Source: Thermolongibacillus altinsuensis
GTDB lineage: Bacteria; Bacillota; Bacilli; Bacillales; Anoxybacillaceae
Direction of reading: 5' to 3'
Assembly (NCBI RefSeq): GCF_004341205.1
Contig: NZ_SLUL01000008.1
Coordinates: 1-64,000 of the forward strand
Length of the DNA: 64,000 nucleotides
Part shown: piece after piece, positions 1 through 64,000 of the stretch
How positions within the stretch are numbered: the first letter of the stretch is position 1
How the letters are laid out: every line of letters starts with the position of its first letter
The notes under the pieces: model-generated
Seen by the model: only the letters and a program-made list of their open reading frames with translations
Told to the model about the DNA's origin: nothing
Databases searched by the model: none
Made by a program: the position numbers and the translations under genes

Positions 1-70
1 ATTTCCTTGACACTGACAAAGCCCAATCAACTATGATTGATGAAGCTGATGAGAGGGTCTTTTTAAACAC

Positions 71-86
71 TGTCTACTTGACAGGG
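71..86 (+). mobile_element. IS3-type terminal motif (outer end of an element)
   Basis: A 16-base motif, TGTCTACTTGACAGGG, matches at 15 of 16 positions the reverse complement of 3271-3286, which abuts a recognisable IS3-family transposase fragment. This suggests that the first ~86 bases are the right end of an IS3/IS150-like element whose body lies outside the window. No recognisable transposase residues are visible in bases 1-70, so the call rests on the shared terminus only. Confidence 0.35.
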
Positions 87-116
87 ATATGTCCAGGAAT
101 GACCGAAGCGCTTTTT

Positions 117-836
117 TTATTGGTCGCGAAGACGAATGGCTTTTTCAGGAAAATCGGTAAATATTCCATCGACGCCGTCCGCAAACATTTTTTTCATTTG
201 CTCCTCTTTATTGATCGTAAACGGTCTGACAGAAAGCTGATGCCGATGGGCCATCTCGACAAAATAGCGATCAACCGTCGGATGATACGGATGAAGTGCC
301 GAAGCGTGCAACGTTTTAGCATATTGCCAAGGTTTATGCAGTTTTTCCATATACAATAACGCCGTTTCGATCGCCGGTGCCAACTGATGACACGTTGCCA
401 TACTTTCATGATTAAACGATGAGAAAATAACGCGATCCTCCATACCGAAAAAACGAACAAGTTCAATGGTTTTTTCTTCTAATCCTTCATAAAAAATTAA
501 GCTGTTTTTTAGTTCAATGTTAAACAACAGCGATGTTTCTTTTCCCCACTCCAGCACTTCTTCTAGCGTTGGAATCGGACAAGAGCCGTATTGTTTAAAT
601 TTATAGTTGGCATTTAAACGACGGAGTTGCCGATACGTAAAATCTTTTACCCATCCTTTCCCATCTGTCGTTCGATCAACCGTTTCATCGTGAATGACGA
701 CAACCGTGCCATCTTTCGTCAATTGCACATCTAGCTCAATGCCATCCGCGCCAACATGCGTAGCTTCCTTAAACGAAATCATTGTATTTTCAGGATACGT
801 TCCTGCCGAACCACGATGGGCAAAAATTTTTGTCAT
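117..836 (-). CDS. yqiK: Glycerophosphodiester phosphodiesterase (YqiK/UgpQ type)
   Basis: This 239-aa cytoplasmic enzyme is of the GDPD family, which cleaves glycerophosphodiesters to glycerol-3-phosphate and an alcohol. The N-terminus carries the hallmark FAHRGSAGTYPENT, with the catalytic His and Arg, then the metal-binding GADGIELDVQLTKDG and VVIHDETVDRTT. The C-terminus has VDGIFTDFPEKA. Length is normal for bacterial short GDPDs without a signal peptide. The start is the ATG at 834-836 behind GGGAGAGAA; a longer frame upstream has no ribosome site. In B. subtilis yqiK also lies close to spo0A, which fits the synteny here. Paralogues differ in substrate, so the exact substrate is unknown. 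Confidence 0.88.
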   Translation of the reverse strand: MTKIFAHRGSAGTYPENTMISFKEATHVGADGIELDVQLTKDGTVVVIHDETVDRTTDGKGWVKDFTYRQLRRLNANYKFKQYGSCPIPTLEEVLEWGKETSLLFNIELKNSLIFYEGLEEKTIELVRFFGMEDRVIFSSFNHESMATCHQLAPAIETALLYMEKLHKPWQYAKTLHASALHPYHPTVDRYFVEMAHRHQLSVRPFTINKEEQMKKMFADGVDGIFTDFPEKAIRLRDQ

Positions 837-892
837 CGTTTTCTCTCCCTTAAAAATTTTGTATACTATTATCATCGAAAGGAGATGATCGC

Positions 893-1039
893 TTGCGCCC
901 GTTACAAATCTCACTCGAAACGGCCCAAAAATTATCAAAAGCATTAAATGTACCTATTGAACAAATTATGCATATGCCGCAACATATATTAATACAAAAA
1001 TTGTTAGAGCTTGAACAAAACGAAAAAGAAAAACGGTAG
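893..1039 (+). CDS. YycC-like small protein
   Basis: A 48-aa frame begins at a TTG eight bases after AAAGGAG and ends at a TAG directly before a strong terminator. The product begins MRPLQISLETAQKLSKAL and contains PIEQIMHMPQHILIQKL, which resembles the YycC-like family of Bacillaceae (recognised from memory; function unknown). It is predicted soluble and helical with a charged Lys/Glu tail. It is divergent from the phosphodiesterase gene, with about 56 bases between starts. Good ribosome site, good terminator and a family-like sequence support a real gene. Confidence 0.75.
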   Translation: MRPLQISLETAQKLSKALNVPIEQIMHMPQHILIQKLLELEQNEKEKR

Positions 1040-1069
1040 TCCGCAAAAAGCGTGACTACCGTTCTTTTT
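1033..1069 (+). terminator. Rho-independent terminator of the YycC-like gene
   Basis: A perfect 9-bp stem, ACGGTAGTC with GACTACCGT, has a 12-base loop and is followed by TCTTTTT. The stem includes the stop codon of the 48-aa gene. Confidence 0.85.
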
Positions 1070-1140
1070 CAACTCGCCTTATGTTCCAATCTCAACTTAT
1101 CCGCCACTATCGCGATGAATTCTCTGTTATTTGCTTTTTA
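1069..1140 (-). pseudogene. Second-copy spo0A fragment, extreme C-terminus
   Basis: Read on the minus strand, this stretch encodes [20 protein letters not shown] plus AS and a TGA. This matches the end of the intact Spo0A ([18 protein letters not shown]) almost residue for residue, stop codon included. Nucleotide similarity to 3600-3665 is clear and ends abruptly near 1135, where a TAA precedes the first matching codon. The next upstream part of the same gene is found 1.5 kb away at 2641-2708. It is a remnant of a duplicated or recombined spo0A, not a functional gene. Confidence 0.75.
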
Positions 1141-1146
1141 CCATCT

Positions 1147-1173
1147 AAAAAAGCCCCTGGAGTAAGGGGCTTT
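1147..1173 (-). terminator. Rho-independent terminator of the DUF3231 gene
   Basis: Minus-strand stem AAAGCCCCT/AGGGGCTTT with a six-base loop, followed by a run of T. It lies immediately after the stop codon of the DUF3231 gene. Confidence 0.85.
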
Positions 1174-1722
1174 CTATACATGAGCAGAATCTGGTGCTTT
1201 TACGTGAAGCGGTGGAGGAATTAACCAGCCTTTTTCTTTGTTTATTCGTAATAATCGTACACCATACTGTGCTTTTGTAACATGGAATTGACCAAACATC
1301 ATACCAATGTCTTCTCTAATGGACTGCCCCATAATTTGACTACATGCAACTAGTCCAGCAGCAATATCTTTAGAAACAGAAGCAGCAATTTCAGGATCAC
1401 TAAATCTAGCCCCAACAGGAATACTTTCTAATGCGGCTGTTGGTCTGTCAGGTGGGGTAGGTGGTAATCCAACTCCATTAACTTTTAACAATTTTTCAAC
1501 TTGTTCAATTTCTTGCTTCATGGCTTGAATAATGTCTTCAAGGAACTTTTTTAGATCCTCATCACCAGTGTGATTGATTAATGTTTGGTACCCAGCTAAA
1601 TAACCTTTTGTACCTGCAAGATAACTCCAAACACCAAACACTTCACCATAATGCATTGGTTCATTTTGCGGATTATCGCTTAAGATTCCCATAATTGTCC
1701 TCCCTAATTGAAAAATATTCAT
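1174..1722 (-). CDS. DUF3231 family protein
   Basis: This 182-aa soluble protein resembles the DUF3231 family found in spore-forming Bacillaceae. The family has no assigned function; helical-bundle architecture is suggested by long helices such as DLKKFLEDIIQAMKQEIEQV. Motifs include HYGEVFGVWSYLAGTKGYLAGYQ-like aromatic/glycine segments and a Pro-rich turn, GLPPTPPDRP. Many family members have two tandem copies of the domain; this one has a single copy. Start is the ATG at 1722 behind AAAAGGGG; the longer frame to 1755 lacks a ribosome site. It sits, with the divergent WGxxG gene, inside the segment that interrupts the spo0A fragment, which suggests acquired cargo. Confidence 0.8.
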   Translation of the reverse strand: MNIFQLGRTIMGILSDNPQNEPMHYGEVFGVWSYLAGTKGYLAGYQTLINHTGDEDLKKFLEDIIQAMKQEIEQVEKLLKVNGVGLPPTPPDRPTAALESIPVGARFSDPEIAASVSKDIAAGLVACSQIMGQSIREDIGMMFGQFHVTKAQYGVRLLRINKEKGWLIPPPLHVKAPDSAHV

Positions 1723-1740
1723 TGCGGAACCCCTTTTCTT

Positions 1741-1864
1741 AGTGGTTTTAACCACATTTTTATAATCTCTAAAAAAAACGTCGCTATTCGTTAACTAATA
1801 AAATAGATATTAAAGGTATATATTCCAGTTATAAACCAAGTGGTTTTACATCCTTAACGAATAG
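1741..1864. promoter_or_regulatory. Divergent intergenic region with paired repeats
   Basis: The DUF3231/WGxxG divergent region has two ordered repeats. The decamer AGTGGTTTTA occurs at 1741-1750 and 1839-1848, each forming a local dyad (GTGGTTTTAACCAC; AAACCAAGTGGTTT). An 11-bp inverted repeat, CTATTCGTTAA (1784-1794) and TTAACGAATAG (1854-1864), encloses the likely start sites. This arrangement looks like operator sites shared by both genes. No regulator is assigned, and no confident -35/-10 pair is named. Confidence 0.4.
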
Positions 1865-1913
1865 AATCTAATAAAACTGGAGACATTACTTAATTGATGA
1901 AAGGAGGGAAACC

Positions 1914-2129
1914 ATGAAGAAAAAATTATCCTTTATACTGTGTACTTTGGCTTTAACTGTAATGTCTCTAGGCATGTCTGTCCATGCTGAAGATAATAGA
2001 CCAATGACTCGAAATGTCACTACAGCAACAGACACCAATGATAACGATACCAATTGGGAATGGATCGGTTTATTAGGGTTAGCAGGTCTGTTTGGTCTTA
2101 GAGGAAGAAGAGAAAGAGAAGCTCGTTAA
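1914..2129 (+). CDS. Small secreted WGxxG-type protein
   Basis: This 71-aa precursor starts with a signal peptide (MKKKLSFILCTLALTVMSLG, probable cleavage after VHA). A short Asn/Asp/Thr-rich linker follows, then WEWIGLLGLAGLFGLRGRRERE, a Trp-Gly hydrophobic segment followed by a basic tail. This layout resembles WGxxGxxG small sorting-signal proteins of Bacillus, whose function is not established. The ribosome site AAAGGAGGG lies six bases before the ATG. The gene is divergent from the DUF3231 gene and has its own terminator. Confidence 0.75.
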   Translation: MKKKLSFILCTLALTVMSLGMSVHAEDNRPMTRNVTTATDTNDNDTNWEWIGLLGLAGLFGLRGRREREAR

Positions 2130-2245
2130 TACAAAGTTGGAACAGTAATTTAAGCTAAATAGCCGTTACCTTAAGTTAAAAATCTAAATAAAAAGCAAGC
2201 GTTAAAACCATATAACTAAGGCTCTATTCATTAATTTCTTCCTTG

Positions 2246-2277
2246 ACCCTTGAAACTTTATGTTTTAAGGGTTTTTC
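2246..2277 (+). terminator. Terminator of the WGxxG gene
   Basis: An 11-bp stem (ACCCTTGAAAC with GTTTTAAGGGT, one G-U pair) has a five-base loop and is followed by TTTTC. It is about 115 bases downstream of the stop codon. Confidence 0.65.
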
Positions 2278-2444
2278 ATATAGAGATACGGACAACATGT
2301 TAATTAACATAAGGTTGGTGAAATTCCTTTTTTAAAATTATTCACTTTCTGAACACACTTCTATAGGAGTAACATGGCAAAGTAAAATACTCTCCAAAAA
2401 CTACAAAGTATTTTTCGCAGATCTATATAGATTCAAGTTGAGTC

Positions 2445-2624
2445 TCCGACATATCTCATCATGAATAGAAGACCGCTTTTCTGCCATAGGCGGCAAGATT
2501 TTTCTTGCCGCCCCGGCATGCTAGAAGCATGCCGATTCCGAACGTAAAACGCATGACAGACAAATTCATTTATCTGATGGCGTTTTCGTTCGGAGAAGTG
2601 GCAGAAAAGCTTGTTTATGTCGGA
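2445..2624. repeat. 180-nt multi-branched inverted-repeat element
   Basis: Five nested or adjacent perfect stems are visible. The outer stem is TCCGACATA (2445-2453) with TATGTCGGA (2616-2624). A second 12-bp stem is GCTTTTCTGCCA (2475-2486) with TGGCAGAAAAGC (2599-2610). Inside lie three hairpins: GGCGGCAAGA/TCTTGCCGCC (2489-2512), CGGCATGCT/AGCATGCCG (2514-2534), and TCCGAACG plus AAAACGC paired with GCGTTTT plus CGTTCGGA (2537-2594). The result is a cloverleaf-like fold on either strand. No open frame or flanking promoter is obvious. It could be a MITE or bcr-like repeat, or a structured RNA; I cannot assign a family. Confidence 0.6.
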
Positions 2625-2640
2625 AAATTAAGCTTATCAT

Positions 2641-2708
2641 ATATAGTTTTGGATATGTTGACGGTATAGCCGAATAGAGAAGAAATAGATTCGATGTTTC
2701 CGCTCTTA
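2641..2708 (-). pseudogene. Second-copy spo0A fragment, effector-domain helix
   Basis: On the minus strand this encodes [20 protein letters not shown], matching [20 protein letters not shown] of the intact Spo0A effector domain (nucleotides 3660-3730). Similarity stops at both ends. Its natural continuation is the fragment at 1069-1140, so an originally contiguous copy was split by about 1.5 kb. Only a short piece of the gene remains, so it is not expressed as a functional regulator. Confidence 0.75.
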
Positions 2709-2833
2709 TCTCTTATATATAAAACGGATATTAAAACATAAAATTAATTTAGGCTGTGAATAAGCTTCATATCAGAACCTTACAACATACTAATAAATTG
2801 GGTATTTATTTAAGATAAGGGGGCGATCTTTGA

Positions 2834-3238
2834 ATGTATAATCAGCCACTGTACGTTCCATATATGAATTATAATCAGCAACCATATTATCATTTACAAA
2901 ATTCTGGTTACGAAATAAGAGATGTTGATGATGAAGTGTATCGACCTGATGATGCTGAGGATGCTCCAACAGCACCACCGCCAGCACAAACACCAACATT
3001 ACCAGCAACGTTTTCTGCTACTGCACAACCTGATCAAATGAGGACGTGGATGTGCAATTGTTTAGGTAAATGGGGATTTTTAGGGTTAAGACTGCCAGGA
3101 CCTCTCGGAAGAAATTTTTGGTTTTATCCAACTGAAGTTAGAAAAAATGGCGTATCCGGATATACATGGCAAGCAGGGCGTCGCCGAAAAGTAAGCTACA
3201 GATATTCGCAAATAAGAAACTTTATGTGTTTCGCCTAA
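2834..3238 (+). CDS. Unrecognised 134-aa protein
   Basis: I do not recognise this product. The N-terminus is Tyr/Asn/Gln-rich (MYNQPLYVPYMNYNQQPYY), followed by an acidic stretch and a Pro/Ala/Thr-rich linker (residues ~38-62). The C-terminal ~65 residues are aromatic and basic, with two Cys close together (MCNCLGKWGFLGLRLPGPLG) and the end RNFMCFA. No signal peptide or membrane helix is evident. The start is the ATG after AAGGGGGCGATC; a TTG four bases upstream meets a stop at once. The composition recalls small spore-surface proteins, but this is only an impression. It lies between a spo0A remnant and an IS3 remnant. Confidence 0.6.
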   Translation: MYNQPLYVPYMNYNQQPYYHLQNSGYEIRDVDDEVYRPDDAEDAPTAPPPAQTPTLPATFSATAQPDQMRTWMCNCLGKWGFLGLRLPGPLGRNFWFYPTEVRKNGVSGYTWQAGRRRKVSYRYSQIRNFMCFA

Positions 3239-3270
3239 AGTATTAAAAGAAGAAGAGCATCTGCACATAA

Positions 3271-3420
3271 CCCTGTCAAGCAGACAATGAAAAAAGAGTA
3301 AATGATGCTGCGGTCTTTTCTCGATATTCAATTGGGGAAAGGCCGTTCAATTTTTTTGAAAACGACTGTGGTTGTTATATTCTTGAATAGCCTGATAAGC
3401 CTGTTCGGTCGCTTTTGGGC
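3271..3420 (-). mobile_element. IS3/IS150-family transposase 3' remnant
   Basis: The minus strand encodes ATEQAYQAIQEYNNHSRFQK, then after a one-base deletion in a run of seven A, LNGLSPIEYREKTAA. This is the typical C-terminal end of IS3-family OrfB. The terminus CCCTGTCAAGCAGACA at 3271-3286 directly follows and is shared with 71-86. The upstream catalytic DDE region is missing, so this is a decayed fragment. Confidence 0.75.
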
Positions 3421-3456
3421 GCACTATCGCTTAATTTCATGATTTAACCCTCATCT

Positions 3457-3500
3457 CAATAAAAAGAAACACCCAATAAATCCAAATGATTTATTGGGTG
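3457..3500 (-). terminator. Probable terminator downstream of spo0A
   Basis: A perfect 13-bp stem, CACCCAATAAATC (3470-3482) with GATTTATTGGGTG (3488-3500), is followed on the minus strand by TTTCTTTTTATTG. The stem is AT-rich, but length and T-tract fit a terminator. Two further copies of CCAATAAA lie between it and the spo0A stop codon. Confidence 0.5.
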
Positions 3501-3599
3501 AGATGGAAAAAGTTTATTGGTTTAAAACCCGATTTATTGGCTTTTTATAAATGAATGTAAAATAATTCCTTACCTTTCAACCCCTTAATATTAGCGCTT

Positions 3600-4379
3600 T
3601 CAACTCGCCTTATGCTCCAGTCTTAATTTATCCGCCACCATAGCGATGAACTCAGAGTTCGTTGGTTTAGCTTTGGACATGCTGACGGTGTAACCGAATA
3701 AGGAAGAAATGGATTCGATGTTTCCGCGGCTCCACGCCACTTCGATCGCATGACGAATCGCTCGCTCGACACGGCTAGCGGTTGTGTTATATTTTTTCGC
3801 GATATCCGGGTAAAGCACTTTTGTAATCGAGCCAAGCAGCTCAATATCGTTATAAACCATCGAAATTGCTTCGCGTAAATACAAATATCCTTTAATATGG
3901 GCAGGGACGCCAATTTCGTGAATGATATTGGTAATGCTTGCATCTAAATTTTTTGGCTTGCTTTCGCGCATCGACGAAATGAGGGACTTTTTCACCATTG
4001 TTGTCTTCTTTCCAGAGACTTGTCGAATGTGATTGACTAAATTTTCGATATCAAACGGCTTTAAAATGAAGTAAGAAGCTCCTAACTCAACAGCCTTTTT
4101 TGTCACGTCTTCTTGTCCAAATGCCGTAAGCATGATAACGTTCGGCTGCTTTTCCTTCATCCCTCTTAATTTTTCCAACACAGCCAATCCGTCTAAATGA
4201 GGCATAATGATATCAAGAACGAGAATATCTGGATTATTTTCCCGAAGCATTTGTAAACAGTCTTGACCATTATAAGCGACACCGATTACTTCCATATCAT
4301 CCTGGCTCGAAATATATTCTTCAAGCAATTGCACTAATTCTCGATTATCATCAACAATGCAAACTTTAATTGTGCTCAC
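3600..4379 (-). CDS. spo0A: Spo0A, master response regulator of sporulation
   Basis: The 259-aa product has an N-terminal receiver domain (residues ~5-125) and a C-terminal DNA-binding effector domain (~150-259). The acidic pocket is VDD (residues 9-11), the phosphoacceptor Asp56 sits in LVLDIIMP, and the conserved Thr and Lys are in MLTAF and ILKPFD. The recognition region contains [14 protein letters not shown]. Phosphorylated Spo0A binds 0A boxes and commits cells to sporulation. I place the start at the GTG at 4379 behind AGGGAGGAA; a longer frame to 4400 would begin inside that ribosome site. It follows spoIVB as in B. subtilis but has its own promoter region. A broken second copy of the 3' end lies nearby. 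Confidence 0.97.
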
Positions 4380-4434
4380 TAAACTCTTCCTCCCTAACAC
4401 GATAATCTCTGTTTATTGTTTATTCGAAATGAAT

Positions 4435-4460
4435 AATTCGACATAACCGTGTAAAATCCT
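4435..4460 (-). promoter_or_regulatory. Probable SigH promoter with 0A box upstream of spo0A
   Basis: On the minus strand AGGATTTT (4453-4460) matches a SigH -35 and TCGAATTA matches the SigH -10 (RnnGAAT), at the expected spacing. TGTCGAA (4437-4443) is a perfect 0A box overlapping the -10. This matches the known scheme of Spo0A autoregulation from a sporulation promoter. Confidence 0.6.
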
Positions 4461-4606
4461 CTAACTTTTCAAAAAATAGTAAAATAATTTGTATTTTTCA
4501 TAAAATTATACAACAGAATGGTTTCTTTCGTTATTATTTTATACCACATTTTTACGCAATTCCATGCAAAATTATGACTATCATTGTTGAGATAAGTGAA
4601 AAATTG

Positions 4607-4637
4607 AAAAAGCGAGCTGAAAATTAGCTCGCTTTTT
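4607..4637 (-). terminator. Terminator of spoIVB
   Basis: A 12-bp stem, AAAAAGCGAGCT with AGCTCGCTTTTT, has a seven-base loop and a T-tract on the minus strand. The spoIVB stop codon lies in the loop. Confidence 0.85.
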
Positions 4638-5910
4638 GCTCTTTTCTTTCATAAATGTTGATTCCTGCTTCATTTAACATCCATTCGATATGAACACCAT
4701 AACCAGACGTTGGGTCATTGACAAATACATGGGTCACCGCACCGACTAATTTTCCGTCTTGAATGATTGGGCTCCCGCTCATCCCTTGAACAATTCCACC
4801 TGTCTTTTCTAACAAGCGCGGATCCGTAATTTTAATAATCATTCCTTTCGTTGCCGGAAACTTTTGAGGCACTGTGCTCACAATTTCGATATCGAATGCT
4901 TCCACCTGATCCTTATCGACTACAGTTAAAATTTTCGCTGGCCCTTTTTTTACTTGATTGGAGAGCGCAATTGGGAGGGGCTCATCAAAAATACCGTTTC
5001 GAATCGGCTTGGATAGCTTGCCAAAAATGCCGAATGGACTGTTGGTTGTAATATTTCCGATAATCTCCCTATCGCTTGAAAATTTCGCTAATTTTTCTCC
5101 CGGGCTTCCATTTCTTCCTTTATCAATGGACGTGACCGTTGATTTTACAATGGTTCCGTTTTGAACGATGATTGGCTTTTTCGTATCCATATCGGAAATC
5201 ACATGACCAAGCGCCCCATACTTTTTCGATTTAGGATGGAAAAAGGTCATCGTTCCAATTCCTGCCGCAGAGTCGCGAATGTATAGCCCGATGCGGTAAG
5301 CATGATCGTGCTTATCTTTTAATGGGAATAGCTTCGTTTCAAACTGATGGCGATCGCGATGAACAGTTAATTTCAATGGTTTTCCCGTCTTTCCTGCTTC
5401 TTCAATAAACGGGGAAACATCGCTCATTTTTTCAATTTTCTTTCCGTTAATGCTCGTAATCGTATCTCCTACTTGAATGCCTGCCATTTCTCCCGGTGAC
5501 TGTTTTCCATTCTCCGTTTCAACGAGATGGTGTCCGACAACAAGAACACCGAGCGTATTGAGTTTGACACCGATCGATTGACCGCCGGGAACTACTTTAA
5601 AATCAGGCAATACTTTCACGTTCACTTGTTTTACTGGAAAACCAGCCATTTGCAAAACAAGATCGCTTTCTCCGATCGTTTTCCCGTCAATGGAAAGCGT
5701 GTTTTCTTTTTTCGCTACATCAATGCTGTTTTCATTTGTTGCTGCAGCCTGCACCGGTAACGAAGCAGGGAAACGAAACGTTTCGCCTTGAAATAAAACA
5801 ATTTGTTTCGGAATGTTTACATATTCTTTAAACGGCTTTGCCATACTGAGCACGACAAAAGAAACAAGGAGAAATGCACCAATAATTTTTCTCATTTTTT
5901 CCAAATCCAA
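4624..5910 (-). CDS. spoIVB: SpoIVB, forespore signalling serine peptidase (S55)
   Basis: This 428-aa protein triggers the SigK checkpoint by cleaving SpoIVFA from the forespore side of the intermembrane space. An N-terminal membrane anchor/signal ([17 protein letters not shown]) is followed by a beta-rich region, a PDZ domain at ~100-190 ([20 protein letters not shown]) and the S55 peptidase domain. [12 protein letters not shown] carries the probable catalytic Ser378. The start is a TTG after GAGGAGAG; the ATG at residue 6 has no ribosome site at the right distance. It lies between recN and spo0A as in B. subtilis, where forespore sigma factors drive it. Confidence 0.95.
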
Positions 5911-6038
5911 ACTTTTTCACTCTCCTCGCTCCTACGTACACACCTTAAAAGTCTCGCTACAGTTTTAATTTTGCCTTAAATGCTGCGAATATAATCGCTG
6001 AAAAAATAAAAAAGGTATCCATACTTGGATCAAATCCA

Positions 6039-6070
6039 TAAAAAAATGAGGATCTTTCATGACGATCCTC
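6039..6070 (-). terminator. Terminator of recN
   Basis: Minus-strand stem GAGGATC/GATCCTC is followed by ATTTTTTTAT. The recN stop codon is in the loop. Confidence 0.75.
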
Positions 6071-7787
6071 CTTTGATTTTGGCTGCTAACTGCAATAATT
6101 CACGCGCGTGTTCTTTTGTCAGCTCGGTAATTTCCACTCCCGAAATCATTCGACTAATTTCTTTAATTTTCTCCTCTTCTGACAACGTTTGAACAGTTGT
6201 TTTCGTTCGACCATCAATCGTTTCTTTCGCGATAAATAAGTGCGTATCGGCCATCGCTGCCACCTGCGGCAAGTGTGAAATACATAAAACTTGTGAATGT
6301 TGGGCGATACGGTAAATTTTTTCAGCAATCGCTTGAGCGACACGTCCGCTCACGCCTGTATCGACTTCGTCAAAAATGATGGATGTCACACCTTGATGCT
6401 TGGCAAAAATGCTTTTGAGCGCGAGCATCATGCGCGAAAGTTCTCCACCGGATGCCACTTTTGCTAACGGTTTCAATGGCTCGCCTGGGTTTGTCGAAAT
6501 GTAAAATTCCACTTCATCTATGCCATTGGAATGAATTTTTACAGGCACCCCGTCCAACAGCGGATCATCAAAAGAACCTTCTCTTTTTGTAAACATGACA
6601 TCAAATTTCGTTTTATCCATGTATAGTTCTTTCAGTTCTTGATGAATGCTATCAATAAGCTTCTTCGCATATTTTGCACGCAAATCGCTCAAATTTTTCG
6701 CTTCAAGCAACAAATCCGCCGTGATGGAGTTAAGCTCGTTTTGTAATTTATGGATATGATCGTCCCGGTGTTGAATCGTTTCAATTTCTTCTTCAATTTT
6801 TGCGGCATATTCCAAAATATCAGCAACCGTTTTTCCGTATTTTCGTTTCAAATGGTTGATCTCATTTAGGCGGCTTTCAATCCAATCGAGACGTTCCGGA
6901 TCATATTCCAGCTTGTCCAACTGTTCGCGCAGCTGATAAGCGACTTCTTCCAATAAATAATAGCTGTTTGAAATCGTTTCATGCGCTTCTTTTAACGATG
7001 AATCAATGTCGGCCACACCGTCTAGGTGACTCATCGCCAATCCGATCCAGTCTAATCCGCGCTGTTCGCCGTACAGCGCATCATAACTGCTTTGAAGCGC
7101 TTGATAAATCTTTTGGAAATTCACGATTTTTCTTCGCTCTTCCATCAATTCTTCATCTTCGTTCGGTTCCAGTTGCGCCTTTTGGATTTCATCGAGTTGA
7201 AACGTTAACAAATCCAATCGATGCGCCATTTGCTGCTCGTTTTCGTTTAATTTTTGCAACTGGCGTTTAAGCTGCTCATACTTCGCATAAACCGCTGTAT
7301 ATTCCGCAAGAGCAGCCGCTATTTCTTCACCGCCGTATTGATCCAATAGCATCAAATGCTTGCTTTCATCCAACAGCTCTTGATGTTCATGCTGACCGTG
7401 AATATCGACTAACGTCGCCCCGATCTCGCGCAATGTTGAGATCGTGACCAATTTTCCATTCACTCGACACACACTTTTCCCGTTTACAGTAATTTCACGA
7501 CGAAGAACGATCATCCCATCGCTAATGTCAATTCCCAATTCCGCGCATTTGGCATAGCACGGATGATCTTCATCTTCAAGAAGAAAAAGCCCTTCAATTT
7601 CGGCTTTCGTTTCCCCATAACGAACAAATTCCGCTGAACCGCGCCCGCCGATGAGCAAATGGATGGCGTCAATAATAATCGATTTTCCTGCACCGGTTTC
7701 TCCCGTTAAAACGGTTAATCCTTTTTCAAATGAAAGCGATAACGACTCAATGATCGCAAAGTTTTTAATCGATAACTCCGCTAGCAA
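6057..7787 (-). CDS. recN: RecN, SMC-like DNA repair ATPase
   Basis: The 576-aa product is of normal RecN length. The N-terminal head has Walker A GETGAGKSIIIDAI, the middle ~180-380 is charged coiled coil, and the C-terminal head has the signature VASGGELSRMMLALK and Walker B SIIFDEVDTGVSG. RecN gathers ends at double-strand breaks for recombination in the nucleoid. The order recN-argR-tlyA matches B. subtilis. The start is the ATG opening MLAELSIKNFAIIE, a near-universal RecN N-terminus. Confidence 0.97.
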   Translation of the reverse strand: MLAELSIKNFAIIESLSLSFEKGLTVLTGETGAGKSIIIDAIHLLIGGRGSAEFVRYGETKAEIEGLFLLEDEDHPCYAKCAELGIDISDGMIVLRREITVNGKSVCRVNGKLVTISTLREIGATLVDIHGQHEHQELLDESKHLMLLDQYGGEEIAAALAEYTAVYAKYEQLKRQLQKLNENEQQMAHRLDLLTFQLDEIQKAQLEPNEDEELMEERRKIVNFQKIYQALQSSYDALYGEQRGLDWIGLAMSHLDGVADIDSSLKEAHETISNSYYLLEEVAYQLREQLDKLEYDPERLDWIESRLNEINHLKRKYGKTVADILEYAAKIEEEIETIQHRDDHIHKLQNELNSITADLLLEAKNLSDLRAKYAKKLIDSIHQELKELYMDKTKFDVMFTKREGSFDDPLLDGVPVKIHSNGIDEVEFYISTNPGEPLKPLAKVASGGELSRMMLALKSIFAKHQGVTSIIFDEVDTGVSGRVAQAIAEKIYRIAQHSQVLCISHLPQVAAMADTHLFIAKETIDGRTKTTVQTLSEEEKIKEISRMISGVEITELTKEHARELLQLAAKIKGGSS

Positions 7788-7816
7788 CGTTCGATCACAC
7801 CTTTATCTTTCGAATT

Positions 7817-8266
7817 TTAAAGCATCTCTAACAGCCGTTTCGAAATAATTTCTGTATCTTCCGGTGTGCGACATATGATCAGACACGTATCATCTCCGCA
7901 AATCGTTCCAATGATTTCTTCCCAATCTAAATTATCAAGCAAAACACCAATCGCATGGGCGTTTCCAGGCAATGTTTTCATAACAAGCAAATGCCCGGCT
8001 CCATCAAGTTTTACAAACGCATCCATTAATGCTCTTTTTAGCTTTTGCAACGGATTGAAGCGTTGATCTGCTGGAAGGCTGTATTTATAGCGACCGTCCA
8101 TCATTGGCACTTTTACTAAATGAAGTTCTTTAATGTCACGCGAAACAGTTGCTTGCGTTACATTAAACCCTTCTTTGCGCAGCATATCAACCAATTCATC
8201 TTGCGTCTCAATATCGTGATTTGAAATAATTTCTCGAATTTTAATATGACGTTGTCCTTTATTCAA
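7817..8266 (-). CDS. argR: ArgR/AhrC arginine repressor
   Basis: The 149-aa regulator represses arginine synthesis and activates catabolism when arginine is bound as a hexamer. The winged helix lies at ~1-70 ([18 protein letters not shown]) and the oligomerisation/arginine-binding domain at ~80-149 ([19 protein letters not shown]). I choose the TTG at 8266, six bases after AGAGGTG; this gives exactly the usual AhrC length. An upstream GTG at 8275 overlaps the ribosome site. A possible ARG box lies just upstream, which would fit autoregulation. Confidence 0.95.
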
Positions 8267-8302
8267 ATTAAACACCTCTCATATCATGAGATTAAGCAAA
8301 AA

Positions 8303-8320
8303 GTTGCATATTTATACTTC
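8303..8320 (-). promoter_or_regulatory. Possible ARG box upstream of argR
   Basis: The minus-strand sequence GAAGTATAAATATGCAAC matches the B. subtilis ARG box consensus (CATGAATAAAAATKCAAK) at about 13 of 18 positions, about 37 bases before the argR start. A single site is weak evidence. Confidence 0.35.
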
Positions 8321-8348
8321 TATGTTAACGAACGGTCTATTCACAAAC

Positions 8349-8378
8349 AAGAGGGAATAACGTTTTGTTATTCCCCTT
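8349..8378 (-). terminator. Hairpin at the 3' end of tlyA
   Basis: Minus-strand stem GGGGAATAAC/GTTATTCCCTC with a five-base loop, followed by TTGTTTG. It includes the tlyA stop codon; the T-tract is imperfect. Confidence 0.55.
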
Positions 8379-9210
8379 CTGCTTGCCTATTTCCTTTTAA
8401 CTGCGCATGTGCTTCATCAACGACCAACTGCGGCGAAACCGTTAGACGGTTTTCTCCGGTTGTTTTTCCGCTCCAATGCAGATGGAGTAAAAATTCAATA
8501 TTTCCATCTCCCCCCGTAATCGGAGAGTACGTTAAATCAACGACATCATATCCTTCTTGAAGCGAAAAAGAAATGATCGAATCAAGCACTTGATGATGAA
8601 CGCGACGGTCGCGAACAATCCCTTTTTTCCCAACGAATTCCTTTCCTGCTTCAAACTGTGGCTTGACTAAAGCAACGACATCGCTATGTGGCACCAAAAT
8701 GGTTTTTAGTACAGGCAAAATTAGTTTTAGTGAAATAAACGACACATCGATCGTAGCAAATTCAGGCAAACCTTGTTGAAAATCGCTCGGGGTGACATAG
8801 CGAAAATTGGTTCGCTCCATCACAACAACGCGTTCATCTTGACGAAGTTTCCATGCTAATTGGTTATAACCAACATCAAGCGCATAAGAAAGCTTTACAC
8901 CGTTTTGCAACGCACAGTCGGTAAATCCTCCCGTGGATGCACCGATATCGACCATAATTTTATCCTTTATGTTCAGTTGAAACGTCCGCAACGCTTTTTC
9001 AAGCTTTAAACCACCTCTGCTGACGTATGGAAGAACTTCCCCTTTAATCGTCAACGGAATATCCACGGGAACTTTTTCACCAGGCTTGTCTAATCGCATT
9101 TCATTTGAATACACAAGCCCTGCCATAATCGTTCGTTTTGCTTTCTCGCGCGATTCAACTAAACCACGCTCTACGAGTAATACATCTAATCGTTCTTTTT
9201 TCCCTTTCAT
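8368..9210 (-). CDS. tlyA: TlyA/YqxC rRNA 2'-O-methyltransferase family protein
   Basis: The 280-aa protein has an N-terminal S4 RNA-binding domain (ERLDVLLVERGLVESREKAK, residues ~5-65) and an FtsJ-like SAM-dependent methyltransferase domain from ~80. Motif I is VDIGASTGGFTDC and the LVKPQFE and GGDGNIEFL segments are conserved. TlyA homologues methylate ribose 2'-OH in rRNA; the older name hemolysin reflects a secondary property. It sits between dxs and argR, with three bases separating it from dxs, so co-transcription with dxs is likely. Target nucleotide is not known from sequence. Confidence 0.92.
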   Translation of the reverse strand: MKGKKERLDVLLVERGLVESREKAKRTIMAGLVYSNEMRLDKPGEKVPVDIPLTIKGEVLPYVSRGGLKLEKALRTFQLNIKDKIMVDIGASTGGFTDCALQNGVKLSYALDVGYNQLAWKLRQDERVVVMERTNFRYVTPSDFQQGLPEFATIDVSFISLKLILPVLKTILVPHSDVVALVKPQFEAGKEFVGKKGIVRDRRVHHQVLDSIISFSLQEGYDVVDLTYSPITGGDGNIEFLLHLHWSGKTTGENRLTVSPQLVVDEAHAQLKGNRQAEGE

Positions 9211-9213
9211 ACC

Positions 9214-11106
9214 TCATGCCCTTTTTTGTTTTCTTGGAATTAATGTAGAAATTCGTTCAACGACATTCGCCGTCGTCAATCCAATCTCTTGAAGCAATTG
9301 GTTGACGCTGCCGTGTTCAATAAAGCGGTCCGGAATGCCCATGCGCTCAATAACGGCACCATAATATCCATGATCATGAGCAAATTCGAGGACAGCGCTG
9401 CCAAAACCGCCTTGCAGAACCGCCTCCTCAATCGTCAAAATCGGCATATTCGCTTGCAGCAGCTCATGCAACATCGCCTCATCCATCGGCTTAATAAAGC
9501 GCGCATTCACCACTTTGACCGAAATGTGTTCCTTCGCGAGTTGGTCTGCTGCTTCAAGCGCCATTGGAATCGTCGTCCCGAACGTTAAAATAGCGACATC
9601 TTTTCCTTCGCGCAAAACTTCCCATGTGCCAATTGGAATTTGTTTTAACTCGTCATCAAGCGGAACACCTAACCCGTTTCCGCGCGGGAAGCGTAAAGCA
9701 ATCGGACCGTCATCATATTTTAACGCCGTATAAACCATATGTTGTCCTTCATTTTCATCTTTTGGCATCATTAAGACGATGTTTGGAATATGTCGCAAAA
9801 AGGCGATGTCAAACACGCCTTGATGCGTTTCTCCATCCGCACCAACTAATCCGGCACGATCAATGCCAAGAAAGACGTTTAAATTTTGGCGACAAATATC
9901 ATGAACGATTTGGTCATATGCTCGCTGCAAAAACGTTGAGTAAATCGCTAAAAACGGCTTCATTCCTTGCGTCGCTAAACCAGCAGCCATCGTTGCAGCG
10001 TGTTGTTCAGCGATGCCGACATCGTACATACGATCAGGAAATTCGCTTGCGAATCCTTCCAACTTCGAACCGACTGGCATCGCTGGCGTAATCGCAACAA
10101 TCCGCTCATCTTCGCGCGCCAGTTTTCGCACCGTTTCGCTCACCAATTTACTCCAAGACGGTCCCGCTTGTTTCGTTTGAATGAAATCGCCTGTTTCAAT
10201 TTTATACGGTCCCGTTCCATGCCACGTCCCTACTTTATCGTTTTCCGCTGGATGATATCCTTTTCCTTTTTTCGTAATGACATGAACGAGAACAGGCCCC
10301 TTCGTTTTCTTCGCATACTGTAAATTCTCAAATAAATCATCAAAATTATGACCATCAACCGGCCCAAAATACGTAAATCCTAACTCTTCAAAAAAGACGC
10401 CTGACACGAGCAAATATTTAATGCTATCCTTTAGCCGTTCTGCCGTTGCTGCCAGCTTTCCGCCGACCGCCGGGATTTTTTTCAGCAACATCTCTAATTC
10501 ATCTTTGACCCAGCGATATTTTCCTGCCGTGCGCAAGCGTCCAAGAATGTTATGAAGCGCACCGACGTTCGGAGCAATCGACATCTCATTATCGTTTAAA
10601 ATAACAATGATATCCTTTTTCTCATGTCCGATATGGTTGAGCGCTTCCAGCGCCATGCCGCCAGTGAGCGCACCATCGCCAATGATCGGCACGATGTACT
10701 CATCCGTCCCTTTTAAATCGCGAGCAATCGCCATTCCCATCGCCGCTGAAAGCGATGTTGAACTATGCCCCGTTTCCCATACATCATGCTCGCTTTCGCT
10801 GCGTTTCGGAAACCCGCATAACCCTTTATACTGCCGCAACGTATCAAACTGACAGGCACGCCCTGTCAAAATTTTATGCACATACGACTGATGTCCGACA
10901 TCCCATATGAGTTTATCTTTCGGGCTATCGAACATTTTATGAAGAGCAATCGTTAATTCAACCACGCCTAAATTGGGACCAATATGTCCGCCTGTTTTCG
11001 ATAATTTTTCGATGAGAAATTGACGAATGTCTTTGCTTAATTGCACAAGCTGTTCGTTGGACATATTTTTTAAAAACTGCGGATTTTGGATTGCTGTTAG
11101 ATCCAA
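9214..11106 (-). CDS. dxs: 1-deoxy-D-xylulose-5-phosphate synthase
   Basis: This ~630-aa thiamin-diphosphate enzyme joins pyruvate and glyceraldehyde-3-phosphate to start the MEP isoprenoid pathway. Visible motifs are SGGHIGPN-like [11 protein letters not shown], the TPP site [15 protein letters not shown] through [12 protein letters not shown], and the transketolase part [15 protein letters not shown]. The B. subtilis-like N-terminus MDLTAIQ is given by a TTG at 11106, eight bases after GAAAGTGAG; a GTG three codons earlier (11115) is the alternative. A TATAAT box occurs in the 190-bp gap to ispA, so dxs may have its own promoter. Confidence 0.96.
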
Positions 11107-11210
11107 CGGGATCACTCACTTTCGTATAGACTATCACACTGCTATAGTACAGTTTTACGTCATATTCATATTATACATGGAAAATAACGAAAACAGAAAT
11201 GTTTGTATGC

Positions 11211-11245
11211 AAAAAAGAGCCGCTTACACAAATGTGTGAACGGCC
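11211..11245 (-). terminator. Terminator of ispA
   Basis: Minus-strand imperfect stem GCCGTTCACAC/GTGTAAGCGGC with an ATTT loop, followed by TCTTTTTTG. It ends the xse-isp transcription block before dxs. Confidence 0.65.
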
Positions 11246-11295
11246 GAAAAATTCCTTCCCCACTATATCACATTCTTTTCGTTTCCTCAACGCTC

Positions 11296-12195
11296 TTAAT
11301 GATCACGCGTTTCAACTAACTCGCAAATGTATTCAAGAAGGTGAGCGTTCAATTTTGTTTGCTGAAGAAGCGTTTTCGCTTGTTCAATATGATGACGAAG
11401 CTTTTCTTTTGCTCCCGCCATTGTCAATAGCGATGGGTACGTCACTTTTTTGTTTTCCACATCGCTGCCGACTTTTTTGCCAATCTTTCTTTCGTCTCCT
11501 TCAATATCTAAAATATCATCGCGAATTTGAAACGCTAAACCGAGATGAAGCGCAAATTCAGCAAGCTTCTTTAACTGTTGCTCGTTTGCATTCGCTAAAA
11601 TAGCGCCTGCCAACACACTGTATTGCAACAGTTTTCCTGTTTTGTTTCGATGAATATATTCGAGTTCCTCTAACGTTAATTGTTTTCCTTCTCCTTGCAT
11701 ATCCGCCACTTGTCCAGCCACCATTCCTTCTGGACCTGCCGCTTTGGCGAGTTCGGCAATTAATCGCACTTTCACCTCATCGCTAATCGATGGGGGCTCG
11801 GCAATGACTCGAAAGCTATGCGTTAAAAGAGCATCTCCAGCTAAAATGGCAATCGCTTCGCCAAACACTTTATGATTGGTCGGTTTTCCACGGCGCAAAT
11901 CATCGTTGTCCATGCTTGGCAAGTCGTCATGAATGAGCGAATACGTATGCAGCATTTCGAGCGCACAAGCGACAGGCAAGCCGATCTCCACATCTTTTTC
12001 AAACGCATGCAATGTCGCTAAAACAAGAAGCGGACGAATGCGCTTCCCTCCTGCTTGAAGCGAATATAACATCGCCTCTTTCATAATGCTTGGAGCTTGC
12101 AGATTTGAAATATACGCCGGTAACTGTTCTTCGACTCGCTGCTTATAGCTTTGCAATAATTGTTCGATTTCCGCCCGTTTCAATGCGTCATTCAT
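11296..12195 (-). CDS. ispA: Farnesyl diphosphate synthase
   Basis: The 299-aa trans-prenyltransferase condenses IPP with DMAPP/GPP to farnesyl diphosphate. The first Asp-rich motif is DDLPSMDND, the second [18 protein letters not shown] binds the substrate tail. It aligns along its whole length with the G. stearothermophilus enzyme. The start is the ATG at 12195 behind AGGAGGATGA, which overlaps the end of xseB by eight bases; the longer frame is not needed. It belongs to the folD-xseA-xseB-ispA operon. Confidence 0.96.
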
Positions 12196-12403
12196 CCTCC
12201 TGGATCGTGAACGGTTCCAACTGCCCATCTTCACGTAAAATCAAATCCATCTGCTTTTCAACTTGTTGCAATTTATCGTGACAAAGCTTTGACAATTTCA
12301 TGCCTTCTTGAAAAAAATGAATCGCTTCTTCTAATGGCACATCTCCTTCTTCAAGCTTTTGCACAATTTCCTCTAGCTTTGCCATTGCCTCTTCAAACGT
12401 CAT
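12188..12403 (-). CDS. xseB: Exodeoxyribonuclease VII small subunit
   Basis: The 71-aa helical protein begins [20 protein letters not shown] and carries the family motif [15 protein letters not shown]. It binds the large subunit XseA to form exonuclease VII, which degrades single-stranded DNA. The ATG at 12403 overlaps the xseA stop by four bases (ATGA) behind GGAGGGAG, a translational coupling arrangement. The longer frame upstream lies within xseA. Confidence 0.95.
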
Positions 12404-13749
12404 GTTTCTCCCTCCTCCAATTGCGAAACGACACAATCTGCCTGTCCGTCTTGAAAGCGAATGCGCACAACATCGCCAGGCTGCAATTGATGCACGCTTT
12501 TGACGATCGCTTTCTGCTGATCATAAACAAGGCTATATCCTCGTTCCATAATTTTTAGCGGACTGAGCGCTTCCAACTTCGACAAAGATGACGTGAACGC
12601 CCATTGCTTTTGTTTTACAATTGTGTTCATGTTGCGGATGAGCATCTTTTCTAACGTCTGTCTTTGCTCATTCGCTTTTTGCAAGCGAGCCTCTGGATGG
12701 TGTTTCATCAGCAAAAGATGCAATTGATTCAAACGATGTTCATTTTTTTCAACGGTTTGCTTCATTTGGCGCCGCAACCGTTCAAGCAGCAAATCAAGCT
12801 GCTGTTCCTTTTGTTCGTATAATCGTTGTGGATAGCGAAACGCATACGATGCTTGTAACGTTTGCAGCTTCTTTGTACTCTGCATCATTCGCTCTTTCAT
12901 CGCGCGAATGAGACGCGCTTTTCGATCGGTGACGCGCTCGAGCAAATCCGCAACATGCGGCACAGCTAACTCAGCAGCCCCCGTCGGCGTCGGTGCGCGC
13001 AAATCGGCGACAAAATCCGCAATCGTATAATCCGTTTCGTGACCGACAGCCGAAATAATCGGAACACGCGAAGCAAAAATCGCCCGCGCGACGCTTTCTT
13101 CGTTAAATGCCCACAATTCCTCAATCGATCCTCCGCCGCGGCCGACAATTAAAACGTCTAAATAGCCAAGTTCATTGGCCTTTTCAATCGATTTGACGAT
13201 GGATGGAGCCGCCTGCGCTCCTTGTACAAGCGTCGGAAATAAAATGACTTTCGCCAGCGGATAGCGCCGATGAATCGTCGTTAAAATATCGCGAATAGCC
13301 GCGCCCGTTGGCGATGTAACAACACCGATGTAGCGCGGAAATTTCGGAATGGGCTTTTTATGTTCCGGCGCAAATAACCCTTCTTGTTCTAATCGTTTTT
13401 TCAATTGTTCATATGCTAAATAAAGCGCTCCGATTCCATCGGGCTGCATTTCTTTTACATACACTTGATAATTTCCGCTCGGTTCATATACCGAAATTTC
13501 ACCGCGAACAAGCACTTTCATCCCGTTCTCCGGCTTAAACGTTAAATAACGGTTATACCCAGCAAACATAACCGCTTGAATGCGCGCTTGTTCGTCCTTG
13601 AGCGTAAAATACATATGACCGCGCGAATGATTCGTAAAATTCGATATTTCCCCTTTAATCCATAAATCTTGCAAGTGGGGATCGACTTCAAATTTCCGTT
13701 TAATATACTTTGTCAGCGCAGCGACCGTTACATATTTAATCTCTGACAC
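12400..13749 (-). CDS. xseA: Exodeoxyribonuclease VII large subunit
   Basis: The 449-aa catalytic subunit has an N-terminal OB fold (~5-105, [20 protein letters not shown]) and the central nuclease domain with [33 protein letters not shown] and [23 protein letters not shown] long coiled coil (~270-400) mediates XseB binding. Length is typical. It follows folD by about 14 bases and overlaps xseB. Confidence 0.97.
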
Positions 13750-13763
13750 AGAAAAAACCTCGC

Positions 13764-14618
13764 TTACTTTCCTTTTTGTTCACGTGCTGCTTGAATGGTG
13801 TTATGTAAAAGCATCGTAATCGTCATCGGGCCGACGCCTTTTGGCACTGGCGTCAAATAGCTTGCCACTTCTTTCACTTCTTCAAAATGGACATCTCCGC
13901 ACAACTTTCCGTTTTCCAAACGGTTCACACCGACATCAATGACGATTGCCCCTTTTTTTACATCTTCTGCCCGAATTAAATTCGGCTTGCCGACGGCTAC
14001 AATTAAAATATCCGCTTGGCGAGTGATTTCACGCAAATTTTTTGTCCGAGAGTGGCAATACGTCACCGTTGCGTGTTCCCGCAAAAACAATTGCCCGACA
14101 GGCTTGCCGACAATGTTGCTGCGGCCAACGACAACGACGTGCTTTCCTGCTATTTCTACATTTAAGGACTGAATCATGAATAAAATGCCGTATGGCGTGC
14201 ATGGCAAAAACGTTTTTTGCCCTGTCATCATACGCCCGATATTAAGCGGATGAAACCCGTCGACATCCTTCTGCGGGGCAATCGTTTCAATCACTTTTAA
14301 TTCATCAATTTGTTTCGGCAAAGGGAGTTGAACTAAGATGCCGTGAATTGAATCATCCGCATTCAGCGCTTGAATTTGTTCCAACAAAAACGACTCCGTA
14401 ATATCGCTAGGAAATGTGAGCAGCTTTGAGCGAATGCCGATTTCTTCGCAAGCTTTTTGTTTGGCTTTTACATACGATTGAGATGCGGGATGGTCTCCAA
14501 CCAGAACGACAGCCAGCGTTGGTTGAATCCCTTCGCTTTTTAACTGTTCTACTTCCTTTGCTAATTGTGCTCTCTTTTCCTTCGCCAACTCTAATCCGTT
14601 AATAATGTATGCAGACAT
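13764..14618 (-). CDS. folD: FolD, methylene-THF dehydrogenase/cyclohydrolase
   Basis: The 284-aa bifunctional enzyme interconverts 5,10-methylene-, methenyl- and 10-formyl-tetrahydrofolate using NADP. The catalytic [13 protein letters not shown], substrate motif VQLPLPKQI, the Rossmann segment [13 protein letters not shown] and the C-terminal [14 protein letters not shown] are all present. It lies between nusB and xseA and supplies one-carbon units, which links functionally to the gcv operon and yqgN in this window. Confidence 0.97.
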
Positions 14619-14643
14619 GTTTCCATCTCCCCCTTAGCGCCCT

Positions 14644-15033
14644 TTACGACAATGCTTCTTTTATTTTTGCCAGCACGCCGTTAACAAAGCGACCTGATTT
14701 CTCATCGCCAAACACTTTCGCTAACTCAACGGCTTCGTCCATGCTGACGCTGAATGGAATATCGTCTAAATATTTCATTTCAAAGACAGCGATTCGCAAA
14801 ATGGAACGATCGACATTCGCTACTCTCTCAAGCGTCCACTTTTCAAGATGTGTTCGCAACAGCTCGTCAATTTCATCTTGATGCTCGATGACTCCAAAGA
14901 CAAGCGTTTCAAGAAACGGATCTATTTCTTCTCCTTCTACGACATTTGCAATTGCTTCTTTCGGCTCAATGCCGCCGACATCGACTTGAAACAATGCTTG
15001 TAACGCTTTTTCTCTTGCTGTATGTCGCTTCAT
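14644..15033 (-). CDS. nusB: Transcription antitermination factor NusB
   Basis: The 129-aa all-helical protein starts [18 protein letters not shown], the standard NusB N-terminus with the Arg-rich RNA-binding helix, and ends with [12 protein letters not shown]. With NusE (S10) it binds boxA and supports rRNA antitermination. It lies just downstream of the terminator of the Asp23-family gene and upstream of folD, as in B. subtilis. Confidence 0.95.
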
Positions 15034-15112
15034 GAACCAAAACCCTTTCTAAAAATATTGTCGAAAGACCATAACATGATGATACCATATTTCTTGACAA
15101 GAAAACACTATA

Positions 15113-15156
15113 CGAAAAGAAAAAGGGCTGCCCCATCAAAGAGATAGCCCTTTTTT
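15113..15156 (-). terminator. Terminator of the accBC-Asp23 unit
   Basis: Minus-strand AAAAAGGGCT pairs with AGCCCTTTTT around a 16-base loop and is followed by T-rich sequence, directly after the stop codon of the Asp23-family gene. Confidence 0.75.
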
Positions 15157-15158
15157 GT

Positions 15159-15554
15159 TTATTCTGCTTCTTGCTCTGTTTTTGGTGCATCAAACTGAAC
15201 GCCAACGACGTGAACGTTCACTTCAGACGCTTCAAGCCCCGTCATGTTTAATAGCGCTTGGCGAATGTTTTCTTGAATTTTTTGCGAAACATTTGGAATG
15301 GACACACCAAAGTTCATGACACAATAAACATCGATAATAATTCCTTGATCCGTTAAATCAACTTTGACACCTTTGCCGTGATTTTTCTTACCAAGGCGCT
15401 CGACAACGCCGGCCGCAAAATTGCCGCGCATTTGTGCCACACCTTCAATTTCGGATGCAGCAATTCCGGCAATAACTTCAATGACTTCTGGCGCAATTTC
15501 TACTTTTCCTAGGCTGTTATGTCCTTGATTCATCTCTAATACATGTTCAGACAT
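15159..15554 (-). CDS. yqhY: Asp23/Gls24 family protein YqhY
   Basis: The 131-aa protein is an Asp23 family member; the core GKVEIAPEVIEVIAGIAASE, GVAQM and VDLTDQGIIIDVYCVMNFG are diagnostic. B. subtilis YqhY is encoded with accB-accC and affects acetyl-CoA carboxylase activity; the same order (accB-accC-yqhY) occurs here, only 17 bases after accC. No signal peptide or membrane helix is present. A role in balancing fatty acid synthesis is inferred from context. Confidence 0.9.
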   Translation of the reverse strand: MSEHVLEMNQGHNSLGKVEIAPEVIEVIAGIAASEIEGVAQMRGNFAAGVVERLGKKNHGKGVKVDLTDQGIIIDVYCVMNFGVSIPNVSQKIQENIRQALLNMTGLEASEVNVHVVGVQFDAPKTEQEAE

Positions 15555-15571
15555 AACCGATCCCTCCTAAA

Positions 15572-16924
15572 TTAAGAATTCATTACATCGTATGTTTCTA
15601 AAAACTTTGTATTAAAATTTCCTTCGACAAATTTCTCGTGCTCCAACAATTTGAGATGAAACGGAATCGTCGTATGAATGCCTTCAATCACAAATTCACT
15701 CAGCGCCCGCTTCATTCGCGCAATAGCTTCTTCGCGCGTCGGAGCATGCACAATTAATTTCGCAATCATCGAATCGTAATACGGCGGAATGGAATACCCC
15801 GGATAAACAGCGGAGTCGACGCGAACACCAAATCCGCCTGGAGGTAAATACATATTAATTTTTCCAGGAGACGGCATAAAATTTTTCTCCGGATTTTCGG
15901 CATTAATTCGGCACTCAATCGCCCAACCGTTAAACGTAACGTCCTCTTGTGTCAACGACAATTTTTCACCTGAGGCAATGCGAATTTGTTCTTTAATCAA
16001 ATCAACGCCCGTAACCATTTCAGTAACAGGATGCTCTACTTGAATGCGCGTATTCATTTCCATAAAATAAAATTGTCGCGCGTTATAGTCGTAAATGAAT
16101 TCAACGGTACCTGCACCTGTATAATCGACCGCTTTCGCTGCCTTGACAGCGGCTTCACCAATTTTTTTCCGCATTTCTTCATCTAATGCTGGGGAAGGCG
16201 TTTCTTCCAACAACTTCTGCAAACGGCGCTGAATGGTGCAATCGCGCTCGCCAAGATGAATGACATTGCCGTAGGAGTCCGCTAAAATTTGAATTTCAAC
16301 ATGGCGGAAATCTTCAATGTATTTTTCAATATAAACGCCCGGATTTCCAAAAGCCGTGGCCGCTTCTTGCTGCGTAATGTTAATCCCTTTGATGAGCTCT
16401 TGTTCGTTGCGTGCCACGCGAATTCCTTTTCCGCCTCCTCCGGCCGTCGCCTTAATAATAACAGGATATCCTATTTCGTTCGCTAGCGCAATGGCCTCGT
16501 CGATGCTTTCAATAATTCCTTGCGATCCGGGAACGATCGGCACGCCTGCTTCGCGCATCGTTTCGCGCGCGATGTCTTTCGTTCCCATTTTCGTAATCGC
16601 TTCTGGACTCGGACCGACAAACGTGATATTGCACTCGCGACAAAGCTCGGCAAAATCCGCATTTTCTGCTAAAAATCCGTAGCCAGGATGAATGGCATCG
16701 CATTGTGTCAACGTAGCGACACTCATAATATTCGTGAAATTTAAGTAGCTATCTTTCGAAGCGGTCGGTCCGATACAGTACGCTTCATCAGCCAACTGTA
16801 CATGAAGCGCATCACGGTCAGCTTCTGAAAAAACCGCAACCGTCTCAATCCCAAGTTCCTTACAAGCGCGAATAATCCGAACCGCAATCTCCCCTCGGTT
16901 GGCAATTAACAATTTTTTTATCAT
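15572..16924 (-). CDS. accC: Biotin carboxylase subunit of acetyl-CoA carboxylase
   Basis: The 450-aa ATP-grasp enzyme carboxylates the biotin on AccB using bicarbonate. The N-terminal [15 protein letters not shown], Gly-rich [13 protein letters not shown], and active-site [18 protein letters not shown] are intact. Length matches the family. It is 13 bases downstream of accB, forming accB-accC-yqhY. Confidence 0.98.
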
Positions 16925-16937
16925 CGCGTTCTCTCCT

Positions 16938-17444
16938 TTATTCTGTTTTTACAAGGAATAAAGGTTGTCCATATTCAACAAGCTGACCGTTTTTCACCAG
17001 CACTTCGACAATTTCGCCTTCGACTTCCGCTTCAATTTCATTAAATAGCTTCATCGCCTCCACGATACAAACAACCGTATCTTTCTTCACTTTATCTCCT
17101 ACTTTTACATACGGCTCCGCATCTGGAGACGGTGCAGCATAAAATGTTCCCACCATCGGCGAAGTAATTTTATGTAGATTGTCAGCCTGAACAGGAGTCG
17201 GTTCTTGTTTTGGTTCTTCCTTCTTCTCAACAACGGCTGCTTGCGGTTCCGCTTGAACAACAGGAGTTGTTTGTTGCGGTGCTGCTTCTTTCGCGATCGT
17301 TTGTGGAGCCGCAGGCTCAATCGCAACATGTGCCCCTGCTTTTTTCATTTTGATTTTGGAACCATCATGTTCGTACACAAACTCGACAATATTTGATTCA
17401 TTTACTAACCGAATTAGTTCGCGAATTTCTTGAATTTTCAACAT
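16938..17444 (-). CDS. accB: Biotin carboxyl carrier protein of acetyl-CoA carboxylase
   Basis: The 168-aa carrier has an N-terminal segment ([20 protein letters not shown]), a Pro/Ala/Gln-rich linker (~45-90) and a C-terminal biotinyl domain. [15 protein letters not shown] contains the biotinylated Lys. It carries CO2 from AccC to the carboxyltransferase. It is the first gene of the accB-accC-yqhY unit. Confidence 0.97.
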
Positions 17445-17492
17445 TACTTACACCCCTCGCCCCATCTTTGTAGAAAAATATAACACAATACC

Positions 17493-17522
17493 ATGATACG
17501 ACACACCTTTTCCATTATTCAA
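17493..17522 (-). promoter_or_regulatory. Probable SigA promoter of accB
   Basis: On the minus strand TTGAAT and TATCAT are separated by 18 bases, about 50 bases before the accB start. Confidence 0.4.
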
Positions 17523-17611
17523 TAAAATCATAAGAAAATGTTAGAAAATTTATATCTGGTAATAGAAACAATTAATATTATATAGTATTAAAAATGTTGT
17601 TTTCAAGTAAT

Positions 17612-17648
17612 GAAAAAAGCTGAACTCATCAATCGTTCAGCTTTTTTC
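17612..17648. terminator. Terminator after spoIIIAH
   Basis: A perfect 14-bp stem, GAAAAAAGCTGAAC with GTTCAGCTTTTTTC, around a nine-base loop. It ends the spoIIIA operon; its sequence would work in both directions. Confidence 0.85.
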
Positions 17649-17657
17649 GTTTCCCGC

Positions 17658-18251
17658 TTATTTTTCGAGGCGAAATTGAACAGCCACATCTTGAATGTCA
17701 CCAATTTCGCTTTGTACAAGTTTAATAATTTCGTTTGCCGCTTTTTTCGAATGCTCTTTCGCTTTGACCGTAACATGCACTTGTTTTCCGTCAACGCGAA
17801 CAAGCGCATCGTCATATCCTTTCGCTTTAATCAACGTCTCTAACACAGCCTCTTTTTCCGCCGTGTTGGCTAGTTGTTGAATTTTATCGATCGCTTTGCT
17901 TTTCTCTTCCGCGGATACATTATTGGAAGTGACGATCGCATTTAACTCTTGGCGAAGCTTACTCCGTTCATCCTCAATTTCAAGACGAAGAGCTGTAAAC
18001 AAATCGTCGCTTGAAATGCTGGAGATGACTGTTCCGTCTTCCCCTTCTTCGACCGTTACTTCAGCCTGATCCGTCGCCTCTTTTTGTTCGGAAACGTTTG
18101 TTTCGGTTGCGCTTTCTTTTTGATTCGTTTCTTCTTTCTGTTCAATAAACGCAACATCTTCTTTCGGTTGTGGGCTTGTTACATAATAGACCGATAAAAC
18201 AGCAACTAAACTAAACATCGTTAATAACCAAACGGTTTGTTTTTTTAACAT
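17658..18251 (-). CDS. spoIIIAH: Stage III sporulation protein AH
   Basis: The 197-aa mother-cell protein has one N-terminal membrane helix (TVWLLTMFSLVAVLSVYYV), an acidic Glu/Thr-rich linker (~30-75) and a C-terminal ring-forming domain (VHVTVKAKEHSKKAANEIIK). SpoIIIAH binds forespore SpoIIQ across the intermembrane space to form the feeding channel. It is the last gene of the eight-gene operon. Confidence 0.95.
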   Translation of the reverse strand: MLKKQTVWLLTMFSLVAVLSVYYVTSPQPKEDVAFIEQKEETNQKESATETNVSEQKEATDQAEVTVEEGEDGTVISSISSDDLFTALRLEIEDERSKLRQELNAIVTSNNVSAEEKSKAIDKIQQLANTAEKEAVLETLIKAKGYDDALVRVDGKQVHVTVKAKEHSKKAANEIIKLVQSEIGDIQDVAVQFRLEK

Positions 18252-18268
18252 CGTTTCTCCCCCTATGC

Positions 18269-18844
18269 TTATTTTTTTGGCAATACAGCGACACGATGAC
18301 TCGGCACATCAAGCGTACGGGTCACCGCTTCGACAATCCATTTTTTAATTTGTATCTTCTCTGCTCCTTTGGCGACCACAAGAACTCCTCGAATTTCCGG
18401 TTTTTTTGTTTGCAACACAATCGGTGTTTCTTCATCACCTTTACGAACAATCACAACTTTTTCATCTGTGGAGGAATCTTCAATATTGCGCTTTCCGCCT
18501 TCTTTGTCTTCCTCTGTCGTTTTTTGCTTTTCAATCGTTTGATTTTTTTCAAGTATCTTTGTTTCAGTTGCATCGACATTGACAACCACTTTCACTTCGC
18601 CGACCCCCACAATCGCTTCAAGCGCCTCTTTCAATTGCGCTTCATAACGTTCTTCGTAGTCGGCAATCTTTTTCATCTTCGTTTCTTCATCCGTTTGTCT
18701 AAAAACAGGTTGTGCCGTTTCATCTGTTGTTTCGCTGTTTTCCGAAGATGGCGAATGAAAAATGTTTCCAAAAATCATAAATGCCACACCAACCAATAAG
18801 ACAAGCGCAATCAATCCGTTTTTTTCAAGCCAACTTTTTAACAT
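18269..18844 (-). CDS. spoIIIAG: Stage III sporulation protein AG
   Basis: The 191-aa protein has one N-terminal helix (LIALVLLVGVAFMIFGNIF) and a C-terminal ring-building domain (EAIVGVGEVKVVVNVDATET, PEIRGVLVVAKGAEKIQIKK). It forms a large ring in the mother-cell membrane as part of the SpoIIIA-SpoIIQ channel. The ATG at 18844 lies eight bases after the spoIIIAF stop codon; the longer frame to 18904 would run into spoIIIAF. Confidence 0.94.
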   Translation of the reverse strand: MLKSWLEKNGLIALVLLVGVAFMIFGNIFHSPSSENSETTDETAQPVFRQTDEETKMKKIADYEERYEAQLKEALEAIVGVGEVKVVVNVDATETKILEKNQTIEKQKTTEEDKEGGKRNIEDSSTDEKVVIVRKGDEETPIVLQTKKPEIRGVLVVAKGAEKIQIKKWIVEAVTRTLDVPSHRVAVLPKK

Positions 18845-18852
18845 CCCCCTTC

Positions 18853-19452
18853 CTACTCCCTCCTTTCGAGCTGAACGGCGATTTTTTTCTCGTCTACTTC
18901 CCACTTGGATGCTAAAAATGTGGCAAGATCTGTTGTTTCTTCATTGATTTGATCGCTCGAAATATGAACATCAATCGGTTTAATCGTTGAGATGGCTCGT
19001 TCGTCTTGTTCGTTCGTCAAAACGACGTTAATTTTCTCAATATCTTGCGGAATTTGAATCTCGTTTTTTTTTGCTATGACGAATGAAAGATCAGCAATCG
19101 TTAAACCATATGTGCGCATCAACTCCTCAGCCACAACCGTTTTCATCTGGACAGCCATTTGTTCTAAAATATATGCATGTTGTGAGGCTTGTATTTCTGT
19201 TTTCTTTTTTTCTATTTCATTTTCTATCGACTCGTTTTGGACCATTTCTGTTTTTTGGAAAGAAGCAATCATCTTTTCAACATCTCCGGTGAACAGGCGA
19301 AAAATCGGAGAAAAAATGACAACTATTAACAATAAACCTACAACCATTTTGACGTATTTTTGGAATGAACCGTTTGGAAGGATGAGCTCAATGACGACTG
19401 CAAGCAAAATGAACGTAATAATATGGGAGATCCACTCCGTTAAAAATCCCAA
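18853..19452 (-). CDS. spoIIIAF: Stage III sporulation protein AF
   Basis: The 199-aa protein has two N-terminal helices (HIITFILLAVVIELILP; VKMVVGLLLIVVIFSPIF) and a soluble C-terminal domain of about 130 residues with an extended Lys/Glu-rich helix. It is part of the SpoIIIA complex in the mother-cell engulfing membrane. Spacing to neighbours is tight on both sides. Confidence 0.93.
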   Translation of the reverse strand: MGFLTEWISHIITFILLAVVIELILPNGSFQKYVKMVVGLLLIVVIFSPIFRLFTGDVEKMIASFQKTEMVQNESIENEIEKKKTEIQASQHAYILEQMAVQMKTVVAEELMRTYGLTIADLSFVIAKKNEIQIPQDIEKINVVLTNEQDERAISTIKPIDVHISSDQINEETTDLATFLASKWEVDEKKIAVQLERRE

Positions 19453-19465
19453 TTTCTTTCCTCCT

Positions 19466-20626
19466 TCAACGAACCATCATCGTTAAATTCCCAGCGGCGA
19501 TGATGACCGTCATGCTCAAAAAAAACATGAGCGAAACAATGGCCAATGCAACAAATACATAGATGATGCTTTTGCTCATGACACTTAAACATGAAATGAC
19601 CAATCCACCGCCTAGCGGCTGCAATACCGCGGCAACCAACTGATAAATAAGGGCAATCGCCAAAATCTTGAGGGCTGGAAATGCGGCAATCAGCAATAAA
19701 AGCGCCACGCCAAATAAACCGACCGTATTTTTTAACAATAAAGAAGCGGTAATGACCGTATCTGTTGCATCGGTAAACATGCGGCCGACGACAGGAATAA
19801 AATTTCCTGTCACAAATTTTGCCGTTCGGATGGCAATGCCATCGGCAACCGCCGCGGAAGCTCCCTTTACAGAAAGAACGCCAAGAAAAATGGTAAGCAT
19901 GATTCCAAGCGAACCGATGCTTATGTTTCGGAGCAACTGCGCCAACTTAGTTGCTTTATAATGTTCGCTTAAAAAGCTAACAATGCTTAAAAGCGTCGCT
20001 AAAAACAAAAGAGGTAAAGAAAAACGTTCGATGACCGTCCCTGTCGTATTCATAAGAAAAAGAACGATCGGATGAAAAAAAGCCGCCGACACAACTCCTC
20101 CTGACGACGCCATTAAAGCCAATAGCAATGGCAATAACGCCATCATCAACCCCGTCATCGTTTGAATCGCTTCTTTTGCATAGATCATCGCTAAATGAAA
20201 GCTGTTGAGCGCAATGATCATGAGCACCATATATACAACCGCGTACGCAATTTTGCTGACGGCTTGCTGCTCAAATGCATTTTGCAACGACTGCAAAAAC
20301 ATGCTAAACATCGTAAGCAATGCAAGAGTGGCTAACAATTTTCCGTTTGTCACAAGCTCGTATAGTAAAAATTTCAATAGGGAGCTGATCCACTCTTTCA
20401 GCGATAATTCTTTTTCGCCATTGACAAATTGCCAAAATGATCCCTTTTGGCTTTCCGGCAGAAAACCGCCGTATTTCTCGACAACCTCATCCCAATATTG
20501 TTTAATCGATTCAACTCCTGCCTGCTCTGCTTGTTGTTTCATCATCTCTTGCGGCACTAGAGAAGCTTGTACAACGTTTGGCAAGAAAAAAAGAAAAAAG
20601 ATGAAAACGAATCGAGCGCTCCTCAT
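19466..20626 (-). CDS. spoIIIAE: Stage III sporulation protein AE
   Basis: The 386-aa multi-pass membrane protein has a cleavable signal peptide (FVFIFFLFFLPNVVQA) and about seven helices. The segment AVADGIAIRTAKFVTGNFIP plus VVGRMFTDATDTV is strongly conserved in SpoIIIAE. It probably forms the membrane core of the SpoIIIA channel. It follows spoIIIAD by four bases. Confidence 0.95.
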   Translation of the reverse strand: MRSARFVFIFFLFFLPNVVQASLVPQEMMKQQAEQAGVESIKQYWDEVVEKYGGFLPESQKGSFWQFVNGEKELSLKEWISSLLKFLLYELVTNGKLLATLALLTMFSMFLQSLQNAFEQQAVSKIAYAVVYMVLMIIALNSFHLAMIYAKEAIQTMTGLMMALLPLLLALMASSGGVVSAAFFHPIVLFLMNTTGTVIERFSLPLLFLATLLSIVSFLSEHYKATKLAQLLRNISIGSLGIMLTIFLGVLSVKGASAAVADGIAIRTAKFVTGNFIPVVGRMFTDATDTVITASLLLKNTVGLFGVALLLLIAAFPALKILAIALIYQLVAAVLQPLGGGLVISCLSVMSKSIIYVFVALAIVSLMFFLSMTVIIAAGNLTMMVR

Positions 20627-20630
20627 CCGA

Positions 20631-21026
20631 TCACCCCTTCATCGGAAGCAAACCGAGAATCGTTTCAATTAACGCGGTCAAAATTGGAATCGCCATCGCT
20701 AAAATTAAAATTTTTCCGCCCAGTTCAATTTTGGAAGCGATCGCGCCTTGTCCCGCATCTTTTGATATTTGCGCTCCAAATTCGGCGATATAAGCGATGC
20801 CAATAATTTTTAAAATCGTTTCTAAATAGATCGTCTGCACATGTGCTTGAACAGCCATTTTTTGCAACATGTTCATAATGGCGCTAATCTTGTCAATCAA
20901 AAATAAAAAGATCGTCGTCCCGACAAAAACAGTCAGCAAAAGAGAAATATTTGATTTATGTTCTTTTAAAATGATGGTTAAAAAAGTTGCGATTAAACCG
21001 AGCCCGACAATTTGTAAAATATCAAT
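20631..21026 (-). CDS. spoIIIAD: Stage III sporulation protein AD with an apparent ATT start
   Basis: The frame encodes a protein resembling B. subtilis SpoIIIAD along its length: IDILQIVGLGLIATFL at the N-terminus, then KIIGIAYIAEFGAQISKDAG. It has about four membrane helices. No ATG, GTG or TTG exists in frame between the upstream TGA and the N-terminal homology; the first such codon, a TTG at 20939, would remove about 29 conserved residues. An ATT at 21024-21026, nine bases after AGGAG, is at the correct place and gives 131 aa (B. subtilis about 133). The rare ATT start is inferred; a sequencing error is the alternative. Confidence 0.85.
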   Translation of the reverse strand: MDILQIVGLGLIATFLTIILKEHKSNISLLLTVFVGTTIFLFLIDKISAIMNMLQKMAVQAHVQTIYLETILKIIGIAYIAEFGAQISKDAGQGAIASKIELGGKILILAMAIPILTALIETILGLLPMKG

Positions 21027-21038
21027 CGCTGATCACTC

Positions 21039-21245
21039 CTAACTTTGAAACAAAAAAACAGCTTTAATTTTTTTAAACAAATCGTGCACAACGGAAGCCA
21101 CCATAAACAAAATGTAAATAAAGCCTAGAAGCGTCACCCATTGAGCATATTCCTTTTTCCCCATTTGATCGAGAACGGTATGCAAAAAAGCTACGACAAT
21201 GCCAACCCCAGCAATGCGAAAAATTAAATCAACATCTACCCCCAT
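21039..21245 (-). CDS. spoIIIAC: Stage III sporulation protein AC
   Basis: The 68-aa membrane protein has two helices and is nearly identical to the family pattern: MGVDVDLIFRIAGVGIVVAF, LDQMGKKEYAQWVTLLGFIY, and FKKIKAVFLFQ. The ATG at 21245 follows GAGGGGGA at seven bases; a TTG one codon earlier is possible. It is a small component of the SpoIIIA complex. Confidence 0.95.
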   Translation of the reverse strand: MGVDVDLIFRIAGVGIVVAFLHTVLDQMGKKEYAQWVTLLGFIYILFMVASVVHDLFKKIKAVFLFQS

Positions 21246-21261
21246 CAAAGTTCCCCCTCAC

Positions 21262-21774
21262 CTACATCAATAAAAGAATGATGAGAAGCCCCGTCAAAAA
21301 GCCCAAACTTTTCACCATTTTTTCATAACGCCGCTGATTTTCAAGCGCTTCGCTTTCTTCCCGTTCTAAGTGCGCGAGAGTAAGCCGAATTTGCTTTTGT
21401 TGCGTTTGTTGATCGTATTGTCCAAGCGTTTCGCCAAATTGCTTCATGATCTCAAACTCTCCCGTTTTCAGGGCCGTCATTTTCCATATTTCCGTTAAGC
21501 TCTCTTCCCATGCTTGCTTTGCGCTGATCGTTCCCGTTTGCAATTTTTTCGCAAACGTTTCAAACAGCCATGAAAGCGGGCAAGAAAGCTGGCGAGACAA
21601 ATGAAGAGAAGCATCGGACAACGGTGTATGCCCATACATAATTTCCGCTTCTAACGACTGCAACGCGATTTTTAATTGACGCAGCTGCCGCGGTCGCTGA
21701 CTTAAAAAACGAGCCGCTTCAAAACCTGACCACGTTGTCGCTAATAAAATAAAGAGCGCTCCGATCCATTTCAT
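21262..21774 (-). CDS. spoIIIAB: Stage III sporulation protein AB
   Basis: The 170-aa protein has N- and C-terminal membrane helices (IGALFILLATTWSGFEAARF; LGFLTGLLIILLLM) around a helical soluble domain with RQLRQLKIALQSLEAEIMYG, the typical SpoIIIAB motif. Its start codon ends next to the spoIIIAA stop, indicating coupling. Confidence 0.93.
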   Translation of the reverse strand: MKWIGALFILLATTWSGFEAARFLSQRPRQLRQLKIALQSLEAEIMYGHTPLSDASLHLSRQLSCPLSWLFETFAKKLQTGTISAKQAWEESLTEIWKMTALKTGEFEIMKQFGETLGQYDQQTQQKQIRLTLAHLEREESEALENQRRYEKMVKSLGFLTGLLIILLLM

Positions 21775-22698
21775 TTACATCACGCTCGCTTTGGCGTACA
21801 AATTTTTACCTTGTCCATCGCGAACAGCGCGAATCGTTCCGGGCCGCCCAATATTGGTTAACTCCACAAATCGTTGAAAAACAGCTTGTTCGATAATCGG
21901 ACGCAAAGATGGACGGCTGATGACATCTTCAAAACTTCTTCCGTGAGCCGTCATCAATAAACCGACTCCAGCATGAACCGCTTCCAAAATCGCTTCGCAA
22001 TCCGCCTCATTGCCAATTTCATCAACGATGAGCACATCGGGGCTCATCGAGCGGATCATCATCATCATTCCTTCCGCTTTCGGACAAGCATCAAGCACAT
22101 CGACGCGATGTCCTAAATCAAATTGCGGAATCCCTTTTACACATCCCGCAATTTCTGAACGTTCATCCACAATGCCGACCTTTTGTGAAGGAATGTTTTT
22201 TTCTTCCACCCCGATGCTAATCGTTCGCGCAAGATCGCGAAGCAACGTCGTTTTTCCCGTCTGCGGAGGACCGATGATGATCGCATTCAGCCAATGTCCG
22301 CGATAAAGATATGGAAGAAGCGGCCGAGCGATTCCGATTTTTTGTCGAGCGATCCGAATATTAAAAGAAGTCACATGCCGAATCGCTTTCACATGCCCAC
22401 GCTCGGTGATCACTTTCCCTGCCAATCCAACGCGATGTCCTCCTTGAATGGTGATATACCCTCTTTTTAGTTCTTCTTCGATCGTGTAAAGCGAGTATTG
22501 ACTCAATTTATTTAATAATTCAATCCCTTCTTCCAGGGTGACAACATAGGAAAAAACATGCGAGATGCCGCTTGCAATGACTTCTAAAGGCCGCCCAATG
22601 CGAATGCGAATTTCTTCAACATGTTGCTGCAAAGAAGACGGCAACGATTGGACAGCCTTCGCAATCGATTCAGGCAACATCGAAAAGATGGCTTGCAT
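21775..22698 (-). CDS. spoIIIAA: Stage III sporulation protein AA, ATPase
   Basis: The 307-aa secretion-type ATPase has Walker A IIGPPQTGKTTLLRDLAR (~145-160), the conserved VGIVDERSEIAGC and PQFDLGHRVDVLDACPKAEG segments, and Walker B DVLIVDEIGNEADCEAI. It is expected to drive channel assembly or transport from the mother cell. It opens the operon, 17 bases after yqhV, so transcription may include yqhV. Confidence 0.95.
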   Translation of the reverse strand: MQAIFSMLPESIAKAVQSLPSSLQQHVEEIRIRIGRPLEVIASGISHVFSYVVTLEEGIELLNKLSQYSLYTIEEELKRGYITIQGGHRVGLAGKVITERGHVKAIRHVTSFNIRIARQKIGIARPLLPYLYRGHWLNAIIIGPPQTGKTTLLRDLARTISIGVEEKNIPSQKVGIVDERSEIAGCVKGIPQFDLGHRVDVLDACPKAEGMMMMIRSMSPDVLIVDEIGNEADCEAILEAVHAGVGLLMTAHGRSFEDVISRPSLRPIIEQAVFQRFVELTNIGRPGTIRAVRDGQGKNLYAKASVM

Positions 22699-22715
22699 TT
22701 TTCACTCCCTCCGTT

Positions 22716-22988
22716 TCATTTCACCGCGTAAATTCCGATTAAAATGCAGCCGACACCAACGCCGATCCAAACAAGTTTAAACAGCGACAATTGTTGAGCC
22801 ATTGAAATTAAGCCGAGCATCATAATCGCTAAAAAAATCGTCGGGCCAATCATCGCCAAAACAGCGTTTACGGCAATTGCCTTTTTAACATCATTGAACC
22901 AAAGCATCGCCAATGCGGCGCACAGTTCAATCCCCGAGGATAAAATGCGCAAAGTTGCCATTGTCAAAACGGTTGAATCAACTTTCAT
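22716..22988 (-). CDS. yqhV: YqhV, DUF2619 membrane protein
   Basis: The 90-aa protein has three predicted membrane helices (~20-36, 41-63, 69-88) and belongs to DUF2619; function unknown. It precedes spoIIIAA in B. subtilis as well. Start at MKVDSTVLTMATLRILSS, behind AAGGAGGAAACG; the longer frame has no ribosome site. Confidence 0.88.
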   Translation of the reverse strand: MKVDSTVLTMATLRILSSGIELCAALAMLWFNDVKKAIAVNAVLAMIGPTIFLAIMMLGLISMAQQLSLFKLVWIGVGVGCILIGIYAVK

Positions 22989-23224
22989 CGTTTCCTCCTT
23001 GTATAAGACAGTGCTAGTACAACCTATGCAACAAGACAAAAATTCAGAAGCGAAAATTTTTATAAGAAAAACTGCCGCTAAAGAAATATCCGACTAGAGT
23101 TGAAGTTTTCGACGCGAAGAAATGCTCGTCATTTCAATGGAAAAAGCAGAACATAGGAGGGTTAGAAAAAAGCGGAACACTTCAAGAGAACAGTGCATAA
23201 TGTTTGATGCTTTCTTATCTTTCC

Positions 23225-23273
23225 AAAAAAAAATCGAGCAAACTGATCGCGAAATGCGATGGATTTGCTCGAT
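23225..23273 (-). terminator. Terminator of efp
   Basis: A 10-bp stem, ATCGAGCAAA with TTTGCTCGAT, followed by eight T on the minus strand. The rest of the 22989-23284 gap shows no convincing gene. Confidence 0.8.
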
Positions 23274-23284
23274 GTTCTTGATCA

Positions 23285-23842
23285 TTAAGCACGAGAAACG
23301 TATGTGCCGTCTGTTGTGTTGATAATTAACGTATCGCCTTCGTTCACGAAGAACGGAACTTGAACGACTAGACCCGTTTCTAACTTCGCTGGTTTTGAAC
23401 CGCCAGAAGCTGTGTCTCCCTTAATGCCTGGCTCTGTTTCAATTACTTTTAATTCGACTGTATTCGGAAGCTCTACTCCGATTGTTTCACCTTGGTACAT
23501 CATAATTAAAACTTCCATGTTTTCTTTCAGAAACTTGAGTTCATGCTCAATTTGTGCTGAAGAAAGCTCGATTTGCTCATAAGATTCCATATCCATGAAA
23601 ACATGCTGATCGCCGTTTGCATACAAGTATTGCATTTTACGATGTTCAATTTGCGCTTTGTTTACTTTTTCACCAGCTCGGAATGTTTTTTCTTGAATGG
23701 CGCCTGTGCGAAGGTTGCGAAGCTTAGAACGAACAAACGCCGCTCCTTTTCCTGGTTTCACATGTTGGAATTCGATGACGCGCCAAACATCGCCATCTAC
23801 TTCAATTGTCAATCCTGTGCGAAAATCGTTTACTGAAATCAT
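23285..23842 (-). CDS. efp: Translation elongation factor P
   Basis: The 185-aa three-domain protein relieves ribosome stalling at polyproline. Domain I (~1-65) carries the loop [14 protein letters not shown], where the tip Lys (modified in many bacteria) is present. Domains II-III follow, with [20 protein letters not shown] and [14 protein letters not shown]. Length is standard. It is about 28 bases downstream of pepQ. Confidence 0.98.
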
Positions 23843-23870
23843 ATTCCTTATTTTCCTCCTACTGCATAGT

Positions 23871-24932
23871 TTATAAAATAATTAATTCTTTCGGTGAATG
23901 TGTGAGCCGCTCATTACCATCCTTTGTAATGACGATGTCGTCTTCAATGCGAACACCGCCAAGTCCTGCTATGTAAATGCCTGGTTCGACCGTTACAACC
24001 ATTCCTGGCTGTAAAACCATCTCGGATTTCATGGAGAGCGCCGGCCCTTCATGAACTTCCATTCCGAGCCCATGACCAGTCGAATGACCGAAATACTCGC
24101 CATATCCGCAAGCAGAAATGTAGTCGCGCGTTAACGCATCGGCTTCGCGGCCCGTCATTCCAGCACGAATTCCTTCAACCCCGCGCAATTGTGCTTGCAA
24201 GACAACATCGTAAATTCGTTTCAACTCATCGCTTACTTCGCCAACGGCGATCGTCCGCGTAATGTCTGAGCAATATCCTTTATAATAAGCACCAAAATCA
24301 AGCGTAACGAACTCGCCTTTTTCAATTACTTTATCCGTTGCTACTCCATGCGGTAACGCTGAACGAACGCCAGAAGCGACAATGATATCAAACGACGATG
24401 ACGTCGCTCCTTGCTTGCGCATAAAAAATTCAAGCTCGTTGGCTACATCAATTTCGCGTATACCTGGGCGAATGAAATCAAGAATATGGCGAAACGCGGC
24501 ATCGGCAATCTCGGCTGCTTCCTTTAATATCTTAATCTCTGCTTCCGACTTAATCAAGCGTAACTTTTCAACCACACCGGAAACGGGAACAAGCTGAGCT
24601 GAAACCGCCTTTTCATATGCTCGAAACGTTGCATACGACACATGTTCTTGTTCAACACCTAATTTTTGGATGCCCATTTTCGCGGCTTGCTTCGCTACTT
24701 CTTCAATAAGCGCGTTTGCATGTTGAACAATTTCATAGCCTTCGACTTGCTTTGTCGCTTGTTCCACATAGCGGAAATCCGTAATAAATACCGCATGTTT
24801 AAGTCCGATTAAAGCAACTCCAGCCGTCCCTGTAAACCCCGTCATATAGCGACGGTTATATTCATTCGTAATCAGCATTCCATCGATTCCCAGCTCGGAA
24901 AATTGCGCACGCAGTTTCTCTAATTTTTCCAC
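23871..24932 (-). CDS. pepQ: Xaa-Pro aminopeptidase (YqhT)
   Basis: The 353-aa M24 peptidase has an N-terminal creatinase-like domain (~1-125) and a C-terminal pita-bread domain. Metal ligands are visible in [41 protein letters not shown] and GVRIEDDIV. It removes N-terminal residues before proline or cleaves Xaa-Pro dipeptides; the exact specificity is not clear. It starts with GTG overlapping the aroQ stop by one base and precedes efp, as in B. subtilis. Confidence 0.93.
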
Positions 24933-25378
24933 TATTCCTCTCTCCCTTCGATCATTTCAAGCAACGCAAGAATGGCTAAACGATAACCCATCACACCTAA
25001 TCCGACGATTTGACCAACGGTAACAGGAGCAATGACCGATTGATGGCGAAACGGCTCACGTGCATGAATATTCGAAATATGGACTTCAATGACAGGGGTG
25101 CGAACGCTCGCAATGGCATCGCGTAGTGCATAACTATAGTGAGTGAAGGCGCCAGGGTTAAAAATAATTCCTTTATAATGCGCCTCAGCGCGATGAATTT
25201 GATCGATGAGCGCTCCCTCATAATTGCTTTGATAACAAGTTAATTCGACACCATGTTCGCTCGCAAATTCGCTTAATTGTTTTTCCAAATCGGCTAACGT
25301 TTCGCTGCCATAAATATGCGGCTCCCGTTTACCAAGGCGATTCAAATTTGGACCGTTTAAAAGGAGGAAACGAATCAT
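24932..25378 (-). CDS. aroQ: 3-dehydroquinate dehydratase, type II
   Basis: The 148-aa enzyme dehydrates 3-dehydroquinate in the shikimate pathway. [47 protein letters not shown] and [17 protein letters not shown] are canonical, including active-site Tyr, His and Arg. The enzyme is a dodecamer in known relatives. Confidence 0.97.
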
Positions 25379-25436
25379 TCCCCCACACCCCTTTTATGAA
25401 AAAGTGTATAGGGTTATTTTATCATAAAACCGGTCT

Positions 25437-25970
25437 TTATTCAGCCTGTTTTTGCCGCCTCATTTCAGTAACTTCAAATGAAATGGAATAACCGATAAAT
25501 ACGCCATATAAAATGTAGAAACATATCGTTGTAATAATGGTATTGCGCTCTAACTCTTTTACCGCTTTTAATTGCGGAAAAATCGGATTGAGGGCATAAA
25601 AAACAACCAGCCATAATATGACGCCAAAAATAATCCCTGGCCATATGCCTTGACGTTTTTTTAACAATGCATAGTAAAGAAGCGCAACAAGAATGGACAA
25701 TAGCCCAATCACCAAAAAGGAAATAATATTGCCGATTGCCCCATCTTTCCACTCACCAATCGCCCAAGGCTGCAAAACTAAACTCGGACTCAATTCTGTA
25801 AAATGAAAAAAATAGGCACAATACGCAAGCATACTCCAAAAAATTCCGCCCACTACTCCGATGATCAACACTTTTGCGATGACTGGCATCGGTTGTTCTT
25901 TTTGGTTTTGTTCCAGCTGTTGGTTTTGCTCAATTCGCACATCTTGTTTTTGCGTCTCTTGTTGTGCCAT
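25437..25970 (-). CDS. yqhR: YqhR-like membrane protein
   Basis: The 177-aa protein has a Gln-rich N-terminus (QKQDVRIEQNQQLEQNQK) and four predicted membrane helices spread over ~30-165. It corresponds in position and character to B. subtilis yqhR; function unknown. Start is the ATG at 25970 behind ATGGAGGTG. It is divergent from yqhQ. Confidence 0.82.
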   Translation of the reverse strand: MAQQETQKQDVRIEQNQQLEQNQKEQPMPVIAKVLIIGVVGGIFWSMLAYCAYFFHFTELSPSLVLQPWAIGEWKDGAIGNIISFLVIGLLSILVALLYYALLKKRQGIWPGIIFGVILWLVVFYALNPIFPQLKAVKELERNTIITTICFYILYGVFIGYSISFEVTEMRRQKQAE

Positions 25971-26136
25971 ACAATTCACCTCCATTTTTATCATGTCCAA
26001 AATTTCGCATCTCATGTCTAACCATGCTGATCTCTGGAAAAGATAGTAACGAATGAAATAAAAAACATCGACCTAGAGGTTTCAGCGTTTTTTTTGTAGA
26101 ATATAAGAAAAGGAAAAAAGTAGGTTGGTGTATTCA

Positions 26137-27069
26137 ATGGAAAAACGAAATATATATGGCGGGCAAGCTGTCATCGAAGGAGTTATGTTTGCAGGACAAA
26201 AACATTATGTCACGGCCATTCGGCGCAAAGATCATTCGATTGAATATTTTAGCGTACCGCGCAAAACAAACGAAACGCTCTCTCTTTTAAAAAAGATTCC
26301 TTTCGTTCGCGGAATCGTTGCCATTTTAGAAGCGAGCGCAAACGGTTCAAAACATTTGCAGTTTTCAAGCGAACGATATGATGTCGATCCGAGCGAAGAC
26401 GAAGCAGTTGCGCAAGAACAACCGTCCAAGCTGACGATGGTGCTCGGGGTAGCAACCGTCGGGATCTTATCGTTTCTGTTCGGAAAGTTTATTTTCACGC
26501 TTGTACCCGTATTTTTAGCTGAGCTGGCAAGACCTCTCTTTCCTTCTGATTTTGCCCAGGTGCTCGTGGAAGGATTTTTTAAGCTATTGTTATTGCTTGC
26601 TTACATTTACTTCATCTCGCTAACTCCGCTAGTGAAACGACTGTTTCAATATCATGGCGCGGAGCATAAAGTAATTAACGCATTTGAAAACGGATTGCCG
26701 TTAACAGTTGAAAACGTTCAACGTCAATCGCGACTACATTATCGTTGCGGGAGCAGCTTCATATTATTTACGGTCATCATCGGTGTATTTGTATATATGC
26801 TGGTTCCGACCGAACCGCTTTGGTTGCGTATCGTCAACCGATTAGCGTTAATTCCGATCGTACTAGGCATTTCGTTTGAAGTATTGCAATGGACAAATAA
26901 ATTGCGCAATGTTCCCGTTTTACGTTTTCTCGGCTATCCCGGTCTATGGCTGCAGCTATTAACGACAAAAGAACCAACGAATGATCAAGTTGAAGTCGCC
27001 ATTGCCTCATTTCAACGCTTGCTTGAATTAGAGACCGAAGCGAACGAGCAGCAAGAGGAAGTGGTATAA
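26137..27069 (+). CDS. yqhQ: YqhQ, DUF1385 membrane protein
   Basis: The 310-aa protein belongs to DUF1385, with YGGQAVIEGVMFAG at the N-terminus and YHGAEHKVINAFENG plus RLHYRCGSSFILF in the middle, the hallmarks of the family. About four helices are present. The HGAEH motif and conserved Cys could bind metal, but no activity is established. The ATG at 26137 is used; a TTG at 26125 is an alternative. It is followed 19 bases later by yqhP. Confidence 0.9.
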   Translation: MEKRNIYGGQAVIEGVMFAGQKHYVTAIRRKDHSIEYFSVPRKTNETLSLLKKIPFVRGIVAILEASANGSKHLQFSSERYDVDPSEDEAVAQEQPSKLTMVLGVATVGILSFLFGKFIFTLVPVFLAELARPLFPSDFAQVLVEGFFKLLLLLAYIYFISLTPLVKRLFQYHGAEHKVINAFENGLPLTVENVQRQSRLHYRCGSSFILFTVIIGVFVYMLVPTEPLWLRIVNRLALIPIVLGISFEVLQWTNKLRNVPVLRFLGYPGLWLQLLTTKEPTNDQVEVAIASFQRLLELETEANEQQEEVV

Positions 27070-27088
27070 CGTTAAGGAGGTGGACCCA

Positions 27089-27439
27089 TTGCGTCGGCGT
27101 GCTTTCCCCGTCATCCCGATGATCATTGTTGCGTTAGGCATATTCGGATTTTTCTATCGCTTTTGGAATAGCCCGATTAGCGTAATCAAACAGTTTATGT
27201 GGATCGCCTTGTTGATATCCGTCTTTTACCTAATCTACAAAGTGCTCCAAAAGCAGCGCACAAATAAAGAAGTGACTTCCTATATGAAAGCGGTCAAACA
27301 ATCGAAAAAGCTCCACCATCATAAAACAAAGCCGACGAAAAAAACAACTCGCCCGACTGCGCTCAAAAAGAAACATTCAACTCATTTGACCGTCATCGAA
27401 GGAAAAAAAGGAAAAAAGAAGAATCGAGCCTTTTTCTAG
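27089..27439 (+). CDS. yqhP: YqhP-like small membrane protein
   Basis: The 116-aa protein has two N-terminal helices (FPVIPMIIVALGIFGFFYRF; FMWIALLISVFYLIYKVL) and a long Lys/His-rich cytoplasmic tail. It corresponds by position to B. subtilis yqhP (SA1362 family); function unknown. The TTG at 27089, eight bases after AAGGAGG, is preferred over a GTG within that ribosome site. Confidence 0.8.
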   Translation: MRRRAFPVIPMIIVALGIFGFFYRFWNSPISVIKQFMWIALLISVFYLIYKVLQKQRTNKEVTSYMKAVKQSKKLHHHKTKPTKKTTRPTALKKKHSTHLTVIEGKKGKKKNRAFF

Positions 27440-27453
27440 CTCGATTCTTTTTT
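27421..27453 (+). terminator. Terminator of yqhQ-yqhP
   Basis: Stem GAATCGAGC/GCTCGATTC followed by six T; the yqhP stop codon lies in the loop. Confidence 0.8.
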
Positions 27454-27507
27454 AATATGTCCACCGAGAAGTCTCTCACCTCTAAACAAAGAGTAGGTGG
27501 GAGAGGT

Positions 27508-28389
27508 TCAATATGTCCATGTTTTTAAAAATTGTTCCGTTTTTTCTCGACCGTATGCAATCATTTTCTTTTTTTCCGCTTCTTTCAATGAAAATTCAGT
27601 TGATAATACGTTTTTAATGGGAATAAACACAATATTTTTGGCATGCCGCTTGGAAATATAGCGCGCATCATGTGCTTCTTTCATCGTTTGAAACAGCGCC
27701 TCGTACAATTCAATCGCATTGGAAATGTTTTTTTTCGGCTTTTGTTCTTGCTTTGCGCTTAGCTTCACCCCGAGAACCGGGCGCTTTTTCACTCCCTCAT
27801 CATCGAATAAAAAAATCGGAAAATTGCTGAGCACCCCACCGTCGACAACGACCTGCTTTCCTTCTTTTGTTTTTAACATAACGGGCTCAAAAAAATAAGG
27901 AATGCTTACGCTCATTCGGACGGCCTTCGCCACCGAAAAACGCAGCGGATCAATGCCGTATTTCGGGAGATCATCCGGCAAAATGAGAATCGTCCCATTC
28001 GTTAAATCGGAGGCAACAATGCGCAGGCGTTCGTGCGGCAAATCCGCAAACGTTCGAATCCCTTTTTGATTCAAACGATCCGCAATCCATTTTTCAAGCG
28101 TTTCTCCTTTGTACAACCCCATTCGCCAATATAGTAAAATCCATTTCATCCATGAATAAGGAAGAATGTTTTTTCGCCCGTCAAGCAAATCGGTTAAATC
28201 GGTTTCGTCCATTATTTCGATCATTTCCTTGCTCGTAAATCCTGCGGCAATAAAGGCGGCAATGAGCGCGCCCGCACTCGTACCTGCCAGCCGCTTAAAG
28301 CGAAACCCTCTCGCCTCCAACGCCTCATAGGCGCCAATCAGCGCAAATCCTTTCACGCCACCGCCAGAAAACACGCCATCGATATCCAC
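27508..28389 (-). CDS. yqhO: Patatin-like phospholipase family protein (YqhO)
   Basis: The 293-aa protein has the patatin oxyanion motif GVFSGGGVKGFALIGAY, the nucleophile elbow LAGTSAGALIAA and the catalytic DGGVLSNFPIFLF, so the Ser-Asp dyad is intact. It probably acts on acyl lipids; the substrate is unknown. GTG at 28389 follows GGGGGGAGGAG; the longer frame reaches into mntR. It is 74 bases after mntR, separated by a terminator. Confidence 0.9.
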   Translation of the reverse strand: MDIDGVFSGGGVKGFALIGAYEALEARGFRFKRLAGTSAGALIAAFIAAGFTSKEMIEIMDETDLTDLLDGRKNILPYSWMKWILLYWRMGLYKGETLEKWIADRLNQKGIRTFADLPHERLRIVASDLTNGTILILPDDLPKYGIDPLRFSVAKAVRMSVSIPYFFEPVMLKTKEGKQVVVDGGVLSNFPIFLFDDEGVKKRPVLGVKLSAKQEQKPKKNISNAIELYEALFQTMKEAHDARYISKRHAKNIVFIPIKNVLSTEFSLKEAEKKKMIAYGREKTEQFLKTWTY

Positions 28390-28442
28390 GCTCCTCCCCC
28401 CTCGTAATATAATATGTATTAGGTAAGAGGAGCGATTAAGAT

Positions 28443-28477
28443 AAAAATAAAAAAGAACAAGCGTTACGCCTGTTCTT
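28443..28477 (-). terminator. Terminator of mntR
   Basis: Minus-strand stem AAGAACAGGCG/CGCTTGTTCTT (one G-U pair), then TTTTTTATTTTT. Confidence 0.8.
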
Positions 28478-28892
28478 GTTCGTTTTGTTTTTGGATTTTT
28501 CGAAGCGCTTCGATGCGTGAACGATCTTCTTCGAAATATTGCACTAAATCGCCGATGCGGTCGATGGCATTCCAACTCAAATGATGTTCAATCCCTTCGA
28601 CATCGCGATAAATATTTTCTTCATCGACACCGATTAAACGCATGAATTGCTCAAGCAATTCATGGCGATAAACGAGCCGTTTTCCAATTTTCTTTCCTTT
28701 TGGTGTCAATACAAGCCCGCGATATTTTTCATATACTAAATACTCGTCTTTATCCAATTTTTGAACCATTTTCGTCACAGAGGAGGGATGAACAGACAAC
28801 GCCTCGGCAATATCCGAAACTCGGGCATACCCTTTTTCTTCAATGAGAATGTAAATTTGTTCAATATAATCTTCCATGCTTGGTGTTGGCAT
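28464..28892 (-). CDS. mntR: MntR, manganese-dependent repressor
   Basis: The 142-aa DtxR-family regulator represses manganese uptake genes when Mn is bound. Asp8 and Glu11 ([10 protein letters not shown]), His in VYRHELLE, and Glu/His in [11 protein letters not shown] reproduce the B. subtilis MntR metal site. The winged helix is at ~20-65 ([18 protein letters not shown]). The ATG at 28892, behind GGGAGGGAACTAT, gives exactly the B. subtilis length. Confidence 0.96.
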
Positions 28893-28965
28893 ATAGTTCC
28901 CTCCCATACGTACAAAACATCGCAATCATTATGATTATAACATGTTTACCAAGCATGACAACCAT

Positions 28966-29991
28966 TTACGTAAAATATTCAATCATTGCTTCAGGAAAAA
29001 ATTGCTCAATATAATGGCGCAGCGTCATTTCTAATTGTGTTGCCTCTTCATCACGGTACACATATTTTCCGATTCCGTATCTTCCCCATTTATATTTTCG
29101 CTTCGTTTCATCTAAATCCAATTTTGTTTTCGGATATCGCTTTTGGATGACAGCCTTAGCCGGTTTAGTGAAACGATGTTGAATCAGTTCAAACGTCAAA
29201 TTGGATAAATCGACTCCTTCAAGCTGTTTAGACAGCCGTTCAAACAATTCAAAATATCCTTCTTCCCAGCCATCGTGCATATAAATCGGGGCGATAATAA
29301 AGCCGAGCGGATAGCCGGCATGCGCGACTTTTCGCGCCGCTTCCAAGCGCGCATCGAACGAAGATGTCCCAGGTTCAAAATGTTGAATCACATAGCGAGA
29401 ATTGACGCTAAAACGAAAGCGCGTCTTTCCGTTATGTTTCGCATCAAGCAAATGGTCCACATGCTCATACTTGGTCACGAAGCGAAGCCGTCCGTACTCC
29501 GTCTCTCCAATAAATTCAATCGCTTTTTTTAATGAATGCGTTAAATGATCAATCCCAACAACATCGGACGTACATGCCGCCTCAAAGCGAGTCGTTTCAG
29601 GTGCACGTTCGTTTATATATTTTTCGGCTTGGGCAAAAATATCATCTAAATTGACGTACACGCGAATGTATGGCTTGCTTCCCAAGGTTGTTTGCAAATA
29701 GCAGTAATGGCAATGCCCCATACAGCCTGTCGCAAGCGGGATGGCATATTCCGCTGACGGTTTTGATGGATCAAACTTGAGCGTTCGTCTTACTCCGACA
29801 ACAAGCGTTGCTTTTGCATTCCGATATTGTTGCAGTTCATTCTCTCCCGGAATGCCGCGCACTTGGTTATGTGACGTTGTTTGGCGAATTTCAATGTTCA
29901 TTTTTTCAAATTTTTCTTGCAGTTCCCGGCCAAGCGGATAACGGAGCGCTTCAGGTTCGAAATAGACAAGCTGCGGAATAAACGGCTTCAT
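28966..29991 (-). CDS. splB: Spore photoproduct lyase
   Basis: The 341-aa radical-SAM enzyme repairs the UV photoproduct of spore DNA during germination. The cluster motif is TGCMGHCHYCYLQT (CxxxCxxC), and the H-donor Cys lies in AACTSDVVG. NGKTRFRFSVNSRYVI and the C-terminal KWGRYGIGKYVYR are typical. Start at MKPFIPQLVYFEPEALRYPL; longer frames lack homology. No splA is seen upstream; instead a divergent coiled-coil gene is present. A SigG-like -10 lies upstream. Confidence 0.96.
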   Translation of the reverse strand: MKPFIPQLVYFEPEALRYPLGRELQEKFEKMNIEIRQTTSHNQVRGIPGENELQQYRNAKATLVVGVRRTLKFDPSKPSAEYAIPLATGCMGHCHYCYLQTTLGSKPYIRVYVNLDDIFAQAEKYINERAPETTRFEAACTSDVVGIDHLTHSLKKAIEFIGETEYGRLRFVTKYEHVDHLLDAKHNGKTRFRFSVNSRYVIQHFEPGTSSFDARLEAARKVAHAGYPLGFIIAPIYMHDGWEEGYFELFERLSKQLEGVDLSNLTFELIQHRFTKPAKAVIQKRYPKTKLDLDETKRKYKWGRYGIGKYVYRDEEATQLEMTLRHYIEQFFPEAMIEYFT

Positions 29992-30024
29992 CGTACCCAC
30001 CTCATTTTCATTCATCGCTACGTT

Positions 30025-30031
30025 TAGTATG
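30025..30031 (-). promoter_or_regulatory. SigG-like -10 element upstream of splB
   Basis: CATACTA on the minus strand is a perfect SigG -10 located 34 bases before the splB start. The corresponding -35 is weak (TTCATTC region). SigG control of spl genes is known in B. subtilis. Confidence 0.45.
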
Positions 30032-30127
30032 AATAAAAGCGAAAAAAGGAATGAAAACAATTGTTTCCATTTCTATTTCACCCATTTATGTCTTATGATA
30101 GAATTTAAAAAAAGAGGAGGTGAAAAA

Positions 30128-30523
30128 ATGAGCCAAGAGTTAAAAGAGCTGTTGCGCTCCGTATTAAAAGAAGAGTTGCAACCGATTCATGAGCGACTTG
30201 GAAGGCTTGAAGAAGGTCAACTTCGTTTAGAAGAGAGACAACAACGACTAGAAGAAAGACAGCAGCGACTAGAAGAAAGACAGCAGCGACTAGAGGAAAA
30301 CCAACTTCGTTTAGAAGAAAAACTGGACAACTTTATGATTGAAACGAGAAGCCACTTTAAGAAGATGGAAGATGAGTTAGAACAGCATCGCCATATGTTT
30401 GAACTCGTTTCAAACAAGTGGAAAAACATTGAAATCGATATTGATTATTTGAGCGCTAAAACGGGAAAGCATGATACAGAAATCAATAAGCTGAAGAAAA
30501 AACTTGAGTTTGTTCAACTCTGA
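30128..30523 (+). CDS. Heptad-repeat coiled-coil protein
   Basis: This 131-aa soluble protein of unknown function is almost wholly helical. Residues ~33-67 contain five consecutive RLEExQx heptads; the flanks (LGRLEEGQ; HFKKMEDELEQHRHMFELVS) continue the coiled coil. The C-terminus ends with KHDTEINKLKKKLEFVQ. Similar short coiled-coil proteins with variable repeat number occur in Bacillaceae. Start ATG behind AGAGGAGGTG; the longer frame is not needed. It is divergent from splB and convergent with nrdJ. Confidence 0.8.
   Translation: MSQELKELLRSVLKEELQPIHERLGRLEEGQLRLEERQQRLEERQQRLEERQQRLEENQLRLEEKLDNFMIETRSHFKKMEDELEQHRHMFELVSNKWKNIEIDIDYLSAKTGKHDTEINKLKKKLEFVQL
30224..30328 (+). repeat. 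21-bp tandem repeat encoding coiled-coil heptads
   Basis: Five 21-bp units are in tandem. Units 2 and 3 are identical (CGACTAGAAGAAAGACAGCA plus G); units 1, 4 and 5 diverge, mostly at third positions and Gln/Asn changes. Each unit encodes one heptad, so slippage would change coiled-coil length without a frameshift. Confidence 0.85.
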
Positions 30524-30641
30524 GAGTCAGGCGTTGTTGTAACGGAATCCCCTAACTTTCCGCAACAAAAAATCTCCTTTCGATCCCATCCATCACGATA
30601 TCCGTTGCATAAGCGTCTTTCTTCATCCTCTTTTTCCAAAC

Positions 30642-30673
30642 AAAAAGGAATGGAGCCATCTCCATTCCTTTTT
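30642..30673. terminator. Terminator of nrdJ (bidirectional)
   Basis: A perfect 13-bp stem, AAAAAGGAATGGA with TCCATTCCTTTTT, around a six-base loop, between the convergent coiled-coil gene and nrdJ. Confidence 0.88.
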
Positions 30674-30678
30674 CGTTT

Positions 30679-33601
30679 TTATAATCCGCATTTCAACTGC
30701 GCACCGCAGCTTGTGCATGTGTTGCATCCGCCGATTTCTTCAACGGTTCCCTCGCGGCAAACCGGACAAATGTTGCCGACTTCTGAACCGATCGTCACAT
30801 CCGTAGCACGCAAGTCTTGAATCGTATCAACGAGAACGACCGGGCGTTTTTCGTTTGTTTCTTCAGGAAGAAGCTCAAGCTGCTCTTCTACGGTGTTTTC
30901 TTCCGCTTTTAGCGTCAATACTTGCGCATCCCGGCTTCCATCGACATAAACCGTTCCGCCTTTTGCGCCGCCTTTCCATAGACGCTCGTACACTTTTTGG
31001 ACTTGCTCAACCGTATAACCTTTCGGAGCGTTAACGGTTTTCGAAAGGCTTGAGTCTACCCAACGTTGAATGATGCATTGCACATCCGCATGCGCTTCCG
31101 GCGATAAATCCATCGCTGTAACAAACCAAGGCGGCAAGTTGTTTGGATCCGCTTCTGGATGTTTGTCCAAATATTCTTGGACAATGTCCGCCTTCACTTC
31201 AATAAATTTGCCGAGTCGACCGCTTCGGTAGTAAGAGAAGGAGAAGTATGGTTCAAGTCCTGTAGACACGCCGACCATTGTCCCAGTGGAACCTGTCGGA
31301 GCCACGGTCAGCAAGTGTGAGTTGCGAATGCCATATTTTAAAATATCTTGGCGAATATCTTCAGGCATTCTTTTCATATAGCCTGTGTTAATGAACGCTT
31401 CACGTAATTTTCGTGTTTCTTCTTCCGTTTGGCCGATGAGGAATGGGAAGCTGCCTTTTTCCTTCGCCAGTTCAATCGATGCGCGATAGGCAGTGGTCGC
31501 AATCGTTTTAAACAATTCGTCGACAAGTTTATTTCCTTCTTCCGAACCGTACACTTTTTCGCAATAAATCAACAAGTCCGCCAATCCCATGACGCCTAAG
31601 CCGATTCGGCGTTCGCCAAGCGCTTGTTTTCTATTTTCTTCAAGGAAATAAGGTGTCGCATCAATCACATTATCTTGCATTCTTACACCAATTTCGACTG
31701 TCCGCTTTAATTTTTCATAGTCGACAACTTTCTTTTCTTTGTCAACCATATTCGCTAAGTTGATCGCTGCCAAGTTGCATACAGAATATGGTGGAAGTGG
31801 TTGTTCACCGCACGGATTGGTTGCGACAACCTTTTGTCCGTACGCTCGTGCGTTCGTCATTTCGTTGGCGTTGTCGATAAAGAAGATCCCCGGTTCAGCC
31901 GAATACGTTGCGCAAATGTTGATAAGTTTCCAAAGCTCCCTTGCGCGGATTTTGCGGTAAACGCGAACGCGATAACCCATCTTTTCCCATTCGCGCACAT
32001 CGCCAACTTCATGCCATTTTTCGTTGTAAATGCGCATTTCTTCTTCTGAATACGTTTCTACATCCGGGAAGCGCAGTTCATATTCTTTATCCTCTTCGAC
32101 CGCCTGCATAAACTCTTTCGTCAAGCAAACGGAAATGTTCGCGCCTGTTAAAAAGTCCGGATTGTGCACGCTGTATGTGCCGCCTGTGCGCAATTTTTCT
32201 TCGGCTTCTTTAATAATTTTCTCGGTGAAGCCGCCGTAGCCCGGCACGTTTTTATAATTTACAATCGCTTGGTACATCTCTCGTTCTTGTTCGGTTAGCG
32301 GCGTAAATTTCAGCTTATCTTGAGCAGCTTTTTTAATCGCTTCATCTTCCATGTTTTCAATCAAATAACGTAAAATACGCGGATTTTGCATTTTTGAAAT
32401 GATAAACTCAATAATGTCCGGATGCCAGTCCGCCAGCATGATCATTTGAGCGCCACGCTATTTGTTACTCACTCGTCATTCGAGTGGGCTAGGTCATTTC
32501 TGCCTAGCTCTCATGCTTTCGCATGAGATCGGACTATATCATCAAAGAGTGAAACACTCTTTGTCTCGCGCTCTATAACGACGTTACCGTTCGTTATAGT
32601 CTACTCCTTCCTTAGCCATAAGCCTTAGGAAGTTTCGATAGTCTCTGAACCTTCATCTCCGTTTCCAGAGATGCTTGGCTGCTGGTCGCCCATTGTTGCA
32701 TCCAACTTGTTTTTAAACCGTCACGCTTGCCGTCACCGGCTACGTTGTGGTCAAGTTGGCTTTAGGGGGTTCCAGCAATTCGCGAGATTTTACTCCCGCC
32801 GATGGCGCTACGTTAACGGGAGCCACCTTGTTCAACAAGATGGGTTAATTTAGCAATGTCATCAAGCCATGAGACGGACCCGGACGATTTGCCGTTCACT
32901 CCGCGCGCTAACGTGTTGCGTGGACGCAGCGTTGAACCGTTTGTGCCGACGCCGCCGCCGCGGCTCATAATTTCCATGACTTGTTTCCGATGCTCAGAAA
33001 TTCCTTCGCGCGAATCTTTTACAAACGGCATCACATAGCAGTTAAAATACGTCACTTCCGTACCTGAACCGGCACCGTATAAAACGCGTCCCGCTGGAAC
33101 GAAATTCAAACTGACCAGTTCTTGATAAAACTTTTCAAACCATTCTTTTCGCTTTTCTTCTGTTTTTTCAACTGCCGCTAATCCGGTTGCGTTTCGCTTC
33201 GCAATTTGTTCATAAAAAATTTCCAATGGTTTTTCAATGACGTCAAGCGAGCGGACAACAAGGCCTGTTTCCGCCTCTTCACCTTCAAGCACATTTCGGT
33301 ACTCTTCTTCAACAAGCACCTTTGCTTTTTTTTGCTCCCAATCAAGCTCGACAATAAATCCTAGACCGCGAGCTGGAAACTTCGGATCTTCCTTCACCGT
33401 TAAGACAACAAAATCACCGACGCTTAACGTTAATTTTTCCGTATCTTTAAACGCATAGCGGTCAAGCATCACTAAACGAGAAACGCCTTTAAATGTGATA
33501 TGCATATCCGCTGTAATCGGGTGTACTTGCGGAAAAAGGCGAATATCCTCGTTTAATTTTTCAATGTTTACTTTCATTTTTTCAGAAAACGCAACCGTCA
33601 T
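30679..33601 (-). CDS. nrdJ: Adenosylcobalamin-dependent (class II) ribonucleotide reductase, intron-split
   Basis: Two exons, 32816-33601 (262 codons) and 30679-32457 (592 codons plus stop), join to an 854-aa class II reductase that makes deoxynucleotides without oxygen. Exon 1 ends in VEQGGSR and exon 2 starts RGAQM, restoring the conserved GGSRRGAQM. Exon 1 carries TYFNCYVMPF; exon 2 has NPCGEQPLPPYSVCNL and VAPTGSTGTM, and ends with a Cys-rich tail (CPVCREGTVEEIGGCNTCTS). Without splicing exon 1 terminates at a TAA directly after GGSR. B. subtilis has a class Ib enzyme instead. nrdJ, splB and the coiled-coil gene occupy a position between lipM and mntR that is empty in B. subtilis. NrdR-like boxes lie upstream. 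Confidence 0.93.
32458..32815 (-). ncRNA. Self-splicing group I intron in nrdJ
   Basis: This 358-nt insertion interrupts nrdJ in a conserved codon context. The 5' exon end CUCCCGU pairs perfectly with an internal guide GCGGGAG (32793-32799), with the expected U-G pair at the 5' splice site (P1). The intron ends in G (AACAAATAG), the omega-G. Core elements are recognisable: TTCAGAGACTAT and the later GATATAGTCC form P7; CCAACTTG/CAAGTTGG forms a P5-type stem; CAAAGAGTG/CACTCTTTG a P8-type stem; CTCATGCGAAAGCATGAG is a GNRA-capped P9-type hairpin. There is no open frame for a homing endonuclease. Subtype assignment is not attempted. Confidence 0.9.
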
Positions 33602-33678
33602 TCTTCAACCTCTCCTCTTAACCTTAAAATATTACTCCATTAAATTACCATATTACGACAACAAAAAGCAACAAAAAA

Positions 33679-33723
33679 TCAATATATAGTATGATTTTTT
33701 TAAAAAACCATACTATATATTGA
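33679..33723. promoter_or_regulatory. Paired NrdR-like boxes upstream of nrdJ
   Basis: Two arms of a perfect 15-bp inverted repeat, TCAATATATAGTATG (33679-33693) and CATACTATATATTGA (33709-33723), each resemble the NrdR box (ACACTATATATTGT type). Their centres are 30 bases apart, about three helical turns, the usual NrdR spacing. The gene 78 bases downstream is a ribonucleotide reductase, the classic NrdR target. The same sequence followed by TTTTTTG on the minus strand could also end lipM transcription. Confidence 0.5.
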
Positions 33724-33847
33724 TATTTAGGTCAACTAGTAACGAATTTGTCAAATTTAAAAAAGGACAGAAACAGACGAAAATGGAAGAGAAATGAAAC
33801 AAATGGTCCGATTTCACCTTCAAATGGAGAAATTTCGGGTTTGCCAT

Positions 33848-34684
33848 TTATCGTTTAAAGTTCCATTCATCGGTTTCATATTTTTCTTTTGCCAACCGAT
33901 GGACGTAATCCAGTTCTTCTTTCGTTAACTCATAAGGTTCAAGCACAATATTTAATCCTTTTTCAAATCCTTTAAAAAACGCTTCTTTCGCTTCTTCAAT
34001 CGTAATCTTTCTCTCCGTTAATTCGTTAATCGCGACCGCTTTTTGCTTAAAGTTTTGGCGCAATCGCTCTTTCACGCGCTCGCTCGGATATTTAAACAAG
34101 CTAAATAATAGCTCCTCATCTAAATCAAGCAAAATCGAACCATGCTGCAAAATGACGCCTTTTTGCCGCGTCTGCGCGCTTCCGGCTACTTTTCTTCCCT
34201 CGACGACAAGCTCATACCAAGACGGCGCATCAAAACAAACAGCTGAACGCGGATTTTTTAAATCCGCTTTTTCTTCTTCCGTCTTCGGAACGGCAAAATA
34301 GGCATCTAACCCTAACAGACGAAATCCTTCCAAAATTCCTTGAGAAATGACGCGATACGCTTCCGTTACGGTTTGCGGCATGTCTGGATGAGATTCGGAC
34401 ACGATGACACTATACGTCAATTCTTGATCGTGCAGCACCCCACGCCCTCCTGTCGGTCTGCGCACAAAGCCTAAGCCGTGCTTTTTCACCGCATCCATAT
34501 CAATTTCTTTTTCTACTTTTTGGAAATAACCGATTGAGAGCGTTGGCGGATTCCAGCCGTAAAACCGAATCGTCGGCGGAATTTTTCCTTCGCTATGCCA
34601 TTCCAGTAATGCTTCATCTAACGCCATATTAAACGCTGGTGAACATTTACCTGAGTCAATAAAACGCCACACTTCTTTTCCCAT
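33848..34684 (-). CDS. lipM: Octanoyltransferase LipM
   Basis: The 278-aa enzyme transfers octanoyl from ACP to GcvH, the first step of lipoate assembly in Bacillus. [19 protein letters not shown] binds the acyl chain, and the nucleophile Cys150 sits in [13 protein letters not shown], the LipM-specific position. [19 protein letters not shown] contains the catalytic Lys. Its nearness to the gcv operon, whose H protein is the acceptor, is meaningful. It is divergent from the rhodanese gene. Confidence 0.95.
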
Positions 34685-34758
34685 CTTCTCAACCCTTCTT
34701 TACATCAATCATTTACTTTTATAGTTTAGCAAACAAACCAAGTCAATGGAAAATGCTT

Positions 34759-34787
34759 TGCTTATTGGTATAAACCTTTATATAATA
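34759..34787 (+). promoter_or_regulatory. Probable SigA promoter of the rhodanese gene
   Basis: TTGCTT and a perfect TATAAT are separated by 17 bases, 39 bases before the TTG start. Confidence 0.55.
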
Positions 34788-34825
34788 GACTTTGGCAACC
34801 ATGCAAAGAAGGAGGGAAAAGGGTT

Positions 34826-35197
34826 TTGACGACATTGCTGATCATTCTTGGAGCGATCATTGTTTACTCCGTTATTACGTATTTGTACCAACGAAAAATT
34901 GTCAAAGCATTGACAGAAGAAGAGTTTCGTGCTGGTTACCGAAAAGCACAGCTTATAGATGTTCGTGAACCAGATGAATTTGCATCAGGCCATATTCTCG
35001 GAGCGCGCAACATTCCGCTTTCACAATTGCGCATGCGCATGAAAGAGTTGCGAAAAGATCAGCCGATCTACTTATATTGCCAAAACGGACTGCGCAGTGG
35101 TCGCGCTGCACAAATCCTTTACCGAAAAGGCTATCGTGACCTTTACCATTTAAAAGGCGGCTTTAAACATTGGACAGGAAAAATAAAGAAAAAATAA
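34826..35197 (+). CDS. yqhL: YqhL-like membrane-anchored rhodanese
   Basis: The 123-aa protein has one N-terminal membrane helix (LLIILGAIIVYSVITYLY) and a cytoplasmic rhodanese domain (~30-118): LIDVREPDEFASGHILGARN and the active loop YLYCQNGLRSGRAAQ with the persulfide Cys. It probably handles sulfane sulfur; the partner is unknown. Start is TTG behind AAGGAGGGAAAAGGG. Same position as in B. subtilis. Confidence 0.9.
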   Translation: MTTLLIILGAIIVYSVITYLYQRKIVKALTEEEFRAGYRKAQLIDVREPDEFASGHILGARNIPLSQLRMRMKELRKDQPIYLYCQNGLRSGRAAQILYRKGYRDLYHLKGGFKHWTGKIKKK

Positions 35198-35230
35198 AAG
35201 ATTCACCGCAATGGGTGAATCTTTATTTTT
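35196..35230. terminator. Bidirectional terminator between yqhL and gcvPB
   Basis: Stem AAAGATTCACC/GGTGAATCTTT with a short loop and T-tracts on both sides; it overlaps the ends of both convergent genes. Confidence 0.8.
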
Positions 35231-36677
35231 GATAGCGCAAAATCGGTTTGCGCGCTGCGGTTGTTTCGTCTAACCGCTTGACAACGGTTGTGTGCGGAGC
35301 TTCTTGAACGATCTCCGGATTTTCTTCCGCTTCTTTCGCAATTTGAATCATCGCCTCAATAAAGGCATCTAACGTTTCTTTTGACTCCGTCTCTGTCGGC
35401 TCAATCATCATGCACTCTTCGACAATGAGCGGGAAGTAAATGGTTGGCGGATGATAGCCGAAATCTAAAAGACGCTTCGCGATATCAAGGGTACGCACCC
35501 CTAATTTCTTTTGCCGTTTTCCGGATAAGACAAATTCATGCTTGCAATGACGATCGTATGGCAAATCATAATACTCGGCTAAGCGGCGCATCATGTAGTT
35601 TGCGTTTAATACCGCATATTCGCTGACCGCTTTTAAGCCGTCCGGTCCCATTGAACGAATATACGTATACGCTCGAACATTAATGCCAAAGTTGCCGTAG
35701 AACGGTTTGACGCGCCCGATCGCTTGCGGTCTGTCGTAGTCAAGATAATAACCATTTTCTCCTTTGGAAACGACCGGTTTCGGTAAGAATGGAATCAATT
35801 CCGCCTTCACGCCGACCGGACCTGAACCAGGACCGCCGCCGCCATGAGGACCGGTAAACGTTTTATGAAGGTTTAAGTGCACGACGTCAAAGCCCATGTC
35901 TCCCGGTCTAGCTTTGCTTAACACCGCATTTAAGTTCGCACCGTCGTAATACAATTTTCCACCTGCATCGTGGACAATTTTGGCCATTTCCAAAATATTT
36001 TCTTCAAAAAGGCCAAGCGTATTCGGGTTGGTGAGCATCAATGCCGCTGTATCCGGGCCGACGACACGGCGTAAATCGTCTAAATCCACAAGTCCTTCTT
36101 CTGTCGATTTCACCGTAATTGTCTCAAACCCTGCGACCGTAGCCGAAGCAGGATTCGTACCGTGAGCCGTATCAGGAACGATCACTTTTGTGCGATTATA
36201 ATCGCCATTCGCTTCATGATAGGCGCGAATCATCATCAGCCCTGTCCATTCCCCATGCGCTCCGGCCGCAGGTTGTAACGTCACCGCATCCATACCGGTG
36301 ATTTCTTTTAAGTGCTCTTGAAGGTCATACATCAATTCAAGCGCGCCTTGTACGGTTTCTTCTGGCTGAAGCGGATGAATATGCGCAAACCCAGACAGGC
36401 GGGCAACGTTTTCATTGATTTTCGGATTGTATTTCATCGTACAAGACCCAAGCGGATAAAAGCCGGAGTCCACGCCGTGATTGCGCTTCGATAACGCTGT
36501 GTAATGGCGCATAATATCGAGTTCAGACACTTCCGGGAGTTCCGGTTCTTCCGTGCGAATGTAATCAGCTGGAATGACTTCTTCAACGTTAAGCGCAGGA
36601 ACATCCAACTCCGGCAAGCTGTAACCGATACGACCTGGTTTGCTGATTTCAAAAATAAGCGGCTGATCTTTATGCAT
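35223..36677 (-). CDS. gcvPB: Glycine dehydrogenase (decarboxylating) subunit 2
   Basis: The 484-aa PLP subunit of the P-protein decarboxylates glycine and passes the aminomethyl group to lipoyl-GcvH. The PLP Lys is in [40 protein letters not shown] and [15 protein letters not shown] contact the cofactor. It overlaps the end of gcvPA by eight bases, fitting a 1:1 complex. Confidence 0.97.
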
Positions 36678-38016
36678 GGCAATCCCCCAATTCCTTCACA
36701 AACGTGTCGATCTCTTCTTTTGTTCGCAACTCTGTGACGGCGACAAGCATATGATTTTCTAACTCCGGATAATCGCGGCCGACATCATAGCCGCCGATGA
36801 TGCCTTTTTCAAGCAATCGCTTGTTTACTTCTTTTACCGATTTGTTTAACTTCACGACAAATTCGTTAAAAAACGGACCGGTAAACGGCACATCAAACCC
36901 ATGCTCCACAAACGCGTTTTTGGCATAATGCGCTTTTTGGATGTTCATGATTGCCATTTCTTTGACACCTCTCTTGCCGAGCGCGGTCATCGCCACAGAT
37001 GCGGCTAATGCGTTTAACGCTTGGTTTGAACAAATATTGGATGTCGCTTTATCGCGGCGAATATGTTGCTCGCGCGCTTGAAGCGTCAACACAAAACCAC
37101 GGCGTCCTTCTTCATCTGTTGTTTGTCCGACAAGGCGGCCTGGAATTTTGCGCATAAGCGCCGATTTTACCGCAAAATAACCGCAATGCGGTCCGCCAAA
37201 TTGAGCAGGAATGCCAAACGGTTGGACATCTCCCACAACAATATCTGCCCCAAACGTTCCTGGAGGCGTCAAAATTCCGAGCGCAAGCGGGTTGCTGGCA
37301 ACAACGAACATGCTTTTCCCTGTATGCGCGATTGGCTCTATTTCTTTTAGCGGCTCAATTTGACCGAAAAAGTTTGGATATTGGACAATGACGCAAGCAA
37401 CTTGTTCATCCATTTCTGCTTGCAACGCTTCCAGATCGGTCACACCGTTTTTAAATGGAATTTCAACCACTTCAAGCCCCGGACCTTTGGCATATGTTTT
37501 TAATACATCTCGATATTCCGGATGAACCGCTTTTGATACAAGCACTTTTTTGTTTTTCGTATGCCCTGCGCTTAACAGCGCTGCCTCCGCAAGCGCGGTT
37601 CCCCCGTCATACATGGAAGAGTTGGCGACATCCATTCCCGTTAATTCACAAATCATCGTTTGGAATTCAAAAATCGCTTGCAATTCGCCTTGGGAGATTT
37701 CCGGCTGATATGGCGTATAGGCCGTATAAAATTCAGAACGTGAAATGACGTGATCCACAATAGCCGGGATATAATGATCATAAACGCCTGCACCGAGAAA
37801 CGACGGATGCTTTTTCATATGCATATTTTTTTCCGCCAGCGCGGTTAATTCTTTCATTAATTCCGATTCAGATTTCGCTTTTTTAATGTTATAGTCACGA
37901 TTGAAACGAACGCTTTCCGGAATGTCGGAAAACAGTTCATCAATCGATTGAACGCCAATCGTTTTCAGCATCTCTTGTTTATCTTCTTCCGTCATCGGCA
38001 AATAACGATGAAGCAT
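36670..38016 (-). CDS. gcvPA: Glycine dehydrogenase (decarboxylating) subunit 1
   Basis: The 448-aa partner subunit has the motifs [38 protein letters not shown] and [18 protein letters not shown]. With GcvPB it forms the split P-protein typical of Firmicutes. The ATG at 38016 gives the B. subtilis length; an ATG two codons earlier is too close to GGAGAG. Confidence 0.97.
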
Positions 38017-38036
38017 GGTCATTCTCTCCTTTTCCT

Positions 38037-39128
38037 TTATTTTGCACGCTTATAAAACGGCGTTGCGACCACTTTCGCTTTTAAACGTTTCCCGCGGATG
38101 TCCACTTTCACCTCTGTGTCAAGCGCTGAAAATTCCGATTTGATGAGTGCCAAGCCGATATTTTTCTTTAACGTTGGCGACTGCGTTCCTGTTGTGACGA
38201 ACCCGATTTCCTCTTCTTCGGAGAATATAGGATAACCGTGACGCGGAATGCCTTTGTCGATCATTTCAATGCCAACCAGCTTCCGCAGCGTTCCTTCTTC
38301 CTTCTGTTTTTTCAATACGTCTTTTCCGATAAAATCAATTTCTTTATTGGTTTTTACGGCAAAGCCGAGCCCTGCTTCGATTGGAGTAATATCCTTTGAC
38401 AACTCTTGACCGTAGAGCGGCAGCGTCGCTTCAAAACGGAGCGTATCGCGCGCGCCAAGACCGCACGGAAGTACACCGTCTTCTTTGCCTGCCTCTAAAA
38501 TCGCGTTCCAAAGGATAATGGCATCTTCAGCGCGGCAATAAATTTCAAATCCGTCTTCTCCTGTGTAACCGGTGCGTGAAACAAGCGCGTTGATTCCTTG
38601 AAGATTCACGTTATCTTTAAATTCAAAAAATTTCATTTGCGATAAATCAATATCCGTAAGCGTTTGCAACACTTTTTCGGCAAGCGGACCTTGCAAAGCC
38701 AATTGGGCGATTTTTTCGGAAATGTTCGTAAGTTCAACATCGCCGAACGCATGTTTGTTTAACCATTCAACATCTTTTTCGGTGTTAGCTGCATTCACAA
38801 CGAGAAGATAATGATCTTCATCTTTTTTATAAATAAGCAAATCATCGACGGTTCCGCCGTTTTCATAGCACATGAGCGTATATTGAGCGCGGCCGTTTGT
38901 TAGTTTGGCGACATCATTCGTCATCACTTTCTGCAAGAATGCAAGGCTGTCTTTTCCCTTCACTTCAATTTCTCCCATATGGGAAACATCAAACAAGCCT
39001 GCTCGCGCGCGAACGGCTTCGTGCTCTTCTTTAATGCTCGAAAATTGTACGGGCAGTTCCCAACCGCCAAAATCAATCGTTTTGGCTCCATATTGTTCAT
39101 AAATAGGAAACAGCGGTGTTCGTTTCAT
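38037..39128 (-). CDS. gcvT: Aminomethyltransferase (glycine cleavage T protein)
   Basis: The 363-aa T protein transfers the methylene group from lipoyl-GcvH to tetrahydrofolate and releases ammonia. [34 protein letters not shown] and [20 protein letters not shown] are canonical. ATG at 39128 behind AGGGAGGG; a TTG one codon earlier is possible. It is the first gene after the glycine riboswitch, and it feeds the folate one-carbon pool used by FolD. Confidence 0.97.
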
Positions 39129-39152
39129 CAACTTCTCCCTCCCTCACTTCAT

Positions 39153-39200
39153 AAAAAAGGACAGACGACCCCCATATAAAAAACGGGAGTCTCTGTCCTT
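39153..39200 (-). terminator. Riboswitch-controlled terminator before gcvT
   Basis: Minus-strand AAGGACAGA-GACTCCC pairs with GGGGGTC-TCTGTCCTT and is followed by TTTTTT. Its left arm overlaps the 3' edge of the second glycine aptamer, so glycine binding should prevent the hairpin and allow transcription. Confidence 0.85.
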
Positions 39201-39366
39201 TCACCTGAAAGTTTCCCTATGTTGCCATAGGTTTTCCTCGTGGGTGGTTCACGTTCGTGAACGCTCTCCAGAGCCGCGTCAAACAAGAGTTCTTTTGCCT
39301 GAGAGATTCGCCCAACGGCTTGCTCCTTCGGCGCTACAAAATTGTAGTCTCTCCCCTTGTTCTCAT
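39184..39366 (-). ncRNA. Tandem glycine riboswitch
   Basis: Two aptamers are visible on the minus strand. Aptamer 1 runs from GGGGAGAGAC through GCGCCGAAGGAGCAAGCC to AATCTCTCAGGCAAAAGAAC. Aptamer 2 runs from CTCTGGAGAGCG through ACCACCCACGAGG to CTTTCAGGTGAAAGGACAGAG. The paired conserved GAGAG/CTCTCAGGC features, followed by a terminator and gcvT, identify the gcv switch, which activates glycine cleavage when glycine is high. Confidence 0.93.
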
Positions 39367-39549
39367 CCGCCTGTATAGAACTTTTCAAATCATGGCAAAC
39401 TACATACGAAAGAGTGTAGCAATTTTACAAACTTTCTTACGTTTTATTATCATATAACTTTCGTTTCATCGCAACAGGTTTTTAAAAAACCTATATTACG
39501 TATATTTTTTTATTTGTATTAAAAAACGTTCGGAAAATGAGGGGTTTTG

Positions 39550-41202
39550 ATGGATATTACAATTGAATGGGATCGCGATTGGAAAGAACAATTTCTTGAA
39601 CGATTAGAACGAGATGGGCCTTGGGCGAGTTGGGAGTTATATGATCTTGCATTCGAAACAGCTCAACATTTAACCATTCCGCAATTTGATGGATTGCAAG
39701 CGCCAAAACACTTGCCGAACTTAACGATCTTGCCCCATCAATACGAAGTAGCAAAACAAGTCGTTGAAGAGATGAACGGAAAAGCTATTTTAGCCGATGA
39801 GGTAGGACTTGGAAAAACGATTGAAGCAGGCCTTATTTTAAAAGAATATATGATTCGGGGATTAGTAAAAAAAGTGCTCATTCTCGTTCCTGCTTCACTT
39901 GTTTCCCAATGGGTGAAAGAGTTAAATGAAAAATTTTTCATTCCTGCCGTTCCGCAAAAAAAGAGTTATGTATGGGAACAATGTGACATCGTCGTTTCTT
40001 CGATCGATACGGCGAAAAAAAGCCCGCATCGCGAAATCATTTATGCGCAAAATTACGATATGGTCATCATCGACGAAGCGCACAAACTAAAAAACAATAA
40101 AACCAAAAACTATGAATTTGTCCAACATTTAAAGAAGAAATTTTGCTTATTATTAACCGCTACGCCCATTCAAAATCGAATTGAAGAAATTTTTCATCTT
40201 GTCTCTTTATTAAAGCCCGGGCATTTAGGAAACGTCAATCACTTTCAAGAAAAATACGGAAAAATGCGCTCATTAAACGAAGATGAACACTTAAAAACGC
40301 TCATTCGCAAAGTGATGATTCGCAATCGCCGAAACGATACAGGAATTGAATGGAAAAAAAGAAAGGTCGAAACCATTTTCATCGACTTTTCACCGGAAGA
40401 GAGAGCGTTATATGAAGCCATTCAGCAGCTAAAACGCGAACCGCTCCTTTCTGGCGACCATTCATTATCGTTAATTACCCTGCTTCGTGAAGCGTGCAGC
40501 AGCCGTGAAGCCGTGTTTTTCACATTGAAAGCCATGCTGGATCGCTCACCATCATCCTCTTCACAAATCGAATCATTGATCGAAAAAATTCAGGCGGCAA
40601 CAAGAAATGCAAAAGCGGAAAAAGCGCTTGAATTAATCCAGCAAATCAACGATAAAGTGATTATTTTTACCGAATATCGCGCGACGCAGTTATATTTACA
40701 ATGGTTTTTGCAACAGCACGGCATCTCGTCCGTTCCGTTTCGCGGCGGCTTTAAACGAAGTAAAAAAGATTGGATGAAAGAACTATTCGAGCAGCGCATA
40801 CAAGTGCTCATTGCGACGGAAGCAGGAGGAGAAGGGATTAATTTACAATTTTGCAATCACTTGATTAACTATGACCTGCCTTGGAACCCGATGCGATTAG
40901 AACAGCGCATCGGCCGCATTCACCGTCTCGGACAAACGAAAGATGTCCATATTTATAATTTTGCGGTCCGCAATACCGTTGAAGAGCATATTTTTACATT
41001 GCTTTACGAAAAAATTCGTTTATTCGAACGCGTCATTGGGGAGTTAGATGATATTTTAATCAAATTCCAATCCAAGCCATTTGCTGAACACCTTGAGCAC
41101 ATCATTTTCCATTCGCAAAATGAAGGGGAAATGAGAATAAAAATGGAAAATCTCACCGAAATTTTGAGCCAAACGAGAGGTGAAACGCGTGCAGCAACAT
41201 AA
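39550..41202 (+). CDS. yqhH: SNF2-family DEAD/DEAH helicase (YqhH)
   Basis: The 550-aa SF2 ATPase has ILADEVGLGKTIEAGLILKEY (Walker A), VIIDEAHKLKNN (DEAH), LLLTATPIQNRIEEIFHLVS (motif III) and, in lobe 2, EAGGEGINLQ and RIGRIHRLGQ (motifs V-VI). Such proteins remodel protein-DNA or RNA polymerase complexes; the target here is unknown. It overlaps yqhG by 14 bases, and the yqhH-yqhG pair sits next to gcvT as in B. subtilis. Start at the ATG at 39550 behind GAGGGG. Confidence 0.93.
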   Translation: MDITIEWDRDWKEQFLERLERDGPWASWELYDLAFETAQHLTIPQFDGLQAPKHLPNLTILPHQYEVAKQVVEEMNGKAILADEVGLGKTIEAGLILKEYMIRGLVKKVLILVPASLVSQWVKELNEKFFIPAVPQKKSYVWEQCDIVVSSIDTAKKSPHREIIYAQNYDMVIIDEAHKLKNNKTKNYEFVQHLKKKFCLLLTATPIQNRIEEIFHLVSLLKPGHLGNVNHFQEKYGKMRSLNEDEHLKTLIRKVMIRNRRNDTGIEWKKRKVETIFIDFSPEERALYEAIQQLKREPLLSGDHSLSLITLLREACSSREAVFFTLKAMLDRSPSSSSQIESLIEKIQAATRNAKAEKALELIQQINDKVIIFTEYRATQLYLQWFLQQHGISSVPFRGGFKRSKKDWMKELFEQRIQVLIATEAGGEGINLQFCNHLINYDLPWNPMRLEQRIGRIHRLGQTKDVHIYNFAVRNTVEEHIFTLLYEKIRLFERVIGELDDILIKFQSKPFAEHLEHIIFHSQNEGEMRIKMENLTEILSQTRGETRAAT

Positions 41203-41959
41203 TATTCAACATTTTTTAGAGCGTTTCTTTGCGGCGAATCATTGTCCGATTTTGGAAAAAGATAAAGGATATGTAAAAGTTCAGCTAACCGCTGAAATGG
41301 ATAAACAGTTAACGAATCGTCCGTTTTACTGGCACTATATTGAAAGAATCGGAGCGGTCGGCGAACCGATGGCATTAACGTTTATTACAGACCCTGCTCT
41401 GTCGGTCGATGGGGAAAAAATTCACTTTGGCTCCCCGCGGCTTCATCAAATTTTTGCAACAACAAAAAAATTAGGGCGATTCATCCGTTTATACGAACAA
41501 GTCACGGAAAAGTCCATTCCTCTTCATCCTTGGCTGAATGTAAATATGCATATTTCTTACCAATGCGACCGCAAACAAGATCGCCTGCTTTCACTCGGAA
41601 TTCATCTCATCAGCGGGACGATTGTCGAATCCTTTTATGACATCGTCAAAGAAAAACGATGGGACACAAAAATTCCTGACTACTGCTTTACGATTTCACC
41701 GCTCATTAAACCAGCAAACGGCTTTGCTCGTCTCGAAAAATATGTGGAAGAACAAATCGCCAAAGACGATCATTCATGGGCGAATGAGGCGAAAAAAAGA
41801 TGGGAAGAAGATTTACTGCTTTTAGATCACTTTTATGAAACGGAAGAAGAAAAGCCCGAAGGTTACTACAATGAAAAAGAAGCGTTACGGCAGCGGTATG
41901 AACCGAAAACGATCGTTTCGATCATCAATGGCGGTCTCTTTTATTTGCAACCAAAATAA
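41189..41959 (+). CDS. yqhG: YqhG family protein
   Basis: The 256-aa soluble protein resembles B. subtilis YqhG throughout: RPFYWHYIERIG, HFGSPRLHQIFATTKKLG, MHISYQCDRKQDRLLSLG and FTISPLIKPANG. Function is unknown. It is encoded in overlap with the SNF2 helicase, which suggests a shared role. GTG at 41189 is preferred behind AGAGGTG, matching the B. subtilis N-terminus. Confidence 0.9.
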   Translation: MQQHNIQHFLERFFAANHCPILEKDKGYVKVQLTAEMDKQLTNRPFYWHYIERIGAVGEPMALTFITDPALSVDGEKIHFGSPRLHQIFATTKKLGRFIRLYEQVTEKSIPLHPWLNVNMHISYQCDRKQDRLLSLGIHLISGTIVESFYDIVKEKRWDTKIPDYCFTISPLIKPANGFARLEKYVEEQIAKDDHSWANEAKKRWEEDLLLLDHFYETEEEKPEGYYNEKEALRQRYEPKTIVSIINGGLFYLQPK

Positions 41960-41988
41960 GGCTGTTCCCAACGAACAGCCTTATTTTC
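41953..41988. terminator. Bidirectional terminator between yqhG and yqzE
   Basis: Stem AAATAAGGCTGTTC/GAACAGCCTTATTT with a six-base loop and flanking A/T tracts; serves both convergent units. Confidence 0.85.
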
Positions 41989-42157
41989 GTTTAAATAACA
42001 TTGAAATCGCCAACGGCAACATTCCAAACCACCTATTTAAAAAAGGAGGTTTTTCTTGCTTTTTTTGCTCTCGAAGTTTCCTTCTCTCCTCTTTCGGTTG
42101 GTCCATATAGCGCACAAATTGCTCGGTCATATACTTCACATAATCATTCGTCGACAA
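41981..42157 (-). CDS. yqzE: YqzE-like small protein
   Basis: The 58-aa protein begins STNDYVKYMTEQFVRYMDQP, like YqzE of B. subtilis, followed by a basic stretch and a hydrophobic C-terminus (FGMLPLAISMLFKRK). It is a ComK-era comG-linked gene of unknown function in B. subtilis. The TTG at 42157 matches the family start, six bases after GGTGGTG; longer frames are possible. Confidence 0.75.
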   Translation of the reverse strand: MSTNDYVKYMTEQFVRYMDQPKEERRKLREQKKQEKPPFLNRWFGMLPLAISMLFKRK

Positions 42158-42180
42158 TGCTTTCACCACCCTTGTTTTTA

Positions 42181-42693
42181 TTATGGCCACCTCTTCTGAT
42201 CTTTAAGCACGGTCACAATCTCGGCAACCGTCTCATCAATGGATTTGCCTGTTGTATCGATCGTGACGGTTGCTTCTTTATAAAACGGCAAACGCTCTTG
42301 AAACAAACGCTCGATTTGCATTCGTTTATTTTCTGAAAGAAGCGGCCGCGACGAATCGTGCTCTAAACGTCGAAATAATTCCTCGACATCACAGTGTAAA
42401 TAAACAACCGTTCCATTGGTTTTCATCCATTCCCGATTTTCCGCTTGAATGACCATTCCTCCCCCTGTCGTGATGATCACATTTTCCGTCGGCAACACTT
42501 TTAAAACTTCCCTTTCATACTTTCGAAACGTTTCTTCACCTTCTTCAGCAAAAATATCCGCAATCGATTTCCCTGTTTGCTTTTCGATGTATTCATCTGT
42601 ATCAATGACAGGAAGCTGCAATACGTTCCCCAATTTCTTTCCAATCGTTGTTTTTCCCGCTCCCATAAATCCTGTTAAATAAATGGCCTTCAC
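42181..42693 (-). CDS. aroK: Shikimate kinase
   Basis: The 170-aa enzyme phosphorylates shikimate. Walker A is LTGFMGAGKTTIGKKLG; VIDTDEYIEKQ, FRKYEREVL and TTGGGMV bind shikimate; the lid Arg is in DSSRPLL. GTG at 42693 behind GAGGGAG. It is located between comGG and yqzE, with the start overlapping no other gene if this start is used. Confidence 0.93.
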   Translation of the reverse strand: MKAIYLTGFMGAGKTTIGKKLGNVLQLPVIDTDEYIEKQTGKSIADIFAEEGEETFRKYEREVLKVLPTENVIITTGGGMVIQAENREWMKTNGTVVYLHCDVEELFRRLEHDSSRPLLSENKRMQIERLFQERLPFYKEATVTIDTTGKSIDETVAEIVTVLKDQKRWP

Positions 42694-42719
42694 TTCTTCT
42701 CCCTCGCTTCGCTCATTTT

Positions 42720-43106
42720 TTAATACCGTTCTTTCCACTCGATGATTTCTCCTTCTGATAAGGAAAATAAAAACTCCGCATCGTATTTAAAGGATTGGGT
42801 CGTCAAACAAGAAACCGTTACTTTCCACGTCTTTTCATCGAGGCGCACCGCTTCATATGAAGCTTGTCCATTTGGCTCGATGATCGTTTCATTGAATGAT
42901 AAAACTTCCTTCTCCACATTGACAAGCTTTTCTTTGATCTGTTCGACGACGTTGTTCATCAGAATGTCCCCTTCGTACCATTGCTCTTCTTCTTCGGCAA
43001 ATTTGACTTCGGTCATATATAGTTCAATAAAATGAATGAACATTGTCAAACATAAAAATGTGCACATGACCGTGAGAGGCAACACAAACCCTTTTTCTCG
43101 ACTCAT
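42720..43106 (-). CDS. comGG: ComGG competence pseudopilin-like protein
   Basis: The 128-aa protein starts MSREKGFVLPLTVMCTFLC, a degenerate prepilin-like N-terminal helix lacking the usual Glu at position +5, as in ComGG of B. subtilis. The remainder is soluble and poorly conserved. Assignment rests mainly on its position as the last comG gene, overlapping comGF by four bases. Confidence 0.8.
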   Translation of the reverse strand: MSREKGFVLPLTVMCTFLCLTMFIHFIELYMTEVKFAEEEEQWYEGDILMNNVVEQIKEKLVNVEKEVLSFNETIIEPNGQASYEAVRLDEKTWKVTVSCLTTQSFKYDAEFLFSLSEGEIIEWKERY

Positions 43107-43546
43107 GACGCCTTCACCTTCATTGGAAAAAACGAGGCGATAAACGTTTCATACTCATCGCCTCGATCCGTCATAACGCGAATGCGCAACCCTTGACTTT
43201 CACTTGAATAAAACACGGAAGAAATATGTTGAAGCATAATTTCATGCCCTTGATCATTCACCCGGCGGCGAATAAATGACCCGTATTTTTCATATGTCAC
43301 TTTTTCTCCGTTTTGTTTGTAGAAATAAATGGTTGAATTCACAATTTTGATTTCTTTTGTTTCCCGCAATTCCACTTTCGCTTGCTGATTAAATACAAGC
43401 CACTCAAAACGATTGAACTTTCCCCCGCTATTTACATATGCCGCACTCATTCGAAAAAAGAGCGAAACAAACGAAACAACGACCAAAAAGGCGGAAAGAA
43501 CGATTAACATTTCCAATAAGGTGAAACCATCTTCACGTTTAATCAT
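43103..43546 (-). CDS. comGF: ComGF competence pseudopilin
   Basis: The 147-aa minor pilin has the prepilin motif EDGFTLLEMLIVLSAFLVV cleaved before Phe by ComC. It is part of the DNA-uptake pseudopilus. It overlaps both neighbours by four bases, so translation is coupled. Confidence 0.88.
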   Translation of the reverse strand: MIKREDGFTLLEMLIVLSAFLVVVSFVSLFFRMSAAYVNSGGKFNRFEWLVFNQQAKVELRETKEIKIVNSTIYFYKQNGEKVTYEKYGSFIRRRVNDQGHEIMLQHISSVFYSSESQGLRIRVMTDRGDEYETFIASFFPMKVKAS

Positions 43547-43851
43547 TGGAATTTATATCCACACCTTTCTTTTTGGCGTTCCAAAAGATCTGTCCACCTG
43601 ACACACAATTCATTTCCTGTGAAAGAAACCAAAAACGTCCTGCCTTGACGAATCACTTCTTTTGAATAAATGAAATCCGTCCTTATCATTTGCTCATAAA
43701 AAACTTGCCGAGCAATGCTTTCTTGTTTTTTATTTTCTCTTTCTAAAGCAACGATCGTCCAATGCGGTAATAAAAGGGAAATAAGTATAAACCAAATGCT
43801 CAGTGAAACAAGCAATTCAACCATTGTGAAGCCATCACACTTTTTGGGCAT
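43543..43851 (-). CDS. comGE: ComGE competence pseudopilin
   Basis: The 102-aa minor pilin carries CDGFTMVELLVSLSIWFILI, a prepilin leader and helix, and two Cys in the C-terminal half. It overlaps comGD by 17 bases. Confidence 0.86.
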   Translation of the reverse strand: MPKKCDGFTMVELLVSLSIWFILISLLLPHWTIVALERENKKQESIARQVFYEQMIRTDFIYSKEVIRQGRTFLVSFTGNELCVRWTDLLERQKERCGYKFQ

Positions 43852-44272
43852 AAAACCGTCCCTTTCCTAATAAAAACACAATTTTATATATTTTTTTCCC
43901 ATAGGTCACCAAGATCGTTCCCGCCTTGTTGACATTTCCATTCGCAAAAAAAGATAACGGCGATTGTAACGTCGTCGGTTGCAATTGAAAGGGGGAGGGA
44001 AAGAAACGATATACTAGTTCCTTTCCAGCTGTTCCACCTTCCGTAATCCGGTAGCGACATTCTCCATAATCAAAAACGACGGACACCGTTTTTTTACGCG
44101 TCATCGCATATTGTTGCGCATACAACATGTCATTTGTAAATTGTTCGAGAAAATAGCGAAGCTGTCGTTCAGCAACAACACCTTGAACAGATGGGATTGC
44201 AACAGCGCTTATAACCGCCACAACAGTGAGAACGATTAACATTTCAATCAGCGTAAAACCATGATTATTCAC
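43835..44272 (-). CDS. comGD: ComGD competence pseudopilin
   Basis: The 145-aa minor pilin has the type IV leader NNHGFTLIEMLIVLTVVAVI. GTG at 44272 overlaps the end of comGC by eight bases; a much longer frame to 44350 would run through comGC and is rejected. Length matches B. subtilis ComGD. Confidence 0.9.
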   Translation of the reverse strand: MNNHGFTLIEMLIVLTVVAVISAVAIPSVQGVVAERQLRYFLEQFTNDMLYAQQYAMTRKKTVSVVFDYGECRYRITEGGTAGKELVYRFFPSPFQLQPTTLQSPLSFFANGNVNKAGTILVTYGKKIYKIVFLLGKGRFYAQKV

Positions 44273-44573
44273 CTTCCAGCACTTCCCCTTCGCCTGTAAT
44301 CGCAATTGTTTTTCCATTTGGACAACGATTATTTTCAATATATTTTCCATCGATTAACTCTTGAACGGTCGGAATTTTTTCATGTTCCATTTCATACGCC
44401 TTGACTTGTGACTGAACCATTTTGACAAAAGCCGAACATCCTTTTTTATTAATCATGCTATTATGCTTCGTTACATTTGGAATAGTAATGAGAAGCAAAA
44501 TGGAAATCACCATGAGAACGATTAGCATTTCAATGAGTGTGAACCCTTTTTCATTCCTTTTCACCGTTTTCAC
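44265..44573 (-). CDS. comGC: ComGC major competence pseudopilin
   Basis: The 102-aa protein has the leader NEKGFTLIEMLIVLMVISIL and two Cys (KKGCSAF; NNRCPNGK) that form the stabilising disulfide of the pseudopilus subunit. It follows comGB by seven bases. Confidence 0.95.
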   Translation of the reverse strand: MKTVKRNEKGFTLIEMLIVLMVISILLLITIPNVTKHNSMINKKGCSAFVKMVQSQVKAYEMEHEKIPTVQELIDGKYIENNRCPNGKTIAITGEGEVLEGE

Positions 44574-44580
44574 CTCTATG

Positions 44581-45615
44581 TTATAAATGATTCATTAATT
44601 GAAACATTGGCCATAAAATAGCCATATACATGAGTACAACAAACAAACCAATGATGATCAAAAGTGTTGGTTGAACAATGTGGATTATTTTCATAAGCCT
44701 ATTTTCAATTTTTTGCAATGAAAACTGGCTATAATGAAACAATTCCTGAACTAACTCTCCGTTCGATTGTCCATGGCGAATGACGTGCGCTAATTCTTCT
44801 TCGTAATAATTGCGTGACTGAATGATTTGATCAAGCTTTTCCCCTTCACATAGTCGATCTTTAATTGTTTTCGCTTCCGCTTGCAATAACGGCAAATGCG
44901 ACTGTCGCTCAAACACTTGTAGCGCTTCGTAAATCGATAATCCTCCCTTTAGTAAATGGCTCAATTGTAAAGAAAATAATTGTGAATGAAGTGAAATCAC
45001 CAATTGACGAACAATTGGAATATTCATTAGTATCTTTATTTGTGTGTGAAGAGGTAACTTTCGAACATAAACGAAATAGACAAGAAAAAGCAACATAAAA
45101 AACAAAAAAAGAAAGAAAAAGAAATTAGGAATTGAGGATGCAATCGCTAACACGACGATGGAAAAAGAGGAAGATCGAACTTGAAAAGACGATGAAAGAT
45201 GAGAAAACTGTGGAAGCAACACTTGTTGAAAAGCGAGAAACATAATGATCGAAAAAGACAAAAGAAAAAACGGATAACGCATCATTTTTCTTAATTGTTC
45301 CATATAACGAACCTTCATCTGAGCCATATTTCCAGCTTCCATTAACGCATAAGCTATTTGCCCATGCTGTTCCGCAAAAAATAAATAGCCTATCAACTCA
45401 CGATGAAAGTCAATTTTTGCAAGCGCTTCATGTAGCGAAGATCCCGCTCGTAAATGCGCTAAACAAATCTGTAAGTCCTCTTGGCGCGATGGCGATTGCT
45501 GAATTTGTAAAAACTCAATAGCTTGGGAGAGCGAGTACCCTTTTTCGAGAAGCTTTCCGAGTTGAATAAAAAATAAACTTTGTAACGATAAATTCCACTT
45601 ACGACGTTTCCTCAT
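44581..45615 (-). CDS. comGB: ComGB competence inner-membrane platform protein
   Basis: The 344-aa GspF/PilC-type protein has two T2SSF repeats (LGKLLEKGYSLSQAIEFL; LSHLLKGGLSIYEALQVF) and three membrane helices (~105, ~160, ~320). It anchors pseudopilus assembly with the ATPase ComGA. It overlaps comGA by 17 bases. Confidence 0.95.
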   Translation of the reverse strand: MRKRRKWNLSLQSLFFIQLGKLLEKGYSLSQAIEFLQIQQSPSRQEDLQICLAHLRAGSSLHEALAKIDFHRELIGYLFFAEQHGQIAYALMEAGNMAQMKVRYMEQLRKMMRYPFFLLSFSIIMFLAFQQVLLPQFSHLSSSFQVRSSSFSIVVLAIASSIPNFFFFLFLFFMLLFLVYFVYVRKLPLHTQIKILMNIPIVRQLVISLHSQLFSLQLSHLLKGGLSIYEALQVFERQSHLPLLQAEAKTIKDRLCEGEKLDQIIQSRNYYEEELAHVIRHGQSNGELVQELFHYSQFSLQKIENRLMKIIHIVQPTLLIIIGLFVVLMYMAILWPMFQLMNHL

Positions 45616-46669
45616 CCATCGCCCAACTTTCTAACAATCGCTCGTGCAAAAATCCGAAAGCAATTCCTTTTTTAATCACATCTTTCAACATTCGGTATGA
45701 GTACAGTCCATTTCCCCCTTTTGCCGATCGAATAGCCTGAGTCAATGCTTTTCCATGCAACAATTCATAAATGCTCGCCCGACGTACATGGCGATACTTC
45801 CGACAAAACGGTGAACATTCTCCTTCACAAAACGGACATTTTATTTCAACGAGCCTTTGTGCTGTTACAGCCACTAGTGTTTGCGCAATTTCTTGCAAAG
45901 ATACATCAAACTCAAGCAACCGATAAATCGCCCCAACCGCATTTTTCGCATGCATCGTCGTTAACACAAGATGGCCTGTTAAAGCAGCACGAACCGCAAT
46001 TCTAGCCGTTTCTCCATCACGAATTTCACCAACCATGATGATATCCGGGTCATGGCGAAGAATGGCTTTTAATCCTGTCGCATACGTGATTCCCGCTTTT
46101 TCATTCACTTGAACCTGCAATACGTTGTCAGTTCGCTTTTCAATCGGATCTTCAATCGTAATAATGTTGCGCTGAAAATGATGTTGACAAACATTTAACA
46201 ACGTGTATAACGTTGTTGTTTTTCCCGATCCAGTCGGTCCAGTAAAAATGATTAAACCGTGGGAATAATTGAGAAGAGAAAGCAGCTTTTTCGTAATGCT
46301 CGGAAATAGTGATAGCTTTTCAAGCGGAAGAAATGAATCTTGAGGCAAAATGCGAATGACGAGGCTTTCATCGTAAGCAGTGGGCAATGTTGATAGGCGT
46401 AAATGGACGTTCATCAATCCGATTGTCATTTCCATCGCGCCGCTTTGCGGCCGCCGGCGTTCACCGATATCCATATCGGCAAGAAATTTAAAATGGGCTA
46501 ATAATCGCTCGCACGTTTCTTTTGATAATATTTCTTTCAACATGAGAACGCCATCCAAACGAAATTGGACAATCGCATCCGTTTTGCGTGGAACGATATG
46601 AACATCGGAAACGTGCAAAGAACAAGCCTCTTCCAACAATCGGTCCGCTAACTGTTCAATTGTACTCAA
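45599..46669 (-). CDS. comGA: ComGA competence traffic ATPase
   Basis: The 356-aa GspE/PilB-type ATPase has Walker A IIFTGPTGSGKTTTLYTLL, the Asp box TIEDPIEKR, Walker B LRHDPDIIMVGEIRDGETA and the His box LTGHLVLTTMHAKNA. A CPFC/CEGEC cluster near ~275-285 resembles the tetracysteine zinc motif of GspE. TTG start behind AGGAGG. First gene of comGA-GG. Confidence 0.96.
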   Translation of the reverse strand: MSTIEQLADRLLEEACSLHVSDVHIVPRKTDAIVQFRLDGVLMLKEILSKETCERLLAHFKFLADMDIGERRRPQSGAMEMTIGLMNVHLRLSTLPTAYDESLVIRILPQDSFLPLEKLSLFPSITKKLLSLLNYSHGLIIFTGPTGSGKTTTLYTLLNVCQHHFQRNIITIEDPIEKRTDNVLQVQVNEKAGITYATGLKAILRHDPDIIMVGEIRDGETARIAVRAALTGHLVLTTMHAKNAVGAIYRLLEFDVSLQEIAQTLVAVTAQRLVEIKCPFCEGECSPFCRKYRHVRRASIYELLHGKALTQAIRSAKGGNGLYSYRMLKDVIKKGIAFGFLHERLLESWAMDEETS

Positions 46670-46914
46670 TAATAAACCTCCTTTTCATTTGATACATTTT
46701 TTGTTCAACATCTTTCTACAAATTCCTTCTCTTTTCTAAAAATTTTTCAAAAAATAATCCCTCTGTATTTGGGAAAATTAAAAGGAAGATGTAGAAACAT
46801 GCCGAATTTTTTTATCAAATGTTTTCGACTGCCAAAATTAGATGAAACAACAAAACTTCTTTTAAAAATTTGTGAACATTTCTTAAATATAAGTCGTAAG
46901 TCCTATAAATATCA
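46670..46914. other. AT-rich comGA upstream region
   Basis: No gene is seen in this ~245-bp AT-rich stretch between divergent comGA and the ArsR/SufR-like gene. I looked for ComK dimer sites (AAAA-N5-TTTT pairs) and found only partial matches such as AAAACTTCTTTTA near 46854. Short direct repeats (AAGTCGTAAGTC) occur near 46893. Confidence 0.4.
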
Positions 46915-46943
46915 TTTCAATGTAAAAATAACTGTATTATAAT
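46915..46943 (+). promoter_or_regulatory. Probable SigA promoter of the ArsR/SufR-like gene
   Basis: TTTCAA and a perfect TATAAT are separated by 17 bases, 36 bases before the ATG. Confidence 0.5.
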
Positions 46944-46978
46944 GTTAATGAACAGAACAATCTAGGAGTGAGACTGAA

Positions 46979-47677
46979 ATGGAACAGGTTTTAAAAATTA
47001 CAAACGTCCTCGCCGATCCAACTCGATACGAAATTTATCAGTACATTACAAGAAAACATAAAGATGTCACTGTTCAAGAAATTGCAGACGCTTTCAATAT
47101 TCATCCAAACGTTGCACGCCTTCATTTAACAAAGCTTGAAGATGTAAACATGCTCGTTTCCGAAACAAAAAAGACGGGAAAAGGCGGTCGACCAAGCCGC
47201 TTATATCGCCTTTCGGACGATGTCATTCAGCTTCACTTCCCGTTTCGCGATTATCAACTTCTCTCCAAAATTGCGATTCAAACGATGATGAAGCTTGGTG
47301 AAGTTGGCAAACAAGCGCTATATGAAACAGGAAAAGCATTCGGACAAGAACTCGTTCAAAACCATGTACAAAACATGCACTCACTTGAACAAATGTCGAT
47401 CGAAGAAAAAATGGAAATTTTGCAAAAGGCGGCTGAAGCAGCTGGTTTCTACCCGGAGTTCCATTACAACGCTGAACAAGGAAAAATTTATTTTGAAATT
47501 TTCAACTGCCCGTTTAAGGAAATTGCGTTTACGTATCCTGATAGCGTTTGCTATATGCACAACGCCTTTTTAAGAGGTATGTTGGAAGTGTTGTTCCCAG
47601 ATGCGGAACTAGTTACAGAAGAGATTATGCCATCTGGTTGCAATTCCTGTACGTACCAAGCGATCCTTCGGAAATAG
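46979..47677 (+). CDS. ArsR/SufR-like transcriptional regulator with C-terminal Cys residues
   Basis: The 232-aa protein has an N-terminal winged helix (~1-85: LADPTRYEIYQYITRKH, QEIADAFNIHPNVARLHLTK, a wing with GKGGRPSRLYRL). The C-terminal domain is of the COG2345 type and ends with Cys spaced as NCPFKE, SVCYMHN and GCNSCTYQ. In relatives such as SufR, similar Cys bind an iron-sulfur cluster, so redox or iron sensing is plausible here. It is divergent from comGA and precedes yqgY by 76 bases. The target is unknown. Confidence 0.82.
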   Translation: MEQVLKITNVLADPTRYEIYQYITRKHKDVTVQEIADAFNIHPNVARLHLTKLEDVNMLVSETKKTGKGGRPSRLYRLSDDVIQLHFPFRDYQLLSKIAIQTMMKLGEVGKQALYETGKAFGQELVQNHVQNMHSLEQMSIEEKMEILQKAAEAAGFYPEFHYNAEQGKIYFEIFNCPFKEIAFTYPDSVCYMHNAFLRGMLEVLFPDAELVTEEIMPSGCNSCTYQAILRK

Positions 47678-47753
47678 AAGGTATATTTACACAAACATTT
47701 CAAGTACATTATAATAATACAGAAAGGGATTCGGTCAAAAAGGAGGGATACAT

Positions 47754-47996
47754 ATGGATCGCATGTTCCGCGTCTTATCATTTTGGACAGGAATTTTCGC
47801 TGTCATGTTCTATCTTGGACACATGCATGTTACTTCATTAATTTTCCTTGCCCAAACAGGATTCTTTCTTTTATTAAGCTACTTAAAATTGACAGAAAGA
47901 ATGTACATCTATATTTTCGGGGCGTATTTAACGATCTTCTTTGCGGGATTTACGTATTGGACAACATTCATGATGGTCCCTGGCGTGGGAGAATAA
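47754..47996 (+). CDS. yqgY: YqgY, DUF2626 membrane protein
   Basis: The 80-aa protein has three predicted helices and follows the DUF2626 pattern: MDRMFRVLSFWTGIFAVMFY, LSYLKLTERMYIYIFGAYLT and FFAGFTYWTTFMMVPG. Function unknown. Ribosome site AAGGAGGG. Position agrees with B. subtilis. Confidence 0.9.
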   Translation: MDRMFRVLSFWTGIFAVMFYLGHMHVTSLIFLAQTGFFLLLSYLKLTERMYIYIFGAYLTIFFAGFTYWTTFMMVPGVGE

Positions 47997-48027
47997 AAAA
48001 AGCGATGGTTTCTCATCGCTTTTTTTA
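47995..48027 (+). terminator. Terminator of yqgY
   Basis: Perfect stem AAAAAAAGCGATG/CATCGCTTTTTTT with a six-base loop. Confidence 0.88.
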
Positions 48028-48063
48028 TTTAGATATCTCTCTTGATTTGTGGAGGCGGAGTGC

Positions 48064-49041
48064 TTGAAAATAAGAGATATTATTTATGGTGATTTTACGA
48101 TAAACGGGGTTCTGGAAGAGCTAATCATGAGTAAACCAGTCCAAAGGTTAAAAGGAATATATCAAGGCGGTGCAAGTTATTTAGTCAATGAGAAGTGGAA
48201 TGTGACACGCTATGAACACTCCATTGGCGTCATGCTTTTAATTCGGAAACTTGGCGGCTCATTAGAAGAGCAAATTGCAGGTTTACTTCATGATATATCG
48301 CACACAGCATTTTCACATGTGATTGATTTTGTCTTTGAAAATAAAGAAGAAGATTACCATGAAAAAATATATAATCGTGTCATTGTTGATTCTGAAATTC
48401 CTCATATTCTTGAAAAACATGGATACAATTATAAAGATATCTTATTAGACAATTCTAAATGGACGTTGCTTGAACAGCCTGCACCCGAATTATGTGCTGA
48501 TAGAGTAGATTATACTTTACGTGATATGTACCAATATGGGCATATTTCATTGAAAGAGGTAAAAAATTTTTTGGAAAATTTAATAGTGATTAATGGTAGA
48601 ATGTACCCGAAAGATATTGAAACGGCTGAATGGTTTGTAGAAACATATTACAAAGAAGTTATTGATTTTTTTATGGACCCTCTAAATGTCTATGGTTATG
48701 ATCTTTTAGCTAAAACAATAAAATTAGCATTAGATAAAAATATCATCCATCTCAATGATTTACTCGGTACAGACGAAAATATAATAAATATCTTACATTC
48801 ATCTGATGACCAAGAGATACAAAGTCTGTTAAAGAAAATTCATCGCAATGTACGTGTGAAAGAGGATAGAAACGATTATGATTTACATCGTAAAAATAAA
48901 GTGCGTCTAATCGACCCTTCCGTTCCTCATGAAAATAAGTTAGTAAGAGCCTCAACTTTATCAGCAAAGGTTAAAAGCATGTGTGAACAAGCTTATAAAA
49001 AAGCTGTAAACGGAATGTATGTAAAAGTAATTTCTAACTAG
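48064..49041 (+). CDS. HD-domain phosphohydrolase
   Basis: The 325-aa protein is an HD superfamily hydrolase of the SamHD1/dGTPase-like group. Metal ligands are visible in RYEHSIGVMLLIRKLGG, IAGLLHDISHTAFSHVID and ELCADRVDYTLRDMYQYGH. The likely substrate is a nucleotide, but nothing proves it. TTG at 48064 behind GGAGG is chosen; GTG at 48049 is the alternative. The gene is more AT-rich than its neighbours and has no counterpart in the B. subtilis yqg cluster, suggesting transfer. Confidence 0.85.
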   Translation: MKIRDIIYGDFTINGVLEELIMSKPVQRLKGIYQGGASYLVNEKWNVTRYEHSIGVMLLIRKLGGSLEEQIAGLLHDISHTAFSHVIDFVFENKEEDYHEKIYNRVIVDSEIPHILEKHGYNYKDILLDNSKWTLLEQPAPELCADRVDYTLRDMYQYGHISLKEVKNFLENLIVINGRMYPKDIETAEWFVETYYKEVIDFFMDPLNVYGYDLLAKTIKLALDKNIIHLNDLLGTDENIINILHSSDDQEIQSLLKKIHRNVRVKEDRNDYDLHRKNKVRLIDPSVPHENKLVRASTLSAKVKSMCEQAYKKAVNGMYVKVISN

Positions 49042-49077
49042 ATAAACAATTCCTAAAACAAATTAACAACATATGAA

Positions 49078-49110
49078 GGACTTCCAAACATGGAAGTCCC
49101 AAATTTTTTA
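49078..49110 (+). terminator. Terminator of the HD-domain gene
   Basis: Stem GGACTTCC/GGAAGTCC with a six-base loop, followed by CAAATTTTTTA. Confidence 0.75.
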
Positions 49111-49125
49111 TAAAAATCAACACTT

Positions 49126-50229
49126 TTATTTAAAAATATCGCCCGAGTCGATTTGAACGTTTTTTTGCTGAAGCATCACTTGAAACGAAGCCCCGATTCC
49201 GCCATCCATAATGAGCGAACGAATGGCCCGATTATGCCGGCTTTGTTCCGAAAATGGATTCGGATCATGATGTTCAATGAAATAATGTAAAATGCCCGCT
49301 TTAAGCAAAAATTGATCTTGCCGCCATAAATCAACATACGTCCAACCGACTTTTTCTCCATAATAGCGCAGCGCATCCCATTGAATGTGAGTCGTCAAAT
49401 CCATCTCTCCCGGACGGAAAAGCAGATCATCGATGAGACGATGCTTATAATAACCTCGCAAACTACCGCGTTTTCGAGCTGGCTCCTTCCACTCTTCATC
49501 TGTATAGCCATAATCAACCGTAAAAATGACCGCCTTCTCTAAATGTTGATCCAAATCAAAAATAAACTGCTTCATCGCTAACGGCACTTCAAATCGCTGG
49601 CCATTATTTAAGGAAATGTTTCGCTCGCGCAAATAGCCGATGATTTCCTTGTTTTCAAGCGGAATCTTTTGCTCGGTCAATCCGTTTTGCTCGAAAGTAA
49701 TGAAGCATTCATATAACTGTTCATTTTCTTTTTCAATGACATGAACCGGAAAGGCGTCAAATAATTCATTGCTGAAAACAATTCCCGAAAAACGAGAAGG
49801 CAATTGATCGATTCGCTCCAATAATTGCACATTTTCAGCAAACATTTGCAGCATTTCTTGCTGTTTTTGGCGATGATACGGACTCACTTCGATTAAAAAA
49901 TACGTGCCGCTTGCAAATGTTTCCGGCGACAGACGTTTCCATTCTTCTAAAACAGCGCGCGCAAAGCGCCCTGTCCCCCCGCCTATTTCGCATATAAACG
50001 GCGGAATTTTTTCTGCTTCGATCAGTTGAACAAATATTTTCGCAAACAATTGCGCAACAACATTTGAAACGTTGCTTGTCGTAATAAAGTCGCCAGCGCG
50101 TCCGATTTTTTCTTCGTTTCTCATATAATATCCGTACTGTTCATCATATAAAGCAAGCTGCATATATTGTGCGTAAGAAATGCGCTTATACAAAGACGAT
50201 TCAATTTTTTTTCGAATGTATTCCACCAT
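49126..50229 (-). CDS. MidA/DUF185-type SAM-dependent methyltransferase
   Basis: The 367-aa protein matches the MidA (NDUFAF7) family: RISYAQYMQLALYDEQYGYY, GDFITTSNVSNVVAQLFA, CEIGGGTGRFARAVL (SAM motif I) and IVFSNELFDAFPVHVIE. C-terminal GGIGASFQVMLQQK is also typical. In mitochondria the homologue methylates a complex I arginine; bacterial substrates are unclear. Its promoter shares a perfect palindrome with an opposite promoter. Confidence 0.9.
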   Translation of the reverse strand: MVEYIRKKIESSLYKRISYAQYMQLALYDEQYGYYMRNEEKIGRAGDFITTSNVSNVVAQLFAKIFVQLIEAEKIPPFICEIGGGTGRFARAVLEEWKRLSPETFASGTYFLIEVSPYHRQKQQEMLQMFAENVQLLERIDQLPSRFSGIVFSNELFDAFPVHVIEKENEQLYECFITFEQNGLTEQKIPLENKEIIGYLRERNISLNNGQRFEVPLAMKQFIFDLDQHLEKAVIFTVDYGYTDEEWKEPARKRGSLRGYYKHRLIDDLLFRPGEMDLTTHIQWDALRYYGEKVGWTYVDLWRQDQFLLKAGILHYFIEHHDPNPFSEQSRHNRAIRSLIMDGGIGASFQVMLQQKNVQIDSGDIFK

Positions 50230-50256
50230 TTTTGTTTTTACACCCTTTTTTCACTA

Positions 50257-50307
50257 TTGACATAGTGTTAAATTTGTTATATTGTTAAGCTAGTAGCTTA
50301 ACAATAT
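50257..50307. promoter_or_regulatory. Overlapping divergent promoters on a 29-bp perfect palindrome
   Basis: A perfect palindrome with 14-bp arms (50279-50292 and 50294-50307) around G50293 has core TTGTTAAGCTA-G-TAGCTTAACAA. On the plus strand TTGACA (50257-50262) precedes TATATT (15-base spacing) or TATTGT (17-base spacing). On the minus strand TTGTTA and TATAAC are 17 bases apart and straddle the palindrome, facing the MidA gene. It looks like an operator for a dimeric repressor controlling both directions. It does not match Fur, PerR, Rex or GlnR spacing. Confidence 0.55.
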
Positions 50308-50373
50308 CCCCTCCCATTATAGGAATAGAACATCCCCCAAACCCCCTTCTCGTAGGAGAGAAGGGCTTTTTTT
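50290..50373 (+). ncRNA. Candidate C-rich small RNA
   Basis: A short plus-strand transcript of about 85 nt is predicted from the promoter at 50257-50285 to a terminator at 50344-50373. No open frame is present. It contains three C-rich single-stranded stretches (ATCCCCTCCCATT, ACATCCCCCAAACCCCC), which resemble ribosome-site-targeting C-rich motifs of Firmicutes sRNAs such as FsrA and RoxS. Identity to those RNAs is not claimed. Expression is inferred only. Confidence 0.4.
50344..50373 (+). terminator. Plus-strand terminator with no plus-strand gene upstream
   Basis: Perfect 8-bp stem CCCTTCTC/GAGAAGGG with a six-base loop, followed by CTTTTTTTA on the plus strand. On the minus strand, the direction of yqgX, no T-tract follows, so it fits a plus-strand transcript better. 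Confidence 0.7.
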
Positions 50374-50377
50374 ATTT

Positions 50378-51010
50378 TTAAAAGCCATTCAAAAACGGAT
50401 TGGTTTCCATTTCATTCATTAACGTTGTCTCTGGACCGTGTCCCGGTAAAACGACGGTTTCTTCCGGTAGCTGCAGCAAGCGCTCATGAATGCTTTGCAG
50501 TAATTGATCGTGATTTCCTCCTGGCAAATCCGTACGTCCGATGCTACCTGCAAACAATACATCTCCTGAAAAAACCGCACCTAGTTCTTCGCAATAATAC
50601 GATACACTTCCCGGAGAGTGTCCCGGCGTTTCAAGCACGCGAAGTGAAAATTCTCCAATCGTCAACGTTTGTTCACCATCAAGTAAATAATCAGCCGGTT
50701 TCACTTTTATTTCTTGTCCCATAAAAAGGAGAGAACCGTTTAACCATGCGTCGTTAAGCCAATCTTTCTCATTTTTATGTACATAGACAGGCACATTCCA
50801 TCGTTTACGCACATCGTCGACTGCTCCGATATGGTCAAAATGGGCGTGCGTTAAAAGCACCGCAAGCGGCTTCCATCCTTGGCTGGAAATATAGCTTACC
50901 AACTTCTCTCCTTCGCTTCCCGGATCAAAAATCAAACACGTATCATTCGGATGAACAAGCACATAGGCATTCGTTTGCAGCGAACCTAACGGAATTCGTT
51001 CCCATTTCAC
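50378..51010 (-). CDS. yqgX: MBL-fold hydrolase, glyoxalase II-like (YqgX)
   Basis: The 210-aa metallo-beta-lactamase fold enzyme has LLTHAHFDHIGAVDDVR, VLETPGHSPGSVSYY, VFSGDVLFAGSIGRTDLPGG and VLPGHGPETTL, giving all zinc ligands. It is related to hydroxyacylglutathione/bacillithiol thioester hydrolases; the physiological substrate is uncertain. It matches B. subtilis YqgX by position. Confidence 0.93.
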   Translation of the reverse strand: MKWERIPLGSLQTNAYVLVHPNDTCLIFDPGSEGEKLVSYISSQGWKPLAVLLTHAHFDHIGAVDDVRKRWNVPVYVHKNEKDWLNDAWLNGSLLFMGQEIKVKPADYLLDGEQTLTIGEFSLRVLETPGHSPGSVSYYCEELGAVFSGDVLFAGSIGRTDLPGGNHDQLLQSIHERLLQLPEETVVLPGHGPETTLMNEMETNPFLNGF

Positions 51011-51171
51011 GTTTATAACTCCTCTCTTTCAACGTATTCTTATCAACATTGTACACGAGCGCTCTTTCGAACAAAAGTTTTTTTCACCTCGACAAATAAT
51101 AAAAAAAAGTTTACAATGAAAAAGAAATCCTTTCTACATAGCATGGATCCTTTGCAAAGGGGGTAAATCAA

Positions 51172-51345
51172 ATGGGTTTAGTCATCATTTTTTCTTTAAT
51201 CACTTTGTTAGCGCTTTACGGAGTTATTCGTTCATTTCGTGAAAAAAACTTCCTTGGAGTTTTATTTGGACTTGGAACAGCTGCTGTGTTTGGCTGGTTT
51301 ACCATCATGACGGTTCTGCATCATGGATATCCAACTGCCCACTAA
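51172..51345 (+). CDS. DUF2759 small membrane protein
   Basis: A 57-aa frame starts at ATG behind AAAGGGGGTAAATCA and ends just before a strong terminator. Two helices are predicted: LVIIFSLITLLALYGVI and GVLFGLGTAAVFGWFTIMTV, separated by RSFREKNFL. This is the DUF2759 pattern (a YqgW-like protein of Bacillaceae); function unknown. It lies between convergent yqgT and divergent yqgX. Confidence 0.8.
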   Translation: MGLVIIFSLITLLALYGVIRSFREKNFLGVLFGLGTAAVFGWFTIMTVLHHGYPTAH

Positions 51346-51376
51346 AAAAGACGCCAAATGTTTGGCGTCTTTTTAT
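51346..51376. terminator. Bidirectional terminator between DUF2759 gene and yqgT
   Basis: Stem AAAGACGCCAA/TTGGCGTCTTT with a short loop and T-tracts on both strands. Confidence 0.88.
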
Positions 51377-52557
51377 TCCATTTGTAACGCTGTTAAAAAA
51401 ATGCCTAAGCTGTCCTCATAAATGTCAGGAAACTGTTCAAGCGGTAAAGGATTCACCCCTTCTCCCAGCTCAATCGTATATCCTCTTCGTTTCCATTCTT
51501 GAATAAACCAATCGCGATAACCAGCATGACTATCAATGTAACGAACGGGTGCATAACCGCTCTGCCTTGCAAACTCGTTTACTTCTTTCTCTGCTTCTTT
51601 CGGTTCCAACTGTTCATATCCCCAATAAATTTCTTTTCCTTGCGTATGAAACGCGAGCACTTTGACAAAATCTCTCTCTTTCGTTAATTGCGCCATCGCC
51701 ACCGTTTCCGGTTCACTCAGCGGTGAAAAACCAGGAAAATCTCGTGGAGCAGGTTCTTTCGGAATTTTTCGCTCCTTTTCCACCTCCCACTTTGCAGGAA
51801 ATTGATTATTTAAATCGATGCCGCGAATGTTCGCTTTCCATTGGGAAAAATCGTTGCTTCCGCCGTTCATCGACACAACGTCACTTCGATAAGGCTCCAT
51901 TGGCGGCGGGCCGTTTAACACAAGATCAACTCCGTCTGGATTCACCATTGGAACAATCGATAATGTGACTCTTTCATATATGGATCGCACATTAGCTCCC
52001 TTTAACTTTTTCCCATTTGTGAGCGCACAAAGATAATCATTTAAAAACGTCATAATCACGGCGGTTGTAATCCATTCATTCGCATGAAACGAACCATTCA
52101 TGTGCACATGTTTGCTTCCGCGGCCAATTTGTATCTCCACCAGCGGTTTCCCAAGAACGCTTTTTCCGATTTCATACATGCGCAAAAACGGATACAGCTT
52201 TAAAAGTGTCTGCAAATCATTCATTAATGCGGTGAAATCATAATTTTTCTGTCCGTTGATAACCGCTTTTTTCACACGAACAGGAACGACGATTTCTTCT
52301 CCGGCTGTCAGCGGTGAACGAATGATCGAAGTCAACGCATCGACTGGCGTATCCAATTCTCGAACGATGGTTTCACGTGTATCTCCTTTTTTTACTTTGT
52401 ACACATGCGCCTCATAACCAGGGAGATAAATTTCTTCCCCTTCTTGCAACACATCATGCGTCACATGCGGATTTGAATCAACAAGCAGCGCATGCGGCAA
52501 ATCAAATCGTTCACTATACAACGAAAGCGTGTCTCCTTTGCATGCCAAAATCTGCAT
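51373..52557 (-). CDS. yqgT: LysM-M14 carboxypeptidase, gamma-D-Glu-mDAP endopeptidase type (YqgT)
   Basis: The 394-aa protein has two N-terminal LysM repeats (~1-50 and ~52-100, each with the KGDT motif) and an M14 zinc peptidase domain. Zinc ligands are FHANEW and AFHTQGKEIYWGY; catalytic Glu is in GYTIELGEG. It is expected to cleave the D-Glu/mDAP bond in peptidoglycan peptides. No signal peptide is seen. It resembles ENP1-like endopeptidases of sporulating bacilli. Confidence 0.92.
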   Translation of the reverse strand: MQILACKGDTLSLYSERFDLPHALLVDSNPHVTHDVLQEGEEIYLPGYEAHVYKVKKGDTRETIVRELDTPVDALTSIIRSPLTAGEEIVVPVRVKKAVINGQKNYDFTALMNDLQTLLKLYPFLRMYEIGKSVLGKPLVEIQIGRGSKHVHMNGSFHANEWITTAVIMTFLNDYLCALTNGKKLKGANVRSIYERVTLSIVPMVNPDGVDLVLNGPPPMEPYRSDVVSMNGGSNDFSQWKANIRGIDLNNQFPAKWEVEKERKIPKEPAPRDFPGFSPLSEPETVAMAQLTKERDFVKVLAFHTQGKEIYWGYEQLEPKEAEKEVNEFARQSGYAPVRYIDSHAGYRDWFIQEWKRRGYTIELGEGVNPLPLEQFPDIYEDSLGIFLTALQME

Positions 52558-52620
52558 CTTCCACCCCCTTTTTACTTTTTATCATTTTATGAAAAACCGT
52601 CCTGTCCTCATGCGCTAAAA

Positions 52621-52656
52621 AATAAAGCTTAATCCGCAACGGGATTAAGCTTTATT
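52621..52656 (-). terminator. Terminator of the LtaS-type gene
   Basis: Perfect 15-bp stem AATAAAGCTTAATCC/GGATTAAGCTTTATT, with T-rich sequence after it on the minus strand; the stop codon lies within the stem. Confidence 0.8.
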
Positions 52657-54520
52657 TCTGATGTTTTTTTTCTAGTTGCTTATTGTAAAAGCGCAATAGA
52701 TCACCATAGACAATTTTATCTGAGTACTCTAATTCTTGACGCGCTTTTTCCATATATGGTTCACAGTGAGAAGCGTCCACTTCTAACCCTGTCTTCTTAT
52801 CATAGCAAGCGTTTTTTGTATAAACATAATCTTTTGTGATGAAGCTGCCGTCGCGCAAGACAGCGAAATCCATTTTATCTTCCGCAAATAAGTCTTCGCC
52901 AAAATGGATATCATTTTTCGTATCAATGCCAAGCAAGTGAAGCAATGTCGGTTTGACATCGATTTGACCAGATACTTTTGAAATCACTTTTGGATGTTTA
53001 TCGGTTACGCCTGGAATATGAATAATCAACGGTACTCGCTGCAATTGTACATGATCAAACGGCGTAATTTCTTCTTTTCCTAAATATTGCGCCATCGCTT
53101 TATTATGGTTTTCAGAGATACCATAATGGTCTCCGTACATAATGATGATGGATTTTTCATATAATCCTTCTTTTTTCAATTGTTCAATGAACACTTTTAG
53201 CGCCTCATCCATGTAGCGAACAGTTGGGAAATAACGATTCAATGTTCGGCTATTGGATGTATACTCAGGAACCATTCGATCTTCTTCATCTAATTCAAAC
53301 GGGAAGTGGTTCGTTAACGTGATAAATTTTGCATAGAACGGCTGAGGTAATGTTTTCAAATGTTGAACAGATTGCTCAAAGAACGGAATATCTTTTAGAC
53401 CCCAACCGACAGAGTTTTCCTCGTTCACTTCAAAGTCTGTTAACGAGAAGTAACGGTCATATCCTAATGATTGATACATTAAATCGCGATTCCAGAAGCT
53501 TTTATTATTCGCATGGAACACAGCTGTATAGTAGCCGTATTTTTTCAAAATTTCCGGTGTCGCATTGTATTCGTTTGTTGCATGCGTAAAGAATACCGCA
53601 CCGCGACCAAGCGGATATAAAGAGTTTTCAATTAAAAACTCGGCATCGGACGTTTTTCCTTGTCCTGTTTGATGATAGAAATTATCAAAATAGTAGCTTT
53701 GCTTAATAAAATCATTTAAAAACGGCGTGATTTCTTGTCCGTTAACGGTATTATTAATGACAAAACTTTGGAGCGATTCCATCGAAACGATAATCACGTT
53801 TCGACCTTTCGCAATTCCAAATAAATCTTTGTTTGGCTCTTTTTCGTTGGCATTGACATAGTTTTGGATATCAGCAAGTTCGCTGCTATCTGCCAATACG
53901 CGCTGGGCCTTCGATCTTGATTGCAAAATAATATCATAAATGTGATAGTTGTACATTCCTAAGTTTTTAATAAGCATTTCGCGGTCGAACGTTCTCGTCA
54001 AAAGCTCTGGACGCTCTGTTTCAGCCAATCCCAAATTAAATAACGCAATCGCAACGGTCACAAAAAAGTATGCACGACGCGTTCTTTTTGTTGCAGGAAC
54101 GTAAGCTGCAATCGGCATTTTTTTATAAATAAACCACGCCAACAATGCGACATCTGCAAAAAAGAACAAGTCAGAAAAACGCATTAACTCAAATACGCTA
54201 TTGCCTAAATCGCCCATGTTGCTCGTTTGAAACAGCACAGGGATCGTAATAAAGTCATTGAAAAAGCGATAAAACATCACGTTCGCATAAAGGACAAACG
54301 AAATGAGAAAACTTGTAATCACAATATAGCGATTTCTTCGTTTCTCTTTCATGAAAAGCGATAATCCAAAAATAAATAATAGGAAGCTCAATGGGTTAAT
54401 AAACAAAATAAACTCCTGCTTCCATGACTCAATCTTTATATCAAAGCTAGTTTTATAGACAATGTATGTTTTAATCCATAAAAGCAAAACCGTTAATAAA
54501 ACAAAACGGTAGTTTTTCAC
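52652..54520 (-). CDS. yqgS: LtaS-family lipoteichoic acid synthase (YqgS)
   Basis: The 622-aa protein has five N-terminal membrane helices (~5-190) and an extracellular sulfatase-like domain. [17 protein letters not shown] gives the first metal ligand, [19 protein letters not shown] contains the catalytic Thr, and [12 protein letters not shown] the Asp/His ligands. It transfers glycerol phosphate from phosphatidylglycerol to build or prime LTA. Among B. subtilis paralogues the position identifies it with YqgS. GTG at 54520 behind AAGGAGGG; the frame to 54685 lacks a ribosome site. Confidence 0.93.
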
Positions 54521-54710
54521 TTTCTTTCCCTCCTTATTCCCCTCAACCGATGCTGCTAACTCTTCGCTGTCTAGACGGAGCCTATTTCTTACATTTTTAA
54601 TGTAACCAACAACAATCTTAATACTTTCTTTACAAAAAAGCAATCTTTTTTCAAAATGTACATCAGAGCTTAATAATGGAATCATTGTTATCTTAAGCGA
54701 TTGCAGTTAT

Positions 54711-54747
54711 AAAAAAGGGCGCTACCTCAAAAAGGTAACGCCTTTTT
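54711..54747 (-). terminator. Terminator of glcK
   Basis: Minus-strand AAAAAGGCGTTACC pairs with GGTAGCGCCCTTTTTT around a short loop (one bulge). Confidence 0.8.
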
Positions 54748-54750
54748 CCC

Positions 54751-55722
54751 TTAGCTCATCAACTTTGTTTTTACTAACCATGCTCCACCGATCACGCCGG
54801 CATCGTTTCCAAGCGTAGCAATGGCAATGTCCGCGGCTTCGGCAACACGCGGAAATGCAAAGCGCTTAAAGTAAGTTTGAACATTTTCAACTAATATGCT
54901 GCCTGCTTTTGATACACCGCCGCCGATCACAATTTTTTCCGGATTTAAACCGTTCGCTAAATTCGCTAAAGCAAGACCGAGATGGAATGTCACGTAATCA
55001 ACAATTTCCAATGCCAATGCATCTTGTTCTTTGGCTGCATCAAATACATCTTTCGCTGTTACTTTTCCTTGTTCGTTATAAATGGTTCGAAGCACGCCTT
55101 CTACATTTGTTTGCGTTAATTTTTCGGTCGCGATGCGAACAATTCCCGTCGCAGAAGCAACAGTCTCTAAACAGCCTGTTTTTCCGCAGTTGCAGCGCGC
55201 TCCTCCTTCCGGAACGGAGGTAATGTGCCCGATTTCCCCGCCGGCACCATTGGCTCCGTGAACGATGTGACCGTTTACAATAATTCCGCCGCCCACCCCT
55301 GTACCGAGCGTGACGCAAATCAAGTTTTTCGCTCCGCCGCCAGCACCCTTCCACATTTCGCCGAGTGCCGCGATATTCGCATCATTATCCACAACAACCG
55401 GAAGATTTGTTTCCACTTCGAGCCGATCTTTTAAAGGATAGTTTTTCCATCCTAAATTGACCGCTTCATAGATTTCGCCATTTGCCATATTCACAGGTCC
55501 AGGGGCGCCGATTCCAATTCCGACAAGCCGGCTTTTGGATTCATCTAGTTCGCGCAATTTTTCATCGATTGCTTTTGCAATATCTGTTGTGATATTTTTT
55601 CCTTGTTCCGATCGATCCGTAGGGATTTCCCATTTATGAATAATTTCCCCATATATATTAACAAAAGCTAACTTTACGGTCGTACCGCCTAAATCAACAC
55701 CAACCAACCACTTTTCCATCAT
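54751..55722 (-). CDS. glcK: Glucokinase, ROK family
   Basis: The 323-aa kinase phosphorylates glucose. The ATP motif [15 protein letters not shown], catalytic [16 protein letters not shown], and the ROK zinc motif [18 protein letters not shown] are present. ATG at 55722 is chosen seven bases after GGA; GTG and ATG neighbours are equally in frame. It is 14 bases downstream of yqgQ as in B. subtilis. Confidence 0.95.
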
Positions 55723-55736
55723 CACTTCATCCTTTT

Positions 55737-55964
55737 TTACGATAAGTTTTGTTTTCCTTGTTTTTCTCGTTTTTCTCGTTCAAGTTGCGCTTCATGACGT
55801 AAAATCAAAAGCGCCATCTGATAATCTTTCACATCGATGAGCTGCGCCTGATAAAGTTCTTTCACTTCCTCTTCCATCAGCTCTAAATCGGCTAATCGAT
55901 CACCGACATAAATGATCGTTCCATACTTTTTTAACAGCTGTTGTACATCATAAACCGTTTTCAT
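55737..55964 (-). CDS. yqgQ: YqgQ family small protein
   Basis: The 75-aa helical protein has [20 protein letters not shown] and [18 protein letters not shown], the YqgQ pattern (structure known as a small helical bundle, function unknown). ATG at 55964 follows AGGTGAAAAA. It is translated just before glcK. Confidence 0.9.
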
Positions 55965-56084
55965 TTTTTCACCTGCGCGCATAACTTTTTTGAAAATGCT
56001 CATCTTAAATTTATAAGCAAAATAAGGAAATAGTCAAGAAGTGAACGATGGACTTGCGATATTTTTCACAATTTGCTTAAACAT

Positions 56085-57539
56085 TTATCGATCTGGATCT
56101 TGCGGATGCAAAATCGTTGGCCGACGATTTTTAAGCGGAATCGGCGAACGAATCAGAACATCGCGCATCGCTCGATAAGAAAACGGAATGAACGGCCATA
56201 AATATGGAATACCAAACGACTGCATGCGGACAAGCATCATCAGCCATAACGTAATGCCTACAACATAGCCAATGGCGCCAAACAAAGCGGTTAACCCTAA
56301 TAATCCTAACCGAACAAGCCGATTCGCCAATCCCATTTCGTAGCTAGGCGTCGCAAATGTCCCGATCGTCGTCAATGAAAAATAAAGAATCACTTCGTTT
56401 GAAAGCAAACCAACCTCGACCGCTATTCCTCCGATCATTAACGCTGCGACTAGCCCTAAAGCGGTTGCGAGCGATGACGGCGTATGAATAGCGGCCATGC
56501 GCAACATATCAATTCCAAGTTCAATCAACAAAATCTGAACAAATAACGGAATATCTCCTGGCTTGGCTTTAGCTAAAAATGAAAAGGCATCCGGCAATAG
56601 TTGAGGATTGGTCATCCATAAATACCAAAGCGGCAATAAAAAAATCGATGCCCAAACGGCTAAAAAACGAACAAAGCGCAAATAAGCGCCAACAATCGGT
56701 TTGTTACGGTATTCTTCGGCATGTTGCAAATGGTGCCAAAACGTTGCAGGCGTGATGAGAACGCTTGGTGAGCCGTCTACCATAATTAACACATGCCCTT
56801 CATATAAATGTACTGCAGCTGTATCTGGTCGTTCCGTATAACGAACAACAGGATAAGGGTTCCAATGCCTCCCGGAAATAAATTCTTCAACCGTTTTTTC
56901 TCCCATTGGCAGACCATCGGTATCAATTTTTTTAAGTGATTGCTTTACCTCATTTACTAAATTTGGATCAGCGATTTCTTCAATATAGCATACACAGACG
57001 TCTGTTTTCGATCGTCGACCAATTTGCATATATTCCATTCGTAGCGAGCGATCTCTTACCCGTCTTCTCGTTAACGCGGTGTTAAAAACGATCGTTTCAA
57101 CATACCCGTCGCGCGCCCCGCGCACAACCCGCTCCATATCCGGCTCTTGTGGACCACGCACAGGATACGTGCGCGCATCAATTAAAATCGCTTTTGGTAC
57201 CCCATCGACTAAAAGGGCCGTCGGACCGGCAAGAACTCCATCGACGACCCGCTCCAAATCATCCGTTTGTTCGATTTCAACATAAGGAAGATACGTTTTC
57301 AACAACTTCTCTAGCGGATTTTCATCCAATGCTCCTGGCTTAAGATTGGCCAAAAATTTCATTAAAAGATGAAGAATATCATCCTTGACAAATCCATCAA
57401 TCATAAATAAGGCCATTTCTTTTCCTGCATATTCCACATCCAATTGAATGACATCAAAACTTTTTTCGACTCCTAGTCTTTCTTTTAAATAAGAAACGTT
57501 CTCTGAAAGACGAGAGGAAACAGCCCGTTTTTTACCCAA
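56085..57539 (-). CDS. SpoVAF-like GerA-family spore membrane protein
   Basis: The 484-aa protein is of the GerA A-subunit family and closest in character to SpoVAF: RTYPVRGPQEPDMERVVRGA, NTALTRRRVRDRSLRMEYMQ, VDGSPSVLITPATFWHHLQ and IDMLRMAAIHTPSSLATALG. A soluble N-terminal half is followed by about five helices. SpoVAF normally sits at the end of the spoVA operon; here it is alone, between yqgQ and an unrelated divergent gene. TTG at 57539 behind GGAAGGTG is preferred to an ATG at 57557 without a ribosome site. Role in germination is inferred. Confidence 0.85.
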   Translation of the reverse strand: MGKKRAVSSRLSENVSYLKERLGVEKSFDVIQLDVEYAGKEMALFMIDGFVKDDILHLLMKFLANLKPGALDENPLEKLLKTYLPYVEIEQTDDLERVVDGVLAGPTALLVDGVPKAILIDARTYPVRGPQEPDMERVVRGARDGYVETIVFNTALTRRRVRDRSLRMEYMQIGRRSKTDVCVCYIEEIADPNLVNEVKQSLKKIDTDGLPMGEKTVEEFISGRHWNPYPVVRYTERPDTAAVHLYEGHVLIMVDGSPSVLITPATFWHHLQHAEEYRNKPIVGAYLRFVRFLAVWASIFLLPLWYLWMTNPQLLPDAFSFLAKAKPGDIPLFVQILLIELGIDMLRMAAIHTPSSLATALGLVAALMIGGIAVEVGLLSNEVILYFSLTTIGTFATPSYEMGLANRLVRLGLLGLTALFGAIGYVVGITLWLMMLVRMQSFGIPYLWPFIPFSYRAMRDVLIRSPIPLKNRRPTILHPQDPDR

Positions 57540-57659
57540 TATACACACCTTCCTCATTTAAGCTATTCTTCATCATTGGCACATTCTCTTTCATTCATAC
57601 ATATTTTGCTTTTTTCACACATACATTTAGTAGCAACTTGTCCAAGGCGGAGGGGTAAC

Positions 57660-58535
57660 ATGAGGTTGATGCGTTACTTGTTTTTTTTCATGATCGTAGC
57701 TCTGGCATTGTATGTCATTTCAAACGTATTCCATCGCCCAGCACGCGAAAGCATAATGTTTTTTCCAATCGATCCAGCCGTACAATTTACTCAAGCAAAA
57801 ACAGAGTTATCGTTGCAGTCTAAAAAAAACGATGATCGCTATATAATCGATTGGCTCGTTACTTCAAACCTAGACCGTCCCGCATATTTGCGCCAAGATA
57901 TTTCGCTTTTATTTGCGAACGGACGATTGCTTGCTACTCAATCGAAATGGAAAGAAAACGGGCAAATGTTAATTCAAGAAAAAAAGATCGAACAAAAAGA
58001 CAGCCGCTTATTTCAAGCGATTTCTTACCACCAAGGGGAATTGCACAATAACAATGACATTCGCAGCAGCCAAAAAATGAGCGGAGATCGACTGTATGTG
58101 ATCGATTCTCCCTTTATGCCGCTTCAATCATTTCGCACGCCACGATCACCAAGCGAAAAAGAATGGGAGCAAACGTTAAATAAAACAACAAAATCGCTTC
58201 TTGAATATACAACGAAAAAAGCGAGCGATCATTTTTCGTTGCAAAAAGATCAATACTATCACCTGTACTTGCCGGAGCTCATTGCTTATAATGAGCAGCC
58301 GTTTATGGATTTAACATTAGAACAAACCGAAAGAATGATCGGAAACCTTTGGGAAGGTCTTTATAAAAATTATTTCTTAGGCATAAAAAAAAGGAACGGT
58401 ACGACCGTTTCCCCGATTGGCAGCACCATTCCGCTTATTTTAATAAGTAAAGATTATCGTTATTTACTTGTCATCACTGAAACAGCAGATGGCGAGCCGA
58501 TTCGATTAATCCAATTGCTCCAATTCCCGCAATAA
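57660..58535 (+). CDS. Membrane-anchored protein of unknown function
   Basis: I do not recognise this 291-aa product. It has an N-terminal membrane helix (YLFFFMIVALALYVISNVF), then an extracytoplasmic domain rich in charged and polar residues. Segments such as HLYLPELIAYNEQPFMDLTL and PIGSTIPLILISKDYRYLLV suggest a folded domain, but no catalytic motif is evident. Ribosome site GCGGAGGGG. It is divergent from the SpoVAF-like gene and its 3' end overlaps that of gluP by 30 bases. Confidence 0.8.
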   Translation: MRLMRYLFFFMIVALALYVISNVFHRPARESIMFFPIDPAVQFTQAKTELSLQSKKNDDRYIIDWLVTSNLDRPAYLRQDISLLFANGRLLATQSKWKENGQMLIQEKKIEQKDSRLFQAISYHQGELHNNNDIRSSQKMSGDRLYVIDSPFMPLQSFRTPRSPSEKEWEQTLNKTTKSLLEYTTKKASDHFSLQKDQYYHLYLPELIAYNEQPFMDLTLEQTERMIGNLWEGLYKNYFLGIKKRNGTTVSPIGSTIPLILISKDYRYLLVITETADGEPIRLIQLLQFPQ

Positions 58536-60041
58536 CCGCTGATAGCTTTTATTGTTCGGTTCTAAGCGCGCTGCACGGCTCGCCGCCTCTTTGGCTTGCT
58601 CATAATTTTTCTCTTCTAAATAAAGAAGCGCTAAATTATAAAACGCCTCATGAAATTGCGGATTTTTTTTGATCGCTAGCCGCAAATGTTTTTTTGCTGC
58701 TTCATATTCCTTGCGTTGGATTTCAATATAAGAGCGCAGAAAATAGCTTTCTGCAGCAAACGCATCATCCACATCAATGAATTTTAACAATTCATAGGCA
58801 CGATCATATTGTTTCTGCTCAATGTATTGTTGTGATAGGGCAACAAGAAGTTTTGGATCTTCCGAAAACGGGCGGTGAAAACCGATGTACAAACAAAGCG
58901 CTGTCAATAAAGCTGTCACACCAAAAGACAATAGCCGTAATTTGTGCCATCGTTGCTTAGGGAGATGAACAACGCCCGATGCCAAAAATCCGCCAATGAG
59001 CCCACCAATGTGTCCAGCATTATCAATTCCCGGAACGACCAAACCGAATAAAAGGTTAATGCCAATAACCGTCAAAATATTGACGCCGATCGTTCGAAAA
59101 AAAAGGGGAGGATGGACAATTCCAAAATAAAGCAAAGCGCCAAAACAGCCAAAGATCGCACCCGATGCACCAGCCGAAACAGAAGAAGTAAATAAAAAGC
59201 TAGCAAGCGAACCAAAAAAGCCAGCGAATAAGTAAATGAATAAAAAGCGCAATGGTCCGTAAAGTTTCTCAACCATCGGCCCTAAATAATATAAAGCGAG
59301 CGTGTTCATAAACAAATGAGCAAATCCAATATGTAAAACGATCGGCGTAAAAAAGCGCCACCATTCTCCTTCTAAAATGAGCGGATTAAATTTCGCTCCA
59401 TATTGAATTAAAGTAAGCGTATTTGTACTCCCGCCCTTCCACTCTAAAAAAAAGAACATTGCGATTTGTGCAGCCATAAATAGATATGTAAAGAACGGTT
59501 TGCCGTGTTCAAATATCTTTTTCTCTCTTTCCAATTGTTCTTCGGCAAACGACAATGTCTTTTGCTTTAGCCATTCCAGTTCATACTCTATATAAGGAGA
59601 CTCTTCTGGAAGCTGGATCGAAAAAGAATGTTGAAATAGATGGCTTAATTGTTGAAGCATCGCGTCCATATTTTGATGGTGAATGACCATCGTTTGCATG
59701 ACGATGCGTCGCTCACCTGCGACGATTGGCCGAGCGATTCGAAACGTCCAATCATCCACTGGCGGATAAGTGGTTATGTATATGTTCAGCACGTCCATCC
59801 TTCTGCGAAACTGCTTTTTACGAAGCTGTTCCGCGGCATGTGCCGCATATTCCATATCTCGCTGCAACCAAGAACTCCAATCGATATCGTAACGAACGAG
59901 CCGGATGACGGGAGCTTTTCGATTTCGTGTCGACTCCAGCCAAACTTCATGGTCATGATTGGCCATGCGAATGATTTGATAATGTTGGTGGAGAAACTGG
60001 AGAATCAATTGCCAATAAACAAAATCAAATCGAATGTTCAA
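58506..60041 (-). CDS. gluP: Rhomboid intramembrane serine protease with TPRs (GluP/YqgP)
   Basis: The 511-aa protein has a soluble N-terminal domain (~1-185), a rhomboid core with catalytic Ser in SAGASGAIFGCFGALLYFG and His in GIDNAGHIGGLIGGFLASG, and two C-terminal TPR units (DRAYELLKFI; FHEAFYNLALLYLEEKNYEQ). B. subtilis YqgP clips membrane transporters, including a magnesium transporter under manganese stress. TTG start behind GGGAGAGGG. Confidence 0.94.
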   Translation of the reverse strand: MNIRFDFVYWQLILQFLHQHYQIIRMANHDHEVWLESTRNRKAPVIRLVRYDIDWSSWLQRDMEYAAHAAEQLRKKQFRRRMDVLNIYITTYPPVDDWTFRIARPIVAGERRIVMQTMVIHHQNMDAMLQQLSHLFQHSFSIQLPEESPYIEYELEWLKQKTLSFAEEQLEREKKIFEHGKPFFTYLFMAAQIAMFFFLEWKGGSTNTLTLIQYGAKFNPLILEGEWWRFFTPIVLHIGFAHLFMNTLALYYLGPMVEKLYGPLRFLFIYLFAGFFGSLASFLFTSSVSAGASGAIFGCFGALLYFGIVHPPLFFRTIGVNILTVIGINLLFGLVVPGIDNAGHIGGLIGGFLASGVVHLPKQRWHKLRLLSFGVTALLTALCLYIGFHRPFSEDPKLLVALSQQYIEQKQYDRAYELLKFIDVDDAFAAESYFLRSYIEIQRKEYEAAKKHLRLAIKKNPQFHEAFYNLALLYLEEKNYEQAKEAASRAARLEPNNKSYQRLLRELEQLD

Positions 60042-60116
60042 ATTTCCCTCTCCCTTCGTTTTGACGCAAAAACACCATGTTACCCTTCTTTTATCACACT
60101 ATTGAAATGATCGCAA

Positions 60117-60296
60117 CTATTTATACCTGCTGGAGAACAGCTGTACAACCATTCGTTGACGAACAAAAGGAATCCCCATCACCATGCCAACCAATGTTTT
60201 TCGCATCGATTCATTTCGCAACAAACAGTTCAACAACCGGTAGCGAAAATAGTACATGATCAAAGCAATGCCAAAACTAACCCAAACCGATCTTTT
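60117..60296 (-). CDS. yqgO: YqgO-like small protein
   Basis: The 59-aa basic protein has one short hydrophobic stretch (VWVSFGIALIMYYFRYRLL) and corresponds to B. subtilis yqgO by size and position; function unknown. ATG at 60296 follows AGGAGGTGGC. It lies between gluP and ldh. Confidence 0.75.
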   Translation of the reverse strand, partial: KRSVWVSFGIALIMYYFRYRLLNCLLRNESMRKTLVGMVMGIPFVRQRMVVQLFSSRYK

Positions 60297-60352
60297 CATC
60301 AATCTTGCCACCTCCTCTTTTTATTACATTTCCCTTTTTCGAGGCAATTATA

Positions 60353-60384
60353 GAAAAAAGGTTGCCTCTTTATGAGACAACCTT
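60353..60384 (-). terminator. Terminator of ldh
   Basis: Minus-strand AAGGTTGTCTC pairs with GAGGCAACCTT (one mismatch), followed by TTTTTTC. Confidence 0.8.
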
Positions 60385-60390
60385 GCCATT

Positions 60391-61404
<1,014 letters not shown>

Positions 61405-61417
61405 TTACACAATTAAA

Positions 61418-61435
61418 TTGTACACTATTTCACAA
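61418..61435 (-). promoter_or_regulatory. Candidate Rex operator upstream of ldh
   Basis: TTGTGAAATAGTGTACAA on the minus strand matches the 18-bp Rex consensus TTGTGAA-N4-TTCACAA at 12 of 14 defined bases. A weaker related dyad is at 61394-61412. Rex represses fermentation genes when NADH is low, and ldh is a classic target. Confidence 0.55.
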
Positions 61436-61566
61436 ACTTTTAGAGCGATCAATTATTAAAATTTTGTTAAACATACATCCAGAAAATGTTATATTCCCAT
61501 TAAAAGTAAAAAAACTATAAACGACATCATTTATTTTGCTAATTGTTCGCATTTTTTATGCATTTT

Positions 61567-62136
61567 TTATGCATTTCCGCAAATGATCACTTCTTCATTC
61601 GCAATAATCATTTGCACAGGCAAATCATGTTCTTCGATTGGTAACGACGAAACAAGCTGCAAAGAATAAGCAAGAGATAGCGTTTGATTTTTGAAATCTT
61701 TCAAATAACGATCATAATATCCGCCGCCGTAACCGAGGCGATATCCTAATCGTGTAAATGCGATTCCCGGAACAATAAGAAGGTCGATATCGGCTTTCGC
61801 AACTTCTTCAGTCCATTCTTCAATGGGTTCATATAAATCAAGATATGTACAGTGTAGCTGATCAAAAGAATGAATGATGCGAAAGGTCATCGTTTTCGTA
61901 GATGGGTGACATTTTGGGACAGCAACCTTTTTATTCTCTGACCACGCCCTCTTTATAATGGAAATGGTATCGACTTCCCATTTCCTTGAAACGGTAATCC
62001 CAATGGTCTTTGCTTCCTTCCAAAACGATTGAGCATACAATGTGTTTGCAATGGCTTCATTTTGCCGGTTTCTTATTTCATCTGTCATATTGGCAATGAT
62101 CATTTTCATTTCATGACGAAGCGCTTTTTTATCCAT
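61567..62136 (-). CDS. yqgN: 5-formyltetrahydrofolate cyclo-ligase (YqgN)
   Basis: The 189-aa enzyme converts 5-formyl-THF to 5,10-methenyl-THF with ATP. PKCHPSTKTMTF, DLYEPIEEW, DLLIVPGIAFT and RLGYGGGYYDRYL are the family motifs. It adds to the one-carbon functions in this window (folD, gcv). It follows rpmG with a terminator between. Confidence 0.94.
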   Translation of the reverse strand: MDKKALRHEMKMIIANMTDEIRNRQNEAIANTLYAQSFWKEAKTIGITVSRKWEVDTISIIKRAWSENKKVAVPKCHPSTKTMTFRIIHSFDQLHCTYLDLYEPIEEWTEEVAKADIDLLIVPGIAFTRLGYRLGYGGGYYDRYLKDFKNQTLSLAYSLQLVSSLPIEEHDLPVQMIIANEEVIICGNA

Positions 62137-62154
62137 TTTTTCTCCCCCCCTAAT

Positions 62155-62188
62155 AAAAAAGCAGCAGGAAATCGACTCCTACTGCTTA
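62155..62188 (-). terminator. Terminator of rpmG
   Basis: Minus-strand AAGCAGTAGGA pairs with TCCTGCTGCTT (one G-U), followed by TTTTATTAG; the stop codon is in the stem. Confidence 0.75.
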
Positions 62189-62335
62189 CTTTGTTTCACG
62201 ATGAAGAGTTGCTTTTCTATCTCTTGGGCAATATTTTTTTAGCTCCAGACGATCTGGATTGTTGCGCTTATTTTTTGTTGTAATATAGTTGCGTTCGCCG
62301 CATTCTGTGCATGCTAACGTAATATTTACACGCAT
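62186..62335 (-). CDS. rpmG: 50S ribosomal protein L33
   Basis: The 49-aa protein [20 protein letters not shown]...[16 protein letters not shown]-type is a standard L33. Only one complete CxxC (TECG context, CTEC) is present; the second pair is reduced to a single Cys (KKYCPRD), so this is a zinc-independent-like (C-) or intermediate form. ATG at 62335 follows GGAGGGAAAAGA. B. subtilis has rpmGA at this position. Confidence 0.95.
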
Positions 62336-62418
62336 GTTCTTTTCCCTCCAAACAATATTATATTGTAATCAGACCATTCTATGATACCATTTTTCTAAGG
62401 CAATTTCCATATTAAATT

Positions 62419-64000
62419 TTAGGCATTTTGATATTGACGAATTTTCTTTATATAATATTTTGCCGTTTCCTTTGCTTTTTGTAAATCGGCTGCTTGCGAA
62501 TAAATGGTTAATACAGGTTCATCTAATTCCGGCAAAATCAATGTCCACCCTCCATCTTCATGATATACCTTAATTCCATCGATGAAGTCAATTTTTCGCT
62601 CATGCATTTCCGAAATTAATTTTCGCATGACCATTCCTCGTTCGCTCCATGGACAAGGAACGTGATGGCGCAGCAAATGAATGTTTGGAAGCAAAGCAAT
62701 AAACGAGGACAGCGAGCATCGCTCAATCGATAAAAGCTGAATCATTTGTACACACGCATATAAGGCATCGAAACAAAAGTGAAAAGGATGTGAATTCATC
62801 TTCAACATGTCTCGTCGCGTTTCGTTTACATAAACCACTTGACCGTTCAAACGCTCCGCCAATAGTTCCAACGCAGAAGAAGCATAAGAAGGAACAGCCA
62901 CAACCCTATTCATGTTTACAAGCAATGAAGCAATGACATACAGAGATAATTTCTCCTCCGGCGTTATTTTGTTCCCTTGATCATCAAAAAGGTCAAAACT
63001 TTCCCCGTTTTTACAAAAAATAACAGCGAAATCTGCTTGTACTTCTTTCATTTTTCGTGCGATTTGCTCATCGCTTTCCTGTTCCATAAAAACAACGTCA
63101 CAATTTAATCGGTTTAACGTGTTTACAATTACTTCTTTCATTGCAAAATGGCTGCAAACAAGCGCCTTAAACCTCTTATAAGGGGAGAGATCAACCTGTT
63201 TGATCAAAGCGCGAACATACTCTTCATCCGTCTCAAATCCATCCACACATGTTCCGATTCTCTCAAGAGATATGCGTCGAATATTTTCTTGAGCGAGCAT
63301 ATTCTCTAATTTTTTTTCCGTTGTTGAATCGATTGGATATCCGTTCTCGTCATAAAAATCAATAATCACTTCGTTTTCTCGTTCGTTTGTAAAAAGAAAT
63401 ACTCCTCCTCGATAATTTTTTTTTGCTAACGTATAACGAAACGCTGGTAATAGCGTAGAACCATATTCATTTGTATCAATTCCGCATGCATGCATCGCTT
63501 GGGTAAATACCGTTTGAAGCAGTCTCGAAAATGGATGATGATCCGAACCAATAAGCACTTGATCTCCAACATCGTGCATACTTCCATAAGCGGAAGCGAT
63601 TTTGGCAACAAACTCGGGAGTCATTTCAATATTGGCGCTTCCCTTTATCCCAAATTTTCCAAACAGTGAAGGTTTAAATTTTTTTCCCCACATGAGTGAT
63701 TGGTTAACGGTTGCCCCTTTCGTCAATAATTTTCCCGGCCAAATTTTAACGGATGGCTTTACTTTTACCTTATCGTTTAATTTGCATTGCGTTCCAATCA
63801 CGGTATCATCTAAAATTTCGCTATTTTTTCCGATGTACACTTTGTCCGCAACAATTGTACCTCTCAATTCGCTATTTCGATCCACATACACATTTGGCCA
63901 AAGAACGCTTCGCTTGACGGAAGCATGTTCGCCAATGACCGAACGAGGACCAATCACCGTACAAGGTTCAATTTTTGCATGTTTGTGAATGACCACATCA
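62419..64000 (-). CDS. Sugar nucleotidyltransferase / phosphomannomutase-like protein, 5' end outside window
   Basis: About 526 codons are visible and the frame runs open off the right edge. The visible N-terminal part is a left-handed beta-helix of hexapeptide repeats (SVIGEHASVKRSVLWPNVYV; GTIVADKVYIGKNSEILDD). From ~120 comes a phosphoglucomutase/phosphomannomutase-like region (GSANIEMTPEFVAKIASAYG; VLIGSDHHPFSRLLQTVF) in which the usual phospho-Ser loop appears to be replaced by SDHHPFS. A nucleotidyltransferase domain is expected upstream, as in GDP-mannose pyrophosphorylase/PMM fusions of Firmicutes. Function is tentative. Confidence 0.8.
   Translation of the reverse strand, partial: DVVIHKHAKIEPCTVIGPRSVIGEHASVKRSVLWPNVYVDRNSELRGTIVADKVYIGKNSEILDDTVIGTQCKLNDKVKVKPSVKIWPGKLLTKGATVNQSLMWGKKFKPSLFGKFGIKGSANIEMTPEFVAKIASAYGSMHDVGDQVLIGSDHHPFSRLLQTVFTQAMHACGIDTNEYGSTLLPAFRYTLAKKNYRGGVFLFTNERENEVIIDFYDENGYPIDSTTEKKLENMLAQENIRRISLERIGTCVDGFETDEEYVRALIKQVDLSPYKRFKALVCSHFAMKEVIVNTLNRLNCDVVFMEQESDEQIARKMKEVQADFAVIFCKNGESFDLFDDQGNKITPEEKLSLYVIASLLVNMNRVVAVPSYASSALELLAERLNGQVVYVNETRRDMLKMNSHPFHFCFDALYACVQMIQLLSIERCSLSSFIALLPNIHLLRHHVPCPWSERGMVMRKLISEMHERKIDFIDGIKVYHEDGGWTLILPELDEPVLTIYSQAADLQKAKETAKYYIKKIRQYQNA

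Follow-up and report, generated by a model that had tools for sequence, protein, structure and literature searches.

Our analysis confirms that nrdJ, the class II ribonucleotide reductase gene of the thermophilic bacillus Thermolongibacillus altinsuensis, is split by a group I intron that lacks an endonuclease. The element is very probably a self-splicing intron of the IA type and a post-mobile derivative, deleted for its endonuclease, that stands at a late stage of the homing cycle. It lies within the window, by which we mean the whole stretch of 64,000 nucleotides that was analyzed. When positions 32458-32815 are excised in silico, a single open frame of 854 aa plus a stop codon results, with the junction between both Arg codons of the GGSR-RGAQM motif, exactly where a preliminary description of this DNA had placed the insertion. 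The joined NrdJ contains both ribonucleotide reductase domains by Pfam (PF02867, E 1e-114). Given the in-frame stop, NrdJ made from unspliced RNA would end after Arg-262, leaving a 262-residue fragment. Intact exons on both sides, a precise and conserved intron boundary, and covarying stems rule out reading the split gene as an artefact or a pseudogene. In the annotation of carrier genomes nrdJ appears broken, yet the gene is very likely functional.

The preliminary description had tied its group I assignment to a covariance-model match. The Rfam model RF00028 aligns over its full length (model positions 1-253) with window positions 32856-32510, scoring 82.1 bits (E 2.4e-19) against a curated cut-off of 50 bits. 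Folded with short flanking exons, the intron has a minimum free energy 7.1 SD below that of dinucleotide shuffles (z -7.1). Three further details of the description are borne out: an internal guide (GCGGGAGU) base-pairs with the last nucleotides of the 5' exon (GCUCCCGU) in an 8-bp P1 with U.G at the splice site, the last nucleotide of the intron is G, and there is no endonuclease gene, the longest sense frame of the intron being 49 aa.

To assess the fold, the stems proposed for the window copy (17 plus P10) were projected onto an alignment of 38 distinct same-site introns. All 17 stems and P10 are paired in 82-100% of cells. Pairing reaches 100% in P3, P4, P5b, P5c, P6, and P9.1; it is 96-99% in P1, P5, P5a, P5b0, P6a, P7, P8, and P9 and 82-89% in P7.1, P7.2, P9.2, and P10. 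The catalytic core (P3, P4, P6, P7, and P8) lies at 96-100%, and the P7-, P8-, and P9-type elements that had been read from the sequence earlier are paired in 98, 96, and 98% of cells, respectively. Sliding the partners by 1 to 3 nt leaves only 0-77% pairing, a comparison that carries some bias toward the proposed stems, which were derived from one member, and that draws on related and hence non-independent introns. Changes on both sides of a stem are found in P1, P3, P5a, P5b0, P5c, P6, P6a, P7.1, P7.2, P8, P9, P9.1, P9.2, and P10. The guide also tracks the exon across same-site introns, with the exon/guide combinations GCUCCCGU/GCGGGAGU, GAUCCCGU/GCGGGAUU, and GAAGUCGU/GCGACUUA. In 38/38 same-site introns, position -1 is U, the intron ends in G, and its first codon is an in-frame stop.

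We judge the intron to belong to subgroup IA by its anatomy, namely P7.1 and P7.2 between the 5' strand of P7 and the 3' strand of P3, rather than by a subgroup model. From these sequence features we infer that the nrdJ intron splices. The 5' exon would pair with the internal guide to form P1, guanosine would attack after the splice-site U, a chemistry taken from established group I biology, and the 3' exon would dock via P10. Ligation of the exons would then restore the Arg-Arg pair, and full-length NrdJ could be translated. The features of the locus are collected in the table, together with the states of the intron across the host's family.

Table. The split nrdJ locus in window coordinates and intron states in the host's family
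Feature	Position	Strand	Remarks
nrdJ exon 1	32816..33601	-	codons 1-262, ends GGC TCC CGT; in-frame joining, Pfam
nrdJ exon 2	30679..32457	-	from CGT GGC GCT to stop codon; in-frame joining
Group I intron, 358 nt	32458..32815	-	RF00028; boundaries identical in 18 family genomes
In-frame stop TAA, first intron codon	32813..32815	-	stop in 38/38 same-site introns
P1	32793..32822	-	5' exon 32816-32822 x guide 32793-32799; 97% of cells paired; guide-exon covariation
P3	32564..32787	-	32781-32787 x 32564-32570; 100% paired, 38 introns; compensatory changes
P4	32679..32778	-	32772-32778 x 32679-32685, around P5 extension 32689-32767; 100% paired
P6/P6a	32649..32679	-	99-100% paired
P7	32532..32643	-	32639-32643 x 32532-32536; 98% paired
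P7.1 and P7.2 (subgroup IA element)	32573..32632	-	89% and 85% paired; start region of the endonuclease gene in relatives
P8, 9 bp, 3-nt loop	32543..32563	-	96% paired; location of the LAGLIDADG gene in relatives
P9, P9.1, P9.2	32470..32527	-	98, 100, 87% paired
P10, 3' exon side	32450..32457	-	x intron 32800-32808; 82% of cells paired vs 25-61% slid
Glycine riboswitch aptamer	39277..39366	-	RF00504, 70.4 bits
Family introns, endonuclease intact			G023, G006, G027
Family intron, endonuclease C-terminus truncated			G019
Family introns, internal deletions			G039 (644 nt), G015 (466 nt), G031 (441 nt), G005 (414 nt)
Family introns, leader kept, gene gone			G035, G011
Compact family introns, 348-358 nt			G000 (window genome), G014, G004, G008, G025, G032, G022, G028

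The preliminary description had proposed that the locus be compared in related genomes for intron-less alleles. Among 41 genomes of the host's family, all with nrdJ, 18 share the insertion down to the nucleotide and 23 are intron-less; a wider set of 397 genomes from the order yielded further introns, 28 of which were extracted and verified in nrdJ. Gene-carrying same-site introns of the family are 1198-1220 nt long. Their endonuclease has two LAGLIDADG motifs, YLVGYILGDG and FLRGVFDADG (Pfam LAGLIDADG_3), and its gene starts in the P7.1/P7.2 region, has its body in the P8 loop, and ends mostly at a TAG within P7'. Eleven further introns of >1100 nt were extracted from genomes outside the family, where they occupy three insertion points. 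The endonuclease dN/dS is 0.07-0.13 in 9/10 pairs and 0.55 in one close pair. The earlier alternative that the intron must be either immobile or mobilized in trans is incomplete: in same-site relatives the LAGLIDADG gene in P8 is intact, decayed, or deleted, and the lineage was most likely once mobile in cis.

Introns of the same lineage are also present 3 nt downstream of the site, after CGTCGT (L214, L216, and L220), and 6 nt downstream, after CGTGGT (L194, L197, L199, L201, and L222). At both of these points the preceding codon always ends in T. Guides of the +3 introns fit the new 5' exon, and those of the +6 introns, compared by eye, do so with one mismatch. A few codons further downstream, at LAD-WHP, a different intron occurs in L195, L198, L202, L209, L213, L222, L225, L226, and L217, so that some nrdJ genes have two introns with an exon of roughly 20-30 nt between them.

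The intron belongs to a widespread Bacillales lineage that occupies exactly this site and in whose members P8 can hold the gene for a LAGLIDADG homing endonuclease. We propose that the window copy most likely descends from an endonuclease-bearing ancestor and that the gene and its leader have been lost. Apparently retained mainly because nrdJ RNA has to be spliced, the copy would represent a late step in the homing cycle. In the intron-core tree, in which several deep branches are weakly resolved and the endonuclease-state labels change many times, the 8 compact family introns form one clade (99/98) with the window copy inside it, nested in a clade of 19 (100/97) with endonuclease-bearing and decayed introns. 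The position of the compact clade, surrounded by carriers and decayed copies, is why we read the window copy as a loss: by parsimony and this nesting, it is most likely that the clade once had the gene. It is conceivable that the window intron never held an endonuclease and keeps the ancestral compact form, with sister introns acquiring the gene in their P8 at a later time. Such a history would suit the occurrence of compact introns in several clades, and no clear trace of coding sequence is seen in the window copy apart from what the RNA structure requires. We nevertheless consider it distinctly unlikely, since the nesting of the compact clade among carriers argues against it, as do the partially deleted introns, which indicate the direction of change, and the endonuclease genes at the three nearby sites, which are homologs of 50-96% identity, share one location within the intron, and follow the intron core (r of 0.69 between endonuclease and intron-core distances, with 0/5000 permutations as high). 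Loss of the gene thus remains the preferred reading. Caveats to it are the weakly resolved deep branches and hints, from segment comparisons, of mixing between the 5' and 3' halves of the introns. In the nrdJ exon tree, the exons flanking the window copy fall together with the exons of two further compact-intron genomes (96/84), in agreement with vertical descent.

Across the nrdJ exon tree as a whole, at least 10 switches between intron-bearing and intron-less states are required, counting well-supported branches only, and near-identical genes can differ in this respect. The decayed-intron genome G031 and the intron-less G013 differ at 5/1110 exon nt and, within 90 nt of the site, only at position -1. 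Compact-intron G032 and intron-less G010 differ at 23/1110 exon positions; 8 of these differences fall no more than 9 nt from the site, a cluster that suggests replacement of a short tract. At the splice-site Arg codon, 18/18 carriers have CGT, and 23/23 intron-less alleles of the family have CGC or CGG. This absence of CGT has modest weight because the family genomes are related and only 14/80 other intron-less Bacillales alleles have CGT at that codon. Precise loss would leave CGT, which no intron-less family allele has; along with the exon tree changes and the near-identical pairs, this pattern in the alleles speaks less for precise loss than for DNA exchange that led to either gain or allele replacement, two outcomes between which it does not discriminate. 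Recoding of the intron-less alleles for endonuclease resistance is not claimed, the synonymous diversity of the site being at about the 80th percentile (Ser/Arg/Leu codons).

The same observations bear on whether an endonuclease-free intron is still mobile, either via a trans-acting endonuclease or by recombination of imported DNA. Its patchy presence on the exon tree, the clustering of G032/G010 differences at the site, and the retention of CGT by 0/23 intron-less alleles would all be expected of a mobile element, but intron-less DNA replacing intron-bearing alleles gives the same patterns, and the nearest relatives of the window copy fit vertical descent. In addition, no close endonuclease homolog was found in the host genome or in the viral, phage, and plasmid collections, and continued mobility seems to us unlikely. 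The only LAGLIDADG gene found in the host genome, on contig C6, is about 32% identical to the subfamily, so that mobilization in trans from within the genome itself is unlikely, while from outside it is conceivable. This contig C6 gene (L181, 1501-2487) is a free-standing ORF of 328 aa that begins with MEGV like the intron-encoded ones and adjoins a tyrosine-recombinase-like ORF. Searches of phage and plasmid DNA with the intron returned core-level matches only, none over 80% of the query; in endonuclease protein searches of the phage and plasmid collections all matches were below 60% identity, the top-ranked at 33%, and viral contigs gave no match to the close subfamily. With no carrier of the close subfamily found in these collections, a phage or plasmid vector for the intron was rejected. 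A broader picture is possible, though doubtful: one bacterial chromosomal intron lineage would pass through the whole homing cycle at one nrdJ nucleotide, its guide re-aimed 3 and 6 nt downstream with the homologous endonuclease kept, and its endonuclease-free copies might yet pass from one species to another through gene conversion.

The preliminary description took splicing to be compulsory for dNTP synthesis by this enzyme. Splicing is needed for NrdJ, but as regards dNTP supply its importance is overstated, as contig C15 encodes a second large subunit (PF02867) and a small subunit (PF00268), that is, NrdAB; loss of splicing would therefore cost the cell NrdJ and not all dNTP synthesis. Upstream of nrdJ lies an NrdR-box-like pair (window positions 33680-33722; CAATATATAGT ... 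ACTATATATTG). The full pair, with a spacing of about 32 nt, is present in 15/18 carriers; G008 has one site, and G032 and G023 have neither. These boxes suggest that nrdJ is under ordinary transcriptional control by NrdR.

Retention of the intron could also be ascribed to regulation, with splicing adjusting NrdJ output to temperature, guanosine, or growth state. With a stop opening 38/38 same-site introns, unspliced RNA would yield nothing but the short N-terminal fragment, and the title of a paper in the reference list of PMC3984707 calls the flagellin introns of thermophilic Bacillus temperature dependent. However, the stop could equally well serve to prevent ribosomes from entering the ribozyme, NrdAB is available to the host, and 23/41 relatives do without the intron, some of them near-identical to carriers in nrdJ. 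Regulation is accordingly a very improbable reason for retention, although splicing may conceivably play some regulatory part, and retention through the need to splice is the explanation we prefer.

As an element the intron is ordinary in kind, and its relatives form a clean one-site series of empty, intact, decaying, leader-only, and fully compact states. Near-identical intron-plus and intron-less nrdJ pairs, such as G031/G013, make gain versus loss testable in bacilli, and the same series makes it testable what retains an intron once its endonuclease is gone. Neither the nrdJ-site intron nor the series was found in the open literature searched. RNRdb reports more than 100 curated group I introns among its RNR entries, and the nrdJ intron may be catalogued there.

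Group I introns of Firmicutes and their phages are known from Bacillus recA, nrdE, and nrdF and from phages Twort and SP-beta (PMC3984707, PMC3653736). These are likewise ribozymes in conserved genes of nucleotide metabolism, with or without endonuclease genes. Whereas the recA, nrdE, and nrdF introns interrupt recA or genes for class I enzymes, the intron described here is in class II nrdJ, and the endonuclease of its relatives is of the LAGLIDADG type. The RIR gene of Nostoc punctiforme also has a group I intron, which differs in having an inserted IS element, according to the title of the paper (Meng et al. 2007, cited in PMC12702839). Closer to the host are the group I introns in the flagellin gene of Geobacillus stearothermophilus (Hayakawa and Ishizuka, as cited in PMC3984707); the core of flagellin introns is related to that of the nrdJ intron, while gene, site, and guide differ. 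The host genome has a flagellin intron of its own (L002, 1501-1870, contig C11), which scores 72.1 bits with RF00028, lies between RDVD and MAKEM, and has no endonuclease-sized ORF. It is 73% identical to the nrdJ intron over intron positions 35-177. Finally, the homing cycle of introns with endonucleases, in the Goddard and Burt model as summarized in PMC1654191, comprises the same range of states at a single site, from empty through intact and decayed to endonuclease-free, although the model was formulated on other elements.

What the first reader, a model, noticed from the sequence alone, without database searches (positions are those of the whole stretch)
50279..50307. Perfect 29-bp palindrome embedded in overlapping divergent promoters
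A 14-1-14 perfect palindrome covers the -10/start of a plus-strand TTGACA promoter and lies between the -35 and -10 of a minus-strand promoter for the MidA-type methyltransferase. A perfect dyad of this length is very unlikely by chance and fits an operator. It does not match the common Firmicutes operators I could compare (Fur, PerR, Zur, Rex, GlnR).
Basis: partly seen in the sequence, partly recalled or inferred. Interest (0 to 1): 0.72.

Follow-up and report, generated by a model that had tools for sequence, protein, structure and literature searches.

The report
Unlisted small RNA gene with respiratory operator
The perfect palindrome is real but looks like a one-lineage accident at the start of a conserved small RNA gene, whose control site, a little upstream, also sits in front of genes for oxygen respiration and iron-sulphur cluster assembly in many Bacillus relatives.

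Summary
The 29-bp palindrome exists exactly as described, but it is not a conserved operator: only the window has 14/14 paired positions, the 40 aligned relatives have 3-12, and 10 of 41 loci differ in spacing. It straddles the -10 box and 5' end of a C-rich, about 80-nt small RNA gene (50292-50371, + strand) with its own terminator. The region is found in all 37 same-family genomes; a covariance model finds it in 69 of 397 order genomes. It lies beside yqgX in 88 of 89 loci, and without midA in 6. Rfam has no matching family. The conserved dyad lies 30 bp upstream on the -35 box: TTWWCACTAT-N4-ATAGTGWWAA (50248-50271). In 20 genomes it occurs 76 times against 13 for the reversed control. Of 57 non-sRNA sites inspected, 26 lie at cydA, qoxA, ba3-oxidase, ctaA/ctaB, resA, sdhC, odhA, sufC or Fe-S carrier genes. 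In the own genome the two other sites are at cydA and ctaA/ctaB. Best reading: a RoxS-like riboregulator inside an unassigned respiratory regulon. Transcription, binding factor and mRNA targets remain untested.

The parts
50248..50271 (.). operator-like dyad TTTTCACTAT-TGAC-ATAGTGTTAA centred on the -35 box; fits TTWWCACTAT-N4-ATAGTGWWAA with 0 mismatches
   Evidence: same motif upstream of respiratory and Fe-S genes in 20 genomes
50257..50262 (+). -35 box TTGACA of the sRNA promoter
   Evidence: present in all 41 loci
50280..50285 (+). -10 box TATTGT, 17-nt spacer
   Evidence: alignments
50292..50371 (+). predicted small RNA, about 80 nt (start inferred from -10 spacing and from where conservation begins; end at the terminator T-run)
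50308..50315 (+). C-rich motif 1, CCCCTCCC, predicted single-stranded
50330..50341 (+). C-rich motif 2, ACATCCCCCAAA, predicted largely single-stranded
50344..50372 (+). intrinsic terminator: 8-bp stem then T-run; 3 of 8 pairs show double-sided changes among 41 loci
49126..50229 (-). MidA-type methyltransferase gene (Methyltransf_28), divergent neighbour
50378..51010 (-). YqgX-type metallo-hydrolase gene, convergent neighbour of the sRNA

Best explanation
The stretch 50248-50376 is a sigma-A-type promoter driving a conserved, C-rich, probably trans-acting small RNA of about 80 nt that ends at an intrinsic terminator abutting yqgX. A dimeric transcription factor (unidentified) binds the dyad over the -35 box. 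The same dyad marks genes for terminal oxidases, heme A synthesis, ResA, succinate and oxoglutarate dehydrogenases and Fe-S assembly, so the sRNA belongs to a respiratory/redox regulon. Most likely mechanism: the factor represses the sRNA by covering the -35 box; when it lets go, the RNA's CCCCUCCC and AUCCCCCAAA stretches pair with G-rich ribosome-binding sites of mRNAs, as RoxS and FsrA do. Shown here: sRNA gene anatomy and conservation, operator motif, concentration of respiratory genes at the motif. Inferred: transcription, repression, redox signal, base-pairing targets.
For: Non-coding conservation in all 37 same-family genomes, with -35, -10, RNA 5' end, two C-rich motifs and terminator conserved, and indels clustered in the -10-to-start spacer, between the C-rich motifs and in the terminator loop. 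Covariance model: 69 of 397 genomes, 32 of 135 genera. Next to yqgX in 88 of 89 loci, kept without midA in 6. Little but the terminator folds, leaving C-rich stretches open as in RoxS (PMC4409812, passages read). Motif: 76 sites against 13 reversed-control sites in 20 genomes; 26 of 57 inspected non-sRNA sites at respiratory, heme A, TCA or Fe-S assembly genes of 9 kinds. In the own genome all 3 motif sites are the sRNA, cydA and ctaA/ctaB. The sRNA site is centred near -33, over the promoter, whereas odhA and sufC sites are centred near -51 and -61 to -78 by promoter guesses.
Against: No transcript was seen. Covariation of the two arms of the -35 dyad is not significant: 412 of 2000 permutations reach the observed value, and counts on A1 and A2 do not exceed shuffles. 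Part of the conservation is the -35 box itself. 28 of 57 inspected sites are at genes with no evident link, and 3 more (BrxA, CDGSH, redoxin) fit only loosely. In genomes without a detected sRNA the motif excess is smaller (26 against 9). No conserved mRNA target emerged. The factor is unknown.
Confidence: 0.7

Rival explanations
1. The 29-bp palindrome is itself an operator for a factor acting on the + promoter and on midA.
For: Perfect dyad not expected by chance; relatives in the same family keep 8-12 of 14 pairs, and pairing over all 41 loci is above slid controls (75% of cells against 23-52%); weak minus-strand promoter in the window.
Against: 14/14 only in the window; spacing between arms changes in 10 of 41 loci; no covariation (score reached by 491 of 500 shuffles); mismatches fall in the middle so the longest unbroken arm in relatives is 2-5; the right arm is conserved as RNA 5' end where the left arm changes.
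Confidence: 0.08
2. The -35 dyad is just conserved promoter context and its resemblance to sites at respiratory genes is coincidence.
For: Arm covariation not significant; the core TGAC is fixed by the -35 box; half of the inspected genomic sites have no evident link.
Against: 76 against 13 sites, and 26 of 57 at one functional class of 9 gene kinds; the suf dyad has perfect arms with different central bases in 5 of 7 genomes of three genera and one mismatch in the other two.
Confidence: 0.15
3. The region is a cis-element or encodes a small peptide rather than a trans-acting sRNA.
For: 28 of 41 loci have a start codon followed by at least 10 codons within the RNA.
Against: No downstream + strand gene; the terminator precedes yqgX, which is on the other strand; the reading frame is absent from the window and 12 other loci (13 of 41); in a case looked at by eye it runs into the terminator hairpin; indels inside the RNA are not multiples of three.
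Confidence: 0.07
4. The dyad-binding factor is the AirSR/YhcYZ-type oxygen-sensing two-component system (NarL-family regulator).
For: Such a system, with a cysteine-bearing GAF-like sensor, is in the own genome (L312; the AirSR/YhcYZ name is recalled); NarL-family sites are dyads (recalled).
Against: Sensor orthologues (E < 1e-40) are lacking in 9 of 20 genomes that carry the dyads and present in 12 of 20 without a detected sRNA.
Confidence: 0.05

Closest known systems
RoxS/RsaE (Rfam RF01820)
   Same: Short C-rich riboregulator with C-rich regions, own promoter and terminator, redox/respiration-linked control (ResDE; PMC4409812, abstract and passages read)
   Different: Different sequence and locus: the own genome has a true RsaE match elsewhere (G000:C4:40495-40615, 100.6 bits); the window RNA does not match RF01820 at E <= 5; its operator-like dyad is over the -35 box, not the 8-nt site near -65 described for roxS
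FsrA and IsrR iron-sparing sRNAs
   Same: C-rich sRNAs acting on iron-containing and respiratory proteins (PMC9410917, PMC12607789: listing and start of abstract only; FsrA recalled)
   Different: Those are iron/Fur-controlled (abstract start and recall); no Fur-type box was noted here by eye, and Rfam gave no match
Rex regulon
   Same: Dyad operators at cydA and other redox genes; 4-nt centre
   Different: Rex site is TTGTGAAW4TTCACAA (PMC2883068, abstract); here CACTAT-N4-ATAGTG, the GTG/CAC elements point the other way
ResD/SrrA regulon
   Same: Overlapping gene set (ctaA, ctaB, cyd, resA; recalled)
   Different: No published dyad of this form was found; ba3-oxidase promoters here carry a separate TTTGTGAA or similar element beside the dyad (its identity as a ResD box is recalled)

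Membership tests
RoxS/RsaE (RF01820) | covariance-model match above gathering score | tested here: not met
   no RF01820 hit in 50000-50600 at E <= 5; true member elsewhere in the genome
Any Rfam family | match above gathering score at this locus or in divergent homologues | tested here: not met
   window: only a group I intron and a glycine riboswitch elsewhere; 10 divergent loci: none
Trans-acting C-rich sRNA (functional class) | own promoter, intrinsic terminator, conserved intergenic RNA of 50-150 nt | tested here: met
   sequence features and conservation only:
Trans-acting C-rich sRNA (functional class) | accessible C-rich stretches | tested here: met
   by prediction only: the consensus fold has only the terminator stem; the window's minimum-energy fold adds one weak 3-bp helix
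Trans-acting C-rich sRNA (functional class) | base-pairing with conserved mRNA targets | tested here: inconclusive
   complement scans of 8 genomes found G-rich ribosome-binding sites but no target shared widely
Trans-acting C-rich sRNA (functional class) | RNA is transcribed | not testable with these tools
   no expression data at hand
Rex operator | TTGTGAA-N4-TTCACAA | tested here: not met
   neither dyad at the locus has this form
Fur, PerR or Zur operator | 7-1-7 repeats of their known type (recalled) | tested here: not met
   by eye on the sequence only; motifs recalled, no matrix scan run
AirSR/YhcYZ regulon | regulator present wherever the operator is | tested here: not met
ResD regulon | ResD binding at the dyad | not testable with these tools
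   ResD presence was not searched for; binding needs an experiment
Respiratory regulon defined by this dyad | motif over-represented and concentrated at respiratory genes | tested here: met
   76 against 13 sites; 26 of 57 inspected non-sRNA sites

The most novel reading that the evidence does not exclude
TTWWCACTAT-N4-ATAGTGWWAA is the operator of an unrecognised global respiration/Fe-S regulator of Bacillales, acting as activator at oxidase, heme A, TCA and suf promoters and as repressor at this sRNA, so that the sRNA and the regulator form a feed-forward loop that switches respiratory proteins at two levels.
Probability: 0.35. Interest if true: 0.8.

Novelty: new member of a known kind. Interest (0 to 1): 0.6.

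Why it matters
RoxS/RsaE is described as the only trans-acting sRNA besides 6S shared by Bacillus subtilis and Staphylococcus aureus (PMC4409812, abstract). A second widespread C-rich sRNA family in Bacillales (Anoxybacillus, Geobacillus, Parageobacillus, Domibacillus and others), tied by its operator-like dyad to oxidases, heme A and Fe-S assembly, would add a post-transcriptional arm to respiratory control, and gives one concrete DNA probe with which to fish out the responsible transcription factor.

Tried and rejected
Palindrome as conserved operator: rejected on conservation, spacing and pair counts. Palindrome as an RNA hairpin: the inferred RNA start falls inside it, so the left arm is not transcribed; the predicted RNA folds almost only at the terminator. 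Known RNA family: PyrR (E 2.4) and EF3314_EF3315 (E 0.25) were far below gathering. AirSR/YhcYZ as regulator: rejected by co-occurrence. Arm covariation of the -35 dyad as proof of dimer binding: tried, not significant. suf link as universal: the clear suf dyad is only in three genera of the family (7 genomes) and absent from the own genome; Geobacillus-like genomes (g4) have a looser TTTTCAC-N9-GTGAAAA there in several cases. mRNA targets by near-exact complement: in the own genome TGGGAGGGGATA lies about 54 nt before a gene for a LuxR-type protein, not seen as a target in other genera. The exact palindrome core in viral contigs: none. Literature: 10 searches, including motif strings and yqgX with sRNA, listed no paper that I recognised as describing this sRNA or operator (only the listed rows were seen; one search held 72 papers, 15 listed). 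The Bacillus methanolicus transcriptome paper (PMC4342826, passages read) reports 24 intergenic sRNAs, but its table of unnamed ones is in a supplement I could not read, so a prior listing there is possible.

Sampling notes: of the 76 forward motif sites, 18 are the sRNA itself (in G143 and G233 the sRNA site is beyond two mismatches); 57 of the other 58 were inspected (the one in G143 was not printed). Of the 26 forward sites in genomes without a detected sRNA, 17 were inspected: 3 at sufC, ba3-oxidase and NorB genes (NorB checked, the other two by sequence likeness) and one at a diverged form of the sRNA between midA and yqgX (L304). Gene assignments use Pfam/NCBIfam for the genes counted, except L258/L259 (same sites as the sufC loci L094/L104 found by the sufC family search); L354 was scanned by Pfam only (ABC ATPase) and called sufC because its sequence is nearly that of L282.

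Full report
Observation. The palindrome at 50279-50307 is exact, 14-1-14. In the window it is the only perfect inverted repeat with arms of at least 12 and a loop of 0-1, and 40 Markov resamples of the window gave none. The + strand TTGACA-17-TATTGT is present.

Conservation. A DNA search with 50200-50400 found a match in 42 of 61 genomes, including all 37 of the same family; one of the 42 (G039) matches only 23 nt. Alignment of 41 loci (37 of the family plus four others) shows a conserved block running from a TTTTCACTATTGACATAGTG stretch, through a 17-nt spacer and a TATTGT/TATCGT/TATATT-like -10 box, a variable spacer with indels, then TAGTAGCTTAACTATATCCCCTCCCAT..ATAGAACATCCCCCAAA and a hairpin with a T-run. 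No conserved protein frame explains it. Its layout is that of a small RNA gene. The consensus fold has only the terminator (the window's own fold adds one weak helix), and three of its eight pairs show changes on both sides.

The palindrome in relatives. Counting the aligned columns, the window has 14 of 14 pairs, the other 40 loci have 3 to 12; the segment is not 29 nt long in 10 of 41; the longest unbroken arm around the centre in a relative is 5. Pairing is well above slid controls (75% against 23-52%), so a partial symmetry between the -10 box and the RNA 5' end is real, but there is no sign of covariation. The window differs from its nearest relatives at a few bases that complete the dyad. 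I therefore read the perfect palindrome as an accident of this lineage.

Spread and setting. A covariance model of the promoter and RNA finds it in 69 of 397 order genomes and 32 of 135 genera. In 89 distinct loci, yqgX lies beside it in 88 (the last, L221, is cut by a contig end) and midA in 82; six uncut loci lack midA but keep the RNA. Named holders of the core include Geobacillus, Parageobacillus, Anoxybacillus, Domibacillus antri and Bacillus ectoiniformans. Rfam has no family for it; the own genome has its RoxS/RsaE elsewhere.

The other dyad. Around the -35 box lies TTTTCACTAT-TGAC-ATAGTGAAAA and variants such as TTAACACTAT..ATAGTGTTAA, TTATCACTAT..ATAGTGATAA and TAAACACTAT..ATAGTGTTTA; 9 of 88 loci (5 of 42 distinct sequences) have all ten pairs (one further locus, L231, was left out as too short). 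Symmetry is strong (86% of cells paired in A1 against 32-59% when slid), but a permutation test of arm covariation is negative (412 of 2000), so the alignment alone does not prove dimer binding.

Genome scan. The motif TTWWCACTAT-N4-ATAGTGWWAA with up to two mismatches occurs 76 times on the forward strand in 20 sRNA-bearing genomes, against 13 for the pattern read backwards. Eighteen of these are the sRNA. Of the other 58, 57 were inspected (28, 27, two suf sites). Twenty-six lie upstream of or between respiration-linked genes: cydA 5, ba3-type oxidase subunit II 5, ctaA/ctaB 4, sufC 4, qoxA 2, odhA 2, resA 2, sdhC 1, Fe-S_biosyn (A-type carrier) 1 (families). Three more (bacilliredoxin, CDGSH protein, redoxin) fit loosely; 28 have no evident link, among them sites within coding sequence. 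In the window's own genome the motif occurs three times: at the sRNA (0 mismatches), upstream of cydA (1) and between ctaA and ctaB (2). In 20 order genomes without a detected sRNA the excess is smaller, 26 against 9; 17 inspected sites there include sufC, a ba3 oxidase, NorB and a diverged copy of the sRNA.

The suf case first drew attention: seven of seven genomes of three related genera have TCACTAT-N4-ATAGTGA (five with perfect arms, two with one mismatch) at the same place upstream of the suf promoter while the four central bases differ. By promoter guesses the dyad is centred near -61 to -78 at sufC and -51 at odhA, and over the core promoter at the sRNA (near -33, from the spacing) and at two cydA genes (-32, -25). 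This suggests activation at the first and repression at the second, but promoter guesses in AT-rich DNA are weak and I treat this as a hypothesis.

Who binds? The motif is not the Rex site (PMC2883068, abstract). An AirSR-like system in the own genome does not track the motif. ResD remains possible but its described site at roxS is an 8-nt element near -65 (PMC4409812, passages). A CRP/FNR-family gene has a site about 90 nt upstream in one genome (L307), which is only a lead.

Verdict. What is there is a family of C-rich small RNA not held in Rfam, with an operator-like dyad shared with respiratory genes. The gene anatomy is strongly supported; the regulon link is well supported by enrichment; the mechanism (repression of the RNA over the -35 box, base-pairing of C-rich stretches with ribosome-binding sites) is inferred from class resemblance.

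Noticed in passing
window 32510-32856 (-): Group I intron (RF00028, 82 bits) between two parts of what looks like a ribonucleotide reductase gene (ORFs 32813-33601 and 30679-32445; gene name from recall).
   Followed up: partly
window 39277-39366 (-): Glycine riboswitch (RF00504, 70 bits).
   Followed up: no
L082 (G000:C12 near 52061) and the other sufC upstream regions fetched: sufC promoters share a conserved tail like TTATAAGATTGTAATGAGAATAAAATGAGAAT with two TGAGAAT repeats across the order; the binder is not known to me.
   Followed up: no
G000:C14:35222-35233 (L143): Exact complement of the sRNA motif UAUCCCCUCCCA about 54 nt upstream of a gene for a 544-aa protein with a LuxR-type helix-turn-helix.
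   Followed up: partly
L304 1501-1640: Diverged copy of the sRNA (promoter dyad TTAACATCATTGACATAGTGTTAA, then a CCCCCTCCCCCT stretch) between midA and yqgX in a genome where the model found none.
   Followed up: partly
L366, L368 near 1101; L277 near 1301, L369 near 1101: Two unannotated, membrane-like protein genes with motif sites kept in two genomes of one genus; no Pfam/NCBIfam match for those scanned.
   Followed up: no
L279, L286, L288, L291, L305: ba3-oxidase promoters carry a TTTGTGAA-like element about 20 nt downstream of the dyad.
   Followed up: no

Follow-up and report, generated by a model that had tools for sequence, protein, structure and literature searches.

Among Gram-positive bacteria, trans-acting small RNAs (sRNAs) known from a wide range of species are few. 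In PMC8464778, five trans-encoded sRNAs of Bacillus subtilis are given as having known targets, and the C-rich regions of FsrA and RoxS are described as facing ribosome sites. The same paper describes FsrA as an RNA of 84 nt with two C-rich regions. RoxS/RsaE has its own promoter and terminator and, in a search with its Rfam model, is spread over the Bacillales. According to PMC4409812, RsaE is the only trans-acting sRNA besides 6S RNA that S. aureus and B. subtilis share in conserved form. A further comparison is IsrR of Staphylococcus, presented in PMC9410917 as an iron-sparing sRNA acting by base-pairing.

The locus described here lies in a window of 64,000 bases (the whole stretch of DNA that was analysed) from a genome of the Anoxybacillus-Geobacillus family, the sole sampled member of its genus; the closest relatives with a species name that were met are of Anoxybacillus. 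Two minus-strand genes, separated by 148 bases, enclose it: a Methyltransf_28 gene (49126-50229) and a Lactamase_B gene (50378-51010), the domain names being those of Pfam. We take these to be midA and yqgX, the names used in an earlier note on this DNA. The element between them is on the plus strand. It has a sigma-A type promoter sequence, TTGACA-17-TATTGT (50257-50285), with the -35 box at 50257-50262, a 17-base spacer and the -10 box at 50280-50285. A predicted transcript from about 50292 to 50373 would include the 5' block TAGTAGCTTAAC (50291-50304), C-motif 1, TATCCCCTCCCAT (50305-50317), C-motif 2, AACATCCCCC (50329-50338), and an intrinsic terminator (50344-50373) made of a stem at 50344-50365 and a T-tract running to 50373. 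The runs of C are CCCCTCCC at 50308-50315 and CCCCC at 50334-50338, plus ACCCCC. The promoter-like TTGACA site, the C-runs and the plus-strand terminator with no plus-strand gene before it were thus all located as the earlier note had described them. The predicted transcript in the window contains no ATG, GTG, TTG or CTG, and a coding RNA was ruled out on this ground. The claim that the C-runs are unpaired is mostly borne out, with mean unpaired probabilities in the window of 0.82 for motif 1 and 0.90 for motif 2; over the family the means are 0.69 and 0.93, and in some members motif 1 is just half unpaired (family minimum 0.50).

Our reading is that 50257-50373 would be a stand-alone non-coding RNA gene of about 82 nt, with its own sigma-A promoter and intrinsic terminator. 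The RNA would act in trans, the unpaired TATCCCCTCCCAT and AACATCCCCC base-pairing with G-rich Shine-Dalgarno regions and so blocking ribosome binding on target mRNAs, and a regulator would control it at an inverted repeat that spans the -35 box. We regard a trans-acting, Shine-Dalgarno-blocking sRNA of its own family, with a fixed place at the 3' end of yqgX, as the likely identity of the element. In the general traits of C-rich trans-encoded sRNAs the element appears to agree, having by its sequence its own promoter, its own terminator, no coding capacity and an intergenic position; its unpaired C-rich motifs are conserved.

The earlier note had compared the RNA with FsrA and RoxS, and a diverged member of either family is the first alternative to be weighed: FsrA, at 84 nt (PMC8464778), is of comparable size, and unpaired C-rich regions are common ground. 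Rfam, however, does not bear out this kinship. No family reaches its gathering score at the locus, and the same holds for the RNA at 20 loci homologous to it, so the RNA is distinct from every Rfam family. A lax scan of the locus gave only weak and unrelated families (PyrR, EF3314_EF3315 and others), far below their gathering scores, and neither the RsaE/RoxS nor the FsrA model matches the stretch at E<=10. RsaE/RoxS (RF01820) has a gene of its own elsewhere in the genome (C4:40495-40615, 100.6 bits); it differs from the RNA described here in locus, in sequence and in a model length of 112 against about 82. The FsrA model (RF02273) finds no match in the one genome searched here, while the same model does match in B. 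subtilis. A Fur box is also lacking: at the promoter the Fur consensus agrees in at most 9 of 18 letters, a score that 342 of 400 windows also attain. The Rex consensus agrees in 8 of 14 letters, and 261 of 400 windows do as well. IsrR belongs to other organisms and another locus, and its sequence comparison is limited to the Rfam scans; it is C-rich in character, as is this RNA. Membership of FsrA or RoxS/RsaE was accordingly rejected, and we hold a diverged relative of either to be very improbable, though the RNA may well work like them. Elsewhere in the window, a Group I catalytic intron (RF00028, 82.1 bits) lies at 32510-32856 on the minus strand, between minus-strand ORFs at 30679-32445 and 32813-33601.

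Taken by itself, the sequence of the window is unremarkable. Promoter-like sites are not commoner than expected (6 in 3 kb, against a shuffle mean of 6.4), and the strict pattern TTGACA-16/18-TANNNT occurs three times on the plus strand and not at all on the minus strand of the 64 kb. Equal C-richness and G-poverty are found in 911 of 127,896 stretches of 52 bases, 221 of them with two runs of CCCC or more, and the predicted fold is no more stable than those of shuffled sequences (z -0.92). As promoter count, C-rich frequency and fold are all ordinary, the sequence alone would not support the claim of an RNA gene, and it is conservation that lifts the element above chance.

A 161-base query matches all 41 genomes of the family, from nine genera, with 74 to 92% identity excluding its own genome. 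The -35 box is identical in 41/41 (mean pairwise identity in the family alignment 1.00), both C-motifs are present in all 41, and ATATCCCCTCCCAT and AACATCCCCC are unchanged in every sequence. Mean pairwise identity is 0.88 for the -10 box, 0.95 for the first 14 bases (the 5' block), 0.98 for motif 1, 0.93 for motif 2, and 0.93 and 0.91 in the arms of the terminator stem, compared with 0.69 in the promoter spacer, 0.74 in the linker and 0.30 in the terminator loop. As controls, the flanks give 0.29 and 0.28, and the third codon positions of yqgX 0.47. In one of the eight pairs of the terminator stem a compensatory exchange has taken place on both sides. The conserved region begins at the predicted plus-strand start and stops at the terminator, a profile that by all appearances is that of an RNA gene with its own promoter and not of a spacer. 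The absence of joint conservation of promoter, C-runs and terminator had been named in advance as an outcome that would speak against a small RNA gene; in the event the three are conserved together in 41 of 41 family genomes, and we consider the RNA gene almost certainly real.

The same profile bears on the idea that only the terminator matters, ending yqgX or stray plus-strand transcription, the rest being chance. Several relatives have runs of A and T on either side of the hairpin, and there it could end yqgX as well, but promoter, 5' block and C-motifs are conserved as strongly as the stem, and the hairpin in the window has no T-tract on its minus-strand side. This explanation is hardly credible.

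The distribution of the RNA was followed with a covariance model built from 38 distinct sequences and searched in 397 genomes of the order. Matches at E<=3.4e-6 occur in 59 of the 397, 17 from the family itself and 42 from outside it. Of these 42 out-of-family loci, 41 are beside yqgX, and the remaining one, at the end of a contig, is beside the neighbouring gene yqgY. Only L148 among the next eight loci (E 1.1e-4 to 3.7e-4) shares the yqgX location; the other seven are elsewhere. Location, shared by 42/42 strong but only 1/8 weaker loci, therefore separates the family from chance. The RNA family is thus found in at least 60 of the 397 genomes, a lower bound from matches examined down to E 3.7e-4, and in 14 of the 47 numbered families of the order; the 330 genomes with a match at E<=1 mostly reflect chance and were excluded from the count. 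B. timonensis (L071), reached separately via midA, has both motifs, a longer linker and a terminator of other sequence. Near one RNA homologue (L129) a piece of a Group II intron (RF02001) was noticed at 396-560 on the plus strand.

The neighbourhood also invites another explanation, that the conserved stretch is the control region or leader of midA on the minus strand, i.e. a cis-acting element or operator and not an RNA gene. The element does lie directly upstream of midA, which adjoins it in 36 of the 42 out-of-family loci. However, midA was not found in the other six loci, all of which keep the element (L117, L124, L126, L133, L134 and L141), so that the element is independent of midA; moreover, promoter boxes, terminator and T-tract are oriented the opposite way, and conservation extends from the predicted plus-strand start to the terminator. 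We therefore judge a midA leader highly unlikely and keep to the reading of a plus-strand RNA gene.

Variation outside the family was followed in 38 sequences, namely 36 of the 42 strong loci (near-duplicates L106, L108, L110, L113, L114 and L115 having been dropped) together with L148 and L071. Motif 1 occurs as CCCTCCCAT in 20 of them, as CCCTAACCAA in 12 and as CCCATCCCAT in three, and motif 2 as ACATCCCCC in 24 and ACATACCCCC in four. The 5' block has the form TAGTAGCTTA in 23/38. A terminal hairpin was predicted by eye in 37 of the 38, that of L071 being beyond the excerpt, and a hairpin is retained even where the terminator sequence has been replaced (L127, L141 and L071). At L071 (Bacillus timonensis, 2320-2450) a much longer linker with a small hairpin, GTCTTGGCATAGCCAAG, separates motif 1 from motif 2, and a possible insertion sparing both motifs would give such a linker. 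The 5' block TAGTAGCTTAAC, which is not C-rich, is retained even where motif 1 is altered.

Given a real gene, pairing with ribosome sites in trans is the probable mode of action. Against this stands the 5' block, which is conserved like the C-motifs and is not accounted for by Shine-Dalgarno pairing. A different possibility is that the RNA titrates a protein, with the C-motifs as protein sites in place of pairing seeds. The two short motifs, repeated and single-stranded, and the 5' block TAGTAGCTTAAC are all nearly invariant, as a protein ligand would likewise demand; on the other side, no known C-rich RNA-binding regulator of the Bacillales was identified in this analysis, and the conserved fit of mntR and gcvPB described below favours pairing, weakly. 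We rate titration as unlikely.

Under the pairing reading, candidate targets can be sought among translation starts. The RNA paired against 56 starts in the window gives a best energy of -28.6 and a median of -13.9 kcal/mol; any C-rich RNA will pair well with ribosome sites of the usual kind, and single predictions mean little. Since pairing is this unspecific, conservation of the fit was compared across genomes instead. For motif 1 the candidate site singled out by conserved fit is the Shine-Dalgarno region ATGGGAGGG of mntR (28899-28907, minus strand). This gene (28464-28892, minus strand; Pfam Fe_dep_repress), which has TATGGGAGGGAAC before its start, fits motif 1 better than any other of the window's 61 starts, and was picked for comparison for that reason. 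In 22 of 35 further genomes (23 of 36 including the window) it once more comes out ahead of all other starts, 16 to 26 being compared in each, as counted in related genomes over stretches 10-30 kb from the RNA, the 25 of 61 such stretches without mntR being left uncounted. With shuffled motifs, mntR is best in 3.3 on average and 18 at most, and none of 150 shuffles reached 23.

A second comparison used 31 related genomes with a classical motif 1 besides the window, and the 13 genes, out of the window's 61 starts, whose start has an orthologue in 20 or more of these genomes. Though related, the genomes count as separate cases. Here mntR ranks first for motif 1 in 22/31 genomes, and when the choice of gene is repeated for each shuffle, 5 of 200 shuffled motifs do as well as motif 1 for any of the 13 genes. 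Motif 2 has its best fit in gcvPB (35223-36677, minus strand), which ranks first in 28 of the 31 genomes and in 39 of 47 in a wider set, with one of 200 shuffles as good for any of the 13. Its candidate site, TTGGGGGAT at 36682-36690 (minus strand), lies inside the end of gcvPA; as it also encodes that end, its conservation need not come from the RNA. Outside the family, mntR ranks first of 19 in G044, which has a classical motif 1, and 9 to 16 in four genomes with an altered motif 1, where the site does not fit. We regard mntR and gcvPB as leads, not proofs, each of them a possible target on sequence grounds but individually a doubtful one. Upstream of gcvT-gcvPA-gcvPB, the last of which is the motif 2 candidate, a Glycine riboswitch aptamer (RF00504, 70.4 bits) lies at 39277-39366 on the minus strand.

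Exact complements were searched as AGGGGATA plus a start codon in five genomes and as TGGGRGGGGAT and TGGGGGATGTT in 41 genomes. The patterns ended in a non-A base and missed at least a quarter of sites, including the window's own motif 2 complement; within this scope, no ribosome site recurs as a target across the 41 genomes among the exact complements of motif 2. The exact complements recurring at ribosome sites are those of an IS transposase, of sbcD (four genomes, genus g2) and of a DoxX gene (G034, partly G033), and none of the ribosome-site genes found in this way recurs across all genera. The IS transposase has the ribosome site TGGGAGGGGATTTTTTATGGC, which is complementary to motif 1 without a mismatch over 11 bases and was seen 12 times in six genomes (L210, L211, L212, L207). 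These are copies of one element, some of them remnants as judged by eye, including the one in this genome, and both copies tested have Pfam HTH_Tnp_1. An exact 11-base complement of motif 1 is also the ribosome site of a gene that by eye resembles a nucleotidyltransferase (starting VKAVIMAGGRGTRLRPLT), at G000:C8:64755-64828 on the minus strand, just past the window (L205).

As for control of the RNA gene itself, the earlier note had suggested repression through a palindrome with 13-bp arms at 50279-50307. This does not hold up: the palindrome is perfect in this genome only, and the other 40 of the 41 family members keep 8 to 11 of the 13 pairs. Inspection by eye did not reveal it in distant homologues, L102 and L105 among them, and no second copy within two mismatches exists in this genome. 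It is probably a by-product of the -10 box and the 5' block. A better candidate operator, and the likeliest regulator site to judge from pair conservation, is the inverted repeat CACTAT-TGAC-ATAGTG over the -35 box (50252-50267, plus strand). In 31 of 41 family sequences and 28 of 38 others it keeps at least five of its six pairs, one of which the -35 box itself dictates. It is weakened in genus g4 of the family. A search of this genome for a regulon of the repeat gave this one place, and exact matches of any kind occur in 20 of the 41 family genomes. Comparison with 15 operator consensuses gave none that was convincing; PerR agrees in 10 of 14 letters (25 of 400 windows do as well) and NrdR in 11 of 16 (45 of 400).

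The fullest version of the proposal would have an sRNA of at least 14 Bacillales families, under its own regulator at the single-site -35 repeat, use motif 1 to repress MntR, the regulator of manganese, and motif 2 to repress GcvPB, an enzyme of glycine cleavage, thereby linking metal homeostasis and glycine metabolism, with the mntR site unfit where motif 1 is altered. So detailed a scheme is unlikely to be right in all its parts.

The RNA was not found in the open literature as far as this was available; subscription papers and supplementary tables, e.g. those with the unnamed sRNAs of B. methanolicus (PMC4342826), fall outside that scope, and the RNA may already figure in an RNA-seq list. 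Its distribution is that of an old, apparently uncatalogued sRNA family of the Bacillales. Conserved at a fixed position, without a catalogue entry and present in 14 of 47 sampled families, it would be a core regulator awaiting a function, and it already has mntR and gcvPB as candidate targets and the -35 repeat as a candidate operator.
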